NCBI GenBank assembly: GCA_016210005.1
Contig: JACQVA010000048.1
Location: 1 to 54,324, forward strand
From: Deltaproteobacteria bacterium
GTDB lineage: Bacteria > Desulfobacterota > Binatia > HRBIN30 > JACQVA1
Reading direction: 5' to 3'
Length of the DNA stretch: 54,324 bases
This document shows, piece after piece, positions 1-54,324 of this stretch. Positions within the stretch are counted from its first letter, which is position 1, and every line of letters begins with the position of its first letter. The notes beneath the pieces were generated by a model that saw only the letters and a program-made list of their open reading frames with translations, made no database searches and was not told the DNA's origin. The position numbers were made by a program, and so were the translations under genes.

Positions 1-248
1 AACACCGGTCCCGATCCACCGCGCTGACCGGTGGCGGCGCAGCCGGTTCCCACCCCGCTGATCCGTCGCTCCGTCTCGGTGGCCCGGTCGCAACCGATCG
101 CCCCGGAAAAATCGAGCTATGCATGCTCACCGGAAGGACACCCTCGCTGTTGAGTTGCGTTGCTCGACCGTTGGGCGCTGGTGCGCTGAGGTGCAGACAC
201 ACCAGCGCCCGGTCGGACGCGGCGGAGGTATCGCCGCGTGGCGCGTCA
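1..248. other. gene-free left edge of the window
   Basis: No reading frame with coding character or family resemblance was found here. The short plus-strand frame covering 123-317 runs over the 3' end of the minus-strand surface-protein gene and has no recognisable motif. No convincing terminator hairpin with a T-run was seen downstream of the gene ending at 249. Confidence 0.5.
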
Positions 249-2756
249 CTACTGTTGGGGCGTGACAACGTCGTAGTGAGCAAGACGTGTAGGCCGTGCC
301 GCCGCCTCGGCCGCTAACTGTTCGACGACCTGTTCGATCTTGCTCAACCGGTCGCGCAAGGCGGCGTTCTCGCTCGTCAGCTCGGTGTTCTCCCGGCGCA
401 GCTCACTGAGCACAACCTGATGCGCGCGCAGACTGTTGATCTGCTCGGCCTGCATTTGCTGCACCCGCTGCTGTTTCTGCACCTCATTGAGCAGCATGGG
501 CACGAGCAAGTGGTAGCGCACCACATTCGGCCGCCCTTCGTTGTCGGTCACGATCAACTCGGGCATGACCTGCGCGACTTCTTCGGCGATGAGGCCGTAC
601 TCGGCGTGACCCTCGGGATCGATCTCAGGCTTGTAGCGGAAGGCCACCGGGTGCAACTGCATCAGCTTGCTGCTGGTATCGCCAAGGTCGCGGATGTCGG
701 TCTTGTAGCGGCGCGACGAGGTGCTGGTGCCGAGTTGGCCCGATCCGTTGACGTACACCGTGCTGCCACCGCTGCTGGTCGCGCCGCTGATGCCGGCAAT
801 GAATGTCGCTGACTGTCCGCTCCCGATTCGGATGATGTTTGAATCGCCCGCCGTGCCACCGTGGCCGATCATGATGTTGTTGTTGCCCGTGGTGAGGTTC
901 ACGCCGGCGCCGTTGCCAAGGGCGGCGTTGCTGCTACCGCTCGTCAAATTGTAAAGCGCGGCTTGCCCCACGGCGGCGTTGTTGATGCCGGTGTCATTCT
1001 TGTAAAGGGCCTGGCGCCCAACGGCGGCATTCCAGGAGCCCGTCGTGTTGGCGGCCAGCGCGGAATGGCCGACGGCGACGTTGTCGCCTCCGCTCCCGGA
1101 GGTTGACAACGCCTGGGCGCCGACGGCGGTATTGCGGTTGGCCGTACTTCCCATGAGCGCACTGTGGCCGACGGCGGTGTTTTCGCTGCCGGTAGTGTTC
1201 CAATACAGCGCATTTCGGCCGACCGCGGTGTTGGAACTTCCGGACACGTTCAAATAGAGCGCGGTGACGCCCAAGACCGCATTCTCGCTGCCACTGGTGT
1301 TGCTGACCATCGCGCTGCTCCCGACTGCGCAGTTCGAAGCCCCGTTCATGTTGTACACGAGCGCGCCTGATCCGACGGCCGTGTTGTTCGATCCGGTGGA
1401 GTTGTTGGCGAGGGTACGGAAGCCAAATGCAGAGTTGCTCCCCGCGGCCGTGGTGTTGGTCAATGCGCCTGCACCAACGGCCGTGTTCTGATCGCCCGTG
1501 TTGAGAAGTTTGAGCGCCTCAGCGCCCACCGCGGTGTTGCCGCCGGCGGAGGTGTTGTTCGCCAGGGCTGAGGAGCCAACGGCCGTGTTGGAATCACCGG
1601 TATTATCCTCCAATGCACTGTCGCCGACTGCCACGTTCTGAGACCCGATGACATTATCGTTCAGCGCCAAGACCCCGACCGCGGTGTTGTTGCTGCCGGT
1701 GGTATTGTTCTGGAGCGCAGCCGAGCCAAGAGCGGAATTGTAGGTGCCCGTATCGTTCATTTGGAGGGCGGCCGCGCCGACGGCCGTATTGTCCGACGCG
1801 GTGGTGTTGCTGTTGAGCGCGTTCATGCCCACGGCGGTGTTGGTGCCACCCGTGCTGTTGTTGGTGAGTGCCCCGAAACCCACGGCGGTGTTGGCGTTCC
1901 CGGTCAGATTGCCGAACAGCGCATTCACGCCAAATGCGGAGTTGTTACTGCCGGTAGTATTCGTGTTCATGGCGGACAGACCTACTGCAGTGTTGGCGCC
2001 GCCCGTCGTGTTCGAAGAGAGTGCGTAGGCGCCGACCTGCGTGTTGCTGCCGCCGGTGTTCGTCCCGAAATTGATGTCCACGTTGCGCAACCCGCCATCC
2101 GCCACGTCAGCGCCAGTGATGGTACCGTCGACAATGTTCGACGACGTGACCTGCCCGCCGATCAGGGTCACTTCGAGTTGCGGTATTTGGCTCGTGCTGA
2201 TGTTCTCCTTGGAGTCGAGCTTGATGTTTAAGCCCACCCCAGCCGTCGGTACCAGCGCCAAGCCATTGTTGGTCAGCGACCCGTTGAGCCACGCCTTCAC
2301 CGCGTTGGTGACGTCGACGGTGATGAAGTCTTTCTTCTCTGCCGGCGTCACGGGTACGGCGGACTGCTCGGTGGTGCCCAGCGTCGGGGCCACGGCGTAG
2401 GTGACCGTCGATTCCGTCCATGCCGAGGTGAGCCGCACGACATCGAACGCGCCGGCGAGCAAGCCGGTCACGGTGTTGGGATACAGCGTCAGCATCGCCT
2501 TGGCGACGTCGTTGCCACCGGTCCCGCTGGGCAACACCGACAGATCGAATTGCACGTAGACGTTCTTGGTGGTGAGGCTGATTGGTGGCCCGGCCAGTTC
2601 GAGGCTGGTGGCAATGCCTTTGTTGCTGGTCGGGAGCGACGACACGGTGTGCGTGTCGCCGACGAGTGGCAGCAGGGTGGCCGCAGCGGGTTGCGCGAGC
2701 GAGCACAGTGCTGCGATCAAACATCCTAGGATCAGTGGGCGCGCTTGACGGGTCAT
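249..2756 (-). CDS. Modular surface protein: DNRLRE domain, YadA-type head repeats, S74 intramolecular chaperone
   Basis: The 835-residue product begins with a signal peptide (about 1-26, ending QPAAA). Residues about 30-200 resemble the DNRLRE family (YVQFDLSVLP; ITVDVTNAVKAWLNG), which is found in secreted adhesive proteins. From about residue 236 there are 23 near-perfect 17-residue repeats of the form xxNTAVGxxALxxNTTG plus a partial one, typical of trimeric YadA/Hep_Hag heads. From about 682 a peptidase S74 (endosialidase chaperone) domain follows; the motif SSRRYK keeps the Ser/Lys pair used for self-cleavage after trimer folding. The end is a Leu/Glu-rich coiled coil (about 755-822). 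I chose the ATG at 2756 because AAGGAGGGG lies just upstream and the signal peptide follows directly; an in-frame extension upstream to 2876 is unlikely. The gene stands alone downstream of a putative regulator. The ligand is unknown. Confidence 0.85.
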   Translation of the reverse strand: MTRQARPLILGCLIAALCSLAQPAAATLLPLVGDTHTVSSLPTSNKGIATSLELAGPPISLTTKNVYVQFDLSVLPSGTGGNDVAKAMLTLYPNTVTGLLAGAFDVVRLTSAWTESTVTYAVAPTLGTTEQSAVPVTPAEKKDFITVDVTNAVKAWLNGSLTNNGLALVPTAGVGLNIKLDSKENISTSQIPQLEVTLIGGQVTSSNIVDGTITGADVADGGLRNVDINFGTNTGGSNTQVGAYALSSNTTGGANTAVGLSAMNTNTTGSNNSAFGVNALFGNLTGNANTAVGFGALTNNSTGGTNTAVGMNALNSNTTASDNTAVGAAALQMNDTGTYNSALGSAALQNNTTGSNNTAVGVLALNDNVIGSQNVAVGDSALEDNTGDSNTAVGSSALANNTSAGGNTAVGAEALKLLNTGDQNTAVGAGALTNTTAAGSNSAFGFRTLANNSTGSNNTAVGSGALVYNMNGASNCAVGSSAMVSNTSGSENAVLGVTALYLNVSGSSNTAVGRNALYWNTTGSENTAVGHSALMGSTANRNTAVGAQALSTSGSGGDNVAVGHSALAANTTGSWNAAVGRQALYKNDTGINNAAVGQAALYNLTSGSSNAALGNGAGVNLTTGNNNIMIGHGGTAGDSNIIRIGSGQSATFIAGISGATSSGGSTVYVNGSGQLGTSTSSRRYKTDIRDLGDTSSKLMQLHPVAFRYKPEIDPEGHAEYGLIAEEVAQVMPELIVTDNEGRPNVVRYHLLVPMLLNEVQKQQRVQQMQAEQINSLRAHQVVLSELRRENTELTSENAALRDRLSKIEQVVEQLAAEAAARPTRLAHYDVVTPQQ

Positions 2757-2863
2757 CGATATCCCCTCCTTCGTGTGAGTTTCGAATGTATAGTGGTCTT
2801 CAAATCGTGCCGATGGGCCATCTCGCACTCGGGGCGGCCCTCGCTGGCTGCGCCACCATGTGA

Positions 2864-3229
2864 CTATTCGCTCCATGTGATCGGTCCTTCCGGGCCCGGC
2901 AGGTACGCGCAGCGGTAGCCGGTCTTGATGCGGGTGGAGAGATGAAAGCCGAGCTGTGCGTCGTGCGTGCTGATTTTCTGCAACGCTGCCTTGAGGCGCT
3001 TGGTGACGGCCGTGCGCGCTTGTTCGCGACTGCTCTCATCCAACGGCTTGGGGCCCCCGGCCCAAGACGAGAGATCGAGGACCGAGTAGTACTCGCCCGG
3101 ATGGTGCAGGAGGTGCGCGAGATACTGCAGCCCCTTGCGGTCGCGGAGCCGCAACACGTTGCCTTGATAGGCGATCGTCCAATACTCGCCCTCGCGGCGG
3201 AAGGTGAACAAGTCCTGGCTGTCGGTCAT
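2864..3229 (-). CDS. Stand-alone homologue of the C-terminal domain of the neighbouring AAA ATPase
   Basis: This 121-residue protein has no signal peptide. It aligns almost end to end with the last ~190 residues of the 1149-residue ATPase next door. Shared blocks are FRREGEYWT, LRLRDRKGL-YLAHLL-HPG, AVTKRLK, IKTG and YLPGP followed by a Trp. The ATPase copy carries an extra ~75-residue Glu/Arg-rich insert that is absent here. Domains of this kind occur at the C-terminus of large AAA/TPR signalling ATPases; I know of no experimentally assigned function. The arrangement suggests a small regulatory or DNA-binding output protein, but that is inference. The ATG at 3229 begins where the homology begins; the reading frame continues upstream to 3370 through low-complexity Arg-rich sequence that overlaps a palindrome. 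Confidence 0.7.
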   Translation of the reverse strand: MTDSQDLFTFRREGEYWTIAYQGNVLRLRDRKGLQYLAHLLHHPGEYYSVLDLSSWAGGPKPLDESSREQARTAVTKRLKAALQKISTHDAQLGFHLSTRIKTGYRCAYLPGPEGPITWSE

Positions 3230-3347
3230 GCGATGTCGTTCCCGCAGGTTCCTCCCGGCTACGGCGGCAGCCGCTGCAAATAGGGGCGCGACGACCGGCG
3301 GCACATCGTGACGATCGGCGTCACGACGGTGCGCCCTTTTACGTTGA

Positions 3348-3393
3348 GGGGGCGTGACATCCGGCGTCACGATGTGACGCCGGCCACGCCCCC
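3348..3393. repeat. Long GC-rich palindrome upstream of the stand-alone domain gene
   Basis: The left arm at 3348-3370 (GGGGGCGTG ... CCGGCGTCAC) and the right arm at 3374-3393 (GTGACGCCGG ... CACGCCCCC) pair over almost their whole length around a 3-nt centre (GAT). A related half-site, GGCGTCACGACG, lies just before it near 3317. There is no T-run on either side, so a transcription-factor operator or an mRNA hairpin is more likely than a simple terminator. It lies about 120 bp upstream of the ATG at 3229. Confidence 0.6.
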
Positions 3394-3470
3394 ATCGATT
3401 TGGAATGATCTTCCGATCGTTCCGGGGCGAAAGGGCGCGAGAGGCTTTGCCGAAAGACTCGATGGGCAGC

Positions 3471-3546
3471 CGTCATACCGGCGCAAGCCGGTATCCAGTT
3501 GGGATGGTGGGCCTCCAACCTGGATTCCGGCTTTCGCCGGAATGAC
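3471..3546. repeat. REP/BIME-like doublet, copy 1
   Basis: Two inverted copies of a short palindromic element (CGTCATACCGGCGCAAGCC and its mirror ending CGCCGGAATGAC) flank about 20 bp of unrelated sequence. Each arm also folds on itself. This is the widespread 'CGTCATTCC...GGAATCCA' class of extragenic palindrome. Related copies lie at 34899-34975 (doublet) and 45342-45369 (single arm). Out-of-frame translations such as PAKAGIQ arise from it and are not real proteins. Confidence 0.8.
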
Positions 3547-3601
3547 AAATTGGAATGTCGAGCGGCTTGGGAAGCCGGCGGAAAGAGACGACGCTACGGC
3601 T

Positions 3602-6600
3602 TCACAGGACCCACTGCATCGGGCGGGTCGGCCCCGGAACGTAGGAGCAGAACAATCCTGTCTTGATCGTCTCGCGGAGGTAGCGGCCCAAATGCGGGTT
3701 GTGCTCGTCAATCCGATTGATGATTTCCTTGATCCGCTTGGTCACCGCGCTGCGGGCGCGTTCGGCGTGGCCGGCGGCGAGGCGGTTACGCCCGTTGAGC
3801 CCGACGGCGCCGGCGATCTCCTCGGTGAGGAACTCGATCTCCGCGCGCAACCGAGTGGCGCGGCCGGTGTCGGCGTGACCTTCGGCTTCATCGAGTTCTG
3901 CCCGCAAATCGGCGACGCGCTGCGCGTACTCCGCGCGGGCGCGCTGGTCCAACAGCGGCAAACCCTGATCCATCACGGAAGATGCGGGAGTCGTTGTCAC
4001 CGAAGTCTCGCCCAGCGTGACGAGGTCGAGCACATGAAACTCACGACCCGGATGACGGAGCAGGTGGGCGATGTAGCTCAGACCTTTGGCGTCGCGAAGA
4101 CGCAGCGGAGCGCCGTTGTCCGACACGGTCCAGTAGTCGCCTTCGCGGCGGAACACGGCCGTCGCACTGGCTTTGAGGTGGGCGGCGGCAACTTGTGCGG
4201 TGCCGGTTGTGTGGGCTGCGCCGGCCAATCGGAGCGCTTCGCTCTGCACAACGGAGGCGATCAACTCGGAGGCCTGCTGTTCCAGTGCGCCGGCGCCGAG
4301 TTCTCGCGCCGTAGCCAGCACCGCATCCAGCCGCGTGCGCGCCTGTGCCGCATCGTCTGGCTGCCGCCGCGCCAGCAGCATGCGTGCGTACGCGAGTTGG
4401 GTGCGCGCTGCGAACAGCGGCATCCCCATTCGGCGATACATGGCCAGCGCGTCGTCGAAATGTTGCACTGCCGTGTCCCAGCGCTGCATCGTGGCGGCCA
4501 GCAAACCGAGCGGATGCGAGGCCGAGCCGAAACAGATGAAGGTGTACGCGGTGACGATGTTCCGTCCCGCATAGGGGAGGAGCAGCTCGTACAACGTGGG
4601 GGCGCGCGCCGCATCGCCCAACGCCGCGCACACCTCGGCGAGCAATGCGACCGTGAGGCTGGCGGCTTTGGCCCCCCGCTTCATCGCGGCGAAGTCGTCG
4701 ATGGCGATCCGCTCGAACTCGCTGCGAGCCGCGACCTGACGACCCAACTCGCTCAGCACGTAGATGAAGATGGACCGAAACCCGACGGCGCGAACATGTC
4801 GATCGGCCGCGGCGCGGAATGCGGGTTCGACTTCTGCGAGGCGGCCCTGTTCGCGGCAGACTTGGAGCAGTTGGAGCCAGAGCATCTGGAAGGCCCCCTC
4901 GCGGTTGACCTGCTGCCCGATCGCAAACGCCTCGTGCGCCAGCTGTTCACATTCCGCCAGTCGTCCCGCCAGCATCGCGCGCACGGCCCGCAGGTGGGTC
5001 GCCTGACCGAGCCACACCGGTTGGCGGATGCGCGCGGCATCGCCCGCCTGTGCTTCGACCTCACGGCGAAACGCATCGCCCTCTCCCAACTCCAGCAAGT
5101 CGCGCACGCGCAGCTCGCGACACAACATGATGAGGTTGGTGTCGTGGGTGAGCGCGGCCGCGGCCATTGCTTCGGTGGACACGGCGGCGCGCTCTTCAAT
5201 GTTCGAGGAGCCTCCCAGCACCCAATGGCGGGCGAGCAACGCCTCGGCCAGCGCACCAGCATCTCCCAGCCTGCGCGCCAGGGCGACGGCCTCGACGGTG
5301 AGTTGCCCGGCGCGAATTCGACTGGCTCCACCGTCTGCGCTGAGTGCGGTGGCGAGTTGCGCCGCGGTTCTGGCGCGCAGCGCGCTCTCCTGATCTCCGA
5401 GCGCAGCGAAGGCTTCTTCCAGGAGCGCAAGCAGCTCCTCGTCTTTCGCGCCGATCGCAAACCCTTCGTGGCCGTCGGCAATCGCCGCACGGGCAAGGAA
5501 ATCCGGACGGCCCAATCGGCGCGCAATCGCGGCGAGGCGTTGATGGGTGTCGCGTGCCCGGTCGCGTTGGCCGGCGCGTTGCTGGGCATGGGCAAGGCAC
5601 AGCAGCACCTCGCAGCGCTCTTCGTCGGCGCCGGGCGTGGCGGCGTGGAGCACTCGATCCGCCAGTTCGTACAAGCGCACCGCCTCTTCATAGGCCAGGA
5701 GCGCCAGGGCACGATCCCCGGCGCGGCGCGCGTAGGCGACCGCCTTCGCACCGTCCGCATCGCCATCCGCCTCGGCGAAATGGTAGGCCAACTCGGCGAC
5801 TCGTTCGGCCGCATCCGGCAGCTGCTCGATCGCGTTCCCCACCGCGCGGTGCAAGTGCCGGCGCGATGTGTCCGGAATGGCTTCGTAGAGCGTCTCCCGA
5901 ATGAGCGCGTGCGCGAACCGATAGCGGCCGCTCGCGGTGCGAAGCACAATGCGGGCGGTCACCGCCTCCTGCACGACCGCGCACGTGGCGCCGGTAGCGC
6001 GCTCGACGACGTCGGTTAGGAAATCTCGCCCGATTACTGCGGCAATCTGAAGCGTATCGAGACAGGCTCGGGAGAGCGGCCGCAAACGGCGCTGAATGAA
6101 GGCGCGCACGTTTTCGGGCACGCCGATGGCCGTCACGTCGGCACCATCCGCCGCATCGAGCCCGCGCTCGCTCAGCAGCGCCCGCACGAACTCGCTGAGA
6201 AGAAACGGATTGCCTTCCGTGCGTTGATGCAGCGAGGCAACCAGCGCGTCGCTGGGCGGGCCGACAAAGACCCGCCGTACGTACTCCGACACTTCCGCGG
6301 CAGACAGCCCGGTCAGTTCGAGGTGCACACATCCCGACACCCGCGCCAATTCGAGCAGCGCGTCGGCCAGCGGCGTGCCCGGCGCGGCGCCGACGGGGCG
6401 ATATGTGGCGACGATCAGGACGGGAACGTCTTGCAGTTCGCGGGCAACAAAACACAACAATTGCAGCGACGACGCATCAGCGCCCTGGAGGTCGTCGAAC
6501 ACGAGCACCAGCGCGGTGCGTTCGGCTACGCCGCGGATCAAGCGCGCAACGGCGTCGAACAGCCGGAACCGATTGTCGGCCGATTCGGTTGGGCAGTGCG

Positions 6601-7051
6601 AATCCGCCTCGAAGATGCCGGGATCGAGGTGCGCCAGGAGCCCCGTGTCCGCCCCAAGCGCGCGGCGCACGAGCGCCTGGTCTCTGGCGCAGGCGCGAAT
6701 GACTTGCACCCAGGGCCAGAAGGCCGGCGCTCCTTCGCCCTCGTAACAACGGCCCCAGATGATGCGGGCGCCGGCGGCGCGCGCCGCCGCGGCAACCTCT
6801 TCCGCCGTGCGGGTCTTCCCCATCCCCGGTTCGCCGCGCAGCAACACCAAGCGGGCGCGCCCCGCAAAGGCTTCGCCGGCGACGGCCCGCATCCGCGCCA
6901 ACTCGCCCTCGCGTCCGACGAACACGTCGGCAGTCTGTCGCGCAGTCACGGGGGCACTCATGGTCGCCCTCTTTGCACTACCGCGCACCCCGTCGTCAAC
7001 AAGACGGGCCGCTTCATTACGGCTGCCATTTGCGGAGCTTCGAACTCTCAC
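3602..7051 (-). CDS. AAA-16/TPR signalling ATPase with conserved C-terminal domain
   Basis: The 1149-residue cytoplasmic protein has an AAA_16/MalT-like ATPase module at about 45-400. Walker A is GEPGMGKT (73-80), and Walker B is VLVFDDLQGAD near 185. A long helical, TPR-like region (about 420-930) rich in Ala/Leu follows, then a C-terminal domain (about 955-1149: FRREGDYWT, LRLRDAKGLSYIAHLL, AVTKRIKEI, YVPGP). The same C-terminal domain is encoded alone by the next gene downstream. Proteins of this STAND-like layout act as ligand- or protein-responsive regulators; the signal here is unknown. A GTG start at 7051 is preceded at 7-nt spacing by AGGAGG. A second possible start, the ATG at 6961, lies directly before the ATPase module. 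A long antisense frame across the gene is a codon-bias shadow. Confidence 0.8.
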   Translation of the reverse strand: MRVRSSANGSRNEAARLVDDGVRGSAKRATMSAPVTARQTADVFVGREGELARMRAVAGEAFAGRARLVLLRGEPGMGKTRTAEEVAAAARAAGARIIWGRCYEGEGAPAFWPWVQVIRACARDQALVRRALGADTGLLAHLDPGIFEADSHCPTESADNRFRLFDAVARLIRGVAERTALVLVFDDLQGADASSLQLLCFVARELQDVPVLIVATYRPVGAAPGTPLADALLELARVSGCVHLELTGLSAAEVSEYVRRVFVGPPSDALVASLHQRTEGNPFLLSEFVRALLSERGLDAADGADVTAIGVPENVRAFIQRRLRPLSRACLDTLQIAAVIGRDFLTDVVERATGATCAVVQEAVTARIVLRTASGRYRFAHALIRETLYEAIPDTSRRHLHRAVGNAIEQLPDAAERVAELAYHFAEADGDADGAKAVAYARRAGDRALALLAYEEAVRLYELADRVLHAATPGADEERCEVLLCLAHAQQRAGQRDRARDTHQRLAAIARRLGRPDFLARAAIADGHEGFAIGAKDEELLALLEEAFAALGDQESALRARTAAQLATALSADGGASRIRAGQLTVEAVALARRLGDAGALAEALLARHWVLGGSSNIEERAAVSTEAMAAAALTHDTNLIMLCRELRVRDLLELGEGDAFRREVEAQAGDAARIRQPVWLGQATHLRAVRAMLAGRLAECEQLAHEAFAIGQQVNREGAFQMLWLQLLQVCREQGRLAEVEPAFRAAADRHVRAVGFRSIFIYVLSELGRQVAARSEFERIAIDDFAAMKRGAKAASLTVALLAEVCAALGDAARAPTLYELLLPYAGRNIVTAYTFICFGSASHPLGLLAATMQRWDTAVQHFDDALAMYRRMGMPLFAARTQLAYARMLLARRQPDDAAQARTRLDAVLATARELGAGALEQQASELIASVVQSEALRLAGAAHTTGTAQVAAAHLKASATAVFRREGDYWTVSDNGAPLRLRDAKGLSYIAHLLRHPGREFHVLDLVTLGETSVTTTPASSVMDQGLPLLDQRARAEYAQRVADLRAELDEAEGHADTGRATRLRAEIEFLTEEIAGAVGLNGRNRLAAGHAERARSAVTKRIKEIINRIDEHNPHLGRYLRETIKTGLFCSYVPGPTRPMQWVL

Positions 7052-7477
7052 AATCGGCCCTCCTCATGGGCCCCCTCTTGAGAGCGAACCCAAATCAAAC
7101 TGCGAACTGCCGCAAGCGCGCCACGGCTCCACGCAGTTCGTTAGTGGGACATATACAGGCGAATGCGTTGCCTGTGAAGTTAGGGTTTTCCCTTAGTTTT
7201 CGGGTGGGGTAGGACGGCACCGGCGCGCTCGGCGTTGCCGCCGTGGGGTCGTCCCAGGGCTTGATCCGCTCGCCTCAACCCTCTCCCCGCCGGCGACGCG
7301 GTGAGCGGGGGTTGCGCTCCGCTATGCTACCTAGCGGTTCGGCCTGACGCAGATCCAAGCGAAACTCCAACCCCGTCACCGCCGCCACGCTCGGCATGGC
7401 GCGGCACTCTTGAAAGCGGGAGAGGTGGCGGCGCCCGGTTGGTGATCGGCGCGGGCGCTGTGGTATGCATCGATCCG
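7052..7477. other. Divergent intergenic region
   Basis: This region lies between the minus-strand ATPase and the plus-strand CoA-transferase and must hold both promoters. A 6-bp inverted repeat, ACAGGC-(9 nt)-GCCTGT at 7155-7175, is a possible operator. The stretch 7265-7450 is low-complexity, repeat-like sequence (for example CTCTCCCCGCCGG) that reads through in the CoA-transferase frame but has no protein-family character. I could not place sigma-70 hexamers with confidence. Confidence 0.45.
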
Positions 7478-9262
7478 ATGGGTTCGTGGCGCGACATCGT
7501 CGAGCAGCGGATTGCGCCGGTGCACGACAGCGGGCAGGACAAGCGCTTGCCGCTGGCCGAGGCGATTCGGCGGTTCGTGCGTCCCGGCATGAAGATCAAC
7601 CCGTGCAGCTTGCAATCGCGCCCGGTGGCGGCGCTCTATGAAGTGTGCCGGCAATTCGCCGGGACGCAGCCCGGATTCGAGTTCATCTCCTCGTCGTTGA
7701 GCGGCAACTACTTGCAGCTCGTGCATCTCGGGCTTCTCAAGCGAGCCGTGGTGTCGTTTGCGGGCGAAGGCTATCCGACGCCGGGGCCGAGCCCGATCAT
7801 CGCGCGTGCGCTAGCGCGCAAGGAGTTGGAGATAGAGAACTGGACGATGCTGACGATCTCCCAGCGGCTGCTGGCGGGTGCGATGGGCGTACCGTTTCTC
7901 ACCACGCGCTCGATCGCCGGCAGCTCGATGGCCGAGGACCTCGACGCGCGCGGCCTCTTTGCCGAGGTTCCCGATCCGTTTGCGCCGGGCCAACGACAAG
8001 GAGTGATTCGCGCGTACTGCCCGGACATCAGCTTCGTCCACGCCTGGGCCGCCGATGCCGCGGGCAACGCCGTCTGCTTTCCCCCATATCAGGAGAACGT
8101 GTACGGCGCGCTGGCGGCGCGCGACGGCGTGATCGTCACCGCGCACCAGATCGTGCCCACCAGCTTCGTGCGCCGCTACGCGCAACTCGTCCGCATTCCC
8201 GCCGAGCGCGTCGTGGCGGTCAGCGAGGTGCCCTTCGGCTCGCATCCGTACGGGAACTATTGCCGCGACGTGCCCGAGTTCACGCCGTACGCCAACGACT
8301 ACGACTTCATGGGCGCGCACCGCCGTGGGCAAGATGACGAGGCCGCGTATAGCGAATGGGTCCGCGAGTGGATCCTCGAGGTGAAGGACCAGCAGCGCTA
8401 CCTGCAGAAGCTCGGCGACGAGCGGATTCGAAAACTGTTCGAGCTGGCCAAGCCGGAGTCGTGGCGACAGGAGCTCGAGCCTCACGCGGCGGCGTTCGAG
8501 GCGCCGCGTCCCGCCGGTCCGATCGAGGAGATGGTGCTTCAGGGCGCGCGCGTGATCGCCGAGCGGATTGCGGCCAAGCGTTACCGGACCGTGCTGTCCG
8601 GCGTCGGCCAGGCGGCGCTGATGGCGTGGCTCGCGGCGCATCGCGTCCGCCAGGCCGGCGGGGAATTCGCGATGGTCGCCGAGGTAGGCATGTACGGCCA
8701 CGATCCGCGCCCGGCTGATCCCTTCCTGCTCAATTACTGGAACCTGCCGACGACGACGATGCTCACGGACGTCTTCGAGGCGCTCGGGTTGCACGGCTGC
8801 GGCGGCACGAATCAGTGTCTCGCCACCGTCGGGGCGGCGCAGATCGACCAGCACGGCAACATCAACTCGACGTTCGCCGACAACGGCCAGTTCATCGTCG
8901 GGTCGGGTGGTGCCAACGACATCGTGACTGCGGCGCAAGAAACGATCGTGGTGGCAGCTCAGCGGCGGCAGACCTTCGTCAAATCGGTCGCCTACGTTAC
9001 CAGCCCAGGCGCCCGGGTCGGCTGCGTGGTCTCGACCATGGGTCGCTTCGAGAAGCGCGGCGGCGAGAAGCTGCTGCTGACGGGCTATTTCCACCGCGCC
9101 GGATCGAGCCGTGAGCAACGCATACGCGAAATTCAGCAGCACTGCGGCTGGGAGTTGCAAGTCGCCGGCGACCTGGTCGAACTCGCTCCGCCCACCGCGG
9201 ACGAGCTCGCCCTGCTGCGCGTATTCGACCCCGAGCGATTCTTTCTGGGCAAGGCCGGATAG
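7478..9262 (+). CDS. Single-chain family I CoA-transferase (GctA and GctB-like halves fused)
   Basis: About 594 residues. The N-terminal half (to about residue 290) resembles the glutaconate CoA-transferase A/IpdA subunit (DIVEQRIAPVHDS; VPFLTTRSIAGSS; VHAWAADAAGNA). The C-terminal half resembles the B subunit, with AEVGMYG as the candidate active-site Glu loop and GSGGANDIVTAA in the CoA-binding half. Enzymes of this family move CoA between acids during acid or ring-fragment breakdown; related IpdAB proteins instead hydrolyse steroid ring CoA esters. The substrate cannot be read from the sequence. The ATG at 7478 starts the homologous part; the frame opens further upstream to 7301 in repeat-like sequence, and no clear ribosome site decides between starts. 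It is followed by a DUF7064/7065-like gene and a hydrolase, probably one catabolic group. Confidence 0.8.
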   Translation: MGSWRDIVEQRIAPVHDSGQDKRLPLAEAIRRFVRPGMKINPCSLQSRPVAALYEVCRQFAGTQPGFEFISSSLSGNYLQLVHLGLLKRAVVSFAGEGYPTPGPSPIIARALARKELEIENWTMLTISQRLLAGAMGVPFLTTRSIAGSSMAEDLDARGLFAEVPDPFAPGQRQGVIRAYCPDISFVHAWAADAAGNAVCFPPYQENVYGALAARDGVIVTAHQIVPTSFVRRYAQLVRIPAERVVAVSEVPFGSHPYGNYCRDVPEFTPYANDYDFMGAHRRGQDDEAAYSEWVREWILEVKDQQRYLQKLGDERIRKLFELAKPESWRQELEPHAAAFEAPRPAGPIEEMVLQGARVIAERIAAKRYRTVLSGVGQAALMAWLAAHRVRQAGGEFAMVAEVGMYGHDPRPADPFLLNYWNLPTTTMLTDVFEALGLHGCGGTNQCLATVGAAQIDQHGNINSTFADNGQFIVGSGGANDIVTAAQETIVVAAQRRQTFVKSVAYVTSPGARVGCVVSTMGRFEKRGGEKLLLTGYFHRAGSSREQRIREIQQHCGWELQVAGDLVELAPPTADELALLRVFDPERFFLGKAG

Positions 9263-9326
9263 CGGATAGCTGAGGCGCCAACTCGAAGTCGTTGCTGGCG
9301 TGCGCTCGAAATGCCATGAAGCGGCC

Positions 9327-10454
9327 ATGATCACCGCCTTTGACGACTACTGCATTCACCAGATCGCCGAGCCGGTGGCGCAGCCATCGCAGAGCGATCG
9401 CAACTTCTACGACCGCTACTGGTTCAACGGCTGCGATCGCGACGGCCGCTTCATCTTCGAGGTCGCGCTCGGCCTGTATCCCAACCGCCACGTGATGGAC
9501 GCGCACTTCAGCGTTGCGCTGGGCAAGCGGCAGCACGCCTTTCACGCCTCGCGCCGCGCACCCAAGGAGCGCGGCGAGACGGTGGTCGGCCCGCTCGCGG
9601 TCGAAGTCGTGCGCCCCATGCGCATCACGCGCGTGCGGCTCGCAGCCAACGACACCGGCATCTCGTGCGACCTGACGTTCACGGCCCGCACTATCCCGAC
9701 GGAGGAACCGCGCAGCCTGCTGTACGACGACGGCCACGTCATCCTGAACACCTGCCGCTTTACCCAGTTCGGCATGTGGGAGGGCCACTTCGTCGCCGAC
9801 GGACAGCGCACGGAAGTGCGCCGGGCGACGACCTTCGGGCTGCGTGACAAGTCGTGGGGCGTGCGTCCCGTGGGTGAGCCGCAGGGCGGCGCCCCGGGGC
9901 GGCTGAGCACCGAGCCGGGCGTCTATTGGGTATGGAGCCCGGTGCACTTCGACGCCTTCTGCACCCACTTCGCCACGTTCGAGGATCGCGACGGGCACTC
10001 GACGCAGTTGGGCGCGGCCATCGTGCCGGCGTACGCCGACCTCGAAGCGATCCCCGCTCTGGAGGATCCCGGGCTGAAGGAAATGCAGACAGCGCGGCAC
10101 ACGATTCACTGGGAGAAGGGCACGCGCCGCGCCCGCGGCGGGGACCTCGAACTGGTGCCGCCGGCGGGCGAGACGCTGCGTATCAGCGGGGAGACGATCG
10201 CACGGTTTCAGATGTTCGGACTCGGCTATCAGCACCCCGAGTGGGGTCACGCCTTCTGGAAGGGTGAACTGGCGACCGGCTCCGAGCACTTCAACCACGA
10301 CGAACTCGACCCGCTCGAGTACAAGAACATCCACGTCCATCACCTCGTGCGGGCCCAGCTGGGCGAGCAGCAAGGGATCGGCACGCTCGAGACCGTCGTG
10401 ATCGGGCGGCACACGCCCTCGGGATTCCAGAGCTTCTTCGACGGCGCGCCGTGA
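9327..10454 (+). CDS. DUF7064/DUF7065-like protein (lipocalin-like, CrtC/AttH type)
   Basis: The 375-residue protein has no signal peptide and no membrane segment. The opening block FYDRYWFNGCDRDGRF and the run GLYPNRHVMDAHFSV are typical of DUF7065. The following WGVRP and WVWSPVHFDAF blocks belong to the paired DUF7064, a beta-rich fold resembling hydroxyneurosporene synthase and AttH lipocalins. Members commonly sit beside lipid or steroid CoA metabolism genes, and here the neighbours are a CoA-transferase and an epoxide hydrolase-like protein. A role in handling a hydrophobic substrate is plausible but unproven. I chose the ATG at 9327; a GTG at 9300 would add nine residues. Confidence 0.65.
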   Translation: MITAFDDYCIHQIAEPVAQPSQSDRNFYDRYWFNGCDRDGRFIFEVALGLYPNRHVMDAHFSVALGKRQHAFHASRRAPKERGETVVGPLAVEVVRPMRITRVRLAANDTGISCDLTFTARTIPTEEPRSLLYDDGHVILNTCRFTQFGMWEGHFVADGQRTEVRRATTFGLRDKSWGVRPVGEPQGGAPGRLSTEPGVYWVWSPVHFDAFCTHFATFEDRDGHSTQLGAAIVPAYADLEAIPALEDPGLKEMQTARHTIHWEKGTRRARGGDLELVPPAGETLRISGETIARFQMFGLGYQHPEWGHAFWKGELATGSEHFNHDELDPLEYKNIHVHHLVRAQLGEQQGIGTLETVVIGRHTPSGFQSFFDGAP

Positions 10455-10547
10455 GCGGACGGGGTGGGCACCGCGCGACGCGCTGGTGCAATTAGCCCGC
10501 GTGCGCGAGCGACAACCACGCCGCCTTAACACGATTGTGAGGCACAC

Positions 10548-11513
10548 ATGGTTACAATCAGTCATCGGTTCGTGAATACCAACGGCATCCGCATGCACCT
10601 CGCCGAGGCCGGAGAGGGACCGTTGGTGCTGCTCTGCCACGGCTTCCCGGAGAGCTGGTACTCGTGGCGGCACCAGCTGCGGGCTTTGGCGGCTGCCGGC
10701 TATCACGCGGTAGCGCCGGACCAGCGGGGCTACGGCCAGAGCGATGCCCCGCCCGAGGTCCGTTCGTACACGCAGCTGCATCTGGTCGGTGACTTGGTCG
10801 GCCTGCTCGACGCCCTGGGCGAGGAGAAGGCGGTCGTGGTCGGTCACGACTGGGGTGCGCCGGTGGCGTGGCACGCGGCGTGGCTGCGGCCGGACCGCTT
10901 CCGCGCCGTCGCCGGCTTGAGCGTGCCCTGGAGCAGCCACCACACCCCCATCCCACCGACCCAGCTTCTGAGTTCACTGGTTGGCGACGGCTTCCTCTAC
11001 ATCCTCTACTTCCAAGCAGAGGGCGTGGCGGAAGCTGAGCTGGACCGCGACATTCGCGGTACCCTGCGCCGGCTGCTGTACTCGGTCTCGGGCGACATTT
11101 CGCGCGAGCAGTTTCGCTTTTTCAACTCGGAGGCGAAGTGTCTGAACGACTGCTTGCGCGAGCCGGCCGCGCTGCCCGACTGGCTGAGCGCCGCTGACCT
11201 CGACGTATTCACGGCCGAGTTCGAGCGCAAGGGCACGTTCCGTCACGCCCTCAACTGGTATCGCTGCATCGACCTCAACTCCGAGCTGCTGGCGCCGTTC
11301 GCCGGCCTGCGGGTCGAACAGCCTGCGCTGTTCATCGGCGCGGAGCACGACGTGGTTCTCGGCCAGACCAGAGACGGCGTGGCCGCGACCAAGGAATGGG
11401 TTCCCAACCTGCGCGAGCCGGTGTGGCTCGAGAACTGCGGTCATTGGCTGCAACAAGAGGAGCCGCAACGGGTGAACTCCATCTTGCTCGACTTCCTCGC
11501 CAGCCTCGACTGA
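10548..11513 (+). CDS. Alpha/beta hydrolase, epoxide hydrolase-like
   Basis: The 321-residue cytoplasmic enzyme carries the epoxide hydrolase signature. HGFPESW (31-37) forms the oxyanion loop. GHDWGAP (99-105) has Asp101 as the nucleophile, which distinguishes epoxide hydrolases and haloalkane dehalogenases from serine esterases. The acid is probably Asp268 (GAEHD), and the base is His299 (NCGHW). Tyrosines in the cap (ILYFQ) fit the epoxide-activating role. The expected reaction is hydrolysis of an epoxide to a diol. A haloalkane dehalogenase is less likely because the Trp usual after the nucleophile is shared but the HGFPES loop favours epoxide hydrolases. It lies 93 bp after the DUF7064-like gene on the same strand. 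Confidence 0.8.
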   Translation: MVTISHRFVNTNGIRMHLAEAGEGPLVLLCHGFPESWYSWRHQLRALAAAGYHAVAPDQRGYGQSDAPPEVRSYTQLHLVGDLVGLLDALGEEKAVVVGHDWGAPVAWHAAWLRPDRFRAVAGLSVPWSSHHTPIPPTQLLSSLVGDGFLYILYFQAEGVAEAELDRDIRGTLRRLLYSVSGDISREQFRFFNSEAKCLNDCLREPAALPDWLSAADLDVFTAEFERKGTFRHALNWYRCIDLNSELLAPFAGLRVEQPALFIGAEHDVVLGQTRDGVAATKEWVPNLREPVWLENCGHWLQQEEPQRVNSILLDFLASLD

Positions 11514-11626
11514 GCCGTGAACGGTACGACTCTTACGACGGATTGAACGGATACTACCAGGTGAAGGGTCGCTTCACGACCGACGGCCGAAGGCACCAAA
11601 CGGGACAGCGCTGCCTATTTGTTCGT

Positions 11627-12469
11627 TCAACTGCCCCAAGGGGCGCCGACGCAGAAGCACGGTGAGGCGGCGGCCGGGTCGGCCCGGCGAACCGTCTCGC
11701 ACTCGGGCTCGGCGCGAAAGACCTCGCCTCGGGTATCGCTGACGGTGACAACACGGCGAGTGGGCGGAATCGTCTGCGGGCGTGGATAGGCGTAGTAACC
11801 CCAGACGGTGCACGTCAGGGCCGCGTTGAGCCGCCACTGCAACACCGACAGCTGCTCGCTGAGCGCACGATTCTCCTGCGCCAGCTGCGCGCGCTGCTGG
11901 CGTTCGACCGCAGCCTGACTGGTAGTGTCGTCGTTCTCCTGGACCAGCCGCTCGAGTTCCTGCAACAAGGTGGCGTTCTCTTGGCGCAAGGCCGCGTTCT
12001 CCTCGTACAGCGCCACGCTCTCGGCCTGCTGTTCCTCGTCCTCGCTCTCTTCGGCGACAGGTGTGGGCTGGGCCGCCCGTGGTTCAGTCGCCGGCCGGCG
12101 GGGTGGAGGCGGGGCCGGCGCCGCGACGGCGAAGCGGCGCTCGGCCTGAATCAAGCCGCCAAAGCCGCCGAGAATCGGCGCGTGGGCGCGCAGCCGATAT
12201 GGGCCGGGGGCCGCAAGATCCTGCGATGTGAGCTCGAACGGCGACGGATGAATTCCCAGGTCTCGCGCCGGACTGCCGTTGGCTACCAGCGACAGCGCCA
12301 GCCGCGGCGGGCCGTCCCAGCGTACCAACAACGGCGCGGAAACCAGCGCGCCCTCCGCTGGCGTCAGAATCTCCGGTTGCAGCCAGCGAAAGAGCGGTGT
12401 CCCCAGCCTCAGCTCCAGCAGTACCAGCGCCGCTGCCGTGACCGCTACGATGCCAAGTGTTCTTCTCAC
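11627..12469 (-). CDS. Membrane-anchored coiled-coil protein of unknown function
   Basis: I do not recognise a family. The 280-residue product opens with one hydrophobic segment (about 5-21), either an uncleaved anchor or a signal peptide. A beta-rich stretch (about 35-118) follows, resembling an extracytoplasmic Ig-like or fibronectin-like fold (ILTPAEGALVSAPLLVRW). Next come a Pro/Ala linker, a Glu/Gln-rich coiled coil (about 140-210: ENAALRQENATLLQELERL), and a tail with four Cys. The layout suggests an envelope protein with a periplasmic domain. It is divergently transcribed from lysS with 140 bp between. Confidence 0.6.
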   Translation of the reverse strand: MRRTLGIVAVTAAALVLLELRLGTPLFRWLQPEILTPAEGALVSAPLLVRWDGPPRLALSLVANGSPARDLGIHPSPFELTSQDLAAPGPYRLRAHAPILGGFGGLIQAERRFAVAAPAPPPPRRPATEPRAAQPTPVAEESEDEEQQAESVALYEENAALRQENATLLQELERLVQENDDTTSQAAVERQQRAQLAQENRALSEQLSVLQWRLNAALTCTVWGYYAYPRPQTIPPTRRVVTVSDTRGEVFRAEPECETVRRADPAAASPCFCVGAPWGS

Positions 12470-12609
12470 GTCTTGCCCTCGGCTCGAATTATAAGCGAAT
12501 CTCGCGGCCCACGCCTACCCCCGGCGCGATCGCCTGGCGGCGAGCGCGAACTTGACTCGCCCGGACTTCCCGGTTAAGCCTCAGCGACTTTGCGCCAGGA
12601 CGCACCCAC

Positions 12610-14127
12610 GTGGAAAGCGATAGCTCCGACCTAGTTGCGACGCGCCGGCGCAAGCTCGCCGAGCTGCGTGCCCGTGGCATCGAACCGTTTCCCAACGACT
12701 TCCGCCCGCAGGACACGGCCGCCTCAGTGCAGGCCAGCTGTGGCGCTCTGAGCCGCGAAGAACTCGAACTGCAAGCCGGCCACGCCAGCCTCGCCGGGCG
12801 TATCGTCGCCCTGCGTGATTTCGGGCGCGCCTCGTTCCTGCACTTGCAGGATCGCAGCGGGCGCATGCAGGCCTACGTCAAGCGCGAGGTGGTGGGGGAG
12901 CAAGCCTTCGCGCTGTTCAAGTCGATGGACCTGGGGGATTTCATCGGCGTGACCGGCCGCCCATTTCGTACCCGGACCAACGAGTTGACCATCGAGGCTG
13001 CCGGCGTGCGGCTGCTGGGCAAGGCCGTGCGGCCGCTGCCCGAGAAATGGCATGGTCTGACCGACGTCGAAGCCCGCTACCGGCAGCGTTATCTCGACCT
13101 GGTAGCCAATCCCGAGGTGTCTGCCGCCTTTCGGCTGCGCTCGCGGCTGATCGATCGCATTCGCAGCTTTCTCACTGCGCGGGATTTCCTCGAAGTCGAG
13201 ACGCCGATGATGCAGGCGCTGGCCGGCGGCGCGGCGGCGCGGCCGTTTGTCACCCACCACAACGCCCTCGACATGGATCTCTATCTGCGGATCGCGCCGG
13301 AGTTGTACCTCAAGCGGCTGCTGGTCGGGGGCTTCGAGCGAGTGTTCGAACTCAACCGCGTGTTTCGTAACGAGGGCATCTCGGTGAGGCACAACCCCGA
13401 GTTCACCATGTTGGAGTTCTACTGGGCCTACGCCACCTACGACGACCTGATGCAGCTGACCGAGGAGCTGGTGGTCAGCTTGGCCGATGAACTGCTCGGC
13501 CGGCGGGTGCTGTCATACGGCGACTGGAGCGTTGATCTGACGCCGCCGTGGCGGCGCATCGCGATTCCGGAATACGTCGCCGAGCGCGCCGGCGTCGCGC
13601 TCGAGGCGGTGCTGGCGCTCGACTTGGCCACCGTCAAGCTTGCCGCCGACAAGCTCGGGGTGGCGGCGGCCAACCACGACTATGTGGCGCATTACGGGCC
13701 GGCCGCGGCCGGCTACTTGCTGGTCGACACCTTCGAAGCAGTGGCCGAACCGGAGCTGATTCAACCAACCTTCGTGCACCAGTATCCGGCGGCGGTGTCG
13801 CCGTTGGCCCGGCGCAACGCGGTGCACGCGCAGTTCGTCGATCGCTTCGAAGCCTTTGTCGTCGGGCGCGAGCTGGCCAATGCCTTCTCCGAACTCAATG
13901 ATCCCGACGATCAACGGGCACGGTTCGAGGAGCAGGCGCGGGCGCGGGCGGCGGGCGACCAAGAGGCCCACGTGATGGACGAGGATTTCCTGCGCGCGCT
14001 CGAACACGGCATGCCGCCAGCCGCCGGCGAGGGCATCGGCATCGATCGACTGGTGATGCTCTTTACCAACGCGGCCTCCATCCGTGACGTCATCCTCTTC
14101 CCACACCTGCGCCCGGAGCAACGTTAG
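12610..14127 (+). CDS. lysS: Lysyl-tRNA synthetase, class II
   Basis: The 505-residue enzyme charges tRNA-Lys. It has an N-terminal OB-fold anticodon domain (to about residue 150) and a class II catalytic core. Motif 1 lies near 185 (FLEVETPMM), motif 2 near 246 (FELNRVFRNEG) and motif 3 near 473 (GEGIGIDRLVMLF), all intact. The length is normal. The start is GTG at 12610; no in-frame ATG lies near. In Geobacter-type genomes lysS likewise stands directly before lolC, and here it probably heads the envelope operon. Confidence 0.95.
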   Translation: MESDSSDLVATRRRKLAELRARGIEPFPNDFRPQDTAASVQASCGALSREELELQAGHASLAGRIVALRDFGRASFLHLQDRSGRMQAYVKREVVGEQAFALFKSMDLGDFIGVTGRPFRTRTNELTIEAAGVRLLGKAVRPLPEKWHGLTDVEARYRQRYLDLVANPEVSAAFRLRSRLIDRIRSFLTARDFLEVETPMMQALAGGAAARPFVTHHNALDMDLYLRIAPELYLKRLLVGGFERVFELNRVFRNEGISVRHNPEFTMLEFYWAYATYDDLMQLTEELVVSLADELLGRRVLSYGDWSVDLTPPWRRIAIPEYVAERAGVALEAVLALDLATVKLAADKLGVAAANHDYVAHYGPAAAGYLLVDTFEAVAEPELIQPTFVHQYPAAVSPLARRNAVHAQFVDRFEAFVVGRELANAFSELNDPDDQRARFEEQARARAAGDQEAHVMDEDFLRALEHGMPPAAGEGIGIDRLVMLFTNAASIRDVILFPHLRPEQR

Positions 14128-14207
14128 CGCGGCGGCCGGCGTTCGGGCGCCTTGCCTGCGCCGGGGTTCCGTGCGATTCGCCAATCGCGGTATTGGATAA
14201 GCCGAGC

Positions 14208-15464
14208 ATGCGTTACGAACTCTTCATCGGGCTGCGCTACCTGCGCGCCAAGCGCAAGGAGGCCTTCATCTCCCTCATCACCGTCATCTCGATGATCGGA
14301 GTGATGATTGGGGTGATGACGCTGAACATCGCACTCGCGATCATGACCGGCTTCGAAGAGGATCTGCGCGACCGCATCCTGGGGTTCAACCCCCACGTCA
14401 TCGTCCTCAGCTACAGCGGCAGCATGGCGGAACCGCAGAGCGTGGTTGACCGCGTCTTGCCGGTCGCCGGGGTGATGGCGGCCGAACCGTTCATCTACGG
14501 GCAGGTGATGCTTTCGACGCAACAGAACGTGTCCGGCGTGGTGGTGCGCGGCGTGCTCCCGGCGCCGGGTGGCACCGTCGACCTCGAGCGCCACCTCAGC
14601 CAAGGGCACGTGGCAGAACTCGCCAAACTCCACCCCGTCCAGCGCGACCCGGGCGTCGGCGGCACGGTCGAGCTGCCCGGCATCATTCTCGGAAAAGAAC
14701 TGGCGCGCCAGCTCAACCTGGCGCCGGGCGACGCGGTGAGCGTGGTGTCGCCGATGGGTACGCCGAGTGCGGCGGGGCTGGTGCCGCGGGTGAAGCGCTT
14801 TGTCGTCGTCGGCTTTTTCAACTCGGGCATGTCGGAGTACGATGCCTCACTGGCCTACGTCAGCCTGCGCGAGGCGCAGCGCTTCTTCGATCTCGGCGAG
14901 GCGGTGACGGGCATCGAGGTGCGGGTGCGTGACTTGTACGACGCCGATCAAGTGGCCGCCGCGCTCAGCCGGGAGCTCGGCTTCCCCTACCGCGTGCGCG
15001 ATTGGATGGAGGTCAATCACAACCTGTGGTCGGCGTTGAAACTCGAAAAGACGGTGTACTTCATCGTCTTGCTGCTCATCATCTTGGTGGCCGCGTTCAA
15101 CATCGTCGCCACCCTGATCATGGTGGTGATGGAGAAGCGCAAGGACATCGCCATCCTCAAGTCGATGGGCGCGACGGCGGCCGGGGTCGGACGGATCTTC
15201 GTGTACAAGGGGTTCATCGTCGGCGTCGTCGGCACTCTACTCGGCAACCTCGCCGGCTACGTCAGTTGTGTGGTGCTCAAACACTACGAGTTCATCAAGC
15301 TGCCGCCCGATGTCTTCTACGTCTCCACCGTGCCGGTGCGAATGTATCCCGAGTACTTCGCCGCGGTCACGCTGGCCTCTTTGCTGATTTGCTTGCTGGC
15401 CACCATCTATCCGGCGCGCCAGGCGGCGCGGCTCGTACCGGTCGACGTGATTCGCTATGAGTGA
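14208..15464 (+). CDS. lolC: Lipoprotein-releasing ABC permease LolC/LolE type
   Basis: The 418-residue inner-membrane protein has the MacB/FtsX layout: one N-terminal membrane segment after a basic start (RYELFIGLRYLRAKRKEAF), a large periplasmic domain (about 45-265), and three C-terminal segments (about 280-405). With LolD it extracts mature lipoproteins from the inner membrane and passes them to LolA. Only one permease gene is present, as is usual outside gammaproteobacteria, so it probably works as a homodimer (sometimes called LolF). The ATG at 14208 is preferred over a TTG at 14193. It overlaps lolD by 8 nt. Confidence 0.9.
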   Translation: MRYELFIGLRYLRAKRKEAFISLITVISMIGVMIGVMTLNIALAIMTGFEEDLRDRILGFNPHVIVLSYSGSMAEPQSVVDRVLPVAGVMAAEPFIYGQVMLSTQQNVSGVVVRGVLPAPGGTVDLERHLSQGHVAELAKLHPVQRDPGVGGTVELPGIILGKELARQLNLAPGDAVSVVSPMGTPSAAGLVPRVKRFVVVGFFNSGMSEYDASLAYVSLREAQRFFDLGEAVTGIEVRVRDLYDADQVAAALSRELGFPYRVRDWMEVNHNLWSALKLEKTVYFIVLLLIILVAAFNIVATLIMVVMEKRKDIAILKSMGATAAGVGRIFVYKGFIVGVVGTLLGNLAGYVSCVVLKHYEFIKLPPDVFYVSTVPVRMYPEYFAAVTLASLLICLLATIYPARQAARLVPVDVIRYE

Positions 15465-16134
15465 GGCGGTCCTAATCCGCGCGGTCAAGCTGAGCAAGGT
15501 GTACGGCGACGGCGGTCACCCCGTGCCCGTGCTCAGCGACCTCGACCTCGAGGTTCCGGCCGGGGAAATGCTGGTGATCCTGGGCGAGTCGGGCGTGGGC
15601 AAGAGCACGCTCTTGCACATTCTCGGCGCGCTCGACCGGCCGACCGCGGGCACGGTTTACTTCGACGGCACGGAGCTGGCCCGCCTCAAAGAGCGGGAGC
15701 TGGCGGCGCTGCGCAACCGCGAGGTCGGCTTCATCTTTCAGTTCCATCACCTGTTGCCCGACTTCAACGCGCTCGAGAACGTCATGATGCCCGCCCTGAT
15801 TCGCGGTCACGGCTACGAACAAGCCGAGGCGCGCGCGCGCGCCTGCCTGCTGCAAGTGGGCTTGGGCGAGCGGCTGACACACAAGCCCGGAGAACTCTCG
15901 GGCGGTGAGCAGCAACGCGTCGCCATCGCGCGGGCGGTCATGGGGTCACCGCGCGCCATCCTCGCCGACGAGCCTACCGGCAACCTCGATCCGGCCACGG
16001 CCGACAGCGTCCACACGCTGCTGCTCGACCTCAATCGCCGCCACGGCATCACCTTCGTCATCGTCACCCACAACGAACGGCTGGCGGCGTTGGCCCATCG
16101 CTCACTGCGCCTGCACGGCGGGAAGCTGAGCTGA
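15457..16134 (+). CDS. lolD: Lipoprotein-releasing ABC ATPase LolD
   Basis: The 225-residue ATPase powers lipoprotein release by the LolC-type permease whose gene overlaps its start. It shows Walker A GESGVGKST (about 44), Q-loop FQFHHLLPDFNALENV, signature LSGGEQQR (about 147) and Walker B ILADEPTGNLD. The LLPDFNALENV stretch is characteristic of the LolD/MacB/FtsE branch. Its stop codon overlaps the bamA start (TGATG). Confidence 0.95.
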   Translation: MSEAVLIRAVKLSKVYGDGGHPVPVLSDLDLEVPAGEMLVILGESGVGKSTLLHILGALDRPTAGTVYFDGTELARLKERELAALRNREVGFIFQFHHLLPDFNALENVMMPALIRGHGYEQAEARARACLLQVGLGERLTHKPGELSGGEQQRVAIARAVMGSPRAILADEPTGNLDPATADSVHTLLLDLNRRHGITFVIVTHNERLAALAHRSLRLHGGKLS

Positions 16135-18563
16135 TGGCGCCGCCGCAGGGGTATCGGCGCCCGGCTGGCTTTACACCCGCCGGGGCGTTTGCTACGCATC
16201 CGCGCCAGTCACGCGTGCGGGGAAGTTGGGTGCGAGTACTACCGAAGATCCTGCTGGTGGGCCTCGCGCTCCGGTGCACCGCCGCCGCGGCGCAGCTGCT
16301 GCCAGAGCCGGGGCGCCTCGACCAGGTCCGTATCTCCGGCAACCACCGCGTCGAGGAAGAAGCCATCCGCGTGCAACTACGCACGCGCCCCGGCAGCAAC
16401 TATGACCCCGAAACCGTGGATAGCGACATCCGCGCCCTCTACCGCATGGGCTTCTTCGACGACGTGCAAGCCGAGCTGGCGCAGCTCGAAGCCCTCTGGG
16501 TGCTCACCTATACCGTGGCCGAGCGGCCGCAGATCAAAGAAGTCAGGCTCGAGGGCAACAAGAAGATCGATCGCGAAGATCTTGAAAACGCGCTGAAGAT
16601 ACGCCCGCACACGATCCTTGATCCGACCAAGGCCCGGCGCGGCATCGAGGAAGCTCGCAAGCTCTACGAGAAGAAGGGCTATCTCGACGCTGCCATCACC
16701 TACGCCACCGAACCCGTCGGCGACAATGAGGTGATCGTTACCCTGAAAGTGGAGGAAGGCAAAGTCATTCGGGTTCAGAAGCTCGTCCTCGAAGGCGCCC
16801 GCAAACTGGCGCCCTCGACCCTCAAGAAGGTGATGCAGACGAAGGAGGAGTGGCTGCTGTCGTTCCTCACCGGCGCCGGCAATCTCGATCGTGAGATCCT
16901 CAAGGCCGACACCGAGCGGATCACCGCTTACTACTACGACCAAGGCTACATCGACGTGCGGGTCGATGAGCCGGCGGTGGAGCGCAAAGAGGACGGGCTG
17001 TTCGTTACCATCAAGATCGATGAGGGCGAGCTGTACACCGTCGGCACCGTCAGCATCACCGGCGACCTGATTGACGCGGCCGAGACGGCGCGTAAACAGC
17101 TCGGCCTGGTCAGCGGCGAAACCTTTCGCTCCAGCAAGCTGCGCGAGGACATCAACAAGATCACCGAAGTTTACGGCGATCAGGGCTACGCCTTCGTCAA
17201 CGTCACCCCCGACACCCAGGGCGAGCCCGGCCAGCAGGTCATCAACGTCGCCTACAAGGTCAGCCGCGGCCCCGAGGTGGCTTTCGACAAGATCGAAATC
17301 ACCGGCAACACCAAGACCCGCGACAAGGTCATTCGCCGTGAACTCAAGGTGCAAGAGCAGGAGCGCTTCTCGGGCTCGAAGCTGCGCAAGAGCCAGGAGA
17401 ACCTGCGCCGCCTCGGTTTTTTCGAGGACGTCAACCTGACCACGCGCAAGGCCGCTAGCGACGATCGCCTGGATCTGCTGGTCGACGTGAAGGAAGGCTC
17501 GACCGGTACCTTCTCCGCCGGCGCCGGCATCAGCTCGGGCGAGTCGTTCCTGTTCAATATCCGGCTCTCGGAGATCAACCTGTTCGGGCGCGGGCAGCGG
17601 CTGGTGCTCAACACCGACTTCGGCTCGATTCGCCGGCAGTTCCAGCTCAGCTTCACCGAGCCCTACTTTCTGGACACCGAGCTCAGCCTCGGCGTCGACC
17701 TCTTCAATTGGGAGATGATCTTCGAGGAGTTCACGCGCGGCGGCACCGGTGCCGGCATTCGTACGCTGTATCCGCTGACGGCGCTGGGGTGGGATAGGCT
17801 GTGGGGTTACTCGCTCGAAGACACCCGGCTGGGCCTGGAGTACCGCATCGAGGAGGCCGAGATCAAAGACGTCTCGACCACCGCGGTGCGTGGCATCAAG
17901 GACGAAGAGGGCTCGAGCTTGACCAGCAGCGTGATACCGCGCGTCTTTCGCGACACGCGCAATCATCCGTTCGATCCGACCGCGGGCTCGTTGCAGGATT
18001 TCTCCCTCGAACTTGCGGGTCTGGGCGGCGAGAGCCGCTTCCTCAAGTTGGAGAGCCGGCTGCGCTGGTACTACCCGTTCTACAAGAGCGCGCGCTTGGG
18101 CACCTTCGTGTTTGCGCCCGGGGCGACATTCGGTTACGGGCTGGGCTACGGCGGCGGCCGCAGTGAGCTGCCGCTGTTCGAGCGCTATTTCCCAGGGGGC
18201 ATCAACTCGGTGCGCGGTTACAAGGTGCGCTCCCTGGGCCCGCGTGAGCCGGTGTTTAACTCGCGCGGGCAGCTGGTGCGTCGCGATGCTATCGGCGGGA
18301 GTCAGGAATTGGTGTTCAATGAAGAGGTGATCTTCCCGATCGTCGAGGCGCTCGGGCTCAAGGGCGTGCTGTTCTTCGATGCCGGCAACGCCTTTCGCGC
18401 CACCGACGGTATCGAGTTCGACGACATGCGCACCGCCGTCGGGGCCGGCATACGCTGGCTGTCGCCGATCGGGCCGTTGCGCATCGAGGTCGGCTTCCCG
18501 CTCAATCCGCGGGTGGGCGACGAAAAGCGGGCCGTGCTGTTTTCCTTCGGCGGACCGCCATGA
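16134..18563 (+). CDS. bamA: Outer-membrane protein assembly factor BamA
   Basis: The 809-residue outer-membrane protein inserts beta-barrels. A signal segment at about 36-53 (KILLVGLALRCTAAAA) is followed by five POTRA domains (about 58-455), each opening with a V-x-I/L-x-G-N/D-type strand (VRISGN, VRLEGN, LVLEGA, VSITGD, IEITGN). The 16-strand D15/Omp85 barrel occupies about 460-809, with the substrate-lid motif SVRGYKVRSLGP. The start at 16134 is coupled to lolD by TGATG, but it gives an unusually long n-region (35 residues). An in-frame GTG at 16230 would give a normal signal peptide. The barrel has normal length. Confidence 0.93.
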   Translation: MAPPQGYRRPAGFTPAGAFATHPRQSRVRGSWVRVLPKILLVGLALRCTAAAAQLLPEPGRLDQVRISGNHRVEEEAIRVQLRTRPGSNYDPETVDSDIRALYRMGFFDDVQAELAQLEALWVLTYTVAERPQIKEVRLEGNKKIDREDLENALKIRPHTILDPTKARRGIEEARKLYEKKGYLDAAITYATEPVGDNEVIVTLKVEEGKVIRVQKLVLEGARKLAPSTLKKVMQTKEEWLLSFLTGAGNLDREILKADTERITAYYYDQGYIDVRVDEPAVERKEDGLFVTIKIDEGELYTVGTVSITGDLIDAAETARKQLGLVSGETFRSSKLREDINKITEVYGDQGYAFVNVTPDTQGEPGQQVINVAYKVSRGPEVAFDKIEITGNTKTRDKVIRRELKVQEQERFSGSKLRKSQENLRRLGFFEDVNLTTRKAASDDRLDLLVDVKEGSTGTFSAGAGISSGESFLFNIRLSEINLFGRGQRLVLNTDFGSIRRQFQLSFTEPYFLDTELSLGVDLFNWEMIFEEFTRGGTGAGIRTLYPLTALGWDRLWGYSLEDTRLGLEYRIEEAEIKDVSTTAVRGIKDEEGSSLTSSVIPRVFRDTRNHPFDPTAGSLQDFSLELAGLGGESRFLKLESRLRWYYPFYKSARLGTFVFAPGATFGYGLGYGGGRSELPLFERYFPGGINSVRGYKVRSLGPREPVFNSRGQLVRRDAIGGSQELVFNEEVIFPIVEALGLKGVLFFDAGNAFRATDGIEFDDMRTAVGAGIRWLSPIGPLRIEVGFPLNPRVGDEKRAVLFSFGGPP

Positions 18564-18592
18564 GCAGGAAGAAAGGCTGAGAACGGAGGCAT

Positions 18593-19144
18593 ATGAACAA
18601 GCAGTGGGTTCTGTGGGCCATGTTGGTGACCCTGGTGGCTGCACCGGTGTGGGCCGAGAACAACGTCAAGATCGGCTACGTCGATTTGCAACGCGCGCTC
18701 AACGAGTCCGACGCCGGCAAGCGCGCGCGCGACGACTTCAAAGTGCAGGTCGACAAGGCGCAAAACGCCTTGAAGAAGCAGAAGGACGAACTCGAGTCGT
18801 TGCGCGAGCAACTCGAAAAGAAGGCGGCGGTCATGAAGGAGGAAGAACGGCGCACCATCGAGAAAGATCTCGCGCGCAAAGGGCGCGACTTCGAGCGCGC
18901 GTACAAGGACTCCCAGGCCGAACTGCAAGCCAAGGACAACGAGCTGACCGCGGTCATTCTGCGCGAGCTGCAGCAGGTCATCCGCGACTATGGCGACAAG
19001 CAGGGCTTCACCCTGATTCTCGAGAACTCCAGCCAGGCCGTCCTCTACGGCGCGAAGGATGCCGACCTGACCGAGCAGATCATCGAAATCTACAACTCTC
19101 AGGGCGGCGCCAAGGGCAAGGCAAAGGCCAAGGAGAAGGAGTGA
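18593..19144 (+). CDS. skp: Periplasmic chaperone Skp/OmpH
   Basis: The 183-residue protein carries a cleavable signal peptide (to about residue 21, APVWA), then IGYVDLQRALNESDAGKRA, the usual OmpH opening. Long charged helices (about 45-130) form the tentacles of the trimeric jellyfish-shaped chaperone that holds unfolded outer-membrane proteins for BamA. It sits 29 bp after bamA and its stop overlaps the fabZ start. A GAACGGAGG stretch stands upstream of the ATG. Confidence 0.9.
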   Translation: MNKQWVLWAMLVTLVAAPVWAENNVKIGYVDLQRALNESDAGKRARDDFKVQVDKAQNALKKQKDELESLREQLEKKAAVMKEEERRTIEKDLARKGRDFERAYKDSQAELQAKDNELTAVILRELQQVIRDYGDKQGFTLILENSSQAVLYGAKDADLTEQIIEIYNSQGGAKGKAKAKEKE

Positions 19145-19620
19145 TGGCGGGCGGCGCCGGCGGCTTCGATCACCAGGAGATCGCGGCCCTGCTGCCGCAC
19201 CGCTACCCGTTCCAGTTCGTCGATCGGGTGCTGGAGTTCGTCGACGGCGAGCGCATCGTCGCGATCAAGAACCTGTCGTTGCTCGACCCGTTTTTTCGCG
19301 GCCACTTTCCCGGCAACCCGCTGATGCCGGGCGTGCTGATCTGCGAAGCCTTGGCCCAAGCCGGCGCGCTGCTGGCCCACCGCTCGAAGGACGGGGTGGC
19401 GGCGGGCGCGGCGGTGGTGCTCAGCGGCCTGGATAACGTCCGCTTTCGCCGGCCGGTTGTCCCCGGCGATCAACTGCGCCTCGAAGTAACCTTGACGCGC
19501 CGCCATCCCCCGCTGTGGCGTTTGCATGGCCGGGCAACGGTGGACGGCCAGCTGGCCGCCGAAGCTGACATCCTGGCCATGGAAGTGAACCGCGCCCGGC
19601 GGGCGCGAGCCGGATCATAG
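19144..19620 (+). CDS. fabZ: 3-hydroxyacyl-ACP dehydratase FabZ
   Basis: The 158-residue hotdog enzyme dehydrates 3-hydroxyacyl-ACP in fatty acid synthesis and competes with LpxA for the same substrate. The active-site helix is RGHFPGNPLMPGVLICEALAQ-type, with His54 and Glu68 as the catalytic pair. LLPHRYPFQFVDRV is the usual N-terminal block. The ATG overlaps the skp stop codon. lpxD, which in related operons stands between skp and fabZ, is absent. Confidence 0.95.
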   Translation: MAGGAGGFDHQEIAALLPHRYPFQFVDRVLEFVDGERIVAIKNLSLLDPFFRGHFPGNPLMPGVLICEALAQAGALLAHRSKDGVAAGAAVVLSGLDNVRFRRPVVPGDQLRLEVTLTRRHPPLWRLHGRATVDGQLAAEADILAMEVNRARRARAGS

Positions 19621-19627
19621 GCAGACG

Positions 19628-20521
19628 ATGAAAGCAAAGAAACCCAAGGCCCCGCCCCGACGTGTGCTCGCCGTTGCCCGGCCACGCCGCTGCGCGGCGG
19701 TGAAGACCCCCGCAATCCACTCGAGCGCGGTGGTGGCCAGCTCGGCGGAGTTGGCTCACGACGTCAGCGTCGGCCCCTACGCCATTATCGGACCGCGGGT
19801 CCGCATCGGCGCCGGCAGCAGCGTCGGTGCACATGCTGTGATCGAAGGCCACACGACGATCGGTGCCGGCAATCAGATCTTCCAGTTCGCCGCCGTCGGT
19901 GCTCTGCCGCAGGATCTCAAGTACCGCGGTGAAGACAGCGAGCTGATCATCGGTGACCGCAACATCATCCGCGAGTTCGCCACCCTGCACCCCGGCACCA
20001 GCGGCGGCGGCATGGTCACGCGCGTCGGCAACGGCAACCTGCTGATGGCCTACACCCACGTCGCTCATGACTGCATTGTCGGCAACAACAACATCGTGGC
20101 CAACGGGGCGCAGCTCGGGGGCCATGTGATCGTCGGCGACTACGCCGTCATTGGTGCGCTGGTCGGTATCCTGCAATTCACCACCATCGGCGAGTCGGTG
20201 ATGCTCGGGGGTGGTGCCATGGTCGCCCTGGACGTGCCGCCCTTTTGCAACGCCACCGGGGATCGCGCCGTGCTCCACGGCCTCAACACCATCGGCTTGC
20301 ATCGGCGCGGCTTCAGCGAGGAGACGATCGCGGCGCTCAAGCAGGCCTACCGCATTATGTTTCGTTCCGGGCTGAAGGTAGCGGAGGCGGCGCAGCGTAT
20401 CCGCGCCGAAGTGCCCGGCGCCGAAGTCGAGCGCTTCGTCGCCTTCATCGAAGCCTCCAAACACGGCGTGTGCCGCGAACGCGGGCGCGCAGCCGGCGGT
20501 GACTCGTCCAGCGCTGCGTGA
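19628..20521 (+). CDS. lpxA: UDP-N-acetylglucosamine acyltransferase LpxA
   Basis: The 297-residue cytoplasmic trimer catalyses the first lipid A step, 3-O- (or 3-N-) acylation of UDP-GlcNAc(3N). Left-handed beta-helix hexapeptide repeats fill about 30-215 (VSVGPYAIIGPRVRIGAGS). The catalytic base is His147 in THVAHDC. The C-terminal helical cap follows (about 220-285). Compared with the usual ~260 residues there is a basic 24-residue N-terminal extension; an in-frame GTG at 19700 (start of VKTPAIHSS) would remove it. The stop overlaps the possible lpxI GTG. Confidence 0.93.
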   Translation: MKAKKPKAPPRRVLAVARPRRCAAVKTPAIHSSAVVASSAELAHDVSVGPYAIIGPRVRIGAGSSVGAHAVIEGHTTIGAGNQIFQFAAVGALPQDLKYRGEDSELIIGDRNIIREFATLHPGTSGGGMVTRVGNGNLLMAYTHVAHDCIVGNNNIVANGAQLGGHVIVGDYAVIGALVGILQFTTIGESVMLGGGAMVALDVPPFCNATGDRAVLHGLNTIGLHRRGFSEETIAALKQAYRIMFRSGLKVAEAAQRIRAEVPGAEVERFVAFIEASKHGVCRERGRAAGGDSSSAA

Positions 20522-20571
20522 GCCCGAGAGCGCACAACCAATGGGGCGTACCGGAGAGACTTATCTTTGAG

Positions 20572-21384
20572 ATGGAACGGGTGGGGCTAATTGCCGGCAA
20601 CGGGCGCTTCCCGCTGCTGTTCGCGCAGACCGCGCGGGCGGCGGGCGTGGCCGTGGTGGCGGTGGCGCACGAGGGCGAAACCCTCGCCGAACTCGCCCAA
20701 GCAGTTGACAGCCTCACCTGGATCAAAGTCGGGGAACTCGACCGCGTGATCGAGGTCTTCCGCTCCCACCAGGTCGAGCGCGCGGTGATGGCCGGCGGCA
20801 TTCACAAAGCGACGCTGCTGGAGCACTTCGCCCCCGACCAGCGCGCGCTGCGCGTGCTGGCTCGGGCGACCACCTTCTCCGACGACGCCGTGCTGCGGGC
20901 AATGGCCGCGGAGCTGGAGAGCGAAGGCATCGCGGTCGTCGACTCGCTGTTGTTCCTCCAGCCGATCGTAACTCCGGCCGGTGTGCTGACGACACAAGCG
21001 CCGGATGAGCGCCAGTGGCGCGATATTCGCCACGGTTTCGAAGTTGCCAAGGGCATCGGCCGCTACGACATCGGGCAGAGCGTTGTGGTACAGTCCGGCA
21101 TGATCCTGGCCGTCGAGGCGATCGAAGGCACCGATGCCGCGATGCGGCGCGCCGGTGAGCTCGGTGCCCGCGGGGCGGTGCTGGTCAAGGCCAGCAAGCC
21201 CGGGCAGGATCTGCGCTTCGATGTCCCGGCCGCCGGGCCGGAGACGGTGGCGGTCGCCCGCGCCGCCGGCATCGCCGTGCTCGCCCTCGAAGCCGGCAAG
21301 ACCCTGATGCTCGACCGGGCGGAGTTCCTGGCACAGGCGCAGGCGGCGGCAGTGGCAGTCGTCGGCGTGGCGGCTGAGTCATGA
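20572..21384 (+). CDS. lpxI: UDP-2,3-diacylglucosamine pyrophosphatase LpxI
   Basis: About 270 residues, DUF1009/LpxI family. The opening VGLIAGNGRFPLLFAQTAR and the central block VMAGGIHKATLL, GIGRYDIGQSVVVQ are family hallmarks, as is the C-terminal VLVKASKPGQDLRFDVPAAGPET. It cleaves UDP-2,3-diacylglucosamine to lipid X and UMP, replacing LpxH in many alpha- and deltaproteobacteria. The ATG at 20572 begins the homology; a GTG at 20518 overlapping the lpxA stop would add 18 residues. Confidence 0.92.
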   Translation: MERVGLIAGNGRFPLLFAQTARAAGVAVVAVAHEGETLAELAQAVDSLTWIKVGELDRVIEVFRSHQVERAVMAGGIHKATLLEHFAPDQRALRVLARATTFSDDAVLRAMAAELESEGIAVVDSLLFLQPIVTPAGVLTTQAPDERQWRDIRHGFEVAKGIGRYDIGQSVVVQSGMILAVEAIEGTDAAMRRAGELGARGAVLVKASKPGQDLRFDVPAAGPETVAVARAAGIAVLALEAGKTLMLDRAEFLAQAQAAAVAVVGVAAES

Positions 21385-22325
21385 CCAAGCCTAACGCCGG
21401 CCTGCGGGCCGCGGTTATTGGTGCAGGCTATCTCGGCCCGTTCCACGCCCAGAAGTACGCCAGCGTTGAGGCGGTGGAGTTCGTCGGCGTCGTTGACATC
21501 GACCGCGAGCGGGCCGTCGAGTGCGCGCGCCGCTACGGCGGGGAGCCGTTCGACGACTACCGCGCACTGTTCGGCAAGGTCGACTGCGTCAGCCTCGCCG
21601 TGCCCACGCCGGCGCACGCCGCGATTGCCGCCGACCTGCTCGTGCACGGCATCGACGTGCTGGTGGAGAAGCCGATCGCCGCAACCGTGGCCGAGGGCCG
21701 CGAACTGGTGGCGTTGGCGGAGGCGCACGGGCGCATCTTGCAAGTCGGCCACCTCGAGCGCTTCAACCCCGCAATCCGGGCACTCGCCGGCGTGCTGACC
21801 CAGCCCCGCTTCATCGAGTGCCACCGTCTGGCGGCCTTCGTCGAGCGCGGCACCGACGTCGATGTTATCCTCGATCTGATGATCCACGACCTCGACGTCA
21901 TCCTGAGCGTGGTCAGCGGCGAGGTCGAGCACGTCGAGGCCGTCGGCGTTCCCGTGCTCACCGAGCAGGTGGACATCGCCAACGCCCGCTTGCGTTTCAG
22001 CAGCGGCTGCATCGCCAATGTCACGGCCAGCCGCGTGGCCACCAAGCGCGAGCGCAAGATCCGCTTCTTCCAAGCCGACACCTACGTCTCGGTCGACTAC
22101 GACGCCAAGTACGTGCGCATCTACCGCCGCCGGCCGAATCCCGGAGGCTTGGCCGAAATCAGGGCTTCGGAACAACAGTTCACCGAAGGTGATGCGCTAT
22201 TCGCCGAGATCGCCGACTTTGTCGATGCCGTGCGCCGGCGCCGGCCGCCGGTGGTCGATGGCCGCGCCGCCTTGCGTGCCTTGGAGCTGGCGCAGCGCGT
22301 GAAAGCCGCGCTGGAGAGCGCATGA
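21381..22325 (+). CDS. Gfo/Idh/MocA-family NAD(P)-dependent oxidoreductase, GnnA-like by context
   Basis: The 314-residue enzyme has an N-terminal Rossmann domain (VIGAGYLGPFHAQKY, about 12-26), the family lysine motif VEKPIA (about 95-100) and the substrate-side helix IMHDLDV-type motif LMIHDLDVIL. It is tightly embedded between lpxI and lpxB with 4-nt overlaps on both sides. In Acidithiobacillus and Leptospira, GnnA of this family oxidises UDP-GlcNAc at C3 before transamination by GnnB, giving amide-linked lipid A. No GnnB-type aminotransferase lies in this window, so a GnnA role is inference from position. Other nucleotide-sugar oxidations are possible. Confidence 0.82.
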   Translation: MTKPNAGLRAAVIGAGYLGPFHAQKYASVEAVEFVGVVDIDRERAVECARRYGGEPFDDYRALFGKVDCVSLAVPTPAHAAIAADLLVHGIDVLVEKPIAATVAEGRELVALAEAHGRILQVGHLERFNPAIRALAGVLTQPRFIECHRLAAFVERGTDVDVILDLMIHDLDVILSVVSGEVEHVEAVGVPVLTEQVDIANARLRFSSGCIANVTASRVATKRERKIRFFQADTYVSVDYDAKYVRIYRRRPNPGGLAEIRASEQQFTEGDALFAEIADFVDAVRRRRPPVVDGRAALRALELAQRVKAALESA

Positions 22326-23482
22326 GCGCCGCGCCGGGGAAGGTGCCGGCAGCGGTGGCCACACCGATACGGATTTTGTTGGTTGCGGGCGAGGCCTCGG
22401 GTGATCTGCACGGCGCGGCGCTGGTGAGCGCGCTGCGCACGGCCGCGCCGGCGATCGAAGTATCGGGTGTCGGCGGCCAACACTTGCGCGCCGCCGGCAT
22501 GAACGTGCTGGTGGATACCGCGCACGTGGCCACCATGGGTCTGACCGAGACCCTCGGCACCCTCGGCCGGCTCCTGGGAACCTATCGCCGGTTGCTGCGG
22601 TTTCTCGACGAACAGCGGCCGGCGCTGTTGATTCTGGTCGACTATCCGGAGTTCAACCTCTTACTGGCGCGCCAAGCCAAACGCCGCGGCATTGCGGTCT
22701 TCTACTTCATCGGCCCGCAGGTGTGGGCCTGGCGGCGCGGGCGCGTGCGCAAAATTGCCGCCCGTGTCGATCGCATGGCGGTGGTCTTTCCGTTCGAGCC
22801 CGAGCTCTACAATCGCGACGGCCGGCGGCTGGCGGAGTTCGTCGGCCACCCGTTGCTCGATCGCGTCGGCACCACCCGGCCGCGGGACGAAACCCTGCGG
22901 CGCCACGGCCTTGATCCGCAGCGGCGCACGCTGGCCATTCTGCCGGGCAGCCGCAAGAAGGAGATCCGCTACTTGCTCGAACCCAGCCTGGGTGCCGCCC
23001 AAAGGCTGGTGGCCGAGGATGGCTGGCAGGCGGTAATCGCGCTGGCGCCGACGCTTACGATCGCTGATCTGCAGCACGCGCTCGGGCGGGAGCTGCCGGT
23101 GCCGGTGGCGCTGGATGACACCTACAACGTGGTCAGTGCCGCCGACGCCGCGCTGGTGGCCTCGGGAACCGCGACGGTGGAGACGGCGCTGCTGGGTTGT
23201 CCGATGGTCATCATGTACCGCGTCTCGGCGCTGACCTTTGCCGTGGCCCGCCGCCTGGTCGACGTCGAGTTCATTGGCATGCCGAACATCATTTGCGGGC
23301 GCGCCGTCTTTCCCGAACTGATCCAGGAGGAAGTCACACCCGCGGCCTTGGTGGCGGCGGTGCGCGCTCTGGCAGGGCAGGCGACCGAGCAGCGGGCCGC
23401 TCTGGCTACCGTGCGTGAGCGGCTGGGGCAGCCGGGGGCAGCGCAACGGGCGGCGGCTATGGTATTGGAGCTGCTGCGATGA
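22322..23482 (+). CDS. lpxB: Lipid-A-disaccharide synthase LpxB
   Basis: The 386-residue GT19 enzyme joins UDP-2,3-diacylglucosamine and lipid X into the tetra-acyl disaccharide phosphate at the inner leaflet. Clear blocks are LLVAGEASGDLHGA (about 19-31), LVDYPEFNLLLA, FIGPQVWAWRRGR, LPGSRKKEI and ASGTATVETALLGCPMVIMYR, all diagnostic. Length is normal. It overlaps its neighbours by 4 nt on both sides, so it is translated within the operon chain. Confidence 0.95.
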   Translation: MSAAPGKVPAAVATPIRILLVAGEASGDLHGAALVSALRTAAPAIEVSGVGGQHLRAAGMNVLVDTAHVATMGLTETLGTLGRLLGTYRRLLRFLDEQRPALLILVDYPEFNLLLARQAKRRGIAVFYFIGPQVWAWRRGRVRKIAARVDRMAVVFPFEPELYNRDGRRLAEFVGHPLLDRVGTTRPRDETLRRHGLDPQRRTLAILPGSRKKEIRYLLEPSLGAAQRLVAEDGWQAVIALAPTLTIADLQHALGRELPVPVALDDTYNVVSAADAALVASGTATVETALLGCPMVIMYRVSALTFAVARRLVDVEFIGMPNIICGRAVFPELIQEEVTPAALVAAVRALAGQATEQRAALATVRERLGQPGAAQRAAAMVLELLR

Positions 23483-25233
23483 GCAGCCTCTACCGCCGTT
23501 TGCTGGTCTACCTGCGGCCGTACGCCTGGCCGCATTTCACCCTGGCGGTGATTTGCATGGTGCTCTACAGCGCCACCAACGGCGTGATGCCGTTCCTCGT
23601 CCGCCACATCTTCGATGACGTGTTCACCAACAAAGACCAGTTCGCGCTGCGGCTGCTACCCGGCGTCATCATCGCTACCTTCGTGGCCCGCGGGCTGTTC
23701 GCCTACGGCCACACCTACCTCACCGAGTATGTCGGCCAGCGCATCATCGCCGACCTGCGCAACCGCCTCAACGATCACATCCAGCACCTGTCGCTCGCCT
23801 TCTTCAACCGCACGCCGACCGGGACCATCATTTCCCGCATCACCAACGACGTGGCGCTGGTGCGCTCCGCCCTCACCGACGCGGTGGCCTCGATCCTCAA
23901 GGATGCCACCTCGCTGATCGTGCTGGTGGCGGTGGCTTTCTACCAGGACTGGCTCTTGTCGCTGATCGCCTTCATCGTGTTTCCGGCCGCGGTGCTACCG
24001 GTTATCCGCTTGTCGAAGCGGCTGCGCGGTTTTAGCAAAAAAGGGCAGGTGTCGATGGGCAACCTGACCGTGCTGTTGCAGGAGACGGTGCAGGGCAATC
24101 GGGTGGTCAAAGCCTTCGGCATGGAGGGCTACGAGCAGCGCCGCTTTGCGCAGGAGAACCAGCGGCTGTTCAAGGTGTCGATGAAAGCCACGCGGATTCG
24201 CGCCTTCACCAACCCGATGATGGAGATCCTGGCGGCGTTCGGTATCGCCGGCGTGGTCTGGTACGGCGGCCAGAGCGTGATCGCCGGCGAGCGCACGCAG
24301 GGCGCCTTCCTGGCTTTCTTGACCGCGCTATTCCTGCTCTATGATCCCTTCAAGGCTCTGGCCAAGACCAACAACGTGGTGCAGCAGGGGCTGGCGGCGG
24401 CCGAGCGGGTGTTCGAACTGCTCGATACCGAGACCGCCGTGCCCGATAACCCCAACGGGGCCGAGCTCGGGCTGGTGCGCGAGGGCATCGGCTTCGAGCA
24501 TGTCGGCTTTCGCTACGACCACGACATGGTGCTGAAGGACGTCAACCTGGTGATTGACCGCGGCCAATTGATCGCACTGGTCGGGCCCAGCGGTGGCGGC
24601 AAGAGTACGTTGGCCGACCTGGTCTTGAGGTTTTACGACGTAACTGAAGGTGCGATAAGAATCGACGGCGTCGACCTGCGGCAATACTGCCTGGCCAGCC
24701 TGCGTGCGCAGATCGCCTTGGTGACGCAGCACACCTTTCTCTTCAACGACACCGTGCGCAACAACATCGCCTATGGCAGTATCGAGTGCGGTATGGACGC
24801 GATCATCGCCGCCGCCAAAGCCGCCCACGCGCACGACTTCATCACGGAGCTGCCCGACGGCTATGACACGGTGATCGGCGAGCTCGGCTTCAAGCTCTCC
24901 GGCGGCCAACGCCAGCGCCTGGCCATCGCGCGGGCGCTGCTCAAGAACGCGCCCATCTTGGTGCTCGACGAGGCCACCTCGGCACTCGATAACGAGTCGG
25001 AGCGCCTGGTGCAGATGGCGTTGGAGGCGCTGATGGTGGGGCGCACCACCCTGGTCATCGCTCACCGGCTGTCGACCATCCGGCGGGCCGATCGCATCGT
25101 GGTGCTCTCCGGCGGCCGCGTGGTGGAGGAGGGTACGCACGACGAATTGCTGGCGCTCAACGCCGAGTACCGCAAGCTGCACGACCTGCAATTCGAGGAG
25201 CCCGAGCCGCCCGGGTCGAAGATCCTGCACTGA
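23479..25233 (+). CDS. msbA: Lipid A flippase, MsbA-type ABC exporter
   Basis: The 584-residue half-transporter flips core-lipid A across the inner membrane. A six-helix type IV exporter domain (about 15-310) precedes the ATPase, with Walker A GPSGGGKST, Q-loop VTQHTFLFNDTVRNNI, signature LSGGQRQR and Walker B ILVLDEATSALD. Its position between lpxB and kdtA supports lipid A rather than drug transport. A second exporter of this type at 38844 belongs to a different cassette. Confidence 0.92.
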   Translation: MSSLYRRLLVYLRPYAWPHFTLAVICMVLYSATNGVMPFLVRHIFDDVFTNKDQFALRLLPGVIIATFVARGLFAYGHTYLTEYVGQRIIADLRNRLNDHIQHLSLAFFNRTPTGTIISRITNDVALVRSALTDAVASILKDATSLIVLVAVAFYQDWLLSLIAFIVFPAAVLPVIRLSKRLRGFSKKGQVSMGNLTVLLQETVQGNRVVKAFGMEGYEQRRFAQENQRLFKVSMKATRIRAFTNPMMEILAAFGIAGVVWYGGQSVIAGERTQGAFLAFLTALFLLYDPFKALAKTNNVVQQGLAAAERVFELLDTETAVPDNPNGAELGLVREGIGFEHVGFRYDHDMVLKDVNLVIDRGQLIALVGPSGGGKSTLADLVLRFYDVTEGAIRIDGVDLRQYCLASLRAQIALVTQHTFLFNDTVRNNIAYGSIECGMDAIIAAAKAAHAHDFITELPDGYDTVIGELGFKLSGGQRQRLAIARALLKNAPILVLDEATSALDNESERLVQMALEALMVGRTTLVIAHRLSTIRRADRIVVLSGGRVVEEGTHDELLALNAEYRKLHDLQFEEPEPPGSKILH

Positions 25234-25916
25234 TGCAGTTCCGGCGAGTGTGGCGCAAGCGGCGGCTCGAGCTGGCGGTGGCCGTGGCCCCCGCGCTGCT
25301 GAGCGGGGCGTTGCGGCTGTTGGCCAAGACCGTGCGCGTCGAGTACCGCAATGCCGAGCGCTTGTTTGACGGCTGGGCGCGGGGAGAGCGCGTGATCATC
25401 GCCTTCTGGCATAACCGCGCGGTGTTGATGCCGGCAGCGTATCGCGGCGCGAAGATGTGTGTGATTAACAGCCAAAGCCGCGACGGCGAGATTGCCACTC
25501 GGGCGCTGGCGCGCTGGGGCATTCGCTCGGTGCGGGGCTCGGCCACGCGCGGAGGCGTGGCCGGCTTCCTGCAGCTGGTTGCGGCCTACCGCGAGGGCTA
25601 CGACTTGGCGGTGGTGCCGGACGGCCCGCGCGGTCCGTGCTACGTGGTCAAGCCGGGCGTGATCCATCTGGCCAAGACCACCGGCGCGCCGATCGTCCCG
25701 GTCAGCTACGCGGCGGCGTGGCAGGCCCGCGTGCGCAGCTGGGATCGACTCATCATTCCGCTGCCGTTTTCGCGGGTGGTGATAGTTGTCGGGACGCCGA
25801 TTCAGCTCGATCGTCACGCGAGCGAGGGGGAGATCGAACGGCAGCGACAAGCACTAGAAGAGCGGCTGAAGGCAATCACCGCCGAGGCCGAAGCGGGCGT
25901 GGCGGGGGTGAGGTGA
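25233..25916 (+). CDS. DUF374-family lysophospholipid/lipid A acyltransferase
   Basis: The 227-residue protein has the DUF374 signature: FWHNRAVLMP (about 61-70) with an HN-type acyltransferase box, then SQSRDGEI, GSATRGG and PDGPRGP. The family belongs to the LPLAT superfamily. A related family, LpxJ of epsilonproteobacteria, is a late lipid A acyltransferase; its placement between msbA and kdtA and the absence of lpxL here make the same role plausible. A hydrophobic stretch near the N-terminus suggests membrane attachment. Start and stop each overlap the neighbours by 1 nt. Confidence 0.82.
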   Translation: MQFRRVWRKRRLELAVAVAPALLSGALRLLAKTVRVEYRNAERLFDGWARGERVIIAFWHNRAVLMPAAYRGAKMCVINSQSRDGEIATRALARWGIRSVRGSATRGGVAGFLQLVAAYREGYDLAVVPDGPRGPCYVVKPGVIHLAKTTGAPIVPVSYAAAWQARVRSWDRLIIPLPFSRVVIVVGTPIQLDRHASEGEIERQRQALEERLKAITAEAEAGVAGVR

Positions 25917-27193
25917 TGACTACCTGCGCGCTCAGCCGGGTGGCGTACGACTGTGCCGGTGTCGTAGCTTCGGCGGCGGTGGTACCAGCACTGCCGGTGA
26001 TAGCATTGACGCGCTACGGGCATGGGCTAAGCGAACGCCTGGGCGTCTTGTCGCCGGCGGTACGGGCGCTGGCGGGCCAAGGGGTGGTTTGGCTGCATGC
26101 CGCCTCGGTGGGCGAGGTGCTGGCGGCCGGGCCGCTGATCGAGGCGCTGCACCGGCAGCGGCGTGCTGCCATCGTGATGTCCACCACCAGCCTGACCGGG
26201 CGCGAGCGCGCCCGCGCGCTGCCGGGGGTAGCGGCGGTGATGCTGCTACCGGTCGATCTGCGCTGGGTTGTCGCCCGGGTTATGCGGCTGCTCGCTCCGC
26301 GTGCCCTGGTGATCATGGAGACCGAGATCTGGCCGGCGCTGCTGCACGCCGCCGCCGATTACGGGGTGCCGGCGGTCGTGGTCAGCGGCCGCGTCTCCGA
26401 GCGGGCGGCGGCCCGCTACGCTTGGGTGCGGCCGATCGTGCGCGCCAGCCTGCGGCGCGTGGCCGCCTTCGCCATGCAAACCGAGGCCGACGCCGCTCGC
26501 ATCATTGCCCTGGGGGCTCCGAGCGAGCGCGTGCGAGTTGTCGGCAGCTTGAAATACGCCCGCGGCGTGCCGGCGGCCGTCCCGGACGGGTTACGTCAGC
26601 TCGACGGTCTGGCGCGGCGGCCGGTGCTGATCGCGGCCAGTACACAACCGGGCGAAGAACAATTTGTGCTGAACGCCTGTGGGGCGGTGTGGGCGGCGCA
26701 CCCGGACTGCTTGCTGGTGCTGGCCCCGCGCCGACCGGAGCGCTTCGACGAGGTCGAGCAGTTGCTGGTGCAGGCGGGGGTGCGCCACCAGCGGCGTAGC
26801 CGCTTGGGGCGGTGCGTGCAGCCGCAGACGCAAGTGCTGCTGATCGACTCGGTCGGTGAGCTGCCCGGCCTGCTGAGTCTGGCAAGCTCGGTGTTCGTCG
26901 GCGGCACGGTGGCGCCGCTGGGCGGCCACAACGTGCTCGAACCGGCGGCCGCGGGCGTGGCGGTGTGCTTTGGGCCGCATACCGAAAACGTCGCTGAGGC
27001 GGCGGCCGCACTGCTGTGCCGCGGTGGCGGCACGCTCACACGCGAGGCGCGGGAACTCGGCGCCGCCTGGGTGCGAGCGCTGGCCGAACCGGAAGCGGCG
27101 CGGGCCAGGGGCCGCCAGGCGCTGGCGGTGGTGCAGGCGCGCTCGGCGGTGGTGGCCGAGACGCTGGCGCTGGTGGAGGCGGTGCTGCGATGA
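25916..27193 (+). CDS. waaA: 3-deoxy-D-manno-octulosonic acid transferase KdtA/WaaA
   Basis: The 425-residue GT30 enzyme transfers Kdo from CMP-Kdo to lipid IVA at the inner membrane. Diagnostic blocks: an N-terminal hydrophobic anchor, WLHAASVGEVLAAGPLI (acceptor domain), STTSLTGRERA, METEIWPALL, VVSGRVSERAA, GSLKYA and the donor-site GGHNVLEPAAAGVAV. The ATG is coupled to the previous stop (TGATG). Whether it adds one or two Kdo units cannot be judged from sequence; a Kdo kinase-like gene downstream favours mono-Kdo but does not prove it. Confidence 0.95.
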   Translation: MTTCALSRVAYDCAGVVASAAVVPALPVIALTRYGHGLSERLGVLSPAVRALAGQGVVWLHAASVGEVLAAGPLIEALHRQRRAAIVMSTTSLTGRERARALPGVAAVMLLPVDLRWVVARVMRLLAPRALVIMETEIWPALLHAAADYGVPAVVVSGRVSERAAARYAWVRPIVRASLRRVAAFAMQTEADAARIIALGAPSERVRVVGSLKYARGVPAAVPDGLRQLDGLARRPVLIAASTQPGEEQFVLNACGAVWAAHPDCLLVLAPRRPERFDEVEQLLVQAGVRHQRRSRLGRCVQPQTQVLLIDSVGELPGLLSLASSVFVGGTVAPLGGHNVLEPAAAGVAVCFGPHTENVAEAAAALLCRGGGTLTREARELGAAWVRALAEPEAARARGRQALAVVQARSAVVAETLALVEAVLR

Positions 27194-28281
27194 GCGTGAG
27201 GCAGCGCGTGCGCGAGTCGGTGTGGCCGCGCCGCGGCCTGGGCGGCTGGGCCGGCTACCTGGCGCTGCGCCCGCTCGCGGGCCTGTTCGGTCTCGGCGTC
27301 GGTGCCCGCAACTTGGCCTATCGCGCCGGGCTGCTGCGCGTCAGCCGCGCGCCATTACCTGTTGTTAGTGTAGGTAACTTGACGGTTGGAGGAACGGGCA
27401 AGACGCCGATGACGCTGTGGCTGGCCCAGGCGCTGGCGCGGCGGGGCTGGCGTCCGGCGATCTTGCTGCGCGGCTACGGCGGCCGGGCCGATGGCGTGAC
27501 CCTGGTGTCTGACGGCAGCGGGCTGCAAGCCACGGTTGCCGAGGTCGGGGACGAAGCCGTCATGCTGGCGCGGCGCTTTGCCGGCGTGGTGCTGGCGGCG
27601 CGCCGGCGGCTCGATGGAGCGCGGCGAGCCGCCGAGTTGGGTTGCTCGATCTTGTTGCTCGACGACGGCTTTCAGCACCGCGCCTTGGCGCGCGATTTCG
27701 ACCTGGTCTTGGTGCACGACGCCAACGGTTCGCTGTTGCCGGCCGGGCCGAATCGCGAGCGGCCGAGCGCCCTGCGCCGGGCGCACGCGATCGCGGTAGC
27801 GGCGACGGAGCGCGCCGGCGCGGCGCTGCCCCGCGGCGCTGCGGGCACGCCGGTGTTCAGCGTCCGCTTCGAGGCCACCGCACTGGTGAGTTCGGACGGC
27901 GGCGTCTGGCGCGAGCGCCCGCTGGCGGAGTTGACCGGGCGGCGCGTGGCGGCGGTTGCCGGCATCGGCTCGCCCGAGCGGTTCTACCAGCTGCTGCATC
28001 AATGGGAGGCGCTGCTGGAGGAGATCATCGAGTATCCCGATCACTACGCCTACAGCAAGGCCGATTGGCAAGAGATCTCGCGCCGCACTCGCAACATGGA
28101 TCTCGTCATCACCACCGAAAAGGACCTGGTCAAGTTGGAGGTTTTCCCCTTTGCCAGGGGTAAACTGGTTGCGCTACGGATAACCGCGGCGATCGAACGT
28201 GGTGAGGAACTAGTGGACCTGATAGAGGCGCGTGCGGGAGCGACCGGCACGGCAGAAGGAGGAAGGCATGGCAATCAGTAA
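27190..28281 (+). CDS. lpxK: Tetraacyldisaccharide 4'-kinase LpxK
   Basis: The 363-residue membrane-associated kinase phosphorylates the 4' position of the lipid A disaccharide. Walker A is VGGTGKTP (66-73) inside the diagnostic block [30 protein letters not shown] (about 157) and FYQLLHQ-type and [10 protein letters not shown] blocks follow. A single N-terminal hydrophobic stretch fits the usual anchor. It overlaps waaA by 4 nt and the next small gene by 14 nt. Confidence 0.95.
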
Positions 28282-28441
28282 GGAGTTGCTCGACATCTTG
28301 GCTTGCCCCAAGTGCAAGGGCGACGTTCATCTGACCGAGAAGCAAGACGGCCTGGTGTGCAACGCTTGCAAGCTGCTCTACCCGATTAAAGACGACATTC
28401 CGATCATGCTGATCGACGAGGCGATTCGGCTCGAGTCCTGA
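28268..28441 (+). CDS. Trm112/UPF0434 (YcaR) family zinc-ribbon protein
   Basis: A 57-residue protein with two CxxC pairs (ACPKCKG and VCNACK) and the ending LYPIKDDIPIMLIDEA, which is the UPF0434/Trm112 signature. The same gene follows lpxK in E. coli (ycaR), so the linkage is conserved. Trm112 proteins activate methyltransferases in eukaryotes and archaea; the bacterial role is unclear. The ATG at 28268 has a strong GGAGGAAGG upstream, inside the lpxK end. Confidence 0.9.
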   Translation: MAISKELLDILACPKCKGDVHLTEKQDGLVCNACKLLYPIKDDIPIMLIDEAIRLES

Positions 28442-28474
28442 CGTGGCGGGGCGAGCGCCAGCGATGAGGTGGCT

Positions 28475-29227
28475 GTGAGCCGCCTGCGCGATTGCCCGGC
28501 CGGCTTCGTGCTGAGCCGGGAGGGGCGTTGGCTTGCGGCCGTTCGCGCCGAGAGCGCCGGCGCGGTGCTGCCGTTGTTGCGGCACTGGGCGGCCGGGGCA
28601 TTGCCGCCGCCGGTGCGCAGGTTGAGCGGCGGCCGCGGCGGCGTCGGCGTTTACCAGCTGGCGGCCGATCTGGCGGCAGTGGTGCGCTCTTATCGCCGCG
28701 GCGGTTGGGTCGCACGCTGCAACCGCGACATCTACTGTGGTTGGCGGCCTCGACCGCTGCGGGAGTTGGCGGTCACCGAAGCGCTGCGCGCGCGCGGCGT
28801 GCCGACGGTGGAAATCCTCGGGGCCGCGGTGCGGTGGGTGGTGCCGGGCTGTTACCGCGGCGTGATGGTCAGCCGAGAAGTGCCCGGTGCGCACAATCTG
28901 TGGGAGTATCTGTGCGCGGCGGCGCCGGCCGAGCGTAGCGGGGCCTGCGCGGCGGCGGCCAGCGTCACCCGCCAGTTGCACGATGCCGGCGTGATCCATC
29001 CCGACCTGAACTTGCAGAACTACCTGGTCCGCCGCCTAGCTGGCGGCGTCGAGGTCCGCATCATCGACCTCGACCGCGCGCGGCTACAGCCGGTGTCGGC
29101 GGCGCAGCGCCGGGCGGCGGCCGCACGGCTGCGGCGCTCGGTGCGCCGTTTGGATCCGCTGGCGCGGGTGATCACCGCTGACTGCCAGGCGGCTTTGCAG
29201 GCGGTCGGCGCGGCGGAGGCGACCTGA
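28475..29227 (+). CDS. KdkA-type lipopolysaccharide (Kdo) kinase-like protein
   Basis: The 250-residue protein has an eukaryotic-like kinase fold of the KdkA/RfaP group. The catalytic loop is HPDLNLQNYLV (about 171) and the metal loop IIDLDRAR. An N-lobe stretch, VGVYQLAADLAAVVRSYRRGG, gives the ATP-site region. KdkA phosphorylates Kdo on lipid A; the location two genes after waaA/lpxK supports a Kdo or core-sugar substrate. GTG at 28475 has GAGG five bases upstream; a GTG at 28469 is an alternative adding two residues. Confidence 0.75.
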   Translation: MSRLRDCPAGFVLSREGRWLAAVRAESAGAVLPLLRHWAAGALPPPVRRLSGGRGGVGVYQLAADLAAVVRSYRRGGWVARCNRDIYCGWRPRPLRELAVTEALRARGVPTVEILGAAVRWVVPGCYRGVMVSREVPGAHNLWEYLCAAAPAERSGACAAAASVTRQLHDAGVIHPDLNLQNYLVRRLAGGVEVRIIDLDRARLQPVSAAQRRAAAARLRRSVRRLDPLARVITADCQAALQAVGAAEAT

Positions 29228-30210
29228 TGCATATCGTCCACGTCAGCCGCTGGCGTTTGCCGGTGCAAGGCTACGGCGGCGTGCCGCGGGTGGTCTACTG
29301 GCTCGCCAAGGCGCAAGCCGAGCAGGGCGACCGGGTGACGATCCTAGCTCCGCCGGGCAGCAGTTGCCCGGGGGCTAACTGTATCGCCGTGAAGGTTGCC
29401 AGAGGGCAGGGCGACTACAGCCCTTACGTCGCATCGCATCTCCCGCCGGATGCGGACATTGTGCACTTTCATCACCAAGTATCGGTGCCGCCACCGTGCC
29501 CGTGGGTGATCACGGTGCAGGGCAACTCGCCGGTCGAGCTGCAAGCACTGCCGAACAAGATCTACATCAGCCGCGACCACGCCCGCCGCGGCGGCGGTAC
29601 GGCTTTTGTGTACAACGGCATCGATCCCGCCGAGTTCATCTTTCGCGAGCGCAAGGATGACTATTTCCTCTTTCTCTCGAAAGTGAGCCTACCCAAGAAG
29701 GGCGTGGATGTGGCGCTGCGGCTGGCGCGCGAGATGGGCTTCCGCTTGCTGGTTGCCGGCGGCACGCGTTGGAGCCTGCGGCGCACCGGCGGCCTGTGGA
29801 ACAGCTTGGTGGCCAAGGTGCATTTCTGCGGCGAGGTCAGCGGTCGCGCCAAGGCCGAGCTGATCGCCGGCGCGCGCGCCCTGATTCTGCCGATTCGCTG
29901 GGAGGAGCCGTTCGGGCTGGTGGTGAGCGAGGCGTTGGTCAGCGGTACAGCGGTGATCACCGCGCCGCGGGGCGCGATGCCGGAGTTGGTGACGCCCGAG
30001 GTGGGTTTCCTATGCGACTCGTATGACGCCATGAAGGACGCCATCGGCCGCGTTGGCGAGGTCGACCCGCACGCCTGCCGTCGGCGCGTGCTGGCCGAGC
30101 TCACCAATCAGCACATGGCCAGCGCCTATCGGCAACACTATCAAGCCGCCATCGCCGCGTACTCAGCCGGTGGCATGAGGCCGGGGGCCAGTGCGGGCGA
30201 GTCCGGGTGA
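29227..30210 (+). CDS. GT4-like glycosyltransferase
   Basis: The 327-residue GT-B enzyme has an N-terminal domain starting HIVHVSRWRLPVQGYGGVPR and a C-terminal donor domain with VYNGIDPAEF, FLSKVSLPKKGVDVALRLA and the EX7E motif EEPFGLVVSEALVSG. It is a soluble or peripheral cytoplasmic transferase, probably adding a core or O-chain sugar. The sugar and linkage cannot be assigned. It overlaps the Kdo kinase-like gene by 1 nt and leads by 3 nt to a GT87-like gene. Confidence 0.85.
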   Translation: MHIVHVSRWRLPVQGYGGVPRVVYWLAKAQAEQGDRVTILAPPGSSCPGANCIAVKVARGQGDYSPYVASHLPPDADIVHFHHQVSVPPPCPWVITVQGNSPVELQALPNKIYISRDHARRGGGTAFVYNGIDPAEFIFRERKDDYFLFLSKVSLPKKGVDVALRLAREMGFRLLVAGGTRWSLRRTGGLWNSLVAKVHFCGEVSGRAKAELIAGARALILPIRWEEPFGLVVSEALVSGTAVITAPRGAMPELVTPEVGFLCDSYDAMKDAIGRVGEVDPHACRRRVLAELTNQHMASAYRQHYQAAIAAYSAGGMRPGASAGESG

Positions 30211-30213
30211 AGC

Positions 30214-31551
30214 GTGCGGGAGAGGTGTCTGAATGGCCTGATCTGGTTCGGTAGTGCGGCTGGGCGCCGCTGGTTGCTGCGCGCGCTGCTGCTCTATGCG
30301 GTCATCGGCTTCTTCGTCTGGATCAGGCGGGCGGGGGACTTCGCCGGTTATCTCACCGTGGGTGAGCTGGTGTTGGCCGGGCGGCACATCTACGCCGAGG
30401 CCCCCGCGGGCATCAACACCTGGCCGCCGTTCTTCAGCCTGGTCTGTGTGCCGCTGGCGCTGTTGGCGTGGCCGACGCCGTATCTGGCGCGGGGAGTGTG
30501 GCTGCTGCTGAATTACGGCCTGTTGTTGCTGGTGCTGCGCCTCATCGTGGAGCTGGTGTACGAGCGCAGCCTCAGTCTGCGGGCAGACTCCGGCGGCCTG
30601 TCGCTGGCGGCGGCGCCGGTGTTGCTGCCGCTGTTGCTCACCGACCGCTTCGTCAGCGGCAACTTCGATCACTTGCAGATCAACATTGTGATTTTCGCAC
30701 TCGCGCTCGGCGGGTTGCACTTGCAGCGGCGCGGGCAGGTGCTGGCCGGCAGCGCCGCGCTGGGCGCGGCGGTGGCGCTGAAAGTGATGCCGCTCGTGTT
30801 CATCCCCTACCTGGCCTATCGCGGCCGCTGGCGCGCGGCTGGCTATACCACGATGGCGGCGGCCGCGTTCTCGCTCAGTCCGATCCTGGTGTTCGGCTGG
30901 GCGCGCTTCGGCGACTACCTGGCGGCATGGCGCGCGGCGCTGGCGGTGGGTTGGGGTGTCGGCAAGATGAACCAGTCGGTGTTCGCGATGTGGGATCGCT
31001 GGCTGGGTCATGGAATGGTGCCGTTCACCGTAAGCGGCGCCAACTACGTGCGCGAGTCGGGTGCACCGCTGGTAACGGCGGTGTCGGCGTTGTCGCTCGT
31101 GCTGATCGCGCTGCTGGCGCTCTGGCTCTTCCGCGGCGCTCCGCGAAGGGAGGGCTGGAGCACGGCCGCGGAATGGAGCGTGGTGTTCATCGTCTCCGCG
31201 CTCTTTGGGCCGCTGGCGTGGAAGGCGTATCTGGTTGTGCTATTGCTGCCCAATACGTTGTTGTTTGCGGCCTGGCAGTGCGCGCCGCGAGCCGGCCGCG
31301 AGCGCACGGTGCTCGGCATGGTGCTGCTCACTTTTCTCGTTCTCGGAGCATTGCCCTCCCCAGGCTTGGTGGGCAAGACGCTGGCGGGAATGCTGGAGAT
31401 GGCCTCGACGGTGACGGTGGCTACGCTGGTGGTGCTGGCAGGGGTGTTGTGGTTGCGGGCGAGGCTCGCCGGCGAGCCGCCGCCGCGCAAGCGAGATGAG
31501 GCGGCCGTGCTGACTACAAGAATGCGGGTTGCCGAAGTAGTGGCGCCATGA
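30214..31551 (+). CDS. GT87 (DUF2029)-like polyprenyl-sugar glycosyltransferase
   Basis: A 445-residue multi-pass inner-membrane protein with about ten hydrophobic segments. The first periplasmic loop holds GDFAGYLTVGELVLAGRHIY and NTWPPFFSL, the pattern of GT87/DUF2029 enzymes, in which the Asp in the first loop is catalytic. GNFDHLQINIVIFALALGG and ALKVMPLVFIPYL are also typical. Such enzymes use polyprenyl-phosphate sugars on the outer face. The start is GTG at 30214; the end overlaps the next gene by 4 nt. Confidence 0.8.
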   Translation: MRERCLNGLIWFGSAAGRRWLLRALLLYAVIGFFVWIRRAGDFAGYLTVGELVLAGRHIYAEAPAGINTWPPFFSLVCVPLALLAWPTPYLARGVWLLLNYGLLLLVLRLIVELVYERSLSLRADSGGLSLAAAPVLLPLLLTDRFVSGNFDHLQINIVIFALALGGLHLQRRGQVLAGSAALGAAVALKVMPLVFIPYLAYRGRWRAAGYTTMAAAAFSLSPILVFGWARFGDYLAAWRAALAVGWGVGKMNQSVFAMWDRWLGHGMVPFTVSGANYVRESGAPLVTAVSALSLVLIALLALWLFRGAPRREGWSTAAEWSVVFIVSALFGPLAWKAYLVVLLLPNTLLFAAWQCAPRAGRERTVLGMVLLTFLVLGALPSPGLVGKTLAGMLEMASTVTVATLVVLAGVLWLRARLAGEPPPRKRDEAAVLTTRMRVAEVVAP

Positions 31552-32282
31552 GTGAGCGGTTGCTGGGAGCCATCGCGCGGCTGGCGCGCGATCTGAGGCG
31601 CGGGACGGTGCTCGATCTCCCCGGCGCTTCCGGCGCAGTGCGAAGCGTGCTGGAGCCGCTCGGGTTTCGGGTGGTGGCGGGCGATCTTTTCAAAGTGGCG
31701 GGCAGCCCGATGGTGGGCCGGATCGTGCAATGCGATATGGCCGAGTCGCTGCCGCTTCGGACGGCGAGCGTCGACCACGCCGTGTGTTGCGAAGGTATCG
31801 AGCACATCTCGGACGCTTTCGGCCTGTTGCGCGAGTTCGCACGCGTGATCCGATGCGGCGGCGCGCTGATCCTGACCACGCCGAACACGCTCAAGCTACG
31901 CGCCCGCATGGCCTTCCTGCTGGGGGGCCAGCTAAACTTGCGCAGCGCGCTCGATGAGGCGAGCTGCTTCATGGGCGAACGCAACGGCCGCATCTTTCAT
32001 GGGCACGTGTTCTTGCGGTCCTACTTCCAGCTCCGTTATCTGCTGCACCACGCCGGTTTCCGGATCCGCGCGCTGGCGTGCTCGCGGGTCAGCCCGACGG
32101 CCGTCATGCTGAGTCCGCTGGTGCCGTTAGTATGGCTGGCGACGGCGCGCGTGTATCAGCTCGAAGGGCGCCGCCGTTCGGGGGCGGATCGGCGCGAGAT
32201 TATACGCCACGCGCTTTCGCCGGCGATGCTGTACTCGAAGAACTTGGTGCTGCTGGCGGAACGGGTAGGCCAGCGCTCATGA
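31548..32282 (+). CDS. SAM-dependent methyltransferase, class I (type 11)
   Basis: The 244-residue protein has the Methyltransf_11 pattern: a degenerate motif I (VLDLPGASGAVRSVL), VDHAVCCEGIEHISD as motif IV region, LREFARVIRCGGALILTTPN, and HGHVFLRSYFQLRYLLHHAGF near the C-terminus. A weakly hydrophobic stretch (MLSPLVPLVWLATARV) may touch the membrane. Located between glycosyltransferases, it may methylate a sugar. 4-nt overlaps on both sides tie it to the operon. Confidence 0.82.
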   Translation: MSERLLGAIARLARDLRRGTVLDLPGASGAVRSVLEPLGFRVVAGDLFKVAGSPMVGRIVQCDMAESLPLRTASVDHAVCCEGIEHISDAFGLLREFARVIRCGGALILTTPNTLKLRARMAFLLGGQLNLRSALDEASCFMGERNGRIFHGHVFLRSYFQLRYLLHHAGFRIRALACSRVSPTAVMLSPLVPLVWLATARVYQLEGRRRSGADRREIIRHALSPAMLYSKNLVLLAERVGQRS

Positions 32283-33322
32283 CCGTTTCCGCCCAACGCA
32301 TTCTCGTCGTCTTGCACGGCGCCATCGGCGACGTGGTGCGGGCTTTGCCCCTGATCAATCGCCTGCGCACGGGCTACCCGGCGGCCGGCATTGTCTGGGC
32401 CGTCGAGCCGACAGCCGCGCCGTTGCTCGAACATCATCCGGCGATCGACGAGATCATCATCTTCGAGCGCCAGCGGGGCGCGCGGGCTTTCGTCGAGTTC
32501 GTTCGCCGGGTGCACGCTGTTGGGGCAGACCTCACCCTCGACCTGCAGCGCCATCTCAAGAGCGGAGTGGTGAGTTGGGCGTCAGGCGCACCGGTGCGCC
32601 TCGGATTTCACCGGCGCAACTGCAAGGAAGGCAACTGGCTGTTCAACAACCGGCACCTGCCGGCGGTCGAGCACTTCAGCTCCAAGCTGCGCCAGTATCA
32701 GGCGTTTGCCGATGTTCTGGGCCTGCCGGCTACCCCGATTCGATTCGGGCTCAGCGCCACTGAGGCCGAACGCGAGCGGGTGGCCGGCATGCTGCCCGGG
32801 GTGACGGCGCCGCTGGCGGTGATCTTCGTCGGCTCAACCTGGCCGAGTCGATTCTGGTTTGCCGAGGCCAATGCCGAGGTGGCGCGCGGCCTAGCCCAAC
32901 GCGGCTTGCAGCCGGTGCTGGTCGGCGCTCCGAGCGAAGGCGAGTTCGCCGGCGAAGTGGAGCGACTGTCTGAGGGGGCGGTGGTCAATCTCGCCGGCCA
33001 GACGCAGTTGCGCGATCTCATCGCGCTATTCGAGCGTTGCGTCGTCGCACTCGGACCCGATTCCGGCCCGATGCATCTGGCCGCTGCGATGCGCTGCCGC
33101 GTGGTATCGCTGTGGGGCGCTACCAGCCCGCGCCGCTCCGCACCTTTCGGCTCGGAAGATCTAGTCATCGAAGGCCAGGCGCCGTGCGTGCCGTGCTACC
33201 GGCGCCGCTGCACCATCGGCCGGCTCTGCATGCAATCCATCACGCCGGCAGCCGTGCTGGCCAAGGTGGACGAGGCCGTCGCTCGCGCGAAGGTCTTGGC
33301 GACGGAGTCGGGGGGTTCCTGA
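32279..33322 (+). CDS. GT9 heptosyltransferase family protein
   Basis: The 347-residue GT-B enzyme begins RILVVLHGAIGDVVRALPLI, the GT9 acceptor-site block with its catalytic Asp. DLTLDLQRHLKSGVVS, the donor-domain VIFVGSTWPSRFW, VNLAGQTQLRDLIAL and GPDSGPMHLAAAM follow, the last being the heptose donor motif. It probably adds a heptose or similar sugar to the lipopolysaccharide core. A Cys-rich tail (PCVPCYRRRC) also occurs in relatives. The start at 32279 overlaps the methyltransferase stop; it is the last gene of the superoperon before a 79-bp gap. Confidence 0.9.
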   Translation: MTVSAQRILVVLHGAIGDVVRALPLINRLRTGYPAAGIVWAVEPTAAPLLEHHPAIDEIIIFERQRGARAFVEFVRRVHAVGADLTLDLQRHLKSGVVSWASGAPVRLGFHRRNCKEGNWLFNNRHLPAVEHFSSKLRQYQAFADVLGLPATPIRFGLSATEAERERVAGMLPGVTAPLAVIFVGSTWPSRFWFAEANAEVARGLAQRGLQPVLVGAPSEGEFAGEVERLSEGAVVNLAGQTQLRDLIALFERCVVALGPDSGPMHLAAAMRCRVVSLWGATSPRRSAPFGSEDLVIEGQAPCVPCYRRRCTIGRLCMQSITPAAVLAKVDEAVARAKVLATESGGS

Positions 33323-33401
33323 TCCTCCTCGCAGCGGCTGGCGTTGCCCTATTCGCACCACCCAGGGCCGGGTGCTATGGTGCCGGGCGGAGGAATGATC
33401 C

Positions 33402-33599
33402 ATGTTTGGTATCGGCGTTCCGGAGCTGGTCGTGATCTTGGTGGTGGCGTTGTTCATTTTCGGCCCGGGCAAGCTGCCGGAGATCGGCAGCGCTTTAGGG
33501 AAGGGCATCCGCGATTTCAAGCGCGCCTTCGACGGCAAAGACGAAATCGAGGCGCCTAAGAAATCGGATGCCGGCGGCGGCACCGGCCAGTCGGCCTAG
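33402..33599 (+). CDS. tatA: Twin-arginine translocase subunit TatA
   Basis: A 65-residue protein with one N-terminal membrane helix ([21 protein letters not shown]), the FGPGKLPE hinge, an amphipathic helix ([17 protein letters not shown]) and a charged tail. It forms the Tat pore that carries folded proteins. The pattern favours TatA over TatB. GGAGGA lies 8 nt upstream of the ATG. tatC and tatB are not nearby. Confidence 0.93.
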
Positions 33600-33903
33600 G
33601 CGCCCAGCGCTCAGATCACAGTGCGCGTCCCCTGCTACCGCCCGGTAGCACCCGAAGAACTTCACACTTTCAGATAGTTGCGCCGTAGCCAACAAGGGGG
33701 GTGCTACCCGCCGTTGGCACCCCCGGCCGGTTTAGTTCCAAGTCAGCCGCCCGTGCGCTAGCGCGCGGGATCGGCACGTAAGTTGATACGTCAACGTGCA
33801 TGCTGCGGGGAAGGCAACGCACTCGATCGCCGCCTAATTTAGTTGTGCGCGCGGTAGGGGCGAAGTTTATCGGCAAGTTCACTCTACGAGAGGAGGGAGA
33901 GCA
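33600..33903. other. Gene-free region between tatA and the metacaspase-like gene
   Basis: It holds a short self-complementary stem GCTACC-GCCC-GGTAGC (33633-33648), a larger hairpin at 33697-33724, and a GTTGA-TACG-TCAAC palindrome at 33782-33795 that could be an operator for the metacaspase gene. No coding frame is supported. A strong GAGAGGAGGGAGAG ribosome site ends the region. Confidence 0.5.
33697..33724 (+). terminator. Possible terminator hairpin after tatA
   Basis: GGGGGTGC and GCACCCCC form an 8-bp stem around a 12-nt loop. No T-run follows (CGGCCGGTTTAG), so it may be a weak or factor-assisted terminator or simply an mRNA structure. Confidence 0.35.
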
Positions 33904-34749
33904 ATGGCCAAGAAGGCACTGCTCATAGGCATCAACCGTTACCGCATCCCGGGATCGGATCTGCGCGGATGCGTGAACGACGTGAAAAACATGCGCTCAG
34001 TGCTGATGCAGTATTACGGCTTTGCCAGCAAGGACATCAGCGTGCTCACAGACCTTGCGGCAACGACCAAGGCGATCGAGGCGGGCATTTACAAGTTGGT
34101 CGCTGGAGCGCGCGCCGGCGACGTCTTGCTGCTGCACTACTCGGGTCACGGCTCCAATGTCCCTGATAAGGACGGCGACGAGGCGGATCATCGCGACGAG
34201 ATCCTGTGCCCCACCGACCTCGACTGGAAGAACCCGCTCGAGGACGACTGGCTGCGCAAGACCTTCGATCGACTGCGGCCCGGTGTCAGCCTGACTGTCA
34301 TCATGGATTGCTGCCACTCGGGAACCAACACCCGCGCGCTCAACCCGCCCGACACGCCGGTGGTCGAGCGCTTCCTGCCGTGCCCCTGGGATCTAGTTGC
34401 CAGTGAGTCCGGCCGCGCCCTGCGCGGCAAGCTGCGCGGAACGTTGCGCAGCTCGACGCGGGCGAAGCGCAAGAAGAAAGACGTGGTCAACGCCAACATT
34501 CCGGAGGTACTGGTCAGCGGTTGCCGCGACACGCAGACCTCAGCCGACGCGCGGATCAACGGCAGCTTCAACGGCGCGCTGACGTACTACTTGGTGGAGG
34601 CGATCAAAGCGTCAGGCGGTGCTCTCTCCTATCGCGAGCTGCACCAGCACGGTGCCGCGTTGCTCAAGAAGAACGGCTTTAGCCAAGTGCCACAGTTGGA
34701 AGGGCGTTCGCCCAATCTCGATCGCCCGTTCCTGGCGCCGGCGGTCTAG
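33904..34749 (+). CDS. Caspase-family (C14, type I metacaspase-like) cysteine protease
   Basis: The 281-residue protein begins directly with the p20 core (KKALLIGINRYRIPGSDLRGCVNDV). The catalytic pair is His82 in HYSGHGS and Cys137 in MDCCHSG. LVSGCRDTQTSADA and FNGALTYYLVEAI are the p10-like substrate-pocket blocks. Metacaspases cleave after Arg/Lys and are often calcium-dependent; the acidic stretch DKDGDEADHRDE could bind the metal. There is no signal peptide and no attached signalling domain. It is a single gene with strong GGAGGGAG ribosome site and its own terminator. Bacterial homologues are linked to stress death or defence, but no partner genes show here. Confidence 0.9.
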   Translation: MAKKALLIGINRYRIPGSDLRGCVNDVKNMRSVLMQYYGFASKDISVLTDLAATTKAIEAGIYKLVAGARAGDVLLLHYSGHGSNVPDKDGDEADHRDEILCPTDLDWKNPLEDDWLRKTFDRLRPGVSLTVIMDCCHSGTNTRALNPPDTPVVERFLPCPWDLVASESGRALRGKLRGTLRSSTRAKRKKKDVVNANIPEVLVSGCRDTQTSADARINGSFNGALTYYLVEAIKASGGALSYRELHQHGAALLKKNGFSQVPQLEGRSPNLDRPFLAPAV

Positions 34750-34762
34750 CCGCTGATTGCGG

Positions 34763-34820
34763 AACCCGCTCATGCGTAAAGACGCTCCAGAAGGCGATCC
34801 TCGGCATGAGCGGGTTTTGT
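34763..34820 (+). terminator. Rho-independent-type terminator after the metacaspase gene
   Basis: AACCCGCTCATGC (34763-34775) pairs exactly with GCATGAGCGGGTT (34804-34816), a 13-bp stem with a 28-nt loop, followed by TTGT. The stem starts 14 bp after the stop codon. The loop is long for a classic terminator. Confidence 0.55.
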
Positions 34821-34898
34821 CTGGTCGTGCCAGGCATTCCTCGGTCCACCCTGAACTACTATGGCCGAAAGTCTTGGCGTCGCGCGCAGATTTCCCTC

Positions 34899-34975
34899 CG
34901 TCATTCCCGCGAAGGCGGGAATCCATCCGGAGCCCCACCGCCCCTGGATGCCCGCTTGATTTGCGGGCATGACGG
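34899..34975. repeat. REP/BIME-like doublet, copy 2
   Basis: CGTCATTCCCGCGAAGGCGGGAATCC-type arm at 34899 and the opposing arm CCTGGATGCCCGC ... GCGGGCATGACGG ending at 34975 form the same inverted doublet as copy 1 (3471-3546), with a similar short spacer. The base changes in the arms are compensatory, so both keep their hairpins. Confidence 0.8.
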
Positions 34976-35127
34976 AATACCCGTGTCGAGCTTTGGGCTG
35001 CGGGCCAAGCCCGCGCTGAGGAGGCGCGGAGGTTTCGGAGGGCGGCAAGCTTCTTCAACGGCGCTAAGGCCAGCCGGCGCACTCTTGTCTCATATCTGCC
35101 CGGCCGATAATAACGGCCGGGACGGAG

Positions 35128-36036
35128 ATGCAGACGGGGGCAGGAACTCAACCGGGCCGGCGGCAGCGCGGCACAACCAGTGCTGCCGATCGGGTATGGC
35201 GGGCGCGGCTACGCGAGGCGGTGCACTTTCCGGATCTCAGTGAACGGCGAGCGCTGAAGCTATCGGCCGTACTGCACTACACTTCCCGCGCTCACTTCGG
35301 CCTCTGGCACCGGCGCATGGGGACGCCGAACTTCGAGCGCTTCACCGGCGTCTTTACACCGCTCTATTTCGTCGCACTCGAGGTCAGCGATACGCCCCTG
35401 GAACCGATGCAGCCGGTGCGCGTGCGCGGCGAAACCTATCTCGCCAAAACTCTGGCGGCTGACGGTACTGTCAATCATCTGATCCGAGAAGGCCGCCACT
35501 CCGTGCTGGTGCCGGGGGCGAGCGCAGCCGAAGTGATGGTGGCAAGCGCGCGCTTGACCAACGTCTTCACCCGCTACGATTCCGACCCGGTGCGCCGGCG
35601 TGTAACCACGCTGCCGGAGGCGATGGGTCTGGGCGAGCTGCCGTCACGGGTCGGGGAGCTGCCGGCATTGGAAACCATTGTGCCCAGCGGACGGCGGCCC
35701 GACTTCGCCGAGGCCGACACCAGCGTCTGGCATTACGGTCAGACCGACGCCAACCGCCACGTCAACGGCATGGAGTATTTGCGCATGATGGAGTGCTACG
35801 TGGCGGATGTGCTGCATCGCGCGGGCCATGATCTGCGCCGGCTCTACTTCGCCGGTGCACGCATAATCTACCGCAAGCCGTGTTTCCGCGGCGAAGGCTA
35901 CCGCCGTACTGCCTGGTTTCGCGGCGAAGCGCCGCTGACCATCAGCGGCGCGTTTTACAAGGACGGCGACGGCAATGATGCCCGCCCGGCCGTGGCCATC
36001 GAGCTAACCGTCTCGCAGCACGAGTCAGGCCAGTGA
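35128..36036 (+). CDS. Double-hotdog thioesterase-like protein
   Basis: A 302-residue cytoplasmic protein. The C-terminal half has VWHYGQTDANRHVNGMEYL, matching the D-x-N-x-H-V-N active-site helix of acyl-ACP/4HBT-type hotdog thioesterases. The N-terminal half (HFGLWHRRMGTPNFERFTGVF, then YFVALEVSD) looks like a second, diverged hotdog. The size and double layout also resemble LnmK/Pnap_2097-type proteins, so acyl transfer or decarboxylation on an acyl carrier is an alternative. The start at 35128 is the only early ATG; residues 1-25 are basic and poorly structured, so a later start is possible. Neighbours do not help. Confidence 0.6.
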   Translation: MQTGAGTQPGRRQRGTTSAADRVWRARLREAVHFPDLSERRALKLSAVLHYTSRAHFGLWHRRMGTPNFERFTGVFTPLYFVALEVSDTPLEPMQPVRVRGETYLAKTLAADGTVNHLIREGRHSVLVPGASAAEVMVASARLTNVFTRYDSDPVRRRVTTLPEAMGLGELPSRVGELPALETIVPSGRRPDFAEADTSVWHYGQTDANRHVNGMEYLRMMECYVADVLHRAGHDLRRLYFAGARIIYRKPCFRGEGYRRTAWFRGEAPLTISGAFYKDGDGNDARPAVAIELTVSQHESGQ

Positions 36037-36245
36037 GCCGCGGCCGGCGCGGGAGTGCCTGGGGTGCCGTGACGACATGTGAATCCTTCCTTCTTGGCCC
36101 CATTTCTCCGGCGCGTGCCTAGCTTGGCGAGCCGGGCGCATGCTATGAGTGGCGGCGCTATGCGGTCAGAGCGCCAGGTGGTGTGCCGATGGTGAGTTGG
36201 TGGCGGCTTGCGCCACTTTGATCCGGTTCCGGAGTTAGTTCGTTC

Positions 36246-38807
36246 ATGACACAAAGCACGGCGGCGGTGGCGCTGGTCGACCGGCGCATCGCGCAGGATC
36301 CGACTGGCCAACAGCCCAAAGCCAAGGGGAAATTCCTGTTTCGCGGCGACGCCAAGTTCTTCTTGCGCGGTGTCTCTTACGGCCCGTTTGCGGTGGGCTC
36401 ACACGGCAGCCAGTTTCCCGAGCGCGACCTGGCCCGGCGTGACTTCGCCCTCATGCGCGACGCCGGGGTGAACTGTTTCCGCACCTTCACGCCTCCGCCC
36501 GAGTGGCTGCTCGACCTTGCCGGGGAAAACGACCTGGTGGTTCTCACCGGCCTGCCCTGGACGGAACACGTCTGCTTCCTCGATGAGCCTGGCGTCGCCG
36601 ATGCCATCCGCAAGGACATCGCCGCCGCGGCCAAGTCCCTCCACGGCCATCCCGCCGTGTTTGCCATGCTGGTGGGCAACGAGATCCCGCCCGACATCGT
36701 ACGCTGGCACGGTCCCGATCGCACCCGCGCCTTTCTCAACGAGCTCTTCGGTCTGGTGAAGGACATCTCACCCGACACCTTGGTGAGCTACGCCAACTTT
36801 CCGCCCACCGAGTACCTCGACCTCGAATTCCTCGACTTCATTTCGTTCAACGTCTACCTGCACCGCGAACGCGACTTTCGCAGCTATCTCTCGCGCCTGC
36901 AGAACCTCGCCAAAGACAAGCCCCTGGTGCTGACCGAATTCGGCATCGACTCGATGCGCGAAGGGGCGGCGGAGCAGGCCGAGATCCTGTCGTGGCAGAT
37001 CCGTGCGGCGTTCGAGGGCGGTGCCGCGGGGGCGGTGGTGTTCTCGTGGACCGATGACTGGTTCACCGGCGGCTTCCAGGTCGAAGACTGGGCCTTCGGC
37101 CTGGTGGATCGCAGCCGCCGCAAGAAGCCCGCCTATCACGCGGTGCAGAAGATGTACGCCGGCCAACTGCCGCCGCCGCTGCCGCAGCCGCCGAAGATCT
37201 CCGTCGTGATCTGTGCCTTCAATGCCGAGAGCACGATGGATGCGTGCATGCGTTCGTTGCGCGAGCTGCGTTATCCGAATTACGAGATCATCGTCGTCGA
37301 TGACGGCTCGACCGACTCGACGCGCGCCATCGCCGGGCGCTACCCCGAGGCCAAGGTAATCGCCCAGCCCAACAAAGGGCTGAGTGTGGCCCGCAACATC
37401 GGCGCCGAAGCCGCCACCGGCGACATCGTCGCCTACACCGACTCGGATTGCGTCGTTGATCCCGACTGGCTGACGTATTTGGCTTACAAGTTCGAGCAAA
37501 ACGGTTTCGTCGCCGTCGGCGGTCCGAACCTGCCGCCGCCGGAGAACGCACGCATTCCGGCCTGTGTCGCCGCCTCGCCCGGCGGGCCGACGCACGTCCT
37601 GCTCAATGACGAAGTCGCCGAGCACATCCCCGGCTGCAACATGGCTTTTCGGCGTAGTGCGCTGGAGTCGGTGGCCGGATTCGACCCGGTCTACCGCGCC
37701 GCCGGCGACGACGTTGACATGTGCTGGCGGCTGCAGAACCTCGGACATCCGATCGGCTTCAGCCCGGCCGCCATGGTGTGGCACTTCCGCCGCAACACCA
37801 TCCGCGCCTATGTGAAACAGCAGATGGGATACGGCAAAGCCGAGGCGCTGCTGTATTTCAAGCATCCCTACCGCTTCAATTTGCTGGGGCAGTCGCAGTG
37901 GCTGGGGCGCATTTACGGCGACTTCACCGGCAAGCTCTTCTCCAGCCGGCCGGTGATTTATCACGGCGTGTTTGGCCGCGGCTTGTTCCAGACCCTCTAC
38001 GAAGCGCCTTCTTCGTTGCTGTCGTATATCCCGTTCACGCTGGAGTGGAACGTCATCGGCTTGGTGCTGCTGATCGGCTCGCTGCTGGCGGGCCGCTACG
38101 TCGTCCTGGCCGCGTTGCCGCTGCTGACTTCGCTGCTGTGGGCGGTAGCGACGGCGTGGCGGGCGCGGCTCGATCCGCGCTTCGCAGGCGTCGGCTCGCG
38201 CCTGCTGATTACCGCGCTGGTCTATCTCGGACCGCTGATGCGCAGTGCCCAGCGCTATCTCTGGCGCTTGCAAGGGATGCGGCCGGCTGAACGTATCCGC
38301 TTCGAGAATCCTTCGCAGAAACCGAAAGTGCGCTGGGCTACGCGCCAGTTCTTCCTGTCGTATTGGTCGGAAGAGGGGCGCGAGAAGGAAGACCTGCTCG
38401 GCTCGGTGATGCAGTTCCTCATTCTCCGCAAGCATCTCATCGCCGTCGATCAAGGCTGGAACGATTGGGACGTGGAGGTCTACCGCGGCATTTGGTCACG
38501 CGCCAACGTCAAGGTCGCGGTCGAAAACCACGGCGGCGCCAAGCGCTATTTCCGGGTCCGCTGCGCCGTGCAGCTGTCGTTCTTGGCCAAGTTGTCACTG
38601 GCGGCGCTGGCGGGGTTGGCCGGCTTGGGTTTCTTCGTGCGCGCGCCCGAAGTCGCGGAAGTGGCCATCCTGCTCGGCGCTATCAACCACGGCGTGGTGA
38701 TCTACGAGTGCTTCCGCCTCAGCCGCGTGCTCTACCACGCGCTCGAGATAGTGGCCAAGTCCTTGGGATTGTCCCCGGCGCTGGGCGCCGCAGCGGCGAC
38801 TGCCTGA
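36246..38807 (+). CDS. Clan GH-A glycoside hydrolase fused to a membrane GT2 glycosyltransferase
   Basis: An 853-residue fusion. Residues about 28-305 form a GH2/GH5-like TIM barrel: FLRGVSYGPF opens it, Glu146 in VGNEIP is the expected acid/base and Glu231 in LTEFG the nucleophile, so both catalytic residues are present. Residues about 316-560 are a GT2 domain with VVDDGSTD (351-358), YTDSDC (D399, D401) and AGDDVDMCWRL (D488/D489), resembling MftF-type transferases. No QxxRW motif was seen. Hydrophobic helices follow at about 603-637 and 652-665, then a ~110-residue cytoplasmic-looking domain (QFFLSYWSEEGREKED) and two more helices (775-797, 804-820). The fusion suggests a glycan made and then cut or transglycosylated by one protein. 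It heads a cassette with an ABC exporter and three GT-B-like genes. Confidence 0.85.
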   Translation: MTQSTAAVALVDRRIAQDPTGQQPKAKGKFLFRGDAKFFLRGVSYGPFAVGSHGSQFPERDLARRDFALMRDAGVNCFRTFTPPPEWLLDLAGENDLVVLTGLPWTEHVCFLDEPGVADAIRKDIAAAAKSLHGHPAVFAMLVGNEIPPDIVRWHGPDRTRAFLNELFGLVKDISPDTLVSYANFPPTEYLDLEFLDFISFNVYLHRERDFRSYLSRLQNLAKDKPLVLTEFGIDSMREGAAEQAEILSWQIRAAFEGGAAGAVVFSWTDDWFTGGFQVEDWAFGLVDRSRRKKPAYHAVQKMYAGQLPPPLPQPPKISVVICAFNAESTMDACMRSLRELRYPNYEIIVVDDGSTDSTRAIAGRYPEAKVIAQPNKGLSVARNIGAEAATGDIVAYTDSDCVVDPDWLTYLAYKFEQNGFVAVGGPNLPPPENARIPACVAASPGGPTHVLLNDEVAEHIPGCNMAFRRSALESVAGFDPVYRAAGDDVDMCWRLQNLGHPIGFSPAAMVWHFRRNTIRAYVKQQMGYGKAEALLYFKHPYRFNLLGQSQWLGRIYGDFTGKLFSSRPVIYHGVFGRGLFQTLYEAPSSLLSYIPFTLEWNVIGLVLLIGSLLAGRYVVLAALPLLTSLLWAVATAWRARLDPRFAGVGSRLLITALVYLGPLMRSAQRYLWRLQGMRPAERIRFENPSQKPKVRWATRQFFLSYWSEEGREKEDLLGSVMQFLILRKHLIAVDQGWNDWDVEVYRGIWSRANVKVAVENHGGAKRYFRVRCAVQLSFLAKLSLAALAGLAGLGFFVRAPEVAEVAILLGAINHGVVIYECFRLSRVLYHALEIVAKSLGLSPALGAAAATA

Positions 38808-38843
38808 GGAAGCCGCCGGCTGCGCGATGGCGGCGACGCTGCG

Positions 38844-40646
38844 ATGAGCCTGGCCCGCAAAGTATTGCCCTACGTCTGGCCCTACCGATTGCCGTTCCTG
38901 GTGGCAGTCGGCCAGGTGCTGTTGCTCGCAGGGCTCGAAATGCTCAAGCCCTGGCCGCTCAAGATCGTCATCGACAACGTGCTGACCGCCACGCCGCTGC
39001 CCTGGGGTGAGCCGCTGCGCTCGCTGGCGCCGCCGGCGCTGCTGCTGGTGGCGGTGACCGCGCTGGTGGGAACCTATGTGCTGCTGGGCGCGGTCAGCGT
39101 CTGGAACAACTACACCACCATCTCGATCGGGCAGGGCATGGTCAATGATCTGCGCAGTCAGTTGTACGGGCACTTGCAGCGGCTCTCGCTCGCGTTTCAC
39201 TCGAGTTCCTCGGTCGGCGACCTGATCTACCGCGTCACCGCCGATACCTACGCGATTCAGACCCTGGCGATGAACGGCTTCTTCCCGATTCTGTCGGCGG
39301 TGGCCCTGCTGGGCGGGATGTTCACCGTCATGGTGCGGATGGACTGGTACCTGACCCTGATCGCGCTCGGGATTTGCCCGTTGCTGGTGCTGACCATCGC
39401 CGCGCTCAACCGGCGGATGAGCGCGATGGCGATGCAGGCGCGCGAGCGCGAGAGCGCGGTCTACCAGCAGGTGCAACGGGGAATGGCGGCGATCAAGGTG
39501 GTGCAGGCGTTCTCGCGCGAGGCCGACGAGCACCGCACCTTCGTCAACCAAAGCAGCGCCAGCCTGCGCAGCAGCCTCAAGTTGTACACCTTCCAGACCG
39601 CTTACTCCGCTGCCACCAGCGTGGTGCTGGCCGGCGGTACGGCGCTGGTCGTGTGGGTGGCGGCACAGCATGTGTGGGCCGGCACCCTCAGCGTCGGACA
39701 GATGGTGGTGTTCGTGAGTTACCTCGCCTCACTCTACGGGCCGCTGAACTCCATCATTCAAACCTATGGTATGATCCATGGGGCGAAGGCGGGCGTGGTG
39801 CGCGTGTTCGAAATCCTCGACACCGCGGCGCAGGTGCCGGACGGAACCCGCGAGCTGCCGCGAGCGGTCAGCGGCCGCGGCGCGCAGGTGCGCTTCAGCG
39901 GCGTCGAGTTCGCCTATCGGCCCGACCGCACCACGCTGCGGGGCGTCGACTTCAGCGCTGAGCCCGGTCAGGTGATCGCCATCGTCGGCGCCACCGGCGC
40001 CGGCAAGAGCACGCTGGTCAGCCTAATCCCGCGCTTCTACGACGTCACCGGCGGTTCCTTGAGCGTCGACGGCGTCGATGTGCGCGAACTGCGGCTGGCT
40101 TCGTTGCGCCGCCGCATCAGCATGGTGCTGCAGCCGCCGATGGTGTTCCCGATCAGCATCCGCGAGAACATCGCCTACAGTGCCCCGAGTGCGAGCGATG
40201 GCGAGGTCGAGCGGGCGGCGCGGCTGGCGCAAGCCCACGAGTTCATTCAGCGGCTGCCCGAGCGCTACGACACCGTCATCGGCGAAGCCGGGGTGACGCT
40301 GTCGGAAGGCGAGCGGCAGCGGCTGACCATTGCCCGGGCGCTACTGCGCAACACCCCGATCCTGATTCTCGACGAGCCGACGTCGTCGGTCGATGCCAGC
40401 ACCGAAGCTGCGATCATGGAAGGGCTCGAGGCCTTGATGGCGGGCCGGACCACTTTCGTCATCGCCCACCGCCTGAGCACGGTGCGCCGCGCCGATATGA
40501 TCCTCGTCCTGAGCGATGGTGAGATCATCGAGCGCGGTGGCTTCAACGAGTTGGTGGCGCGGCGCGGCGCCTTTTACACGCTCTACGCCAAGCAGTTCGG
40601 CATCAATGAGCCGGCGACGCCGAGCGCCGGCGCCGGTGTGGTGTGA
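38844..40646 (+). CDS. MsbA/NdvA-type ABC exporter of the glycan cassette
   Basis: The 600-residue half-transporter has a six-helix exporter domain (about 10-320) and an ATPase with Walker A GATGAGKST, Q-loop LQPPMVFPISIRENI, Walker B ILILDEPTSSVD and the H-loop IAHRLSTVRRAD. The signature reads LSEGERQR instead of LSGGQRQR, keeping the Ser and second Gly. Its place directly after the GH-GT2 fusion suggests export of that product, as for the cyclic glucan exporter NdvA/ChvA. It is clearly distinct from the lipid A flippase at 23479. Confidence 0.85.
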   Translation: MSLARKVLPYVWPYRLPFLVAVGQVLLLAGLEMLKPWPLKIVIDNVLTATPLPWGEPLRSLAPPALLLVAVTALVGTYVLLGAVSVWNNYTTISIGQGMVNDLRSQLYGHLQRLSLAFHSSSSVGDLIYRVTADTYAIQTLAMNGFFPILSAVALLGGMFTVMVRMDWYLTLIALGICPLLVLTIAALNRRMSAMAMQARERESAVYQQVQRGMAAIKVVQAFSREADEHRTFVNQSSASLRSSLKLYTFQTAYSAATSVVLAGGTALVVWVAAQHVWAGTLSVGQMVVFVSYLASLYGPLNSIIQTYGMIHGAKAGVVRVFEILDTAAQVPDGTRELPRAVSGRGAQVRFSGVEFAYRPDRTTLRGVDFSAEPGQVIAIVGATGAGKSTLVSLIPRFYDVTGGSLSVDGVDVRELRLASLRRRISMVLQPPMVFPISIRENIAYSAPSASDGEVERAARLAQAHEFIQRLPERYDTVIGEAGVTLSEGERQRLTIARALLRNTPILILDEPTSSVDASTEAAIMEGLEALMAGRTTFVIAHRLSTVRRADMILVLSDGEIIERGGFNELVARRGAFYTLYAKQFGINEPATPSAGAGVV

Positions 40647-40691
40647 CATGACGGGCAGCGCTCATAGCGCCGGCTCAACCTGTGAGTCGGC

Positions 40692-41864
40692 ATGAAGATC
40701 GTGGTCACCGGCCTGATCGCCACTTACCCGCTCGGCGGAGTGAGCTGGGACTACATCGCCTACGTCGCCGGCTTCGCGCAGCTGGGGCACGAGGTCTTCT
40801 ACCTCGAAGACACCGGCAACTGGTTCTATGATCCGCGCGCTCAGACCTTCACCGCCGAGGTCGATTTCAACGTCCGCTATCTGCTCGATGCCTTCGCGTA
40901 CAGCGGCGTGGAGATCGGGGGTCGCTGGGCGGTGCGTAGCCCCGACGGCGTCTATCACGGTGCCGGCGAGGCGGCGGTGGCGCGCTTCTGCCGGCAGGCT
41001 GATCTCTTCCTGAACGTCTCCGGGGCGTGCTGGCTGCGCGACTCGTATCGCGGCGCGCGGCGCACGGCTTACCTCGATAGCGACCCGTGTTACAGCCAAG
41101 CCAAGCTCATGGCCGTAGAACGCGGCACTGCCAGTGAGGATGTGGCTTACTCCGTCGGTCTGATTCGCGCGCATGATTGCTTCTTCAGCTTCGCCGAGAA
41201 TATCGCCCACCCGAGCTGCCGGATTCCGCACTGCGGCCTGACCTGGCTGCCGACCCGCCAGCCGCTGGTGCTGGAACACTGGCCGATGAGCTTTGAGCCG
41301 CAGGCGCAAGCCTTCACCACCGTGATGTCGTGGAAGACCGACGTCACCCTGCCGGCGATCGACGGGGTCACATACGGCGGCAAGGACGTCGAGTTCGCCA
41401 AGTTCCTCGACTTGCCCCGGCACACGCCGGCGGTGCTCGAAGTCGCGGTGGCCGGCAGCGCCCCGGTGGCACAGCTGCGCGCCGCCGGCTGGCGCCTGGC
41501 TGATCCGCGCGAGAAGTCGGGCACGATGGCGGCCTATCGCGAGTACTTGGCGCACTCGCGCGGGGAATGGAGCGTGGCCAAGAACGCTTACGTCGCCTCG
41601 CGCAGTGGTTGGTTCAGTACCCGCAGTGCGGTGTATTTGGCGCTGGGAAAGCCGGTGGTGGTGCAAGACACCGGCTTCAGCGCCTACTACCCCACGGGTG
41701 CGGGCCTGTTCGCCTTCGACACGCTGGAGCAAGCGGTTGCCGGCCTGGCGGCGGTAGCGGCCGACTACCCGCGCCACTGCCAGGCGGCGCGTGCCATCGC
41801 TGAGCAGGAGTTCGCGGCCCCACGGGTGCTGGGGCGCCTGCTGCACGATGCCGGTGTGATATGA
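40692..41864 (+). CDS. GT-B-like glycosyltransferase, tandem paralogue 1
   Basis: A 390-residue cytoplasmic protein without signal or membrane segment. Opening VVTGLIATYPLGGVSWDYI and AQLGHEVFYLEDTGNW are shared with the next two genes, as are YLDSDPCYSQ, the FTTV-W block, EFAKFLDLP, GEWSVAKNAYV and the donor-site-like GWFSTRSAVYLALGKPVVVQDTGFS. The C-terminal half therefore looks like a GT-B nucleotide-sugar domain (GT1/GT4 group), but no family function is known to me. It follows the ABC exporter by 45 bp and overlaps paralogue 2 by 4 nt. Confidence 0.7.
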   Translation: MKIVVTGLIATYPLGGVSWDYIAYVAGFAQLGHEVFYLEDTGNWFYDPRAQTFTAEVDFNVRYLLDAFAYSGVEIGGRWAVRSPDGVYHGAGEAAVARFCRQADLFLNVSGACWLRDSYRGARRTAYLDSDPCYSQAKLMAVERGTASEDVAYSVGLIRAHDCFFSFAENIAHPSCRIPHCGLTWLPTRQPLVLEHWPMSFEPQAQAFTTVMSWKTDVTLPAIDGVTYGGKDVEFAKFLDLPRHTPAVLEVAVAGSAPVAQLRAAGWRLADPREKSGTMAAYREYLAHSRGEWSVAKNAYVASRSGWFSTRSAVYLALGKPVVVQDTGFSAYYPTGAGLFAFDTLEQAVAGLAAVAADYPRHCQAARAIAEQEFAAPRVLGRLLHDAGVI

Positions 41865-43018
41865 CGCCGCGACGCGTGATGATTGCGGGGGCGCTGGCGC
41901 ATCACCCGCTCGGGGGCGCGGGCAACGCCTGGGCGTTCTTGCAGTACGTCCTGGGATTTCGGGCGCTCGGCCTCGAGACCTTCTACGTCGAGCACCTCGG
42001 CGCCAAGGAGTGCTGGGACGAGCACTGGCGCCCGGCAGCGTTCGCCGCCAGCGCCAACGCCCGCTCCTTTGCCGAGATCATGCGGCGCTTCGGCTTGGAA
42101 GGGCAGGGGGCCTTGCTCGCCTTCGACGGCGATCAGCACGTCGGCCTGTCGCACGCGCAAGTGCGCCAGCTGGCCGGCGATGCCGATCTGTTCATCAACA
42201 TGTCCGGCCGTTTTCATCTCGCCGATGTGCTGGCGGCCGCCCGCCGCCGCGTTTACCTCGACATGGACCCTGGTTTCACCCAGGTGTGGCAGGAGCAGTA
42301 CCACGTCGATATGAACCTGGCCGGCCACGACGCCTATATCACCGTGGGTTTGAATCTCGGACAGCCCGATTGCCAGCTGCCGACCGGCGGGCTGCCGTGG
42401 CAGCCGATACCGCCGCCGGTCGTGCTCGAAGAGTGGGAGAGTGAGTGCGGTGCGGGTGGTGCCTACACCACGGTGGCCGACTGGCGGGGCTATTCGGAGG
42501 TCGAGTGGAACGGCGTGTGGTACGGCCAGAAGTCGCAGGAGTTCATCCGTTTCATGGACTTGCCGGGACGAGTGCAGGTGCCGCTGGAAATCTGCCTGGC
42601 GATTCATCCGGACGAGGCCGACCGGGCGCTGCTCGAGCGTAACGGCTGGCGGCTGAGCGATCCGTTGCGCGCGGCGGCCACACCGGACAGCTACCGCGAC
42701 TATATCCGGCACTCGCGCGGGGAGTTCACCGCGGCCAAGCACGGCTACGTCGCCGGGCGCACCGGCTGGTTCAGCGATCGCAGCGCCTGTTATCTCGCTG
42801 CCGGCCGGCCGGTGATCTTGCAGGACACGCAGTTTAGTCGCTACCTGCCCACCGGCCGCGGACTGTTGGCCTTCGATGATCTGGAAGGGGCGGTGGCAGC
42901 GCTCAACGCGGTCGAGGCCGATTACGCCGCGCACGCGGCGGCTGCTCGCCAGCTGGCGCGCGACCACCTCGATGCGCGGCGCGTGTTGCCTAAGCTGCTG
43001 GAGCTGGCCGGATTGTGA
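41861..43018 (+). CDS. GT-B-like glycosyltransferase, tandem paralogue 2
   Basis: A 385-residue relative of the genes on either side: MIAGALAHHPLGGAGNAW, FRALGLETFYVEHLG, YLDMDPGFTQVWQ, YTTVADW, EFIRFMDLPG, GEFTAAKHGYVAGRTGWFSDRSACYLAAGRPVILQDT. Compared with paralogue 1 the middle third differs most, which is where the acceptor would bind in a GT-B fold. Different acceptors for the three copies are therefore likely, though this is inference. Both ends overlap the neighbours (ATGA and GTGA junctions). Confidence 0.7.
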   Translation: MTPRRVMIAGALAHHPLGGAGNAWAFLQYVLGFRALGLETFYVEHLGAKECWDEHWRPAAFAASANARSFAEIMRRFGLEGQGALLAFDGDQHVGLSHAQVRQLAGDADLFINMSGRFHLADVLAAARRRVYLDMDPGFTQVWQEQYHVDMNLAGHDAYITVGLNLGQPDCQLPTGGLPWQPIPPPVVLEEWESECGAGGAYTTVADWRGYSEVEWNGVWYGQKSQEFIRFMDLPGRVQVPLEICLAIHPDEADRALLERNGWRLSDPLRAAATPDSYRDYIRHSRGEFTAAKHGYVAGRTGWFSDRSACYLAAGRPVILQDTQFSRYLPTGRGLLAFDDLEGAVAALNAVEADYAAHAAAARQLARDHLDARRVLPKLLELAGL

Positions 43019-44172
43019 GCGCCGATAAGGTTATCGTCTCAGGTTATCTGGCGCACTGTCCGCTCGGCGGCTACGCCTGGCAAGTGCTCCATTACCTCAC
43101 CGGTCTGCGCCAGCTCGGCTTCGAGCCGTACTTCTACGAAGATACCGGCACCGTGCGCGATTGTTTTGCGGCCGGCACTGGGATCAAGACCGACGACCCG
43201 CGCAGCGGCGCCGAGTTTGCACGCGACTTCCTTTCCCAGTACGGTTTTCACAATCACTGGATGGTATGGGACGCTTTGCGCGAGCAGACCTACGGGCCGC
43301 CGGGTATCAGTCGTAATGCGCTGCTGGCCGAGGCGCGCATCGTCATCAACCTCGCCGGCGTAACCCGCCTGCCGCCGGTGTCCGGCCAGCGCCGCATCTT
43401 CGTCGACCTGGACCCGGCGTTCACGCAGATTCGCGCTGCCGGCGGCGATCGCGCCTGGCGCGAGATTCTGTCCGAATATGACTTGCACTGCACCCTCGGA
43501 GAGAACATCGGCGCGGCAACGTGCCGTGTACCCGCCGCCGGCTTTGCCTGGCACGCCACCCGCCAGCCGGTCGCGCTGGAGCTGTGGCAGCCGCAAGCTG
43601 CCGGTGCCGGTGCGCCGTTCACCACCGTCGGCCGTTGGGATGAGCAGCGCCGAGAGGTGCACTTCGAGGGCGAGGTCTACTCTTGGCGCAAGCGCGTCGA
43701 GTGGATGAGGTTTCTTGAGCTGCCCCAGCGCTGCGGCCAGCGTTTTGTGCTGGCGATGGATGCGGCCACGATACCTGAGGACTTGCAGCTATTGCAGCGC
43801 CACGGCTGGGAGGTACGCGATCCGCTCGCGCTCTCGAGCGATCCGTTCGCGTATCGCGAGTTTATCCGAGGCTCGAAGGGCGAGTTTACGGTCGCCAAGG
43901 ATCTCAACGTCAGGTTGGCGACGGGCTGGTTCTCCGACCGCAGCGCGTGCTACCTCGCCGCCGCGCGCCCGGTCGTGACCCAAGACACCGGTTTTGGATC
44001 AGTCCTTCCCAGCGGCGCCGGCCTGTTTGCTTTCAAGACAGTTGATGAGGCAGTGGCCGCAATCGCCGCGATCAGCGCCGATTACGACTCCCATGCCCGT
44101 GCCGCTCGCCAGATCGCAGAGCGGTTCTTCGCCGCCGAGCGCGTTCTGGGCGACCTGCTACGCCTCCTTTGA
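43015..44172 (+). CDS. GT-B-like glycosyltransferase, tandem paralogue 3
   Basis: A 385-residue third copy: VSGYLAHCPLGGYAWQVLHY, RQLGFEPYFYEDTG, FVDLDPAFTQ, FTTVGRW, RFLELPQRCGQ, KGEFTVAKDLNVRLATGWFSDRS and ARPVVTQDTGFGSVLPSGAGLFAF. It starts at a GTG overlapping the stop of paralogue 2. Here the donor-site Ala replaces the Gly (AARPVV for AGRPVI). Immediately downstream lies the decayed tail of a fourth member. Confidence 0.7.
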   Translation: MSADKVIVSGYLAHCPLGGYAWQVLHYLTGLRQLGFEPYFYEDTGTVRDCFAAGTGIKTDDPRSGAEFARDFLSQYGFHNHWMVWDALREQTYGPPGISRNALLAEARIVINLAGVTRLPPVSGQRRIFVDLDPAFTQIRAAGGDRAWREILSEYDLHCTLGENIGAATCRVPAAGFAWHATRQPVALELWQPQAAGAGAPFTTVGRWDEQRREVHFEGEVYSWRKRVEWMRFLELPQRCGQRFVLAMDAATIPEDLQLLQRHGWEVRDPLALSSDPFAYREFIRGSKGEFTVAKDLNVRLATGWFSDRSACYLAAARPVVTQDTGFGSVLPSGAGLFAFKTVDEAVAAIAAISADYDSHARAARQIAERFFAAERVLGDLLRLL

Positions 44173-44474
44173 TGTGATGGTGCAAAGCCCAGGGGCGTGG
44201 CCGGCTACCGGCTGAAGCGTCATCTATCCCAGTGGTGAAGGGCTCTTCGCGTTTAGCCGCGTCGGTGAAGCCAGCGCCGATCTCGCAGCAGTGGCGGCGA
44301 CTGCGCCCGCCACGCCCGTGCTGCCGCCACGTTTGGGCGAGGCATCTAGGCACCCATTTGACAAGTTCGGGGGGGCTGGGGGTAGAAGCCCTCGGCGGCA
44401 GAGGCCAATCCGTCGACCAGTCACTCCAGCGAATCACTCACTCAATAAGTTAGGACAGTTAGCAGGGGGGTTTA
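44173..44474. other. Gene-free region holding a decayed glycosyltransferase tail
   Basis: Only the pseudogene remnant beginning at 44222 is recognisable. No terminator with a T-run was seen for the upstream cassette. An AGGGGGG ribosome site at about 44464-44470 precedes the next gene. Confidence 0.6.
44222..44350 (+). pseudogene. Remnant of a fourth tandem GT-B-like paralogue
   Basis: In one frame starting right after a stop codon (TGA at 44213) the translation reads IYPSGEGLFAFSRVGEASAD and continues LAAVAATAP. This matches the C-terminal block of the three upstream paralogues: YYPTGAGLFAFDTLEQAVAG, YLPTGRGLLAFDDLEGAVAA and VLPSGAGLFAFKTVDEAVAA, each followed by an xxAxxAD stretch. The similarity ends after about 30 residues, and no start codon or upstream domain remains. 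The open frame runs on to a stop at 44543-44545 inside the following gene, without homology. Confidence 0.7.
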
Positions 44475-45110
44475 ATGCAGTCCGAGGGATCGAAGCAGAG
44501 CAGAGCAGAGCAGAGCAGAGCAGAGCAGAGCAGAGCAGAGATTAGGCCTACCGTCTCGCGTGCACGGGACGTGGGCCGCTGGTTTACGCTTGCTCTTGCC
44601 TTGTTGATGATTGCCGCGTCGAGCCCACCCGCGCGCGCCGCCTTCTGCGGCGATGGAGTAGTCGATTCGGGCGAGGTGTGCGACACGAGCGGCCAGTCGG
44701 CGACGTGCGACGCCGATTGCACGCTGCCGGTGTGTGGCGACGGGATGCTGAACGGCTACGCGGGCGAGCAGTGCGACGACGGGAACACGGTGAGCGGAGA
44801 TGGCTGCGAAAGCGATTGCACGGGCACTCTTCCCTCACCCACTCCCACAGACACGCCGACCCCGACGAACACGCCGACGATCCCAACCGCTACAGCGACA
44901 CCGTCTCGAAGCGCGACGCGGACACGGACGCCGACGATCACAGGGACGCCGACGATCACCCGCACGCCGACCCGCCGGCCGACGCGAACGCGAACACCGA
45001 CGTTCACCCCGACGTTTACGCCAACGTTCACCCCGACCTTCACGCCGACCCGGCGGCCGACGCGGACCCGCACGCAAACGCCTACATTCACCGCAGCGCT
45101 GACACGTTAG
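44475..45110 (+). CDS. Secreted Cys-rich (DUF4215-type) protein with TPT-rich tail and pentamer repeat switch
   Basis: The 211-residue product has an unusual N-terminus: (QSRAE)3 encoded by nine CAGAG repeats, then a signal peptide core ([15 protein letters not shown], cleavage probably after ARA near residue 54). Two Cys-rich units follow ([33 protein letters not shown]...GDGCESDC), the second a clear DUF4215/myxococcal Cys-rich repeat. The last ~90 residues are Thr/Pro/Arg low complexity ([10 protein letters not shown]), common in exported proteins of deltaproteobacterial genomes. The ATG is preceded by AGGGGGG at five bases. Gain or loss of a pentamer would shift the frame before the signal peptide. 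A small lipoprotein gene follows by 15 bp. Confidence 0.75.
44494..44540 (+). repeat. CAGAG pentanucleotide tract (nine units) in the coding start of a secreted protein
   Basis: Nine perfect CAGAG units (44496-44540) plus two matching bases lie between the start codon and the signal peptide. Five is not a multiple of three, so each unit change alters the frame. With one unit less, the frame ends at TAG 44543-44545; with one unit more, at TGA 44605-44607. Only unit numbers divisible by three keep the protein in frame, as at present. This resembles the pentamer-controlled opa genes of Neisseria. Confidence 0.8.
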
Positions 45111-45125
45111 CCGCCTGGAGGAGAT

Positions 45126-45299
45126 GTGAGACGACTTGGAGCACGACTTGCGGGAGCGAGCGGTGTTGCATCCGTGCTCGGCGCGTTGGCTCTGTGCGCT
45201 GCGGGCTGCTCCTTCGACGCGAGGATCGTCTACAAACCCATGCTCGCTCGCCCTGAGTCGTCGAGTGCCGCGGTCACCCGGGGCTCTCCCACCGCATAG
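45126..45299 (+). CDS. Small putative lipoprotein
   Basis: A 57-residue reading frame starts at GTG with GGAGG four bases upstream. It encodes a basic start (RRLGARLAG), a hydrophobic stretch (VASVLGALALC) and a lipobox-like AAGC, so the mature protein would be about 29 residues beginning CSFDARIVYKPML. It is too short for family recognition. It lies 15 bp after the secreted Cys-rich protein and may be co-transcribed. An Ala at -3 of the lipobox is acceptable but not ideal. Confidence 0.5.
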   Translation: MRRLGARLAGASGVASVLGALALCAAGCSFDARIVYKPMLARPESSSAAVTRGSPTA

Positions 45300-45341
45300 C
45301 GAGATCGTGTAGGTGGCTGCGCAGCTTGCTTCCAACTGCGC

Positions 45342-45369
45342 CTGGATGCCGGCTTTCGCCGGCATGACG
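45342..45369. repeat. REP-like element, single arm (copy 3)
   Basis: CTGGATGCCGGCTTTCGCCG followed by GCATGACG is one arm of the element seen as doublets at 3471-3546 and 34899-34975. The partner arm is missing here. Confidence 0.75.
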
Positions 45370-45500
45370 AGGCCCGCGCCGCCCCCAACGTCTTCCACAC
45401 CCCAAATGGTGAAAAGTCACCCACTCGATTTCCTGAAGAGGCCGGAAAATAGGTCGCGCGCGAAACACCGCTTTGACCGTCGCCTCCAGCGGGTGTACAG

Positions 45501-45869
45501 ATGGCCTCGATGGGCATGACGTTTCTTAAGCTCAAGGTCGGCAATCCGGCCCGGCCGCGCAAGACGGAAACGATGGAATTCCTCATCGACACGGGCGCCC
45601 TCTACTCGGTCGTGCCGGCATCGAGCCTGCGCCGTCTGGGCATTCGACCCGACCGCGTCGAGGAGTTTACGCTCGCCGGCGGCAGTCACACCAAGCGATG
45701 TGCCGGCGGCGCGGTCTTCGAGATCGATGGGCGGCGCGGCCCCTCTCCGGTGATCTTTGGCGAGCGCGACGACGCCACCCTCGTGGGGGCAGTGACGCTT
45801 GAAGCGCTGGGCCTGATGGTGGACCCCCTCAAGCGCCAGTTGCGGCCGCTGCCGATGCTCCTCGTCTAG
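45501..45869 (+). CDS. Retropepsin-like (clan AA) aspartic protease
   Basis: A 122-residue protein with one D-T-G active-site motif in MEFLIDTGALYSVVP (about 25-39), the flap-like stretch ...GGSHTKRCAGGAVFEI and the closing hydrophobic turn VGAVTLEALGLMVDP. A single motif means it would act as a homodimer, like retroviral proteases. No signal peptide or fused domain is present. Three in-frame ATGs (45501, 45510, 45516) leave the exact start open. The gene is isolated; its substrate is unknown. Confidence 0.8.
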   Translation: MASMGMTFLKLKVGNPARPRKTETMEFLIDTGALYSVVPASSLRRLGIRPDRVEEFTLAGGSHTKRCAGGAVFEIDGRRGPSPVIFGERDDATLVGAVTLEALGLMVDPLKRQLRPLPMLLV

Positions 45870-46044
45870 CGCGGATCAAGCCGCGGCCGTGTCTGCTTGA
45901 TTGCGCGCCTTTGGGTTGCGCGCCCCTGCGCGCATCGTCTCACAAATTGGAAAGCGGGGCAGTAAACCCTAGCCGCCTGTGGGGCTGCTCGCCTGGCGCG
46001 GGAGCTGCTTCCTTACAAGCGCTATCGTGCAGGGGGAGCCGCTC

Positions 46045-48054
46045 ATGAATAGGCTGTGCGCAGCAGTTGTTGCCGTGGTGCTGCTGGGGTGGGCTTTGAA
46101 CGCTCCGGCGCAGGATGCGTCGCGCTCGAGCGACCTGGCCGAGCTGAGCCTAGAAGAGCTGATGAACGTCGAGGTGACCTCGGTGTCCAAGAAGGAGGAG
46201 CCGCTCTTTGGTGCGCCGGCGGCGATCTACGTGATCACCCAGGAAGAGCTCCGGCGCTCGGGTGCGACCAGCGTTGCCGAGGCCCTGCGGATGGTGCCGG
46301 GGGTGCTGGTGGCGCGTATGGATTCGAACAAGTGGGCGGTCGCGGTGCGCGGTTTCAACAACCAGTTTGCCAATGATTTGCTGGTGCTGATCGACGGACG
46401 GACGGTTTATACCCCGCTGTTTGCCGGCGTGTTCTGGGACGTTCAGGACATGCTGCTCGAAGATGTCGAGCGTATCGAGGTAGTTCGCGGGCCGGGGGCC
46501 ACGCTATGGGGCGCCAATGCGGTCAACGGCGTTATCAACATCATCACCAAGCGTGCGCAGGATACCCCGGGCGGGCTGCTCACCGGTACTGCCGGGGACG
46601 AGGAGCGCGGCATTGGCGGACTGCGCTACGGCGGCAGTCTGGGTAAGACGATCGCCTATCGCGCCTTCGTCAAGTACGTCAATCGTGACAGCTTGCGCAG
46701 CCCGTCCGGCCCGGACGCTGCCGACGACTGGGAGGTCATGCGCGGCGGCTTTCGCCTGGATTGGCAGGCCAGCGCGCGCGAGTCGTTCACGCTCCAGGGC
46801 GACCTTTACGACGGCGATGCCGGCTGGCGCGGGGCGCTCGCCTCGCTCACGCCGCCGTTCAGCCAGCCCATCGATGACTCGCAGAAGCTCTCGGGTGGCG
46901 ACTTGCTCGGCCGCTGGAGCCGGACGTTCTCCGACGGCTCGAATCTAGCGCTGCAGCTGTACTACGATCGCACCTCGCGAGCGCTCAGGACCATCCGTGA
47001 GGATCGCGATACCGCCGACGTCGACCTTCAGCACCGGCTGCGTTGGAGCCCGCAGCAGGAGATCGCCTGGGGGCTGGGCTATCGCATGACGGCCGACGCC
47101 GTCCGCGGCTCCTTCGACGTTGCCACCGTTCCCGATCACCGCACGCTGAATCTGTTCAGTGCTTTCATTCAGGACGAAATCACACTGGTAGCGGAGCGGC
47201 TCTTCTTCACCTTGGGCTCCAAGTTCGAGCACAACGACCTCAGCGGCTTCGAGGTGCAACCGAGCGGGCGGCTGAAGTGGCAGCCCCATCACCGCCACCT
47301 GTTCTGGGGCGCGGTCTCGCGGGCGGTGCGGATGCCGTCGCGCGGCGAAGACGACATTCGCATAAATTTCGTTGCCCCGGCGCCGGATGGCTCGCCGGTC
47401 GTCTTCGCCGTCTCGGGCAACCGCGCTATGGATTCCGAGGAAGTACTGTCGCACGAACTCGGCTATCGCTGGCGGGCCAGCCAATGGCTGTCACTCGATG
47501 GGGCGGCATTTTACAATCTCTACGATGGCCTGTTGGGTGTCGCCGACCGGCCGGCGTCGGTCGAAAGCACGCCGCCGCCGGTGCATGTGGTGCAGCCGAT
47601 TACTTTCGTCAACAGCATCGAGGCGCAAACTTACGGGCTGGAGTTGTTCGCGCAAGCCAAACCGATGGAGTGGTGGACGGTGGGGATGGGCTACACCCTC
47701 CTTGATGTCTACACTCACCGCCGCGGGCCGCCGCCGCTGATTACGGTCGCGGCCTTCGAGGACGATCAGCCGCACAATCAGTTTCATCTGCGGATCTGGC
47801 TGGATCTGCCGCAGCAGCTGGAAGTGGACGGCGCTCTCTACTACGTGGACAATTTGGGGCGTAAGCAGATTCCCAGCTACATCCGCACCGACGCGCGTCT
47901 GGGCTGGCGTCCGGTGCCGGCATTGGAGATGAGCTTCGTGGCCCAGAACCTCAGCGACGCAGAGCACGCCGAGTTCGGCGCGCCACTGTTCACCAGCGGC
48001 CAGGCGATCGAGATCGAGCGGGCCGTCTTCGGGCAGGTCCGATGGCGCTTCTGA
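46045..48054 (+). CDS. TonB-dependent outer-membrane receptor
   Basis: The 669-residue protein has a signal peptide (to about residue 22, APAQ), then a plug with LSLEELMNVEVTSVSKKEE, IYVITQEELRRSGATSVAEALRMVPGV, the NDLLVLIDGRTVYTPLF block and VERIEVVRGPGATLWGANAVNGVINIITK. This subgroup is typical of receptors linked to YfiR and sensor kinases. The barrel ends in the terminal Phe (FGQVRWRF). The ATG at 46045 has AGGGGGAG upstream; an earlier in-frame start at 45979 lacks a signal peptide. It overlaps the YfiR-like gene by 13 nt. The ligand is unknown. Confidence 0.92.
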   Translation: MNRLCAAVVAVVLLGWALNAPAQDASRSSDLAELSLEELMNVEVTSVSKKEEPLFGAPAAIYVITQEELRRSGATSVAEALRMVPGVLVARMDSNKWAVAVRGFNNQFANDLLVLIDGRTVYTPLFAGVFWDVQDMLLEDVERIEVVRGPGATLWGANAVNGVINIITKRAQDTPGGLLTGTAGDEERGIGGLRYGGSLGKTIAYRAFVKYVNRDSLRSPSGPDAADDWEVMRGGFRLDWQASARESFTLQGDLYDGDAGWRGALASLTPPFSQPIDDSQKLSGGDLLGRWSRTFSDGSNLALQLYYDRTSRALRTIREDRDTADVDLQHRLRWSPQQEIAWGLGYRMTADAVRGSFDVATVPDHRTLNLFSAFIQDEITLVAERLFFTLGSKFEHNDLSGFEVQPSGRLKWQPHHRHLFWGAVSRAVRMPSRGEDDIRINFVAPAPDGSPVVFAVSGNRAMDSEEVLSHELGYRWRASQWLSLDGAAFYNLYDGLLGVADRPASVESTPPPVHVVQPITFVNSIEAQTYGLELFAQAKPMEWWTVGMGYTLLDVYTHRRGPPPLITVAAFEDDQPHNQFHLRIWLDLPQQLEVDGALYYVDNLGRKQIPSYIRTDARLGWRPVPALEMSFVAQNLSDAEHAEFGAPLFTSGQAIEIERAVFGQVRWRF

Positions 48055-48626
48055 GCCAGCGAACGGCTTCGGCCAGGGGTCCGGTTGCCGTCCTGTGTCT
48101 GGCGACTATGCTGGCCGCGGTGGTTGCCGGGGCGGTGCCGCCGGCGCCGGCACAAGCACCGGTGGCCTCGGAGTACCAGGTCAAGGCCGCCTTCCTGTAC
48201 AACTTCGCCAAATTCGTCGAGTGGCCGGCGCCGGCCAGTGCCGAACCGGACGGCAAGTTCGTCATCGGCGTGCTCGGCGACGATCCCTTCGGCAGCGATC
48301 TCGATGAAGTGATTAGGGGCAAGACCGTCAACGGCCAGCCTTTGGAGCTGCGGCGCTTTCAGCCGGCCGAGGATGTGCGCGGCTGTCACATCGTGTTTAT
48401 CAGCGCTTCGGAAAGCGGGCGGCTCGAAGGCATCTTGGCTTCGCTGCGGCAGTCGAGCGTCTTGACCGTGGCGGACATGCCGGGGTTCAGCGAGCGAGGT
48501 GGGATGGTGACACTGCTGCGCAAAGGCACTCGCGTGGGCTTCGAGATCAACACCGTCCCGGCAATCGAAGCGGGGCTGCGAATCAGCTCGAAGCTGCTCC
48601 AGCTCGCCGACACGGTGAGGCAGTAG
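48042..48626 (+). CDS. YfiR-family periplasmic regulator
   Basis: A 194-residue protein with a signal peptide (to about residue 38, PAQA) and the YfiR/DUF4154 core: [82 protein letters not shown]. In Pseudomonas, YfiR binds and represses the CHASE8-bearing cyclase YfiN. Here the next gene carries a CHASE8-like sensor on a histidine kinase instead, so it probably controls that kinase. Only a single Cys (in RGCHIV) is seen, unlike the redox-sensing Pseudomonas protein. Confidence 0.88.
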
Positions 48627-48630
48627 CACG

Positions 48631-51030
<2,400 letters not shown>

Positions 51031-51068
51031 CGAACTCCCGCCGCTAGCCACTTGCGCGGCAACTGGGA

Positions 51069-51090
51069 GGGCGCCGGCCCGTCGGCGCCC
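51069..51090 (+). terminator. Hairpin downstream of the kinase gene
   Basis: GGGCGCCG and CGGCGCCC form an 8-bp stem around GCCCGT, 38 bp after the stop codon. No T-run follows, so termination is uncertain. Confidence 0.35.
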
Positions 51091-51222
51091 CCACCGCCGG
51101 CTGCGGGCAAGGGCAAAACGTAGCTTGCCAAAGCGCGCGTTTTTCTAGTATTACCTGCCGTGCGGTGGGACGGCCGGATGGGCAGAGGAGTCAGCAGCCG
51201 CAAGCGGGTAAGGAGGAGTGCC

Positions 51223-53085
51223 ATGGGCAACTCAAGACGGTTCGTGGGGGCTCGGTGGGCGGGAACGGTGCTAGTGGGGCTGGTGGCGCTCGGCGTCGCG
51301 CCGCCCTTGGTCAGCGCCACCATCAGGTACGGCAGTGTCCAACTCTCCGGCAACCTGGAAACCCAGAATCTGATCCGCCACCCGGAGTACGACAAGTACC
51401 AGTTCGTGCAAAACCGCAATACCTTCCGGCTACGGTTCGATTGGGACTGGCTGCAGAACCGCCGCTTCCTCGACAAGTTCGATGTTCCTTTCATCGAGCG
51501 CTCGAAGCTCTTCCTGCTGTACCGCGGCGTGTACGATGGCTTCTACGACCTCAAACTGGGTGATAACCAGATGGGGCAGACCCACGAGGACGACGTCATC
51601 GGTGGGCGCATTTCCGATCTCACGCATGATTCGCGCACCGCGTTGAAGTACGAGAACCGGCTGCGCGAGGCGTACATCGACCTCAAGCTCAAGGATGCCC
51701 CGATCAGCTTCCGCCTCGGCCGCCAGCAAATCATCTGGGGTGAGAGCGATCAGTTCCGCATCATGGACATCTGGAACCCGCTCGATATTACCTGGCACTT
51801 CCAACAGGAGTCGTGGGACAACATCCGTATCCCCGAGTGGGTCGGTAAGATGCTGTGGGACATCGGCGAGGTCGGGCCCTTCTCGAACACCTTCGCCGAG
51901 GTCGTCTACAATCCGTTCGATTACCAGCCCGGAATCAAAGCCGGCTTCCTGCCGCAGCCATGGGCGTTGCCGTTCCCGAATCCGCTGCGCGAGGGACAGG
52001 TGCAACAAGCGAACGAGTTTGCCGCAATTTATCTATCTCCGACGTTCAACCTGCAGGGCACTAGTCTCCGTAAAGGCGACTTCAAGCGCAACCCCGAGGA
52101 AGCCAGCGAGGTTGGCGTGCGCACTCACGCGGTGACGTCATTCGGGCTGGAGTTCGCGCTCAACTACATTTATGGCCGCGGCCGTGGGGTTGGCGCCTCT
52201 TCTCCGTTTGCGGTCAAGATCGACCGGCTTGTTGTACCCGCCACGTTTGGCAGTACTACAGCGCTCGGCGGCAAGTTTTTGGGAAAGCCAGTGTATCCCG
52301 TGCAGGTCGATGCCCGCGTGATTCATCCCTACATGCACATTTTCGGTTTGACTGCGAACATTTCAGAAGAGGACTTTCTCCAAACCGTCCTTCGTTGCGA
52401 AATGGCCTACGTCATGGGCGAGCCTCACCAGACAATCGAGGAGGAGTTCCTCGTTGACGTGATCGATACCGACGGCTACCCGACCGGGCAAAAAGCGCCA
52501 CTAGGATTCACCAAGCGCGATGTTTGGGCAGGAATGATCGGTTTTGATCGCCCAACGTGGATCCGCTGGCTCAATTCGAAGACGACGTGGTTTCTCACCG
52601 GCCAGTTCTTCTGGAACTACACCACCGGTGGCAACATCGACAAGCTAGTCGGCAACGCTGGCGCCGGCGAAGGGCCGTATTTCACGCCCGCCTCCGGCCC
52701 CGGTTCCACCACCGGAGGAATCGGGGTGTGGAATTGGCCAGGTAACCCGCTGCACGGTCGGGTCGAACGGCTTCAACTTGCGACCTTTCTCGGCAACGAT
52801 GACAATATCCGCCAGTGGGAGCACCTGATCACCTTTGCCGGCACCAGCTTCTATCGCGGTGGCACGGTGGTGCCGTTCTTCGCGGACGCCTGGGATCCGG
52901 TCAACGGTAACAACGAGTTTCTATGGAACTTGGATTACTACTACAGCAACGACTTGATCCTGTCGCTGCAGCAGAAGTTCTTCATGACGTACGGCAGCAA
53001 TGCCGTGAGCAACGATCCGTGGTACGCCGGTGGCCGCTTCACACGGCGCGATGAGACCGGCGTGAAAATCACCTATCAGTTCTGA
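51223..53085 (+). CDS. DUF1302-type outer-membrane protein
   Basis: The 620-residue protein has a signal peptide (to about residue 30, PLVSA) and a beta-rich body: YGSVQLSGNLETQNLIRHPEYD, ENRLREAYIDLKLKDAPISFRLGRQQIIWGESDQFRIMDIWNPLD-like blocks, and a final strand ending KITYQF, the C-terminal Phe of barrels. The GRQQIIWGE motif is typical of DUF1302. These proteins are usually paired with DUF1329 and linked to uptake of hydrophobic compounds; no DUF1329 gene is near. GGAGGAG lies 5 nt upstream of the ATG at 51223. A terminator follows. Confidence 0.82.
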   Translation: MGNSRRFVGARWAGTVLVGLVALGVAPPLVSATIRYGSVQLSGNLETQNLIRHPEYDKYQFVQNRNTFRLRFDWDWLQNRRFLDKFDVPFIERSKLFLLYRGVYDGFYDLKLGDNQMGQTHEDDVIGGRISDLTHDSRTALKYENRLREAYIDLKLKDAPISFRLGRQQIIWGESDQFRIMDIWNPLDITWHFQQESWDNIRIPEWVGKMLWDIGEVGPFSNTFAEVVYNPFDYQPGIKAGFLPQPWALPFPNPLREGQVQQANEFAAIYLSPTFNLQGTSLRKGDFKRNPEEASEVGVRTHAVTSFGLEFALNYIYGRGRGVGASSPFAVKIDRLVVPATFGSTTALGGKFLGKPVYPVQVDARVIHPYMHIFGLTANISEEDFLQTVLRCEMAYVMGEPHQTIEEEFLVDVIDTDGYPTGQKAPLGFTKRDVWAGMIGFDRPTWIRWLNSKTTWFLTGQFFWNYTTGGNIDKLVGNAGAGEGPYFTPASGPGSTTGGIGVWNWPGNPLHGRVERLQLATFLGNDDNIRQWEHLITFAGTSFYRGGTVVPFFADAWDPVNGNNEFLWNLDYYYSNDLILSLQQKFFMTYGSNAVSNDPWYAGGRFTRRDETGVKITYQF

Positions 53086-53624
53086 TCAGGCGGCAGATCG
53101 GCGCGACAACCGAGGGCCGGCCACAGCGCCGGCCCTCGTCATTTGGGCTTACCACAAATCGGGCTGGTCAACGCGGCCGCCGCGCGACCTGAAACTCGCC
53201 CACTGTCTCAACGCCATCGCTACCGGCATCCCTTCGCAGGTAGCCCCCCTGTCCGCGCACGCCTTCGTGGGGACGGGCAGGGTGAGGGCTCGACGGGGTT
53301 CCCGTCGTGGAACGGCATGGTGGGGCGCGACCTCCGGGCAGCAGGTGGAGCGGGACCTCCTTTGAGAGTCGGCCGGTGGCCGGTACGAGAGCAGCGATGA
53401 GTGTCTAGACCGCGAAGCCTGCTCTATCGCTTCGCATCGTCGAGTCGGCACCAGCGATCCTCGACGACTGAGCCGCAATAGGTGTTTGGTGCAGACCGCA
53501 CTCTCTGCACCCGCTGTGAAACCAAGTCAGCTCGCCCCCCTCAGCGTGCCCGCCGCGTCTGCTTCCCGCGAGAGCCACCCCGCCCCCGTGACGCTACCGC
53601 CGCGTCTTCTTGACAACGGAGGCC
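53086..53624. other. Gene-free region
   Basis: Apart from the terminator at 53111-53143 it shows only GC-rich, low-information sequence. The frames crossing it (for example minus strand 53149-53478) are Arg/Pro/Ser-rich and match no family. Confidence 0.6.
53111..53143. terminator. Strong terminator hairpin after the DUF1302 gene
   Basis: CGAGGGCCGGC (53111-53121) pairs perfectly with GCCGGCCCTCG (53128-53138) around a 6-nt loop, followed by TCATTTGG. It starts 25 bp after the stop codon. Confidence 0.7.
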
Positions 53625-53891
53625 TTATAGGTCTTCGGCCTTCGGTGCCGGCGGAACCATCGGCTGCCCCTCGACGTAGAGGGTGTCGTAGCTGAGATCG
53701 AGCCCGTTCGCCCACTCGACGGAGCCTGCGACAACTCGTACCGCCCGAAACGCTGCCGGGTCGCGTAGGCGCACAAAAATGCCACGACCGAGATAGGGCT
53801 TAACGTCGAATCGCCGGGACTCACCATTGTCAAACGAGACCTCTAACTCATAGTCTTCCAGTGCCCGCACCGACTTGACGTGTGGATTCAT
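53625..53891 (-). CDS. DUF2442 family protein
   Basis: An 88-residue protein: HVKSVRALEDYELEVSFDNGE, RRFDVKPYLGRGIFVRLRDPAAF, VVAGSVEWANGLDLSYDTLYVEG, which is the DUF2442 pattern (small alpha/beta domain). The ATG at 53891 has GGAGGA four bases upstream. The gene starts 8 bp after the stop of the DUF4160 gene. The two families commonly sit together; members have been predicted as toxin-antitoxin-like, without proof here. Confidence 0.85.
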   Translation of the reverse strand: MNPHVKSVRALEDYELEVSFDNGESRRFDVKPYLGRGIFVRLRDPAAFRAVRVVAGSVEWANGLDLSYDTLYVEGQPMVPPAPKAEDL

Positions 53892-53899
53892 GTGTCCTC

Positions 53900-54169
53900 C
53901 TACCTCAGCGGGTCGATCTTGAAGACCTCCTCGCCGTTTGCAGCCAACTGCCAGTCGGCCAGGAGCTCGTCGCGGTGAATCTCGATCCATGCCTGCACGA
54001 GCCGCGTCTTCCCGGGAGGCAACCTACCAGCCAGAACCTCCCCGGTCGGGATCGCAAACACCGCCTCATCGCCGGAGCACTCTGCATGCACGTGAGGGAC
54101 GTGGTGCTGCTTGTCGTCGAAGAAGTACATCCGGACCACGATACCATAGAACATCGACAGGATCGGCAT
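53900..54169 (-). CDS. DUF4160 family protein
   Basis: An 89-residue protein with MPILSMFYGIVVRMYFFDDKQHHVPHVHAE, the DUF4160 hallmark (FYG, HxxPHxH). AVFAIPTGEVLAGRLPPGK and VQAWIEIHRDELLADWQLA complete the domain. The conserved histidines suggest metal binding or nuclease-like chemistry, but no activity is established. The ATG at 54169 begins the homology; the frame extends upstream to 54307 without family resemblance. It forms a pair with the DUF2442 gene. Confidence 0.85.
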   Translation of the reverse strand: MPILSMFYGIVVRMYFFDDKQHHVPHVHAECSGDEAVFAIPTGEVLAGRLPPGKTRLVQAWIEIHRDELLADWQLAANGEEVFKIDPLR

Positions 54170-54324
54170 GGTCGGCCTTTGTTGCAGGGTCCTGTCATAG
54201 TCGGCTAAGCCCGCGATGTTGCTGAAGCGTGGGAGCGGCGCTGGCGTTGTGGGGGCGTTTATGGCAGAACCAGAGCCGTGGACAGGAAGCAGCAGGGAGA
54301 GGGTCAAGCCGAGCGGCGGGCGGT
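54170..54324. other. Right edge, upstream of the DUF4160/DUF2442 pair
   Basis: This must hold the promoter of the pair. I could not identify reliable promoter hexamers, and no other gene is supported before the window ends. Confidence 0.4.

Follow-up and report, generated by a model that had tools for sequence, protein, structure and literature searches.

The question raised by this locus is why a predicted signalling ATPase is encoded next to a small protein that resembles its own C-terminal domain, and what this domain does. In the stretch of DNA analysed here (54,324 nucleotides, hereafter the window), the genes for the small protein (2864-3229) and the ATPase (3602-7051) are both open reading frames on the minus strand and run in the same direction. 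Genes were called with a home-made codon-usage caller, and signal peptides were assigned either by eye or with a home-made heuristic; both methods err in some cases. The features are as follows.

249-2756, minus strand: gene for a predicted secreted repeat protein, with DNRLRE at 2166-2657, Peptidase_S74 at 555-719 and a signal peptide by the heuristic.
2864-3229, minus strand: stand-alone gene for a predicted winged-helix protein of 121 residues (homology, AlphaFold), starting at ATG 3229, with upstream starts possible.
3285-3312, minus strand: operator-like element, copy 2, matching the pattern at 3286-3310 with one mismatch.
3351-3378, minus strand: operator-like element, copy 1, GTCACATCGTGACGCCGGATGTCACGCC, matching the pattern exactly at 3352-3376.
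3602-6961, minus strand: gene for a STAND-type ATPase (AAA_16, codon usage), with ATG 6961 as the likelier start and GTG 7051 as the alternative.
3605-4177, minus strand: C-terminal domain of the ATPase, predicted winged helix with insert (alignment, AlphaFold, VIA).
3803-3946, minus strand: predicted helical-hairpin insert of this domain (model helices 78-100 and 104-125).
6410-6922, minus strand: AAA_16 NTPase domain of the ATPase, residues 44-214 counted from GTG 7051.

The original prediction held that the small protein matches the ATPase C-terminus block by block without an insert, and this observation of a shared domain is confirmed. Searching with a three-row profile of small proteins gave two matching blocks at the C-terminal end of the ATPase (E 6.8e-17 and 9.3e-19). 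Between them the ATPase carries about 71 extra residues that are missing in the small protein, and the two are homologous with 46% identity. The caller placed the ATPase start at 6961 and the uncertain start of the small gene at 3304 in one setting and 3229 in another. In Pfam, AAA_16 matched the ATPase above its cut-off (E 4e-27), while TPR_12 (0.0016), NACHT and nSTAND3 all stayed below their own cut-offs; the ATPase combines a P-loop NTPase with superstructure-forming repeats, as STAND NTPases do. A search of a viral collection gave one weak partial match.

Structure prediction, which had been proposed as a check for a DNA-binding fold, gave an OmpR/PhoB-type winged helix, that is, a fold of the nucleic-acid-binding kind. 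The AlphaFold model of the small protein (pLDDT 91.4, pTM 0.82) has the N-terminal beta sheet, three helices and wing of this type; against the PDB, VIA gave GlnR as the best match (8hml_B, Z 9.1, rmsd 2.6, 92 aligned), and 50 of the best 50 rows were OmpR/PhoB-type. The model of the ATPase C-terminal domain (pLDDT 87.3, pTM 0.64) found BaeR best (Z 9.1), and its top rows were likewise OmpR/PhoB-type. In the AlphaFold model, the hairpin insert lies between helices 2 and 3 of the winged helix. In the rows marked as full-length, the insert measures -7 to 17 residues in one group and 58 to 92 in the other, and since these ranges are separate, the two domain forms are real. Sequence comparison gave weaker signals: for the small protein, Pfam and NCBIfam returned no family at E up to 1, PF00486 included; PDB sequence searches, run for the small protein and for a 63-row profile, yielded only matches by chance or matches of helices to the insert; profile comparison with canonical winged-helix domains was weak (hhalign E 8e-4, probability 24%); and the Foldseek E-value of the domain model was just 0.017.

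The domain was also found in other contexts. It is fused to REC in two proteins (L056 and L066) and to a cyclase-NB-ARC module in another (L051), a fused member is also encoded by Amycolatopsis pithecellobii (L078), and AAA_16 is present in 29 of the 41 fused proteins; among the best 25 of the 43 Pfam families in fused proteins, no DNA-binding family was found. In the source genome, L130-L132 are ATPases of the same type in which a canonical Trans_reg_C at the N-terminus takes the place of the domain. Together with the predicted winged helix, the REC, NTPase and cyclase fusions support the suggestion that the domain is a functional output or docking module, and the model suggests that the module common to the ATPase and the small protein is probably DNA-binding. 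Small stand-alone copies occur in seven genomes of the source class. A survey of the alone and fused forms, also proposed beforehand, found both together at C69 of the same genome and, with one gene between them, at G267:C108, so that their co-occurrence is not confined to the window. The suggestion that the small gene was copied from the adjacent ATPase was not borne out to this extent. It is a paralogue, and its partner in the best tree is a small gene from a different contig (97/84), that of the ATPase domain being another ATPase (100/97); the AU test, however, did not reject the neighbour pairing (p 0.285).

A palindrome at 3348-3393 had been suggested as a possible binding site, and it does contain element copy 1, a match to the candidate operator pattern GTCAC-N3-GTGMC-N7-GTCACGCC, which is kept upstream of five of the seven small genes of the window's order. 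The small gene of G261, also of this order, was set apart from the other six before the motif search and scanned afterwards, and it has no element. De novo EM on the six upstream regions reached a median of 63.5, against a maximum of 57.8 in 739 control sets; single real runs of 40 starts ranged from 51.6 to 66.4, so that the lowest run falls below the control maximum. With an earlier control pool containing overlapping loci, 1 of 100 sets exceeded the real value, and once regions with shared 25-mers had been taken out, 0 of 739 did. In a leave-one-out test with 20-mers picked by eye beforehand, 0 of 170 control regions reached the element for five of the six loci, including window copy 1, whereas 40 of 170 reached that of G267:C108, which fails.

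Beyond these loci, with controls within 2.5 kb of domain genes dropped, a downstream element was found at the 99% cut for 18 of 80 held-out domain genes and 3 of 253 controls (p 1e-9), the other 62 having none. When the controls included neighbours of domain genes, 0 of 80 reached the 99% cut, because these controls contained the elements themselves, and 10 of 80 reached the 95% cut (p 0.015). At the 99% cut, the reverse strand matched at 6 of 80; such matches are somewhat frequent, in line with expectation for a partly palindromic element. EM on 77 non-training loci recovered the element layout again, but its likelihoods were not above those of control sets, whose motifs resemble coding periodicity. 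The exact pattern has 18 matches in the source class, compared with 4 for the reversed pattern; 14 are intergenic, and nine of the 14 have a domain gene at most 1 kb away, among them 6 of the 11 that had no part in deriving the pattern. The other five intergenic sites have no domain gene nearby (G000:C38, G056:C3 twice, G290 and G291). The G290 and G291 sites belong to near-identical loci. In the source genome, a looser 20-mer pattern gave 19 matches compared with 16 when reversed, and four of its eight intergenic matches lie before the three small genes; an order-wide search allowing one mismatch was mostly noise. REP-like repeats occur near the element in the window, at 3475-3552. This operator-like element, which is linked to domain genes, is newly recognised here.

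The next gene of the window was described beforehand as a large surface protein directly downstream of the small gene, and this agrees with our analysis. Its product is predicted to be secreted and contains a DNRLRE domain (NF033679, E 7.5e-22), Peptidase_S74 (PF13884, E 1.2e-12) and long repeats; the gap is 107 bp, with a ribosome-site-like AAGGAGGG ahead of the ATG. Among held-out domain genes, 17 of 18 with a site are followed by a co-directional gene, compared with 36 of 62 without (p 0.003); the following gene is secreted-like in 11 of 18 and 15 of 62, respectively (p 0.005). After fused genes alone, signal peptides are weakly enriched (15 of 27 co-directional next genes vs 58 of 164, p 0.038). 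No secreted gene comes next in four of the ten stand-alone short genes (G213, G209, G261 and G257), and the three of these that were scanned have no element.

Other explanations should be weighed against regulation by a DNA-binding domain. The C-terminal domain could instead mediate protein docking or sensing in a STAND ATPase that serves signalling or defence, considering that the C-terminal parts of STAND proteins are often used for sensing, that nSTAND profiles match some members weakly, and that a helical hairpin is plausible as a protein contact. We consider this very improbable in view of the predicted OmpR/PhoB fold, the REC fusions, the linkage of the element to domain genes, and a PADLOC search of the three window proteins that returned no family and no catalogued defence model such as Avs-like anti-phage STAND. 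It is also improbable, though slightly less so, that the small gene is in decay, being a paralogue of an ATPase C-terminus that was truncated and has no function itself. The short copy at G213:C69 has no usual start codon ahead of its conserved N-terminal part, and the 'short and alone' state changed at least twice on starred tree branches, so that short stand-alone genes were gained or lost repeatedly. Decay is, however, difficult to reconcile with seven positions that are invariant across 18 short forms, with the element conserved upstream of five small genes of the order, and with the tight spacing to the next gene, which is TAAATG in G271 and the 107 bp with its ribosome-site-like sequence in the window.

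The element itself could be a bystander that lies near these genes by chance, either as a repeat element or as a site bound by some other regulator. The five exact intergenic sites without a domain gene and the REP-like repeats fit this explanation, but the former may be targets in trans. The enrichment is specific to domain genes, extends over several families of the class and, in more degenerate form, to Actinomycetota and Chloroflexota loci, and one orientation is favoured (18 vs 6 of 80). Moreover, the S74 paralogue on C14 has no element beside it, and a LuxR-type regulator is found there instead. Accordingly, we regard a bystander element as unlikely, albeit the least unlikely of these alternatives.

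What was computed is the homology, the predicted fold, the position of the insert, and how the element is conserved and linked to domain and secreted genes. We consider it likely that the ATPase is a signal-dependent transcription factor with the domain as its DNA-binding output, and that the small protein acts on the same operator of a secreted-protein operon. The domain would serve local transcription regulators that form a family: when joined to a STAND-type NTPase with TPRs, to REC or to cyclase modules it would be switched by a signal, and alone it would be a small, always-competent binder. The predicted operator would often lie between the gene for the regulator and the target gene. The window runs from the ATPase through two element copies and the small gene to the secreted DNRLRE/S74 repeat protein. 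With this order, the ATPase would act on the promoter of an operon that comprises the small gene and the secreted-protein gene; the small protein, as a product of that operon, would feed back on the same operator. We infer DNA binding with the element as cognate site, as well as control of the ATPase by its NTP state, the operon arrangement, the feedback and the direction of regulation. Because the module is tied to a recurring element that often precedes secreted-protein genes, export from the cell is probably under the control of this pair.

A broader reading, which we put forward only tentatively, is a widespread uncatalogued family with a signal-switched NTPase, a winged helix that has a helical hairpin in its transactivation loop, and its own operator of three half-sites. 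Its insert-free single-domain offspring, encoded within the controlled operon, would compete with the ATPase at the operator, and this competition would be a built-in feedback brake on surface-protein expression; many copies would keep the operator in the gap to the controlled gene, often one for a secreted protein. Among the papers listed, titles and the opening parts of abstracts contain no description of the domain or the element, which does not by itself prove that they are unpublished. A domain without a Pfam or NCBIfam model gains a predicted fold, a predicted operator and likely targets, and the family becomes testable by one binding experiment. The targets of some other members may be readable from the DNA downstream of their genes. 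The results also suggest a way in which secreted repeat proteins, which are costly, may be controlled in bacteria that have received little study.

In comparison with known systems, the domain is like OmpR/PhoB-type Trans_reg_C (PF00486) in predicted fold, topology and its place behind REC in two homologues, but differs in having no Pfam match and weak profile similarity. In PhoB, the loop between helices 2 and 3 is described as contacting sigma (PMC3973317). A further difference is that the commoner form of the domain has an insert of 58-92 residues, modelled as a helical hairpin, between these helices, which raises the question of the role of a hairpin in this loop. The ATPase is similar to LAL or MalT-like STAND regulators in its NTPase, TPR-like region and predicted C-terminal DNA-binding module, but a modelled OmpR-type winged helix replaces the LuxR-type HTH, which found no counterpart in the ATPase at E values of 1 or below. 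With SARP/AfsR and N-terminal wHTH-AAA_16-TPR regulators it shares a winged helix, NTPase and TPR, and the same genome encodes three proteins with an N-terminal wHTH and a similar NTPase. The winged helix of those regulators is, however, N-terminal and canonical, and with the same E limit the ATPase did not match the N-terminal wHTH and BTAD of SARP/AfsR. Stand-alone autoregulated regulators are encoded in an operon with their target. On the one hand, the window resembles them in having a small predicted DNA-binding gene first, with an operator-like element upstream; on the other hand, the domain and the element are here common to the neighbouring sensor ATPase.

The window forms contig C48 of a 5.9-Mb genome that is 97.6% complete, and it carries the following features.

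249-2756, minus strand: large gene with a signal-peptide-like start, a DNRLRE domain and a Peptidase_S74 (S74) domain
2864-3229, minus strand: small gene
3285-3312: element copy beside the palindrome (3348-3393) named in the original prediction
3351-3378: element copy inside that palindrome
3602-6961 (alternative GTG start at 7051), minus strand: ATPase gene

In a profile search, the ATPase C-terminus matched the small protein in two blocks (E 6.8e-17 and 9.3e-19; 46% identity) flanking about 71 extra residues of the ATPase. The claimed match is thus confirmed, as is the absence of the insert from the small protein; the insert had been put at 75 residues. Likewise, the large gene with its surface-protein features directly follows the small gene, as had been stated. 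The ATPase (3602-7051) also matches TIGR03903 (TOMM kinase/cyclase fusion) at 2.8e-40 and 138 bits, against a family cut-off of 706.

Structure prediction, proposed earlier as a check for a DNA-binding fold, gave an OmpR/PhoB-type winged helix. The AlphaFold model of the small protein, built on 63 sequences (pLDDT 91.4, pTM 0.82), runs through three strands, helices 1 and 2, a long helix 3, a short helix 4 and a wing. Its top Foldseek matches were OmpR-family effector domains (E 0.017, probability 0.99), and all of its best 50 VIA-align rows were of OmpR/PhoB type, led by GlnR (8hml_B; Z 9.1, rmsd 2.6, 92 residues). The ATPase form (pLDDT 87.3, pTM 0.64) best matched BaeR (Z 9.1), and its insert, modelled as a helical hairpin, separates helix 2 from helix 3. 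In PhoB, the loop at this position makes contact with RNA polymerase sigma (PMC3973317). The domain showed weak profile similarity to canonical winged-helix domains of the same genome.

No model of the domain was found in Pfam or NCBIfam. The small-protein query recovered three stand-alone copies and seven larger frames in the window's genome, leaving out a very weak match on contig C220 (E 0.5), and matches occurred in 59 of 148 genomes of the class and 6 of 198 in a phylum sample. A pattern-limited scan across 84,980 species yielded 31 loci, which belong to Actinomycetota, Chloroflexota, Dormibacterota, Candidatus Binataceae and MAGs labelled Deltaproteobacteria or Proteobacteria. Insert lengths of full-length rows fell into two ranges, from -7 to 17 and from 58 to 92 residues. 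The insert-free form is also C-terminal in large proteins of Pseudonocardiales (loci L050, L051) and of the class (L119, L116), and small frames bearing the insert exist (L118, L121, L077). In the insert-free Pseudonocardiales loci L050, L051 and L053, the domain gene is directly followed by a common convergent gene of about 130 residues, which by eye we take to be SnoaL-like. Four domain genes (L134, L158, L161, L148) are no more than about 1 kb from the end of a contig, which may reflect assemblies breaking at repeat-rich neighbours.

Among 41 fused proteins, AAA_16 was found in 29, TPR_12 in 20, and REC, alpha/beta hydrolase and guanylate cyclase in two each; no DNA-binding family was among the best 25 of the 43 families matched. 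Three proteins of the window's genome carry a canonical N-terminal winged helix ahead of a similar NTPase. Accordingly, the domain occupies the place in which one would expect a DNA-binding output. The alpha/beta-hydrolase fusions are L065 5050-6606 and L067 5002-6618 (Proteobacteria and Binataceae MAGs).

The original prediction regarded the small protein as a copy of the ATPase's own C-terminal domain. Homology stands, and the best tree of 74 domains pairs the small protein with that of contig C255 (97/84) and the ATPase domain with the C247 ATPase (100/97). Forcing the two window neighbours together was not rejected (AU test, p 0.285), and therefore the small protein may, but need not, descend from its own neighbour. 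On starred branches of the tree, the label "short and alone", covering ten rows of which L053 is an open-ended fragment, must have changed at least twice.

A shared element, GTCAC-N3-GTGMC-N7-GTCACGCC, was spotted by eye upstream of small genes and then tested on six of them in the order (three in the window's genome G000, one in G271, two in G267). EM on their 200-bp upstream regions gave a median log-likelihood of 63.5 over 20 runs, against a mean of 47.1 (sd 2.5, maximum 57.8) in 739 control sets. In leave-one-out tests, none of 170 control regions reached the held-out site at five of the six loci, and 40 of 170 did so at the failing locus, G267:C108. There, similar diverged elements (a GAAC-type palindrome with GTTACGCC) stand in the promoters of the small gene and of the secreted gene that follows. 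Scanning the order's seventh small gene (G261) found no element. In L109, variants with a GAAC/GTTC palindrome and a GTTACGCC right arm precede the small gene as well as the following secreted gene (about 5980-6012 and 6547-6580), and similar ones occur in L124, L142 and L135, which suggests specificity classes.

The exact pattern matched 18 times in 14 of the 148 class genomes, and the reversed pattern four times. Four exact matches are intragenic (G249, G253:C107, G273, G325); the 14 counted outside genes include one that reaches 10 bp into the end of a predicted gene. Nine of these 14 are no more than 1 kb from a domain gene; by our arithmetic, flanks of this size around roughly ten domain genes cover about 0.3% of the window's genome. 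Three of the nine adjoin stand-alone genes used in the derivation (the window, G271:C16, G267:C258), where by eye a secreted gene lies farther on in the same direction. The other six are near fused genes outside the derivation set: five directly follow one (G211:C109, G213:C20 twice, G092:C2, G253:C126), and that of G263:C4 lies about 0.9 kb away, ahead of a convergent neighbour. By eye, a secreted gene is immediately next at eight sites (G263, G211, G213 twice, G092, the first of G056, and the near-identical loci of G290 and G291). A beta-helix fragment follows the second G056 site, and a CRP-like gene follows that of G253:C126. Contig C38 of the window's genome holds an exact element with no domain gene near and a secreted-protein gene about 660 bp on (L207 4160-5667), a possible trans target.

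For a held-out test, 500 bp downstream of domain genes were scanned, 80 of the 94 lying outside the training loci, with the controls' 99th percentile as cut-off. Of the 80, 18 reached it, compared with 3 of 253 controls (p 1e-9); on the reverse strand, six of the 80 did so. The site precedes a co-directional next gene in 17 of these 18 loci, and the next gene is co-directional in 36 of the 62 loci lacking a site (p 0.003), and the next gene is secreted-like in 11 of 18 and 15 of 62 (p 0.005). De novo EM on 77 held-out loci returned accnntGTtCCnncnntTttcACGCC, which has the element's layout and whose best sites include some in Chloroflexota and Actinomycetota. Motifs from control sets looked coding-like and reached equal likelihoods, so this evidence lies in motif agreement and not in likelihood.

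Ten stand-alone short genes, from seven genomes of the class, were examined for their neighbours; in five cases the co-directional gene that follows looks secreted.

Window: DNRLRE/S74 protein, secreted-looking
C69: repeat protein, secreted-looking
C255: repeat surface protein, secreted-looking
G271:C16: beta-helix type by eye, TAAATG junction, secreted-looking
G267:C108: passes the signal-peptide heuristic only at a looser cut; the second gene on resembles the window's DNRLRE/S74 protein by eye

A GAF-LuxR-like gene intervenes at G267:C258, and the next gene is not secreted in G213, G209, G261 and G257. The stand-alone and fused forms also co-occur elsewhere, as the original prediction would have it: a domain ATPase is directly upstream of the small gene in C69, as in the window, and one gene away in G267:C108. 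REP-like inverted repeats of GTCATTCCGGCGAAAGCCGGAATCCAGG type lie between ATPase and small gene in the window (3475-3552) and between small and secreted gene in C69 (L018, about 6840-6930).

The fold, the site and the linkage of domain and element were computed here. Most likely, a signal is sensed by the NTPase/TPR part and relayed by the winged helix to the element, which stands in the gap from the ATPase gene to its target. In the window and C69 the element is upstream of both small and secreted gene, and therefore the ATPase would control production of the small protein. Having neither sensor nor hairpin, the small protein would act at the ATPase's site as feedback; we infer this feedback, as well as DNA binding, the operon and the sign of regulation.

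Ahead of a second DNRLRE/S74 protein of the window's genome (C14; L180 1574-8135) come a further secreted repeat protein and a regulator that by eye has a LuxR-type C-terminus; the layout is like that of the window, but the DNA-binding type differs. L056 5332-6594 and L066 5401-6573, in which REC is fused to the insert-bearing domain, share the receiver-plus-output architecture of OmpR-like proteins and differ in carrying the new domain. In the literature searched, the combination of a STAND regulator, an OmpR-type winged helix and a local operator was found undescribed. Each of these parts is of a known kind; they come here with an unnamed domain, an insert in a loop of known function and an operator that is predicted.
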